Source of the DNA: a virus
Length of the DNA: 23,260 nucleotides
Virus record (IMG/VR): IMGVR_UViG_3300046656_000187
Location: 1-23,260 of that record
Reading direction: 5' to 3' (one strand)
Shown: in pieces, positions 1 to 23,260 of the stretch
Numbering within the stretch: the stretch's first letter is position 1
Layout: each line of letters begins with the position of its first letter
Translations under genes and position numbers: made by a program
Notes under the pieces: model-generated
What the model was told of the DNA's origin: nothing
Databases searched by the model: none
The model's input: only the letters and a program-made list of their open reading frames with translations

Positions 1-57
1 GGGGCCGACGCAGAGCGTTCAACGCACATGAGACAAAATTGCCCAGTTTCCGTATGA
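1..57 (+). CDS. C-terminal end of an upstream gene (partial)
   Basis: Frame 1 is open from the first base and ends at the TGA at 55-57. It encodes the last 18 residues of an upstream protein, ending in QNCPVSV. The stop overlaps the ATG at 54 as ATGA, the same junction used repeatedly through the rest of the window, which is the main reason to believe this is a real gene end. The fragment is too short to assign a function. It could also be a chance open frame. Confidence 0.45.
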   Translation, partial: GADAERSTHMRQNCPVSV

Positions 58-371
58 ATTACCCCGGATTTGTGGATGCCCCGCTGAGCATGCGAGTTGC
101 AGAACTGGAGTCGCTGGCCCGCTGTGACTGCACCTGCGCGGATCAGTGTTTCCTTGGAAAAGTCGGCATGCAGAGCCGCTGCACCTACAAGGAACTCTGC
201 CAAGCCAAGGATGGGGAAATCGCACGGCTCAGGCTCCAGTTGAAATCAGCTCGCGAAGCCCGCCGATTCACTGAGGAGGATGAGCGAACCATCATCGAAC
301 TCATAAAACGCAATAGGAGAATCGCGGACTACATCAAAGGCCGAGAGCCCGGCGAGCTGCATCCCCGCTGA
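54..371 (+). CDS. Small Cys-rich coiled-coil protein, unknown function
   Basis: This 105-residue protein is not recognised. Residues about 24-50 hold a cluster of cysteines (CDCTC, then single Cys at DQC, SRC and ELC) that could bind a metal. Residues about 52-95 are highly charged and helical, with a possible coiled coil. The ATG at 54 is preferred over the in-frame TTG at 39 because it makes an ATGA overlap with the upstream stop. It lies 5 bp before the small terminase, so it probably belongs to the same transcript and may act in packaging or late regulation. That role is inferred from position only. Confidence 0.6.
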   Translation: MNYPGFVDAPLSMRVAELESLARCDCTCADQCFLGKVGMQSRCTYKELCQAKDGEIARLRLQLKSAREARRFTEEDERTIIELIKRNRRIADYIKGREPGELHPR

Positions 372-376
372 CACCT

Positions 377-787
377 ATGCTCTGGACCCTCACCAAAGGC
401 TCGCAGGAATTCAGCGTTGAGCCCAAAACCCTACGCGCCGGCCTGGAAGGAACCGGCGTCCAAGTCGAGCGCCACAAGAAATACACCACCAAGCAAATCA
501 CAACCGCTCTCTTCGGCGACTCCGAACGCGAACGCGCGCGCCTCACCCACGCTCAAGCCGACCGCGAGGAGCAGAAGAATCGGGAGCGCAGCGGGGAGCT
601 GGTGGAGCTGGAGAAGGTCGCCAACACCTTCAGAGAATGCATGCTGGCGATTCGGCAGCGGCTCTTGGCGCTCGCGAACGAAGCCTGCGCGCATTGCAAC
701 CCCGCGGACCCGCAGTTGGCCAGGGAAGCCTTGCAGCGATGGATTGATGAGGCGCTGGCGATGATTCGGAAGGAGTTGCCGAGATGA
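377..787 (+). CDS. Phage terminase small subunit, Nu1-like
   Basis: The 136-residue product fits the Nu1-type small terminase, which recognises phage DNA and hands it to the large subunit for ATP-driven packaging. Residues 1-50 have the size of the N-terminal winged-helix DNA-binding region (the stretch KKYTTKQITTALFGD would close it). Residues 50-110 match the family pattern of a charged helix: RERARLTHAQADREEQKN, then GELVEL, then a helix ending in RQRLLAL. This pattern is typical of Nu1 proteins between the HTH and the assembly domain. The gene starts 5 bp after its upstream neighbour. It is separated from the large terminase by an HNH gene on the other strand and about 230 bp of non-coding DNA, an unusual arrangement. 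The call rests on motif recognition, not a database search. Confidence 0.75.
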   Translation: MLWTLTKGSQEFSVEPKTLRAGLEGTGVQVERHKKYTTKQITTALFGDSERERARLTHAQADREEQKNRERSGELVELEKVANTFRECMLAIRQRLLALANEACAHCNPADPQLAREALQRWIDEALAMIRKELPR

Positions 788-789
788 AA

Positions 790-1110
790 TCATGCGGCTC
801 CAAAATCGAGAAAGTCTTCCGCTTTTCTAAGCGTGTCCTGTATCTGTCTTGTGCAGCGATACGCCTTTTGCTTTTGGCCTCTCCTGATTGCCTTGCTGGC
901 TTCTGCGACCGCGTGGCAGGTATGGCAAAGGATGACCTTTTCATTGACCGGCCCGAAGATGCCGCCCGCATAACTGATATGATGGACAGTAAGCGGCACC
1001 ATCTTCCCCCTATTCGGGCAGAGATCGCTTTCGCATTCGCATCCTCGGATCTTGATGACTTCGAGTTTGTGGCTCTTCCATTCCGGTGTGAGGTAGATCG
1101 CTTCATTCAT
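790..1110 (-). CDS. HNH endonuclease-like protein
   Basis: The 106-residue minus-strand product has the layout of small phage HNH proteins. It starts with an IYLTPEWKSHKLEVI helix, has a first Cys group (GCECESDLCP, residues about 23-32), a core LTVHHISY (residues about 40-47) carrying the paired His, and a second metal site LCHTCHA (residues about 61-67). HNH proteins beside terminases often assist DNA cleavage at cos or packaging initiation, and others are homing endonucleases. Here the gene is convergent with the small terminase (2 bp between stops) and divergent from the large terminase, so it is not part of the late transcript. No clear Shine-Dalgarno precedes the ATG. A competing + strand frame (784-1206) lacks any recognisable motif. 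Confidence 0.7.
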   Translation of the reverse strand: MNEAIYLTPEWKSHKLEVIKIRGCECESDLCPNRGKMVPLTVHHISYAGGIFGPVNEKVILCHTCHAVAEASKAIRRGQKQKAYRCTRQIQDTLRKAEDFLDFGAA

Positions 1111-1163
1111 TCGCGCAGTTATAGCACGGGATTTCTGGACGCAGGATCAACCCGGTATCAACT

Positions 1164-1270
1164 TGTCATCATATGTCCTCATATGTCCTCATTTGGCAGT
1201 GATTGAATGGAATTAAAGCGAAATGAGGCGAATTGGGAAACATTAATGAACATTGGTGAACACTACTGAC
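1164..1270. repeat. Degenerate 10-bp-periodic repeat array upstream of the large terminase
   Basis: About ten consecutive 10-bp units can be laid out from 1171 to 1270. Two are identical (ATATGTCCTC at 1171-1180 and 1181-1190). Later units share an [A/T]TT[G/A] core at the same phase (ATTTGG, GATTGA, AATTAA, AAATGA, AATTGG, CATTAA, CATTGG, CACTAC). Units at 1245-1264 also share GAACA, spaced exactly 10 bp apart. T is present in 8 of 10 units at unit position 4, and G in 7 of 10 at position 5. One repeat per helical turn could give intrinsic curvature, or bind small terminase, a regulator or RNA polymerase on one helix face. Its location between the HNH gene and the large terminase suggests a packaging (cos/pac) or promoter/operator region, but neither is proven. 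Confidence 0.55.
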
Positions 1271-1307
1271 GCCGAGAGAAACCGGATGAAAAAAAGCACA
1301 AAACTTC

Positions 1308-1338
1308 ACTTTTCCGCTTGACGCTATCCTGGAAAAGT
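1308..1338 (+). promoter_or_regulatory. 8-bp perfect inverted repeat just before the large-terminase start
   Basis: ACTTTTCC at 1308-1315 is the exact reverse complement of GGAAAAGT at 1331-1338, with a 15-nt spacer. The right arm ends 2 bp before the ATG at 1341 and contains the only Shine-Dalgarno-like purine run (GGAAAAG), so an RNA hairpin would mask the ribosome binding region. It could alternatively be a protein operator. There is no U-run after it, so it is not a terminator. Confidence 0.45.
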
Positions 1339-1340
1339 CA

Positions 1341-3170
1341 ATGACCCCCGCCCAGCGCACCTTCCTCACCGACCTCACGCGCTCTTTCTTCGCCGACCGC
1401 CCGAAGCAATCCGTCGCAGAGTGGTGCTGCGAACATCTACGCTTTAGCGAGCCGAACAATGCCGGTCCATTCACGCTAGCCGGCCGAGAATACATGCGCG
1501 ATCTGCTCAACGCCTGGTCGGATCCGACCATCACAGATATGGTTCAGGTCGCTGGTTCGCAGTCTGGAAAGACCGGCGGCATCATGGGCGGAGCGGCTTG
1601 GACTATCGAGAACAACCCGAGCCGCATCTTTTGGGTAATGCCGACGCGCGACACGGTGACGGGCTTCTCGAAAGACCGCTGGCTTCCGATGCTGCGCGCC
1701 TCGCCGACCCTGGCCGCTGGAATCCCCCACGGCGCCAGCCGGCACAAGTTCACCACGCGCTCGCAGCACATCGGCTCTTCGATTGTCTCGCTCGTTTGGA
1801 GCAATTCCCCCGCTGCCCTGGCCAGCGTGCCGGCGCCCGTGGTCATCCTTGACGAAGTGGACAAGTTCAATGAGGGAACCAAGCGCGAAGCGGATGCCGT
1901 GAACCTGGCCGAGCAGCGCACGAAGGCTTTTGCTTCGCCGAAACGGGCGAAATCCTCAAGCCCAACTCTGCTGGAAGGATTGATTTGGCAGGAATTCTTG
2001 AAGACCGATCAACGTCGGCGCTTCATGCCCTGTCATCATTGCCGCAAGTTCGTGGTGCTGGCCTGGTCGAAGAATTACACAGTCTTTCGGCTCACCGGAT
2101 CCGAGGCTTTCGCTTATTGGGACCCCGCGGCGCGGGCAAAAGAAGGCATTTGGGACCTCGATCGCGTGGAAAAGTCGGCACATTACCTTTGTCCGCACTG
2201 CTCGGGGCGAATTTTGGACGGCCACAAGTCCAGAATGGACCGTGATGGGGAATGGCGACCAACGGCCGTCGCCGCTCGGGGTTACCGCGGCTGGCATCTC
2301 CCGAGCCTCTACGCCAGTTCTCCGCAGACGAGCGTCGGAAGGCTGGCAGTGAAGTTCCTCCAGGCCAAAAACAGCCTGCAAGGGCTCCAAGGCTTCATCA
2401 ATGGCGATTTGGCCGAGCCCTATCAGGCGCAGGATACCCTCGGGGAGCGGACCGAGCTCGTGCGCGCAGCCATCGAAATCACGGCCGAATGGAAGAAGAT
2501 CCTCACCGTGGACTGCCAACAGAAGTCCCCGAAGTTTTGGCGGATGGCCAGGGCCTGGAGCGCCAGCGAGACCCACGGGCTTGATTCGGGCCACTGCGAG
2601 ACCTGGGACGACCTGCGCGCCGTCCAAAAGGGGCACGGGATCCAGGACGTGGGGGTTTTCGTGGACTCAGGCTATGGGGCTCGCAGCGACGCCGACGTTT
2701 ACCGGACCTGCGCCGGGTTCTCCGAGATGGTGCCAACCAGAGACCGCGCGCTGGCCATCGGCTGGATGCCTACCAAGGGCATGCCGGGCCGCAAACGCTG
2801 GAAAAGCCAGGAGACCGGTCTCCTCATCCCCTACTTCCTGGCCGAGATGGACCCGCACAGCGGGACTTCCAACGCCGGGGCGGTGATGATGAACCTCCTC
2901 CAGTTCTCGGCCGACTACTTCAAAGACATCCTGCAGGCCATGCGCGAGGGCAAGGGCGGCGTCAAATGGAGCGTGGCCAAGGACGCAGCCGGGGAGGATT
3001 ATTGGCGCCACATGGACGCCGAGGTGAAGACCGCCGTCCGAAACAAGTTCAGCGGACTCACAAACCACGTTTGGCAGCCGCGCTCGGTTCATTGGCCCAA
3101 CCATTTGCTGGACTGCGAGGTGTTGCAGGTTGTCGCAGCGGCATTCTTCGAATTGTTGAAACTGGAATGA
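1341..3170 (+). CDS. Phage terminase large subunit, GpA family
   Basis: This 609-residue protein is the packaging motor and nuclease, of usual length for GpA (lambda gpA-like) terminases. The ATPase half has an adenine-side ITDMVQVAGSQSGKTGG Walker A (residues about 64-80) and a PVVILDEVDKFNE Walker B (about 166-178). Two CxxC pairs (C231/C234 and C284/C287) form the zinc site common in this family. The nuclease half shows the expected acidic motifs: LTVDCQ (D391), VFVDSGYGA (D442) and NHLLDCEV (D591). All key residues appear intact. The ATG at 1341 gives the natural N-terminus. The stop overlaps the next start (ATGA). The inverted repeat at 1308-1338 may control its translation. Confidence 0.95.
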   Translation: MTPAQRTFLTDLTRSFFADRPKQSVAEWCCEHLRFSEPNNAGPFTLAGREYMRDLLNAWSDPTITDMVQVAGSQSGKTGGIMGGAAWTIENNPSRIFWVMPTRDTVTGFSKDRWLPMLRASPTLAAGIPHGASRHKFTTRSQHIGSSIVSLVWSNSPAALASVPAPVVILDEVDKFNEGTKREADAVNLAEQRTKAFASPKRAKSSSPTLLEGLIWQEFLKTDQRRRFMPCHHCRKFVVLAWSKNYTVFRLTGSEAFAYWDPAARAKEGIWDLDRVEKSAHYLCPHCSGRILDGHKSRMDRDGEWRPTAVAARGYRGWHLPSLYASSPQTSVGRLAVKFLQAKNSLQGLQGFINGDLAEPYQAQDTLGERTELVRAAIEITAEWKKILTVDCQQKSPKFWRMARAWSASETHGLDSGHCETWDDLRAVQKGHGIQDVGVFVDSGYGARSDADVYRTCAGFSEMVPTRDRALAIGWMPTKGMPGRKRWKSQETGLLIPYFLAEMDPHSGTSNAGAVMMNLLQFSADYFKDILQAMREGKGGVKWSVAKDAAGEDYWRHMDAEVKTAVRNKFSGLTNHVWQPRSVHWPNHLLDCEVLQVVAAAFFELLKLE

Positions 3171-3349
3171 AAGCCACCCCCCGCCAATCTGAAATCCTCC
3201 GCCTGATCGGTCGCGGTTTCACCGACAAGGAGATCGGCGTTCGACTCAAGATCAGCGAGCACACCGTTGCGGGCCACGTCCGGTCAATAATGACAGCCTT
3301 CCGGGCCAAGTCGCGCACGCAGGCAGTTCTTCGATTCTTCAGGAGGTAA
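3167..3349 (+). CDS. Stand-alone LuxR-type helix-turn-helix protein
   Basis: The 60-residue product is almost entirely a GerE/LuxR DNA-binding domain. It begins TPRQSEILRLIGRGFTDKEI, continues with KISEHTVAGHVRSIM (recognition helix) and ends SRTQAVLRFFRR. All helices of the four-helix domain fit, with no receiver or ligand domain. The start at 3167 makes an ATGA overlap with the terminase stop. The frame is open further upstream, but only as a shadow of the terminase gene. Coupled to terminase and followed by the portal operon, it may regulate late genes, or it may have been recruited as a DNA-binding packaging helper. The fold is a confident call; the role is inferred. Confidence 0.8.
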   Translation: MKATPRQSEILRLIGRGFTDKEIGVRLKISEHTVAGHVRSIMTAFRAKSRTQAVLRFFRR

Positions 3350-3388
3350 GACACTCGTTTAGCAGCAGTTGCTTCGTGCGGCTTACGG

Positions 3389-3407
3389 TGGGACTTTTCA
3401 TGTCCCA
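3389..3407 (+). promoter_or_regulatory. Inverted repeat abutting a start codon
   Basis: TGGGAC (3389-3394) and GTCCCA (3402-3407) are perfect reverse complements around a 7-nt loop (TTTTCAT). The right arm includes the A of the ATG at 3407. A hairpin here would occlude initiation of the 130-residue gene. It is short enough that chance is possible. Confidence 0.3.
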
Positions 3408-3799
3408 TGATGATGGCCGTGGTATCAACCAGAGTTCTACGCGGCTCCTTGGCGAAAGCCTTTGACGATTCGGTAACGAATAGCATCGCGCTTTACGCAC
3501 AGCTTCGCAGGGAGGAAGATACAGCCCTTGGGGTGCTCACAAATATAGCGAGCGGAATCAAGGAAACCCATGCCAACGGCCACGGTGTGGAAAACATGCA
3601 GGTGAGCGACAGTCAGCGCAATTCAATCACCGAGAGCCAAACAAAGTGGCGATATCTCATTGACCTGCATGACGAGGTGGTCCTAGCACTCGGCGGCACC
3701 CCCACCGATACCCAGATCAAGGACGAGATGATGGGCTTGCTCGTCCCGGCTTATGAAGCCGGACCCTCGACCTTCTGCAACCTTCGCGCGCTCGCATGA
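3407..3799 (+). CDS. Hypothetical protein between terminase and portal
   Basis: The 130-residue product is not recognised. It starts with three consecutive ATG codons (3407, 3410, 3413), so the exact start is uncertain. The N-terminal half (about 10-60) looks helical and the C-terminal half (about 65-115) is acidic. It has no signal peptide, membrane segment or clear catalytic motif. Its stop overlaps the portal ATG (ATGA at 3796-3799), placing it in the packaging/portal operon. In lambda the gene between terminase and portal is the joining protein gpW, but this protein is longer and no gpW similarity is evident, so position alone does not assign it. Confidence 0.6.
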   Translation: MMMAVVSTRVLRGSLAKAFDDSVTNSIALYAQLRREEDTALGVLTNIASGIKETHANGHGVENMQVSDSQRNSITESQTKWRYLIDLHDEVVLALGGTPTDTQIKDEMMGLLVPAYEAGPSTFCNLRALA

Positions 3800-5313
3800 A
3801 CTGGTTCCGGAACATGATGGCCAGAACGCTCCTGCGAATCCTTGCGCGCTATGATGCGGCCGGCTACAGCCCGCAACGCTCGATTCTCTCGACGCCCTAT
3901 CAGGGAGCGCGGTTCGACGCGAACGCCTCCTCGCGTGCCATAATGGCCAGCAAGATGCGCGAACTGGAGCGCAACGATCCTCTCGTCCAGGCTCTGGCTG
4001 GCAAGTTCGAGAATTACGTCGTCGGCTCAAATCCTCAGCTCACTCCGAATTCTTCAGATCCGGCCTGGAATCAAAAGGCCAAAGTTTGGTGGGATGATTG
4101 GTGCAATGTCTGCGATCTGACCAGCCGTCAGCCGTTCGGAGTCTTCCTCGGACTGGCCGCGCGACGGTGGTTCATCGAGGGCGATACCTTCATCATCCTG
4201 ACCTCGGGTAAGGACTCTCAAGGCACCATGCGACCGCGAGTCCAGATGGTCGAAAGCCATCTGTGCCGCACGCCAGACGAATACAAAGACGATCCGCTTG
4301 TCCACGATGGGGTTCGGATGGATGCCTTCGGCCGGCCTGTCGCGTATTACTTCGCCGACGAGCCAAAGGCCAATCAGTTTGTTTTCGGGCCTCCCCGCAC
4401 CGCGGCCAATGTCATTCCAGTCATGGAGCCAGAGCGGCCGGGAGAGGTCCGCGGGATTACCCATTTCCATGCCTGCATCAACGAAATCCACGACATCGGG
4501 GATTTGCATATCCTGGAGATGCAGGCCGCCAAAGAGAACGCCTCGACCACGGACTGGGTTGAAACCGATAGCGGAGAATTGGACCCGGCCACGCTTCGGC
4601 GCCAACTCCTGCAAGGCACCGCCATCAGCAGCAATGGAACAGCGCACTCGGCTCAGAAGATCGATTACTACCGGGACATCAGCGGCGGCCGGACGCGCGT
4701 GCTTCAGCGTGGGGACAAGATTCATCAGCATTCCGGCGAGCGGCCCTCTGTCACCACCACCGATTACTGGCGGCTAAAGCGCGAGCTCGTATGCACCGCG
4801 GTCGAGATTCCCTATTGCCTCGTCTTTCCAGACAGCATGCAGGGCACCGTTTACCGCGGCGCATTGGCCATGGCCACTTCCGCTTTCAAAAGCCGTCATG
4901 CTGTCATTGCCGACGTTCAAAAAAGCATCTGGGGTTATGTGATGAGCTGGGCGATTGCCACCGAACGCGGCCTTGCCAGCCCGCCGGCCGATTGGCGCAA
5001 GGTAAGCATCCAAGCCCCGCGCACTCCCGATGTAGATGTCGGCCGCAATAGCGCGGCTAACATTGCGGAAATCGCGGCTGGCGTTCAGACCTTCCAAGGA
5101 TCCTACGGAGCCCTTGGACTGGATTATGCGACGCAGTTGCGCCAGCGCGCCATCGAAGCTGCCCTGATTCGCTCGCTGGCCGCAGAATACGGCGTCGAGG
5201 TGGGCGAAATTTCCAATCTGGCCGGGGATCAACTCGCGCAGATGATGCAAGCCGAGTCTTCATCCGCGGCCATGGATCCGAATGCGGCACAAGGAGACCT
5301 CCAGGATGCCTGA
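3796..5313 (+). CDS. Portal protein, lambda gpB family
   Basis: At 505 residues this matches the length and pattern of lambda-type portals, the dodecameric ring at the capsid vertex through which DNA passes and to which the tail joins. Recognisable stretches are an N-terminal basic segment, RELERNDPLVQALAGKFENYVVG (residues about 56-78; family R...A..N.ny.vG), WFIEGDTFIIL (about 129-139) and ITHFHACINEIHDIGDL (about 219-235). A helical region near 325-370 includes YWRLKRELVCTAVEIPYC. The C-terminus is Gln/Ala-rich. It starts in an ATGA overlap with the previous gene, and its last 8 bp overlap the protease-capsid gene, whose ribosome binding site lies inside the portal coding sequence. Confidence 0.9.
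   Translation: MNWFRNMMARTLLRILARYDAAGYSPQRSILSTPYQGARFDANASSRAIMASKMRELERNDPLVQALAGKFENYVVGSNPQLTPNSSDPAWNQKAKVWWDDWCNVCDLTSRQPFGVFLGLAARRWFIEGDTFIILTSGKDSQGTMRPRVQMVESHLCRTPDEYKDDPLVHDGVRMDAFGRPVAYYFADEPKANQFVFGPPRTAANVIPVMEPERPGEVRGITHFHACINEIHDIGDLHILEMQAAKENASTTDWVETDSGELDPATLRRQLLQGTAISSNGTAHSAQKIDYYRDISGGRTRVLQRGDKIHQHSGERPSVTTTDYWRLKRELVCTAVEIPYCLVFPDSMQGTVYRGALAMATSAFKSRHAVIADVQKSIWGYVMSWAIATERGLASPPADWRKVSIQAPRTPDVDVGRNSAANIAEIAAGVQTFQGSYGALGLDYATQLRQRAIEAALIRSLAAEYGVEVGEISNLAGDQLAQMMQAESSSAAMDPNAAQGDLQDA
5291..5296 (+). promoter_or_regulatory. Shine-Dalgarno site for the protease-capsid gene
   Basis: AAGGAG lies 9 nt before the ATG at 5306. It is the clearest well-placed ribosome binding site in the window and decides the start over the in-frame ATG at 5282, which would put the site inside the coding region. 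A strong site suits the most abundant virion protein. Confidence 0.75.
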
Positions 5314-7378
5314 ACCCGTCAAAGGCTGGTTTACCATTCGAGCCGCTTCCAAGGATGGTGCTCCGACTGAGATTCTGATCTATGACCAGATCGGAAAGGA
5401 CTGGTTTGGCGGTGATGGCGTCTCAGCCAAGGACTTCGCGCAAGCCTTGAGTGAAATCGACGCCAAGCAGGAGATCGTCGTCGCTATAAATTCCCCCGGC
5501 GGCAATGTCTGGGATGGGCTGGCCATCTACAACCAGCTCAAGCAGCGCAAACAATATGTCACGGTCCGGGTGGACGGCATCGCCGCCAGCATTGCCAGCA
5601 TCATTGCGCTGGCCGGCAAGTCTCTTGAAATGCCGGTGAACTCGCTCCTGATGATCCACGACCCGAGCGCGGTGGTCATGGGCGACGCGGCTGATATGCG
5701 CGATATGGCCGACCGGCTGGAGCAGCACGGCGACCTGCTGGCCGGCATCTATGCCGAGAAGACCGGCAAATCCCGCGAGAAGATGCGCTCACTCATGCGC
5801 GATGAGACCTGGTTCGACGGCACGCAAGCCAAGTCAATTGGCCTGGCCGATCAAACCACCGAGGAGATCAAGATCGCCGCGGTCGCCAACTTCAATTTCT
5901 CAGCGTTCCGGTATGTGCCGGCGGCGCTGAACAAGTCCCCAAATCCGCCGCCCACTGCGGCGGGGCAAACGCAAGACATCATGCAAAAAGACAAAATCCT
6001 TGCCCTGCTAAAGCAGCACGGCAAAGCCATCGCCGCGGATGCGACCGATGAAGCGATCCTTGGAGCTTTCAACGAACTGATCAGCAATGGGAAGGTTCCA
6101 AAAGAAGAGGGAGACGCCCTTAAGACCGTGGTGCCGGACATAATCGTTTCTAAGGCTGAACTTGATGCCCTGCGCGCCCAAGTCACCCGCGAGCGCGAGC
6201 AGAGAATTCGAAACGAGTTCGCCGTATGCGCGATCGACCGTCCTTATCTGAAGGCCGACGAATGGATCCCGCGGCTCATGGCGGACGAGTCGCTTTTCGC
6301 CACCATCCGCGCAATGCCGCTGATGGGTGCCGATCCGGTCCGGCGGACGACGGTCGAGAACTACGGGAATTCCCTTATCGAGAACTATCGGACGATGAAG
6401 CCGGGCGAGGAGCGGATGAAGTTCTCGGTCGCCAACTGGAATGGGCTTCGAGAAGCGCATGCTCAGGCCAGGATCCAGAACATGTCCTCCCTCTCCGTCC
6501 AAGAACAACTACGGCAGTTGCATCAACCGCGCGCTGCGAATACTTATAGCGCGACGCTCGTCACCGATCGTCTGGCCGATTCGTTCATCACCACCATCGG
6601 CACGCGGCTGGCCGCTCTGCGCGGGTTCTCCCGCGAGTTTGGCACCGACCGGATGAGGCCGCGCTCAACGGTCCAGGTCCGCAAGATCACCGTAGGATCT
6701 ACGACCCTCACCAACGCGACCAACTTCGAGCAGGGCGGTTCCACCACTACTCCGGTCAGCGTCTCAGTCGCTCAGATCACGCAGCCATTCAACGTCACGA
6801 ATGACGAGTTGAACAAAGGCCATCGGGTCGAGCAGGTTGCCGAGAAGAATGCGCAATCCTTCGCCAATGCCATCAGCGACGTTTGGACGGCATTGCTCCT
6901 GGTAGCCAACTATGGCGCGACAACGGCAATCGGTGTCGCATCGGGTTTCGATGCCATCAACGACCTTCCGCCGATTTTCGCTCTCGCCAAGAATTACGGC
7001 AGCAAGAATCTGATCCTGGACGGCGGCCATTTGGCCTTCCTGCTTCCGACCGACAAATTCAAATTCACCCTCGGGGAGGACGGCGCCTATGGGTTCGACC
7101 TCATCGCCGAGCAAAACCGCTGGACCGGCGCGGTGGCCAATACCGTTGGATTCATCTGCGATCCAAATGCAATCGCCGTCTGCTCCGGTCTTCCGATTGA
7201 CCTCCCGTCTCAGGAATTCCTGGAACTGAACACGGTTACCGTTGAGCAACTCGGACTCACCGTCCAGCTTTGCCACTGGTTCAGCCGAGCCGGCCGTGAG
7301 CATTGGATGAGCTATGACGTGATGTTCGGAGCCGCCGCCGGAGACACCACCGCCGCCGAAGTCCTCGTCACCGCGTAA
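5306..7378 (+). CDS. Fused ClpP-like prohead protease, scaffold and major capsid protein
   Basis: One 690-residue reading frame combines three head functions that are often separate. Residues 1-200 are a ClpP-like serine protease: INSPGGNVWDGLAIYN (61-76), catalytic Ser95 in GIAASIAS, His118 in LLMIHDPS, Asp166 in MRDETWF and the closing IGLAD. Residues about 205-225 form a Pro-rich linker. Residues 226-305 are charged and helical, like a scaffold/delta domain. From about 410 the sequence fits an HK97-fold capsid protein: TYSATLVTDRLADSF, then GGSTTTPVSVSVAQITQPFNVTNDEL, with a C-terminus ending in a tail-like AAGDTTAAEVLVTA. The protease would be expected to cut itself and the scaffold away during maturation. 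The strong Shine-Dalgarno at 5291-5296 fixes the start. Confidence 0.88.
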   Translation: MPEPVKGWFTIRAASKDGAPTEILIYDQIGKDWFGGDGVSAKDFAQALSEIDAKQEIVVAINSPGGNVWDGLAIYNQLKQRKQYVTVRVDGIAASIASIIALAGKSLEMPVNSLLMIHDPSAVVMGDAADMRDMADRLEQHGDLLAGIYAEKTGKSREKMRSLMRDETWFDGTQAKSIGLADQTTEEIKIAAVANFNFSAFRYVPAALNKSPNPPPTAAGQTQDIMQKDKILALLKQHGKAIAADATDEAILGAFNELISNGKVPKEEGDALKTVVPDIIVSKAELDALRAQVTREREQRIRNEFAVCAIDRPYLKADEWIPRLMADESLFATIRAMPLMGADPVRRTTVENYGNSLIENYRTMKPGEERMKFSVANWNGLREAHAQARIQNMSSLSVQEQLRQLHQPRAANTYSATLVTDRLADSFITTIGTRLAALRGFSREFGTDRMRPRSTVQVRKITVGSTTLTNATNFEQGGSTTTPVSVSVAQITQPFNVTNDELNKGHRVEQVAEKNAQSFANAISDVWTALLLVANYGATTAIGVASGFDAINDLPPIFALAKNYGSKNLILDGGHLAFLLPTDKFKFTLGEDGAYGFDLIAEQNRWTGAVANTVGFICDPNAIAVCSGLPIDLPSQEFLELNTVTVEQLGLTVQLCHWFSRAGREHWMSYDVMFGAAAGDTTAAEVLVTA

Positions 7379-7407
7379 GTAAACCTTAGATCACTTCAAC
7401 CGGCCAA

Positions 7408-7770
7408 ATGAGAACCGCAACAACGTGGTTTAAAAAGGGAAACGACAAGGGTCACTGCACGCCTGGATACGATGAGACGATTCCGCTCGCCAAACAGCGC
7501 CAGGTCTTCAATTCCGTGAGCCTTTGGCCGGAGGGCGTCTTGAGCATGCGTTATCAAGCCGACAATTCCAGGGCTCAGATCCGCAGTCGGGAAAAAACCG
7601 AGAATATGGTGACCAGGGTCGAACAGGCTCACAAGCGAGCCGACGAAAAAGCAGCCCTCGCCAAGAAGATCGAAGCCGATAGCCATGCAGCACGCGAAAA
7701 GGAAACCGCCGCAAAACTGAAGGCTGACACCGAAGCCCGAGAGAAGGCTTTGAAGAAGCCATCCAAGTGA
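7408..7770 (+). CDS. Hypothetical protein with charged C-terminal helix
   Basis: The 120-residue product is not recognised. Residues 1-55 are mixed, while 60-120 are rich in Lys, Glu and Ala and probably form one long helix or coiled coil ending AREKALKKPSK. It follows the capsid gene by 29 bp, with no obvious Shine-Dalgarno. By position it could correspond to the lambda gpFI-type packaging accessory gene between capsid and head completion, but no sequence match is claimed. It has no signal peptide, unlike its downstream neighbour. Confidence 0.6.
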   Translation: MRTATTWFKKGNDKGHCTPGYDETIPLAKQRQVFNSVSLWPEGVLSMRYQADNSRAQIRSREKTENMVTRVEQAHKRADEKAALAKKIEADSHAAREKETAAKLKADTEAREKALKKPSK

Positions 7771-7795
7771 TCAACAAAACAACCGTCATCCATCC

Positions 7796-8242
7796 ATGAA
7801 AAAACTCACCATCCTCGCGGTTGCCGCGGCCTTCACTTTTGGGCTGTGCTCCCGCTCGCAAGCTCAATTGCAAAACGCCACTACCGGATTCGTCGTGGCA
7901 GCCGGCGTCACGACTAATGTCGCCGAAACGGTGGTTCCGATCGATTGCAGCGCCCAAAGAAACGTGGCGCTGAAATGGACATTCAATCTGAACGGATCCG
8001 GCACGGAAGTCATAGGCTTGCGGCTTTTCCCGAGCATCGATGGAACGGTTCCTTCCAGCCCGACGCTGGCCACCGGATTTAGCATGGCAATCGCCGCAAA
8101 CGGCACGACTCCCGTAACCGTCCAGACAAATTTCGATGCGCTCGGCTATCGGTATCTGTATGTCTGCTACATCACCAACGGGAGCAGCGGCCAGATCCTG
8201 ACCAACAAGCTCGATTATTACTTCAAGAAAAACGCTCCGTAA
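7796..8242 (+). CDS. Small exported protein in the head gene block
   Basis: The 148-residue product begins with a clear Sec-type signal: KK at 2-3, a hydrophobic core about 4-17 and a likely cleavage after SQA (residue 23). The mature part of about 125 residues is rich in Thr, Asn, Val and Ser, and looks like a beta-sandwich ending YYFKKNAP. No enzyme motif is visible. The gene lies between the capsid block and the head-tail joining gene and is followed immediately (0 bp) by the next ATG. A decoration-like role would need cytoplasmic location, which conflicts with the signal. Alternatives are a host-surface or periplasmic protein. Function is unknown. Confidence 0.75.
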   Translation: MKKLTILAVAAAFTFGLCSRSQAQLQNATTGFVVAAGVTTNVAETVVPIDCSAQRNVALKWTFNLNGSGTEVIGLRLFPSIDGTVPSSPTLATGFSMAIAANGTTPVTVQTNFDALGYRYLYVCYITNGSSGQILTNKLDYYFKKNAP

Positions 8243-8548
8243 ATGTCCGCCTCCTCCACAGCGCTCCTGGCCGGCTTCAATTCGCTCCTCGCGTCGAACG
8301 GCGAGGACTTGACCTGGCGCGGCGGGACTGTGACCGGGATTGTAAACAGGGAGCCATTTCCGGAATTGAACAAGCGAGCCGACTTCTCCGCCAGGGATGT
8401 CTCTCGCATCGAAACGCTGGTCATGGCCACCGAGCCGGAGCCTGGAGAGGAATTCGTGGATGCCTTTGGCTATAGGCATCGCGTGACCAGTTATCGGAAC
8501 GTCCCTCCAGTTTCGACCATCTGCGATTGCAAGGTCTCTAAGCCATGA
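8243..8548 (+). CDS. Putative head-tail joining protein
   Basis: The 101-residue product starts directly after the previous stop and ends in an ATGA overlap with an HK97 gp10-like gene. Its size and position match the small head-completion or tail-attachment protein (lambda gpFII class) that closes the portal after packaging. A beta-rich middle (EDLTWRGGTVTGIV) and the stretch EEFVDAFGYRHRVTSYR fit that type of small beta-barrel. The assignment depends mainly on gene order, with modest sequence support. Confidence 0.6.
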   Translation: MSASSTALLAGFNSLLASNGEDLTWRGGTVTGIVNREPFPELNKRADFSARDVSRIETLVMATEPEPGEEFVDAFGYRHRVTSYRNVPPVSTICDCKVSKP

Positions 8549-9240
8549 GCGATGCGCTGATCACAGTCGAGACGGAGAAGCTGAATGCGGCGCTGAAGTC
8601 ATATTCCGGCCTCATCAAGAAGTCAGTTCCGGATATCCTCGCCAAAAAGGGAGGGAGTCTTGCCTTCGCGCTTCTGCAACGGGCCAAAGCATTGGCGCCA
8701 GCCAAGGGTTCAATCAGGGCATCGAGACTCGCGGCCCTCCTCGCCGGCGAAGGCGTGCGCGTGCGCCCGAGGGTCGTTCAGGCCATCCTGGCAAAATATG
8801 GAGCGCATTCGGCCGTCGATACTCGGCAGCTGCGATTCTTCCGAGGGAAGAAGTCGGTTGCCTCCATCAATCGCAAAGGCAAGCGGCTGAACCTTCGCGC
8901 GCTCATGGTGCAGCGCGAATTGAGCACGCGCGAATCCGGCCGCGGATTCCTCTCGGTCTCCTCCAGGTATCCGAGAATGCTGGCGGCCGCTCAGGAAGCC
9001 CGCAGCAAGTTCGGTCCAGCCATCTCCTCCGCGCGCCTTGAGTCCAAGGGCAGCGAAAGCTCAGCAACCATCCTTTGGGATGGGACACGCGGCGAGCTGC
9101 CCGCCTCGGCCGCCGAGGGGCTTCTTAAGCCAAGGGGCCGGGCGGCTATCGGTTTGGCTCTTCGCGATGTCACCAGTGATACGCTGGATTATGTCCAAAG
9201 GAAGCTCGGCGAGAGCGCCAAGGCTGCGAGGCTCAAATGA
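8545..9240 (+). CDS. HK97 gp10-like head-tail/tail component
   Basis: The 231-residue product has features of the HK97 gp10/minor tail family: an amphipathic N-terminal helix, then KALAPAKGSIRASRL (residues about 48-62) in the position of the family's AP.+G.l+.S motif. The middle segment LNLRALMVQRELSTRESGRGFLSVSSRYP (about 116-144) is a pattern often seen in longer phage members. The C-terminal 30 residues are helical and basic. It starts in an ATGA overlap and is followed 3 bp later by the tail terminator candidate, the usual order. It probably acts at the head-tail interface. Confidence 0.7.
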   Translation: MSDALITVETEKLNAALKSYSGLIKKSVPDILAKKGGSLAFALLQRAKALAPAKGSIRASRLAALLAGEGVRVRPRVVQAILAKYGAHSAVDTRQLRFFRGKKSVASINRKGKRLNLRALMVQRELSTRESGRGFLSVSSRYPRMLAAAQEARSKFGPAISSARLESKGSESSATILWDGTRGELPASAAEGLLKPRGRAAIGLALRDVTSDTLDYVQRKLGESAKAARLK

Positions 9241-9243
9241 CCA

Positions 9244-9678
9244 ATGATCGCCCTCAAAGACCTCCAGCATCATGCGGTGACGTTGCTTCAGGCTTTTCCC
9301 TACTTCGCCGGGGTGGAGATTGTGGAGGACTTGGGCAAGCAGGAGCACGACATCGAGCAGGCGCTTTCGACCGATGGTCAGGTGGTGATCGTTCCCTATC
9401 TGTTGGATGGCGACAAGCCAAGCAAGGCCAGCGAAGGGACCGGAGTCGTGGTGCTCCTGGTCGGCTTGCTCGTAATCGTGATGGTCAATCCCAAGAAAGC
9501 CACGCTCAACATTTACGAGATGGTGACGGCCGCCAAGGATGCGCTGCTGCAATATGCCAGCCCGGCCGGAAATCCAAACGACAGTTACCACGTCAGCACG
9601 AAGGCATTCATCGTGGACGAGTCCGATCAGGGAGTCGTCGCCTACCAGTGCTTTTTCGAGAAACGCTGCGTTTTTTAG
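9244..9678 (+). CDS. Putative tail terminator/completion protein
   Basis: The 144-residue product lies between the gp10-like gene and the major tail protein, where the tail terminator (lambda gpU class) is expected. Residues 1-60 resemble the family start (an N-terminal helix with a YFAGVEIVEDL strand). A hydrophobic strand pair GVVVLLVGLLVIVMVNP (about 66-83) is followed by the helix IYEMVTAAKDALL. The hydrophobic stretch looks like core strands, not a membrane anchor. This protein would cap the tail tube at its final length and join it to the head. The call rests on order and overall pattern. Confidence 0.6.
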   Translation: MIALKDLQHHAVTLLQAFPYFAGVEIVEDLGKQEHDIEQALSTDGQVVIVPYLLDGDKPSKASEGTGVVVLLVGLLVIVMVNPKKATLNIYEMVTAAKDALLQYASPAGNPNDSYHVSTKAFIVDESDQGVVAYQCFFEKRCVF

Positions 9679-9699
9679 CCGTTCCAAAAATCTAAAGCT

Positions 9700-10461
9700 A
9701 TGCCGCTCACTACCGGAACCTACCTCATCGGGACGCACTGTTATTTCGCTCGGAGTGGCGACACCATCGCTTCGACCATTGGCACCAGCAGCAGGGCGCG
9801 CAACACGAATGTCGCGACCATCATCACCCCGACGCCTCACGGGCTGTTCAATGGCGCCAGCGTTACCATCTCAGGTCTGGGCGGCGCCGGTTACAACATC
9901 GGACCAGTGGCGGTGACCGTTGTCGATGGGACGACCTTCACCTATCCCTGCGTCGCGGCTAATGAGGCAGTAACGGCGGATACCGCCGGCACGGTGACGC
10001 AGGCCGGGACGGCCTCCTCGACCAATCGGCCGGGGCCAAACGATGTCATCTGGAATGAGTTGGGCGTAATTGATTCGGCCTCAGTCAGTCTTGATGGAAC
10101 CGACATTGAGGTTTATGGACCAAGCCCCGGCAAGCTCACGCTGCATTCGCTGTTCACGACCAAGCGCAAGCTCACGCTCAAATTCACCAGCCAGGAATGG
10201 AGCCCGCTGGCGGCCGAGGTGCTTTACCTGACGGAGAAGCTTACGAGCTCCTCGACGCAGTTCAATCCGCTGGAAGGTGACGACAAGCTGGGGTGGCTCA
10301 AGACGGAACGCTTCGACTCCAACGACACGCTCCTGGAAGTTTTGGATACCTGGGGACGGCTCCGTATCTCCGGCGAGGTGAGCTTTGGCGGTGACGAGGT
10401 AGCCAAGCCGGGCTTCGAGTTCCTCGTGCTGCATTCCTCGCTGAACTCGGGCGCTCTGTGA
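9700..10461 (+). CDS. Major tail (tube) protein with an inserted beta domain
   Basis: The 253-residue product is the best candidate for the tail tube subunit. It follows the terminator gene, and its C-terminal half (WNELGVIDSASVSLDG..., residues about 118-253) is a beta-rich domain with KLTLKFTSQEW and FEFLVLHSSL near the end. Residues about 32-103 form an extra module with the pattern ATIITPTPHGLFNGASVTISG then VDGTTFTYPC then GTVTQAG. This HGL..G..V.I.G / TTFTY pattern is common in phage structural proteins and resembles the domain annotated as E1-FCCH-like. The module may decorate the outer tail surface. No Shine-Dalgarno is visible before the ATG. Confidence 0.7.
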   Translation: MPLTTGTYLIGTHCYFARSGDTIASTIGTSSRARNTNVATIITPTPHGLFNGASVTISGLGGAGYNIGPVAVTVVDGTTFTYPCVAANEAVTADTAGTVTQAGTASSTNRPGPNDVIWNELGVIDSASVSLDGTDIEVYGPSPGKLTLHSLFTTKRKLTLKFTSQEWSPLAAEVLYLTEKLTSSSTQFNPLEGDDKLGWLKTERFDSNDTLLEVLDTWGRLRISGEVSFGGDEVAKPGFEFLVLHSSLNSGAL

Positions 10462-10468
10462 CCGATGC

Positions 10469-10768
10469 ATGTCTACTCAATTCGATGACGGTCCAGCAGC
10501 ACCCATTCCGCTCTCCGCGGCGGGGCTGTTCGATGGCGCGCCCGCGGGCTCCGTCCCTCTCTCGTCCAGCGACGTATTCACTAGCTATCCAGCCCTGCCC
10601 ATCCTCCTGTCGGCCTCAACCAGCTTCGACAACTCGCCCCCGGCTCCGATTGGAGCCACCGAACCCGTCGTAGTCGTCCCGCCCGGCTCAGGGGATATCT
10701 TCCTAGATCCAGAGACAGGCGATCCATTTCTTAATCCTGAAACGGGCGATCCGTTTACCCAACCATGA
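10469..10768 (+). CDS. Pro-rich repeat protein, unknown function
   Basis: The 99-residue product is acidic, Pro/Ser/Ala-rich and lacks Cys and Lys. It is made of repeats: residues 5-52 hold three 16-residue units beginning F-D-x-x-P, F-D-G-A-P and F-T-S-Y-P, each with a PLS or LLS core, and a fourth partial unit starts at 53. Residues 80-97 hold two 9-residue units (DPETGDPFL, NPETGDPFT). It is probably extended and disordered. It follows the major tail gene by 7 bp and ends in an ATGA overlap with the first exported gene. It could be a linker, an adaptor or a decoy repeat. No family was recognised. Confidence 0.6.
   Translation: MSTQFDDGPAAPIPLSAAGLFDGAPAGSVPLSSSDVFTSYPALPILLSASTSFDNSPPAPIGATEPVVVVPPGSGDIFLDPETGDPFLNPETGDPFTQP
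10481..10654 (+). repeat. 16-residue (48-bp) coding repeats, 3.6 units
   Basis: Units start at 10481, 10529, 10577 and 10625. Each begins with Phe, has an invariant Pro five residues in, and an aliphatic-Ser core. The DNA has diverged while the protein pattern is kept. A separate pair of 27-bp units encoding xPETGDPFx follows at 10706-10759. Confidence 0.55.
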
Positions 10769-13287
10769 AAAAGCTACTTCTTTCCGTCCTGGTGCCATTG
10801 CTGATGCTTCTTTCGCCCGAGCGCGCAGCGGCGCAAGCGGCATGGTTCGGGTTGCAGCCCGACGTTGCCTCGATGCACGCGACCACCAACTTCTTTATCG
10901 TGGTCATGGGTTATGGAAGCAACTCCGTCGTGCGCAAGACGAGCCCGCAGGAGGCGCTGGCGATTCTCCAGAGCCTGCCTGGCTGGGCCGAGACGAATTG
11001 CAGCCCTCAGTTCGCCATCAGCTCGGACAAGAAGTTCTATGTCAAGGATGGGGCGAACATGACGAATCTGATTCCCTATTTCGGCGGGTCTGGGAATCCG
11101 TATCGGGCTCCGGTCTGGACAAATGCAGACACGGCGATCCCTTCCGTAAGGTCTGTCTGGATGCACACGAATGGAGCGGCGATTATCACTCTGGCCAAGG
11201 ATGCGCCATTCGGCAGCACGACGCTTCCGCCGGGCATTTATTATGGAGGCTATGGGCTGGCGACCAATGGCGACTTTCTCTTTCATGAGTTCCTGATCAC
11301 GGAGGTCGGAAGCGGAAACGTCGGGGGCCGCTTCACCATGAATTTCGACGATGTCGAGCATTGGGATTTCTTCCAGAACGCTTTGGTCAATATTGCCGGG
11401 ACTCAGATCATCTCGAACAGCGCCATGTCGGCCTTCGATCTTTATTTCGGGGACAATCTGGCCACGAACAATCAGCGCGGAAGCTACATCGTCATGAATC
11501 CGGCTAACAATGTCGTGATTCAAAAGTCGGTCACGCTTAATTCCAGCCTGCTGATGCCAATTCCAGGATCGGTGTTGAGCCTGAAGGGGACATCCCTCCA
11601 GATGATCACGAATACGACATTCAGCCTCGGCAAAGATTTGAACGATGGAACGGTAAACAAGATGATGATCAGCAGTAACAGTTATTTGGTGGCAAATGGG
11701 AATTCCGACTCTGCGGAGATTGATCGTTATAGGCTATCCAATACCTCCGTGGGATGGCACAGCAATGACATCGTGCGCCGATGGGAGCTTACCAATGCCA
11801 TTGCATTGCTGGGCGGCGGAGGCGGCGCCTCGACCAACTCCTCCCAATTCGGAGCCGCTGGTTCGACGCTCACGCTGCGCGACGGGGTGACGATCACGAA
11901 CGCAAATCAGATCGGGACGCTGCAAATCACCAACGCGCCAGGAGCGGGCTCGGGCGTCATGCGCATCTGGCAGACCAATGGCGTCCGTTATTCCGAACTC
12001 ACCATTCCCGATAACCTCTTTTCGACAAACCGAATCATCCTTTCCATCGGCAGCAATACAGTTTCGGCTACGCAGGTCTTAAAGGTCCATTCAACCTCCA
12101 TCTCTGGCGGAGTGAATACGATCACGCTGACGAATGATGCGGATGGTCTGGGCGGAGGAAGCATCTCGACGAACGCCAGCCAATTCGGTGCGGCCGGATC
12201 CACCCTGACGCTGCGCGATGGAGTGACCGTAACAAACCTGAATGCGAGCGGAACCATCCAGGCCACGAATGTTCCAGGGCAGGCCCCTGGCACGCTTCGC
12301 TTGTGGCAGACGAATGGGATCCGATATACAGAACTGACCATCCCGGACAATTATTTCGCCACGAACAAGATCGTCCTGAGCATCGGAAGCAACACGGTCG
12401 CAGCGGCGCAGGTTCTCAAGGTGCATTCGACTTCTATTTCCGGGGGAGTCAACACGATCACACTCACCAACGATACCGGAGGATCGGCCGGCGGAGGCGG
12501 CACGAACTTTCCTCCAGTTGTTCTCGGAACCGGAACCGCTCTTACGAATGTCACAACGGGCGTAGGAGTTCGCCAGAGCATCACGCTTCTCACGAGCAGC
12601 AACCAATATTTGAACTTCCAGACCGACGCTCTTAACGGAGAGACCGTGACGGTAGCCGTGACTAATATGGGCGCGACTAACGTGCAGATCATTCTCCAGA
12701 CGAACCAAGTGACGAGCGTGTTCTACGATCCTACGGTGGCCAGCAATCGAAACTCCTTCACCGTCGCGGCCAATGCTGTCGCGGTAAATACCTTCGTCCA
12801 TTCGACCAACTTCGGGAACAATTGGATCCTTTATAACACGCTTGGAAAGGAGATGGAATTGCAGGTGGCCGGGCTCGGGCTATCGCTCCTTACCAATTCC
12901 AGCAAGGACACACTCACCATCACCAATACACAATCAGCATCCTTGGGAATTACGATTGACGGAGGAGGCTCGGCTATCACAACCGGAACCAAAGGTTACA
13001 TTGAAGTTCCTTACAACTGCGTGATTGAGCGGGTAACGATGCTGGCTGATCAGAGCGGGAGCGCGGTCGTGGATCTTTGGAAAACCAATTATGCGAACTA
13101 TCCTCCGACCGTTGGGGCGACGATAACAGCGAGCGCCAAACCAACTATTACGACGGCGACAAAATCGCAAACGTCCACGCTGACCGGCTGGGTTACAAAC
13201 GTCACGGCCGGAGATATTATCGGCTTCAACGTGGACTCGGCATCCACGATCACGCGACTGACTCTCCAATTGAAGGTGAATCGATGA
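10765..13287 (+). CDS. Large exported protein with duplicated module and phage adhesin-like C-terminus
   Basis: The 840-residue product opens with a signal peptide (KK at 2-3, hydrophobic 4-16, likely cleavage after residue 23 in RAAA|QA). Residues 24-345 are unrecognised, with many aromatic and Gly residues. Residues 355-578 are two tandem 112-residue modules flanked by GGGG linkers. Residues about 735-840 (ITTGTKGYIEVPYN..., YPPTVGATITASAKP, STLTGWVTNVTAGD..., ending TRLTLQLKVNR) strongly resemble a beta-sandwich domain seen at the C-terminus of many phage fibre or structural proteins. A phage-type tip combined with a signal peptide is the oddity. It starts in an ATGA overlap and ends in another. 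It could be a spike or fibre, or a host-surface protein. Confidence 0.8.
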   Translation: MKKLLLSVLVPLLMLLSPERAAAQAAWFGLQPDVASMHATTNFFIVVMGYGSNSVVRKTSPQEALAILQSLPGWAETNCSPQFAISSDKKFYVKDGANMTNLIPYFGGSGNPYRAPVWTNADTAIPSVRSVWMHTNGAAIITLAKDAPFGSTTLPPGIYYGGYGLATNGDFLFHEFLITEVGSGNVGGRFTMNFDDVEHWDFFQNALVNIAGTQIISNSAMSAFDLYFGDNLATNNQRGSYIVMNPANNVVIQKSVTLNSSLLMPIPGSVLSLKGTSLQMITNTTFSLGKDLNDGTVNKMMISSNSYLVANGNSDSAEIDRYRLSNTSVGWHSNDIVRRWELTNAIALLGGGGGASTNSSQFGAAGSTLTLRDGVTITNANQIGTLQITNAPGAGSGVMRIWQTNGVRYSELTIPDNLFSTNRIILSIGSNTVSATQVLKVHSTSISGGVNTITLTNDADGLGGGSISTNASQFGAAGSTLTLRDGVTVTNLNASGTIQATNVPGQAPGTLRLWQTNGIRYTELTIPDNYFATNKIVLSIGSNTVAAAQVLKVHSTSISGGVNTITLTNDTGGSAGGGGTNFPPVVLGTGTALTNVTTGVGVRQSITLLTSSNQYLNFQTDALNGETVTVAVTNMGATNVQIILQTNQVTSVFYDPTVASNRNSFTVAANAVAVNTFVHSTNFGNNWILYNTLGKEMELQVAGLGLSLLTNSSKDTLTITNTQSASLGITIDGGGSAITTGTKGYIEVPYNCVIERVTMLADQSGSAVVDLWKTNYANYPPTVGATITASAKPTITTATKSQTSTLTGWVTNVTAGDIIGFNVDSASTITRLTLQLKVNR
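11827..12498 (+). repeat. 336-bp in-frame tandem duplication (2 units)
   Basis: Unit 1 (11827-12162) and unit 2 (12163-12498) are offset by exactly 336 bp or 112 codons (compare QFGAAGSTLTLRDG at 11845 and 12181). The final 19-residue block KVHSTSISGGVNTITLTND is identical in both, yet 13 of its 19 codons differ. The copies are therefore old, and the protein sequence has been strongly conserved. Confidence 0.9.
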
Positions 13288-14783
13288 AGAAATTACTCCT
13301 CCTTTTCCTGGCTCTGTCGCTGCGGACGGCATCGGCCGCGACAACTTACACAGAGTTCTACTGCAACTCGACCGGGACGAACATCAATGCAGGCTCGACG
13401 ACAAATGCCACGCCCACCTTTAGCGCGACCTCAGGCGATTGGGTGGCTTCGACCGGCGTCTGGACCAAGGCCGGAGCCAATCCGGTGACTGGTGGAGTCA
13501 CGGTTGGCTCATGGGCGAGCGTTTACATCGATGGTGCAACTACCGCTGTTTTCGTCGGGCGCGTCACGGCCGCAGACGATACCGCCGATACGGTCACCGT
13601 TTCGATCGTGGCCTGCACTGGAATTCCTCCCGCCGATGGCACCGGAACCCGAAGTATCCGCGTTGGCGGAGCTTGGTATGGTCCCTGGTATGCAGGGGCG
13701 ACGGTGGACAATCTCCCATTCACGTTTGCTAACGGTCTGATGACGAACACGAGCGGAAATGCAACGCGGGTAAACTTGAGCAATAGCAGGATTTACGGCA
13801 CGACTAATGTGACCGTGCCCAGCAACGGTCCGGTGACCTTTCAGGGCTATGGAACGAACGCCGCAGACTTGGGCAAGTCTTGGATTACCGGCAGCACGGT
13901 CGGCAATGGCTACACGTCGGTCACGGTTAGCGGGGCCAATGTCAGCTTGGTGGATCTCATTTTCGCTACGAACGGCACGAGTGGCTCGGCTGGCATTCTA
14001 GTTTCCATATCTGGCTCAGAATGCTACATGCTTCGCTGCGTCACTCGGGATGGCCGCGGCCCCGGCATCTTCCTGTCTGCGCTGGATGTGATCGAGGAGT
14101 GTGAGGCGTTCCTATGCAATGCCGGCAATGGCATACAGGGCGTTATTCAGCTATCGACCTCCGGGAGCGTGGCCAAGCGTTGCATTGCCCACGACAACGC
14201 CGGGACGGGATCCAGCGGATTCGCTCTGGGCTCCGGGGGATGCAGTCTGATCGATTGCATCGCGGATACGAATGGCCGGGATGGGGCCACGGTGTCTTCT
14301 GCAATTGCGGCCTACATTTCAGGTTGCGACTTCTACAATAATGTCACTAACGGAATCAACCTGACCGGAGCCTCTTCGACACTCATCAATATTGAGAACT
14401 GCAATTTTATCGGCAACGGCGTCGGACTCACCGGAGCCTACGCGATCAATTCCTCTGGAAGCCTCATTCGAAACGGTTCAGTCATCAATTGCGCCTTTGG
14501 AGTGGGGACGGCCACGAACGGAAGCGGGGGAGCGAACATCATTGCCGGAACCGGTCTGGACGAGATCGGAAGCATTGTTTACGGGAACAATCTGACGCCT
14601 TGGGTGGATCCGGCCAACGGGGATTTTCGCATCAGTTCGGCTGCCGCTATCAATGCCGGCCGCGGCAAGTTTACCCAGACGCAGGCTAGCTATGGAGGAG
14701 CGATTGCCTATCCCGACATCGGATCGGCTCAGCATTTGGAAAGCGTGGCGACGGGAGGCGGCTCCTATCCGTTCGTTCAATGA
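13284..14783 (+). CDS. Exported right-handed beta-helix protein (tailspike-like)
   Basis: The 499-residue product has a signal peptide (KK at 2-3, Leu-rich 4-13, cleavage likely after TASA, residue 18). Mature residues 19-150 form a head domain seen with phage beta-helix proteins (TYTEFYCNSTGTNINAGSTT, then a GSWASVYIDG..TAVFVGRVT strand pair, then GTRSIRVGGAW). Residues about 160-470 are parallel beta-helix coils with recurring N-C-x-F and D-C-I turns. The C-terminal YPDIGSAQ matches the D-I-G-A motif that often closes such domains. Beta-helices in phages usually bind or cut surface polysaccharides. No catalytic residues can be assigned. The start at 13284 is set by ATGA overlap and the signal peptide; an upstream extension of the frame is a shadow of the previous gene. 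Confidence 0.82.
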   Translation: MKKLLLLFLALSLRTASAATTYTEFYCNSTGTNINAGSTTNATPTFSATSGDWVASTGVWTKAGANPVTGGVTVGSWASVYIDGATTAVFVGRVTAADDTADTVTVSIVACTGIPPADGTGTRSIRVGGAWYGPWYAGATVDNLPFTFANGLMTNTSGNATRVNLSNSRIYGTTNVTVPSNGPVTFQGYGTNAADLGKSWITGSTVGNGYTSVTVSGANVSLVDLIFATNGTSGSAGILVSISGSECYMLRCVTRDGRGPGIFLSALDVIEECEAFLCNAGNGIQGVIQLSTSGSVAKRCIAHDNAGTGSSGFALGSGGCSLIDCIADTNGRDGATVSSAIAAYISGCDFYNNVTNGINLTGASSTLINIENCNFIGNGVGLTGAYAINSSGSLIRNGSVINCAFGVGTATNGSGGANIIAGTGLDEIGSIVYGNNLTPWVDPANGDFRISSAAAINAGRGKFTQTQASYGGAIAYPDIGSAQHLESVATGGGSYPFVQ

Positions 14784-17700
14784 GGCTGTGGATCATCATC
14801 CTGACTTTTTTCTGCGCATTGTCGGCCGGGGCCGCTCCGGCGACGTATTACGTGGCGACGAACGGACTCGATGCCAATCCGGGCACGATCGGTTCGCCGT
14901 TCCGGACCATTCAAAAGGGAGTTAACACGGCGCTGGCCGGCGACACGGTCAAGGTTGCAACGGGCCAGTATGCCGAGAACGTGACGAGCGCGCGCAGCGG
15001 CGGCGTCGGGACTCCAATCATCATCGACGGACAGGGAGTGGCTACGAACTGGTCTTTCCTGACGACTCATTCGAACATCTACCTTTTCAATTTCTTCCTG
15101 GCCGGAAAGGCAAGCGCATGGTGGTTCTGGATGGGCAAAGGGGCGCACGACTGCATTATTTCGAATACACTATTCGACGGCGGATTGAATGGCAGCGCCT
15201 CCATCCTCCTGCGCTGGGATAATCCAATTCCTGGCACCGAGGCTCCGTTCGGGGGGAACTGCGCGAGTCGCTGCCTCATTATCAGCAACGAGTTTCTGCA
15301 CGTCGCCGGGACGACCGTTATACAATCCTACGGGGATAATAATACCTTCATCGGAAACTGGCTGCACGACTCGGACGCTGTGGACTGGTTTCACGTCTTC
15401 GGACGCACTAACTACGTGGTGTCGAACGTTTGTTCCAATGACTACATCTCTGGAAATTTCAATAATCACCCGGACTTCTTCCAGATTTTCGGCAGCGGCA
15501 ACGGAGGCGGAGCCAAGGGCATCATCGTCGAAAGCAATCTGGTGGTGAAGATGGATGAGGATGCTCAGATCTGCATGTTCGAGGGTCAGGATAACCCGGA
15601 CCTTGGCGATGTGACCTTCCGAAACAATTTGTTTATTGGCGTCGCCGCCAAGGGCACGGCCGCCGCCCCAGACATCAAGTGGTATAACAATACCTTCATC
15701 AATTGCTCGACAAATACGATCACGGCTGGCGCGGTGCTCATTTTCACATCAGCAGAATGGACCGGAAGCGTGGAGACGCCACCTGGGATTTTCACAAACT
15801 ACACCGCAAGCACTGGCATAGGTGGCAGAGCCTACAACAATGTTTTCTTCAACTGCGGCGGAACCAACAGCACCGGAGGAACGAATACCGACCGAGGATG
15901 GTATGTCTTCTCCTCGGACCTGACCAACATTTCAGCAGACTACAATTTCGTCACGAAGAACGGATATAAGGCTGTGGATGTGGATGCGATGCATCGGCAC
16001 GTCGGGGATGCTGGAGGATGGAATAAATATGCGCTCTGGGAGGACCACGGAATAAACGGAGGAGATCCGTGGTTTTACAATGAGACGAACGACCTGCGGC
16101 TGCAAGCCACTAGTCTCCTGATCGGCGTAGGCACAAATGGATTGGTCACGACAGATTTCCGCGGAGTGCCACGCGGGACTGCTACCGATATCGGCGCATT
16201 CGAATACCTGGACCCGCTCACCTATCTGGCCACCAATCCGGTGCCCTGCGATCTGGAGACGCGCACGCTGATGGGCTTTCCGGTCTCGGCCTCGCACGTC
16301 ATCAGCATCGTCTGGCCGACGAACCAATATCGAAACGCGTTGAACGTCTATCGGCGCAATTTCACCAACGCTCCTGGGCAGTGGCTAGCCTGGACCTCGG
16401 TTTACACAAACACATCCAATCCGACCTTTGCCGGGCTTTGGAATGATACGAATGTGACCTCTGGGACGCATTATGAATATCAGCTTATTGCCGGTTCTAC
16501 CAATTCGATGTGCGGCACGAATGGGATCGATTTTGGTTACAAGGGCTTTGAATACATGAATGCCGGGGTGAACGTGCCGCTTCGCGAGCAGCGCGGGAGC
16601 GTGATTCTGCTTTGCGAAAGCGGCATCACAAACGCGCTGGTGACGGAGCTGGGCACGCTCGTCTCTGACATGCTCGGAGATGGTTATAAGGTGTTCCGGC
16701 ACGACATCGCGGCAGTGGACGTAACTGCGGGAGCGACGTGGTTCACCGCCGTGACCAATACAAAGGCGCTCATCTTGTCCGACCTGCGGAGCGGAACAAA
16801 TGGGGATTTCTCCATCTTCATCGTTGGCCATGTTCCGATTCCATACTCGGGCGATTCAAGCCCCGGATTCCATGCGAACAATATCGGAGCGCATCCGGCC
16901 GACTGGTTTTACGCTGATACCAATGCGGCCTCCTGGACCGATTCCACCGTCAATGACAGCACGTCCGACTATGTGGCAGATCACAATACGGTTGGGGACG
17001 GCAAGTTTGACCAGGACAACATCCCGACGACTCCGGAGCTGCGGATAGGCCGCGTGGATCTGCGCAACCTGCCGGCCTTCCCAATCTCGGAGGTTGAACT
17101 GCTCCGCCAGTATCTGAACCGCAATCATCAATGGCGGCATCGGCAATTCACCGTTCGCGATAGAGCCCTCATGGGAACAAACAGTAGCGTGACCGTTCCG
17201 CCATATGAATGCTGGGGAACCTACTCGCAACTCTTCGGCAACGGCACAAACTTCGACATAGCCAACTGGATCACGACCTCGACGAATGCCGCGCATAGCT
17301 ATCTCATGGCTTCATCGCATGGAAATGCCAGTTTCACGAACGATCTGCTCCTCGGTCGAACAATAGATTTTGCATCCAACTCGCTTTATTCGGCATTCAA
17401 CTCCATATATGGGAGCTATTATGGGGACTGGGATAGCTCGCAGCACGCCGACGATGTCGCATGGGCGCCGGTGGCTGCTACGGGCTATACGCTTGGGCTC
17501 TATTATCGAGAGCAGCAGGTAAATATCAACCCTTCTAGCATGGGGGAGCCTTATGCGGATGATCTATGGTTCCTTTCGGCTAATTTCTTCGTCGGAAGCT
17601 CAGCGCAATACTTGCAAACCGGCTATTGGTATACAAATGGAAGCACATTCCTGAACCCGCAGCGGCTCGCCAATTACACGACATACTTCGGAGATCCGAC

Positions 17701-18058
17701 GCTGCGGATCCGGCAGGTGGGTCCGCCGACCAATGCTGCTGTGGTGCAGGTCGGCAGCGATAATGTCGTGAGCTGGACAGCCTCGACCGATTCCGGAGTT
17801 GCGGGCTATCATGTTTATCGCGCACCGAGTTCAGACCTGAATGCTTACGCGCGCCTTACCTCGACCTTGACGACGAGTCCATATACAAACTCTGGCGCGG
17901 CCGGAACGCCCTATATCTATTCGGTGCGTGCGGTGAAGCTGGATCAATCGGCCGGCCGAAGTTTCTTCAACGCCAGCCAGGGAGCATTCGCTTCGGTAAA
18001 CACGACCCTGTCTGGACCCAATCTCAGAAAGCTAAACAAGATTAGGCTAAAGCCATGA
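14780..18058 (+). CDS. Exported beta-helix / FN3 / C25-like chimera
   Basis: The 1092-residue product is the largest here. Residues 1-18 are a signal peptide (cleavage likely after AGA). Residues 22-480 are a DUF1565/pectate-lyase-like beta-helix: TYYVATNGLDANPGTIGSPF at the start and DIGAFEYLDP (about 468-477) at the end. Residues about 500-580 look like an FN3-type module. Residues about 600-975 resemble a C25 (gingipain-like) peptidase region: RGSVILLCESG, FIVGHVPIPY, GDGKFDQDN, ELRIGRVDLRNLPAF, a SHGN motif with His847, GSYYGDWD (878-885) and FGDPTLR (about 970-976). A catalytic Cys is not evident where one is expected after the His, so activity is doubtful. Residues about 978-1075 are a second FN3 domain. 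The C-terminus is basic (NKIRLKP). The domain calls are from pattern recognition. Confidence 0.8.
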   Translation: MRLWIIILTFFCALSAGAAPATYYVATNGLDANPGTIGSPFRTIQKGVNTALAGDTVKVATGQYAENVTSARSGGVGTPIIIDGQGVATNWSFLTTHSNIYLFNFFLAGKASAWWFWMGKGAHDCIISNTLFDGGLNGSASILLRWDNPIPGTEAPFGGNCASRCLIISNEFLHVAGTTVIQSYGDNNTFIGNWLHDSDAVDWFHVFGRTNYVVSNVCSNDYISGNFNNHPDFFQIFGSGNGGGAKGIIVESNLVVKMDEDAQICMFEGQDNPDLGDVTFRNNLFIGVAAKGTAAAPDIKWYNNTFINCSTNTITAGAVLIFTSAEWTGSVETPPGIFTNYTASTGIGGRAYNNVFFNCGGTNSTGGTNTDRGWYVFSSDLTNISADYNFVTKNGYKAVDVDAMHRHVGDAGGWNKYALWEDHGINGGDPWFYNETNDLRLQATSLLIGVGTNGLVTTDFRGVPRGTATDIGAFEYLDPLTYLATNPVPCDLETRTLMGFPVSASHVISIVWPTNQYRNALNVYRRNFTNAPGQWLAWTSVYTNTSNPTFAGLWNDTNVTSGTHYEYQLIAGSTNSMCGTNGIDFGYKGFEYMNAGVNVPLREQRGSVILLCESGITNALVTELGTLVSDMLGDGYKVFRHDIAAVDVTAGATWFTAVTNTKALILSDLRSGTNGDFSIFIVGHVPIPYSGDSSPGFHANNIGAHPADWFYADTNAASWTDSTVNDSTSDYVADHNTVGDGKFDQDNIPTTPELRIGRVDLRNLPAFPISEVELLRQYLNRNHQWRHRQFTVRDRALMGTNSSVTVPPYECWGTYSQLFGNGTNFDIANWITTSTNAAHSYLMASSHGNASFTNDLLLGRTIDFASNSLYSAFNSIYGSYYGDWDSSQHADDVAWAPVAATGYTLGLYYREQQVNINPSSMGEPYADDLWFLSANFFVGSSAQYLQTGYWYTNGSTFLNPQRLANYTTYFGDPTLRIRQVGPPTNAAVVQVGSDNVVSWTASTDSGVAGYHVYRAPSSDLNAYARLTSTLTTSPYTNSGAAGTPYIYSVRAVKLDQSAGRSFFNASQGAFASVNTTLSGPNLRKLNKIRLKP

Positions 18059-18561
18059 AGATTCTGCTCCTTCTGATCTTGGCATCCTGCGCAGCCGGCG
18101 CGCAGACGACCAACGTAACCTTTACCTGGGACCCGTCGCCTCCGGCCAGCGGGCAGGCTTATCGTTTCTATGAGAAGGTTGGGCAATCCAGAGTTTTCCT
18201 CGGAACCGCACAAACCAACTTCTTCACCGTGAGCAACTGGGTCGTCGGCGCTTCGCGCACGATGACCGTGACCTGCACGAATACCTGGGGCGAGAGCGCC
18301 GAGTCGGCGCCATGGATTATGGGCACGAGCCCAACTGCTCCGCCGAACCTCAAGCCAGTTCCATTGTCGCTGATTGCGCCAATGCCGGGCACGATTGAGT
18401 TCTCGCATGATCTGGCCGTCTGGATGGATAGGCTTCAGCTATTGCAAATCGATGCGATGGCCGTGCAATGCACGTTCAAACTTCAACCCGGGGATCCGAT
18501 GCTTTTCGCGCGCGTGAAGCAACCATTTCAGCCGGCCGCGAGACCTTCTTTTCTGCCATGA
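18055..18561 (+). CDS. Small exported FN3-like protein, possible lipoprotein
   Basis: The 168-residue product starts with a short hydrophobic signal containing LASC at residues 9-12, which fits a lipobox, so Cys12 could be lipidated. At 12 residues the signal is short, and a signal peptidase I site after AGA (residue 16) is an alternative. Residues about 20-95 look like an FN3/Ig-like sandwich (VTFTWDPSPPASGQAYRFYE ... MTVTCTNTWGESAES). Residues 100-160 resemble a small domain seen in secreted Verrucomicrobia proteins (IEFSHDLAVWMDR ... PMLFARVKQP), which is an inference. Both ends are ATGA overlaps. It may anchor or assemble the neighbouring large exported proteins. Confidence 0.72.
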   Translation: MKILLLLILASCAAGAQTTNVTFTWDPSPPASGQAYRFYEKVGQSRVFLGTAQTNFFTVSNWVVGASRTMTVTCTNTWGESAESAPWIMGTSPTAPPNLKPVPLSLIAPMPGTIEFSHDLAVWMDRLQLLQIDAMAVQCTFKLQPGDPMLFARVKQPFQPAARPSFLP

Positions 18562-19796
18562 GGATATTGCTGATCATTCTTCTGATGTGGATAGCGGCGG
18601 TGTCGGCGCGAGCAGCCGACCAGATCGCCGCCGATGGAACCTGGACCGGCGTGAGCAATGCGCTGTTCGCCGCTTCAGATGGCGACTTTGTGAGTATACC
18701 ATCCGGTTCTAATGTTTGGGCCGGCCGATTGCGCGTTACTAAACGGGTTACGATCCGAGGTAGTTCTAGCAACTATAATGGAACCGTAATAAATCTCGAT
18801 CCAACTGCCGATACAAAGGACGGCATTTTTCTAATCGAGAAAGACTGGTGCTGCATCAGCAATATGTATCTTCGGGCTACGGATGCAGCGGGTCCGGTTC
18901 CGCAGGGATGGCTAGTGGCGCTCCACACGAATAATTGCCTGGTGCGCAATACCTACTTCACGCGCTGCCTGGCCGGAGTTGTCGGAGGAAGTTTTTCGCT
19001 GGTGAGTCATTGCATGTTCTACAACTGCGAGCGCATGGGAAGATGTTTCGGGATGGCTCCGCTCAACGGGAATATGAATGCCTACAATGACGCCAAATGG
19101 GTCACGACGTTCAGTTACACGAATTTCAACGGAAACGCATTCGATGCCACCACGAACTTCTTTGCCAGCACAAACTTCATGGTTTTCGAAGACAATCTGA
19201 TGGATGTGGACGGAAGCACCATGCCGTCTGGAAGGCTTCAACAGGCTTGCATCACGTCGCAGCAAGGTCAGATGTGGATCGCCAGGCACAACTACATTTC
19301 TCTTCGCAACAACTACATTCATACCCCGGCATTCGACATGCACGGCGGCGGTGACTGCTGTTCAGATTATGGGGCTCTTTGCGTGCAGACGTATTCGAAC
19401 ATATTCAATGTATCTTCCGGAGGCCAAGTCGATAAGCTGCTGGATCAGCGCGGAGGAGTCGGGACTTGCTATAGCAATTGGATCAATACGGCATTCAACG
19501 ACACAATCCACATGAGAAATGCCAGCGGGACCGGGGAATTTTGGGATAAGGGTCCGCAGGTCACCAACTCCTGGCATTGGGCAAATTTCACAAACAACGG
19601 AGCCAATTGGGTAGGAGTTACGAGCGACATTTCTTACATAGAACTAAGCAAGTCGTATCATACGAATCAACCGGCGACAGTTTACCAAATGACGTATCCA
19701 GATCCGGTCTGGAATTTCTTCGTTCCAACCGCTGTGACTACGCTTACCGACCCGGTGATTCCCCGCCGAGTCAAAGGCGTGAAACTCCGCCCCTAG
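18558..19796 (+). CDS. Exported right-handed beta-helix protein
   Basis: The 412-residue product starts at the ATG overlapping the previous stop. The frame is open further upstream, but that stretch is a shadow of the FN3 gene. The signal peptide has Arg2, a long hydrophobic core 3-15 and likely cleavage after SARA (residue 19). Residues about 20-390 are Asn/Cys-rich beta-helix coils (WTGVSNALFAASDGDFVSIP as the entry strand, then turns such as NNCLVRNTYF, VSHCMFYNC and LRNNYI). A GGGDCCSDYG loop near 270 is unusual. The C-terminus RVKGVKLRP resembles the end of the 1092-residue protein. A polysaccharide-binding or lyase role is plausible, but no active site is identified. Confidence 0.8.
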   Translation: MRILLIILLMWIAAVSARAADQIAADGTWTGVSNALFAASDGDFVSIPSGSNVWAGRLRVTKRVTIRGSSSNYNGTVINLDPTADTKDGIFLIEKDWCCISNMYLRATDAAGPVPQGWLVALHTNNCLVRNTYFTRCLAGVVGGSFSLVSHCMFYNCERMGRCFGMAPLNGNMNAYNDAKWVTTFSYTNFNGNAFDATTNFFASTNFMVFEDNLMDVDGSTMPSGRLQQACITSQQGQMWIARHNYISLRNNYIHTPAFDMHGGGDCCSDYGALCVQTYSNIFNVSSGGQVDKLLDQRGGVGTCYSNWINTAFNDTIHMRNASGTGEFWDKGPQVTNSWHWANFTNNGANWVGVTSDISYIELSKSYHTNQPATVYQMTYPDPVWNFFVPTAVTTLTDPVIPRRVKGVKLRP

Positions 19797-19800
19797 CTTT

Positions 19801-20241
19801 ATGACCGAAACACAAAACAATGGCATCTCCAAAATGGAAACCCTCAACGGCGGCGCCCTTCTAGAAGCGATCCATCTCGACGGCGCAATCGAAACCGTAA
19901 AGGTTCTGCAACTTTCGGTGCGCCAGTATCAGCAACTCCGAAACTCACTCGATGACGAGCTGAAGGTAGTCGAGCTCTATTGCGGCAAGCCAGAAGGATG
20001 GGCTGAAACCCTGACGCCGGCCAGCCACAGCGCCATTGCCGAGAAGGGAGGGGAACTCAACAACGCTTTTTTCGGTGCTTGGGCTCGGCGCAGTCTCAAC
20101 CTTCAGGAGCTAATCATGCCGGGCATCGTGGACCGCGCCATCGAAAGAGCGAACTCGGCCTCGCCGACTACGTCGCCGAAATCGCCATCGAATGCGGAAT
20201 CACGCTTGGGCAGGCGACCGAGCACAGTCTTGCCCAGTTGA
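19801..20241 (+). CDS. Tail assembly chaperone (gpG-like), 0-frame product
   Basis: The 146-residue product fits small tail assembly chaperones encoded just before the tape measure. The features are a strand VKVLQLSVRQYQQL (about 38-51), an acidic middle DDELKVVELYCGKPEGWAETLTP (about 55-77), the helix HSAIAEKGGELNNAFFGAWARR and the segment LQELIMPGIVDRAIE before a Ser/Pro-rich tail. The last 30 residues (SPTTSPKSPSN...) look like low-complexity readthrough past a frameshift point. The overlapping -1 frame encodes the T extension. These chaperones bind the tape measure and recruit tail tube subunits. The gene begins 4 bp after the last exported gene. Confidence 0.75.
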   Translation: MTETQNNGISKMETLNGGALLEAIHLDGAIETVKVLQLSVRQYQQLRNSLDDELKVVELYCGKPEGWAETLTPASHSAIAEKGGELNNAFFGAWARRSLNLQELIMPGIVDRAIERANSASPTTSPKSPSNAESRLGRRPSTVLPS

Positions 20242-20396
20242 ACCTGCTGGCGGCGGCGGCGGCCAGGATTAAAGCGCGGCAGGCGGTGCTGGATTTAGAC
20301 TCGCGGGTTTCGGCGCATGCGGCGGTAACGGCCAAAGGCGGGGCAAGCGCGATGAAGCAACTGCGTGGCGCATTAGAGAAGCAATCTCGTGGCTGA
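20079..20396 (+). CDS. Tail assembly chaperone T extension, made by -1 frameshift
   Basis: This frame is -1 relative to the gpG-like gene and overlaps its 3' part. From about 20150 it encodes a coherent helical sequence (ELGLADYVAEIAIECGITLG, then HSLAQLNLLAAAAARIKARQ, ending LRGALEKQSRG). Upstream of about 20145 the same frame gives non-protein-like sequence, while the 0 frame looks real. A fusion of about 115 residues from the 0 frame with about 83 from this frame gives a gpGT of about 198 residues. The ATG at 20079 is probably not used. The end overlaps the GTG start of the tape measure by 8 bp. Confidence 0.7.
   Translation: MGSAQSQPSGANHAGHRGPRHRKSELGLADYVAEIAIECGITLGQATEHSLAQLNLLAAAAARIKARQAVLDLDSRVSAHAAVTAKGGASAMKQLRGALEKQSRG
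20142..20148 (+). other. Candidate -1 ribosomal frameshift site
   Basis: In the 0 frame the codons are C.GAA.AGA. A -1 slip here joins the plausible 0-frame segment MPGIVDRAIE directly to KSELGLADYVAE in the -1 frame. The sequence is not a perfect X XXY YYZ heptamer, so the exact site is uncertain. The only perfect heptamer in the overlap, TTTTTTC at 20067-20073, lies too far upstream to give a sensible product. Confidence 0.4.
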
Positions 20397-22263
20397 CAAT
20401 ACAATCGCAATCAAGCTGGCGTTGCAGGGCCTGCCTCAGGTGGAGGCAGGGCTCGGTAAACTCGGCGCCGCATTACAGGGCTTTAAGAGCTTTATTGGGC
20501 CGGGCATCATTGCCGGAATCACCGCCGAGCTGGGGCATTTCGTAACGTCCGCGATTGATACGGCCGATGCGGCAGGGAAGATGGCGCAGAAGGTTGGGAT
20601 CGCCACGGAGCAACTCACCGCTCTCGAATATTCTGCAAAACTGGCTGGGGTTTCCAATGAGACGTTACAGAGGTCGCTGGCGCATCTTTCCCAAGAGATG
20701 GTTAAGACTGGCCGCGGGGGCGAGGATGTCCTTGCCGTCCTGCTCTCTATCTCAGATGAGTTCCAAGCCGCTCATGGAGGAGCCGAGAAGACGAGCATCG
20801 CCATCGATCATTTCGGAAGGAAGGGCATAGAGATGATCCCGCTTCTGAATGCCGGGAGCGCCGCCATAAAAGAGCAGGCTGAGGAGGCCAGGAAGTTGGG
20901 AATTGTCATCGGTGATGATTTTGCGAGGAATGCAGAGAAGTTTAACGACAATCTCACCAAGCTTAAGCTTGGCGCAAAAGGCGTCGTGAATGAAATCGTG
21001 GCGGATATGCTGCCAACGCTTTCTAATTTAAGCGCGATCTTCGCCAAGGCCGGAATCGAATCCCGAAGCTTCATTTCCAAAGGCATCGAGACGCTTGCAA
21101 TCGGCCAGTTTGGAGCTGCGTTTAAAGGGCTGGAATTGGCCGCGGCAAAAGTGGCAAGCCTTCTTGGGCTTGCTAACCAAAATCGCTCAGCAGGAACTGG
21201 GGATCTGCAAACATTTGCCACGCGCGAGCAGACGCTCCATTCCATGCTGGCCGCAAACGATGCCATACTGCGAAGCGTCCAGGCCAATACTCTGACATCG
21301 CCATCGGACAGGCGCGAAGCATCTATAGGCGTGCTAAGGGATGAACTTAAGCAGTTGATCGAGCTTGAGAAAATCGCAACCGATAATCTGCCCGGGCCCA
21401 TCACTACTGGCAACGCGGAGGGATTACAGGTTAAGACTCAGGAGCGCATAGACGCCGAAAAGAAGCTTTATGATGTCCAGCGCCAGCGCATTGACGTCAC
21501 GGCGAAGCTTATTGAATTGGACCGGGAAACGTTCAGCGGAAAGATGCTTGAAAATCTTCAAGCTCTGGCGAAGGACTGGGGAAATCTCGGCGTTCAAATG
21601 GCGGACGGGTTCAAAAACACCTTCATGTCCGCGGTCGATACGATTTCGGATGGGATAACTGGACTCATCACCGGAACGCTGACATGGGCTCAGGCGCTTC
21701 GTCAAATCGGAACGAACATCCTCACGGAGATTGTTCATAGCATAGTCCAAGTCGGCGTAAGGTGGATCGCTACTCAGTTTCTGATGGCCGCCACGGGTCA
21801 GGCGGTCCTAGCCTCCACGCTGGCCATTACGGCTCCAATTGCAGCCGCGCAAAGTGCTATCTGGGCGGTCCCGGCGACTCTTTCGACAATCGCAAGCTAT
21901 GGCGCATCCGCCGAGGCCGCGCCCGCATTCGTCCTGCAATCGTTGGCGGAATCATTGGGGGCGCTCGCAGGTTTCAGCGGCGGAGGATTCACAGGCCTTG
22001 GCAACACCAGTCAGCCCGCCGGCGTCGTCCATGGCGGCGAGTTCGTCTTCAGCGCGCCAGCGACTTCGCGCCTCGGAGTGGACAATCTCGAATCTCTCCA
22101 TCAAGCCGCCCTCTCGCCTTCTGTAAACGTCCAGGGCCATTCGGTAATAAACGTCATGGTCCGCGACCAATCCGAATTGCGCGACTTCTTAAAGAGCCGC
22201 GCCGGCCGGGACGAGGTAGTGAATATCGTCCGAACCTACCGAACGGAAATCGGCATCGCATGA
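20389..22263 (+). CDS. Tail tape measure protein
   Basis: The 624-residue product starts with GTG at 20389 (MADNTIAIKL...), overlapping the chaperone stop by 8 bp. The N-terminal third has typical tape-measure features: Ala/Gly-rich helices (AGLGKLGAALQGFKSF), then AGKMAQKVGIATEQLTALEY and ETLQRSLAHLSQEM. The middle is long charged helix. A hydrophobic region (about 455-530, Ala-rich) may insert in the host membrane. The C-terminal GGGFTGLGNTSQPAGVVHGGEFVF is a family hallmark. By the usual rule of about 0.15 nm per residue, the tail would be roughly 90 nm, an inference from length. The gene ends in an ATGA overlap. Confidence 0.92.
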   Translation: MADNTIAIKLALQGLPQVEAGLGKLGAALQGFKSFIGPGIIAGITAELGHFVTSAIDTADAAGKMAQKVGIATEQLTALEYSAKLAGVSNETLQRSLAHLSQEMVKTGRGGEDVLAVLLSISDEFQAAHGGAEKTSIAIDHFGRKGIEMIPLLNAGSAAIKEQAEEARKLGIVIGDDFARNAEKFNDNLTKLKLGAKGVVNEIVADMLPTLSNLSAIFAKAGIESRSFISKGIETLAIGQFGAAFKGLELAAAKVASLLGLANQNRSAGTGDLQTFATREQTLHSMLAANDAILRSVQANTLTSPSDRREASIGVLRDELKQLIELEKIATDNLPGPITTGNAEGLQVKTQERIDAEKKLYDVQRQRIDVTAKLIELDRETFSGKMLENLQALAKDWGNLGVQMADGFKNTFMSAVDTISDGITGLITGTLTWAQALRQIGTNILTEIVHSIVQVGVRWIATQFLMAATGQAVLASTLAITAPIAAAQSAIWAVPATLSTIASYGASAEAAPAFVLQSLAESLGALAGFSGGGFTGLGNTSQPAGVVHGGEFVFSAPATSRLGVDNLESLHQAALSPSVNVQGHSVINVMVRDQSELRDFLKSRAGRDEVVNIVRTYRTEIGIA

Positions 22264-22901
22264 GCGTCACCACGATCAGCGGCTATACACTCTTCCCACA
22301 TCGGGCCAATTATGCCGCACAGCCGCGCCTAGACCGCGTCTGGACGACCGGCATCACGGATTCTGAGCGCGGGCAGGAGCAACGCATCGCGCTTCGCGCT
22401 GTTCCACGCAGGATGCTGCAATGGACGATTACGGCGGACGACCTGGAGAAGTTCTCCCAACTGGCAGATCGAATCCTTTCAGCGGCCAAATCGGGCCGAG
22501 CCTGTGCGCCGCTCTGGGGCCGCGGTTCAGAGTTAGCCTCGGATGCTTCCGGATCCACCGTCGTCCTGACCTCGACCGCATGGCCGTGGCTGGCTGGCGA
22601 TCGGCTCTTCTTCCTGGACGACGATGACGGCTATGAGATTGCGACGGTGGCATCCGTCGCTGGCACGACGCTGACCCTGGCGACACCACTTGCCACAACT
22701 CATGTCGGGGAATTCGTCTGGCCGCTCATCTTCGGACGATTCTCGGCAGACAACCTCGGGTTGCTTACGAGCCGGCACGGCCAAGCGCAATTAACCATCT
22801 CCGAACTGACCTCGCCGGATGCCGCGACGCTCGGCGCTGAGGTGGCTCAAATTGATGGCGTCGGAGGCTGGATTATCGGGGACACCTTCATCGTGCAATA
22901 A
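22260..22901 (+). CDS. Putative distal/minor tail protein
   Basis: The 213-residue product starts at the ATG overlapping the tape measure stop; the longer open frame upstream is a shadow of that gene. The N-terminal half has YTLFPHRANYAAQPRL, then DSERGQEQRIALRAVPRR (residues about 36-53), a pattern seen in phage minor tail proteins (FP...N, then G.EQR.ALR..PR). The C-terminal half is beta-rich (WPWLAGDRLFFLDDDDGYEIATV, then GTTLTLATPLATTHVGEFVWPL). Position after the tape measure is right for a distal tail or tip protein. The exact family is not certain. Confidence 0.65.
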   Translation: MSVTTISGYTLFPHRANYAAQPRLDRVWTTGITDSERGQEQRIALRAVPRRMLQWTITADDLEKFSQLADRILSAAKSGRACAPLWGRGSELASDASGSTVVLTSTAWPWLAGDRLFFLDDDDGYEIATVASVAGTTLTLATPLATTHVGEFVWPLIFGRFSADNLGLLTSRHGQAQLTISELTSPDAATLGAEVAQIDGVGGWIIGDTFIVQ

Positions 22902-22904
22902 GCT

Positions 22905-23260
22905 ATGGCAGCAACTTATCGTGCAGTTTTCACTGGTGGCGACACGGCCGGGACGGGAGACCGAACCGTGGCCGTGACGCCGGTCGTGGGGGATCTGCTG
23001 GTCATCTTCGTAAGTTTATCGAGTAACGTAGCCACGTTAACGGTGACGGATGACAACGGTCAGGATGGCATCTATACGCGGGTCGCCTCGGCCCTCTGGG
23101 GCACTTCCCTGAACAATTCTGCGGTTTTCGTCCGGGACTCGCTTCTACGCAACACGGACGTTACCACCGTCACGGTCGCTTCTGGAGCCAACGACGCAGG
23201 CTCTGTGGTGGCCGTGGCGGTGTCAGGGATGCTGCGGACGGGTCTTTCTGCCGTGCGCAG
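22905..23260 (+). CDS. Putative tail protein, truncated by the window end
   Basis: The frame opens at the ATG at 22905 (3 bp after the previous stop) and runs to the end of the window without a stop, giving 118 residues. The sequence MAATYRAVFTGGDTAGTGDR, then VVGDLLVIFVSLSSN, VTDDNGQDGIYTRV and NSAVFVRDSLL, is a beta-sandwich pattern found in phage tail or fibre proteins. It has no signal peptide, in contrast to the exported cassette, so it is a more usual tail tip or fibre candidate. Function is inferred from order. Confidence 0.6.
   Translation, partial: MAATYRAVFTGGDTAGTGDRTVAVTPVVGDLLVIFVSLSSNVATLTVTDDNGQDGIYTRVASALWGTSLNNSAVFVRDSLLRNTDVTTVTVASGANDAGSVVAVAVSGMLRTGLSAVR

Follow-up and report, generated by a model that had tools for sequence, protein, structure and literature searches.

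Signal peptides on fibre-like and capsid-neighbouring proteins encoded in the structural operon of a tailed phage and its relatives

The DNA analysed here, called the window throughout, covers an entire IMG/VR record (23,260 bases) and represents a fragment of a tailed phage. Its genes are ordered as small and large terminase, portal, protease-capsid fusion, connectors, likely tail tube, chaperone, tape measure and tail tip. Five consecutive genes encoding products with a signal peptide (SP1 to SP5) are found after the likely major tail protein and before the chaperone and tape measure genes, and a sixth signal-peptide gene (SP0) is the second gene after the protease-capsid gene. The features are given below (G and L numbers, here and in the text, are our handles for other sequences).

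7796-8242, + strand: SP0, predicted exported beta-sandwich protein of 148 aa (signal score 10.6), candidate head decoration
9700-10461, + strand: likely major tail protein, no signal, left flank; its homologues in G011 and G013 adjoin the tail chaperone gene or closely precede it
10469-10768, + strand: Pro-rich gene of 99 aa with FD..PAAPI.LS repeats; its stop overlaps the SP1 start
10765-13287, + strand: SP1, predicted exported fibre-like protein of 840 aa (signal score 13.8), with a C-terminal virion module
13284-14783, + strand: SP2, predicted exported right-handed beta-helix protein of 499 aa (signal score 13.1; PF13229, 5e-7)
14780-18058, + strand: SP3, predicted exported protein of 1092 aa (signal score 11.2), beta-helix/DUF1565 and choice-of-anchor Q, then a domain of secreted Verrucomicrobiota proteins
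18055-18561, + strand: SP4, predicted exported small protein of 168 aa (signal score 11.8), with a homologue in G005
18558-19796, + strand: SP5, predicted exported probable beta-helix protein of 412 aa (signal score 10.1), with 12 Cys in the mature part
19801-20241, + strand: tail assembly chaperone, no signal, right flank (phrog_1442, E=0.0012)
20389-22263, + strand: tape measure protein, no signal (phrog_13338, 1e-40, and several tape-measure PHROGs)

The gene at 9700-10461 has a weak PHROG virion structural match, and the Pro-rich gene has counterparts in L004 (a similar repeat gene) and L008 (a small gene at the same position). All five cassette starts overlap the preceding stop by 4 nt as ATGA. 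An earlier reading of the window made from the letters alone (the sequence-only reading) had described this coupling correctly, but it is not specific to the cassette, the same 4-nt overlap being found at seven other called junctions of the window. It is hence an operon-wide habit, and its value lies in the pinning of the start codons. The SP genes, whose junctions overlap inside the structural operon, do not have the placement of a lysogenic-conversion moron, that is, of an independent unit outside the late structural operon. Regarding other gene calls, the ORF at 784-1206, after the small terminase gene, has no relative in related contigs and may be spurious. At 9237-9695 the longer frame is probably spurious, and the 144-aa frame at 9244-9678, with a homologue in G005 (40%, E 7e-24), is likely the tail-completion protein.

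Signals were scored with a home-made log-odds scorer of the n-, h- and c-regions, in which known E. coli signal peptides, used as positive control, obtained values of 5.9-13.2. The six SP genes of the window scored 10.1-13.8 and every other gene of the window less than 1. The sequence-only reading had proposed Sec-type signals for the five cassette products, and this proposal held up, with the coordinates and lengths proving exact. All six N-termini have a charged n-region, a hydrophobic core and small residues at -3/-1, as expected for SPase I. The predicted N-termini, with the cleavage site marked by a slash, are MKKLLLSVLVPLLMLLSPERAAA/Q for SP1, MKKLLLLFLALSLRTASA/A for SP2, MRLWIIILTFFCALSAGA/A for SP3, MKILLLLILASCAAGA/Q for SP4, MRILLIILLMWIAAVSARA/A for SP5 and MKKLTILAVAAAFTFGLCSRSQA/Q for SP0.

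Two null sets were considered. For internal protein segments the 99% and 99.9% levels lay at scores of 3.1 and 7.0, and for shuffles of the SP genes' own first 40 residues at 8.4 and 10.8. The two lowest window scores fall between these two shuffle levels, hence for those two the residue order alone is moderate evidence, and conservation in relatives is the stronger argument. Among other phages, Lom, which is truly exported, was the only one of the lambda structural genes to score above 6, none of the BPP-1 structural genes scored above 2, and Bacteroides phage B124-14 had one signal-scoring gene, at the far end of the scanned block. The verrucophage P8625 had no signal-bearing gene by our scorer, and its published SignalP analysis likewise reports no signal peptides (PMC4642752). 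The residue at +1, which the scorer ignores, is Gln in 31 of 75 signal-bearing genes (p=9e-24), and the same A/Q cleavage context is also found in secreted host proteins. The six signals thus look genuine and of SPase I type, with starts pinned by the overlaps, and Sec export of the SP proteins is very likely, judging from the sequence. As a general motive for export, disulfide folding was discarded because Cys was not enriched (p=0.35), and a basic C-terminal tag (KIRLKP, VKLRP) as a shared feature was discarded as a trend only (p=0.06). SP3 (end 18058) and SP5 (end 19796) have similar basic tails, KLNKIRLKP and RRVKGVKLRP.

Relatives were recruited by the large terminase, which gave a near group (41-69% identity) and a more distant one (about 33%). 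Further sequence of 18 contigs was taken, the pieces were joined and genes were called by one uniform procedure. Signals were carried by 53 of the 303 structural-region genes of at least 100 aa in the near terminase group and by 0 of 230 in the distant group (p=1e-14, overstated since the counts are genes and not independent events, with the contrast between the groups still plain). In the window and in G001-G013, the terminase, portal, capsid and tape measure genes all lack a plausible signal; in a cruder first scan one portal call and one terminase piece, both on short contigs, had scored weakly.

The place of the SP genes varies. They are found mid-operon in G002, G003, G010 and G013, near the operon end in G001, G006, G009, G012 and others, and in some relatives after the tape measure; in G005 they come before the counterpart of the tail-completion gene that the window has at 9244-9678 (true frame). 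Where the window has its cassette, L008 (terminase 48%) carries a small gene and then an SP-bearing beta-helix protein, L004 a fibre-like frame without signal, and G011 nothing between tail tube (9761-10318) and chaperone (10323). With SP genes at varied places, and absent from the cassette place in L004 and G011, the trait is common but mosaic among the relatives. The synteny comparison suggested by the sequence-only reading therefore returned recurrence with shifting positions: the location before the chaperones and not after the tape measure holds for the window and not for all relatives. That reading had named true starts lying downstream in related phages as a refutation, and the relatives keep their signals at the true starts. 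A lysis-gene scan beside the SP cassettes matched a papain-like peptidase in G013 and nothing in the others.

The SP0 family comprises 10 members, all of them with a signal (10/10), at 18-44% identity to the window copy. The gene is first or second after the capsid gene in the window, G003, G004, G009 and others, which are divergent phages. The AlphaFold2 model is all-beta (pLDDT 78, pTM 0.69), and fold searches gave a generic beta-sandwich with TM-scores of about 0.3-0.6 and lectin and jelly-roll matches. As would be expected of a head decoration, SP0 is a small protein encoded beside the capsid gene, and we infer from this position that it is a candidate for such a role. A search of 388 Verrucomicrobiota genomes gave no match to SP0, and was uninformative since it had no positive control.

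Among the cassette products, SP1 carries at residues 725-838 a module matching phrog_35197 (2e-34) and phrog_10330, a virion structural protein, similar to virion proteins of the cyanophages S-SSM7 and S-CAM1. Residues 82-370 resemble an SP protein (20098) of G005, and a search of Verrucomicrobiota genomes, run without a positive control, gave no match. SP1 also contains, at residues about 350-600, two near-identical tandem units (SQFGAAGSTLTLRDGVT...GGVNTITLTND). SP4 has a weak match to the central tail fibre J (phrog_31) and a homologue in G005 (37%, E 2e-28), whose N-terminus is MTNVLTIIAILLPFLACA/Q. For SP5 we obtained a sub-threshold TIGR03805 match and no relatives, and an AlphaFold2 model built without relatives was unusable. 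Viral-contig searches with SP1, SP3 and SP5 as queries gave no relatives.

SP3 matches PF07602 and NF041518, and its N-terminal part is similar to an SP protein of G003. Residues 480-1080 occur in Verrucomicrobiota chromosomes (best E 4e-84), and 45 of the 388 Verrucomicrobiota genomes match some part of the protein. Its C-terminal half is a domain of ~600 residues with a GDPTLRI motif, frequent in secreted Verrucomicrobiota proteins and matched by no Pfam model. A likeness of SP3 to C25-peptidases, seen by eye, was rejected, as it had no Pfam support and the catalytic-looking residues are not kept in the host relatives. Since this half is a secreted chromosomal domain, not every SP gene need be a virion part, and SP3 may act free on the matrix around the cell. 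Overall, homology to fibre, spike or virion modules is found for the SP1 C-terminus and for proteins of G004, G010 and G013, and SP2, SP3 and SP5 have beta-helix features only.

The SP-bearing protein of G004 has a tail fibre C-terminal match (1.6e-15), that of G010 matches EPS-depolymerase/tailspike, that of G013 a tail protein, and that of G009 has YadA head repeats. The exported spikes of the sequence-only reading thus find support in the tail-fibre, tailspike and virion modules of the relatives. An N-terminal domain directly behind the signal is common to proteins of G002, G003 and G008, the remainder of which differs, a pattern known from tail fibres; the same domain resembles small SP-less proteins of G010. 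The spike body of the G010 SP protein begins at residue 22-23, corresponding to residue 319 of the VSW-3 protein and to residue 31 of the pphageT12 one. As the T7-like homologue of VSW-3 has 318 residues in front, the virion anchor of the G010 protein may have been lost.

A C-terminal IRARRVR module (loci L167:2353-3426, L169:3650-4459 and L171-L257) links verrucophage SP proteins to BcepC6B gp19, to PBR31_00035 and to the SP-less fibre of the T7-like phage KpV74. Its distinct relatives in IMG/VR are divided into 33/66 with a signal and 33/66 without, the first being an upper estimate because the start with the best signal was chosen; for most of these 33 the chosen start is also the first start of the frame. 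The SP members are the shorter ones (median 320 aa against 464 aa for the SP-less). A pattern search with the signal peptide of the query hit none of the SP-bearing members. Within a given contig, SP and SP-less proteins have no module in common, hence the SP proteins are not decoy copies of known virion fibres.

Relatives of the terminase are present in a Verrucomicrobia MAG, in Cerasicoccus arenae (Verrucomicrobiota) and, in total, in 23 of 388 Verrucomicrobiota genomes. Because of these and of the SP3 domain, the host of the window phage is likely a member of the Verrucomicrobiota. Prophages of this phylum carry SP genes at fibre-like positions in G096, G326, G234, G346 and G382, and other prophages do not.

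The explanation that we prefer, tentatively and at slightly less than even chances, is late export, release at lysis and docking on virions outside the cytoplasm for at least part of the set. Precisely, adhesin, depolymerase-like and decoration proteins would be made together with the late structural proteins, and SP0-SP5 would be exported by the host Sec system. The steps that we infer beyond export are that heads and tails would assemble in the cytoplasm as usual, that the exported parts would fold in the periplasm, and that lysis would mix the cytoplasmic and periplasmic pools. Part of the exported proteins would then dock on virions as side fibres or spikes, and SP0 as head decoration. The explanation as a whole draws on the signals themselves, their enrichment in the near group, the Gln at +1 and the SP genes at fibre positions in Verrucomicrobiota prophages. 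Docking is favoured by SP0 being kept at the capsid gene, by virion modules behind signals, by the shared N-terminal domain and by the signal-free core proteins; it is disfavoured by the anchor perhaps lost in G010, by the host domain of SP3, by the Cys content, which is not raised, and by L004 and G011, which manage without SP fibres at that place. Tailspikes of P22 and Hoc/Soc of T4 can be attached to particles in vitro, which we also count for docking. A broader and somewhat more speculative extension would be a second, extracytoplasmic branch of virion maturation in some tailed phages of diderm bacteria, in which Sec-exported fibres and head decoration join finished particles in the periplasm or after lysis.

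The main rival to virion docking is that the SP proteins are free-acting, that is, soluble depolymerases or receptor-binding modules which are exported, released at lysis and never become virion parts. By removing the polysaccharide of the matrix or blocking receptors on debris, they could keep progeny from being trapped, in a role like that of T5 Llp. We hold both this fate and this role to be possible but rather doubtful. A spike body directly behind the signal in G010, without the N-terminal part of VSW-3, would suit such proteins, as would the shortness of the SP members of the IRARRVR family, the beta-helix/pectate-lyase folds, the SP3 domain known from secreted host proteins and the SP protein of PBR31 and BcepC6B encoded between spike or fibre and holin. 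Left unexplained by free action are SP0 at the capsid gene and the conserved N-terminal domain behind the signal, and the lack of a module common to SP and SP-less proteins of the same contig also speaks against it.

A coat function, with the proteins placed on the surface of infected or lysogenic cells, for instance for superinfection exclusion, seems improbable. The choice-of-anchor Q domain of SP3 would fit a surface coat, and so would the prophages G234 and G346, with SP genes at the operon end beside the integrase, but the window genes are ATGA-coupled inside the structural operon, and the proteins scanned matched neither a sorting signal nor a YadA anchor domain. Because of this operon place, a lysogenic coat is the weakest candidate when set against post-lysis addition, free action and a host coat. 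We give an equally small chance to a relic, in which genes captured from host secreted proteins would keep signals that are functionless in the phage. The C-terminal half of SP3 is clearly of the host secreted kind; against a relic, SP0 and SP1 had no match in Verrucomicrobiota genomes (in searches that lacked a positive control), the signal is kept in every SP0 copy despite the low identity, and signals stand before modules of phage type and are seen again in many proteins that are unrelated to each other. That the starts are mis-called, or that the hydrophobic N-termini arose by chance, is very improbable: the scorer is home-made, but it separates positives from controls, with none among the 230 distant-group genes, the ATGA overlaps fix the starts, and Gln is frequent at +1. 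Such an artefact is refuted as far as sequence allows.

The usual teaching is that tailed phages complete their whole assembly in the cytoplasm. We found no description of exported tail fibres in tailed phages in the literature searched, which was open-access PMC only, and one paper takes a lack of signal peptides as an argument that a protein originated from a phage (PMC6199706). Export-tagged fibre-like or coat-like proteins, which recur in the relatives and in some cultured phages, are apparently undescribed. With a phage lineage that routes several fibre-like proteins and a capsid-neighbouring one through Sec, receptor-binding proteins would have to be searched for and named differently, and a well-defined question arises that is within reach of proteomics on existing isolates.

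Compared with known systems, the SP proteins have in common with tail fibres, tailspikes and EPS depolymerases the C-terminal modules, the beta-helix folds, the place in the late operon and the swapping of receptor-binding parts. The homologues in KpV74, VSW-3, pphageT12 and S-SSM7 have no signal, whereas the window-type proteins are preceded by a Sec signal. Two cultured phages of Proteobacteria carry the same IRARRVR module behind a signal, namely BcepC6B of Burkholderia (gp19, score 12.4, annotated as tail fiber) and PBR31 of Xanthomonas (PBR31_00035, score 9.2, annotated as putative structural protein). They differ from the window in that each has a single SP gene, with spike or fibre on one side and holin on the other; the gp40 esterase is the only protein for which the PBR31 paper mentions a signal peptide (PMC10975493). 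P8625 is also a siphophage of Verrucomicrobia with a tail fibre gene but, unlike the window phage, has no signal peptides (PMC4642752 and our own scoring). SP3 is matched in architecture and signal by secreted Verrucomicrobiota proteins that carry DUF1565, choice-of-anchor Q and its C-terminal domain, but these are chromosomal.

Lambda Lom and T5 Llp are phage-encoded exported envelope proteins without virion-type modules, usually single genes outside the structural run. They share product export with the SP genes of the window, which instead lie in the structural run. In M13, a filamentous ssDNA phage extruded through the envelope, the adhesin pIII and the coat protein pVIII carry a Sec signal and the virion is completed outside the cytoplasm. 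The SP proteins have no homology to pIII or pVIII, and the window belongs to a tailed dsDNA phage with terminase, portal and tape measure.
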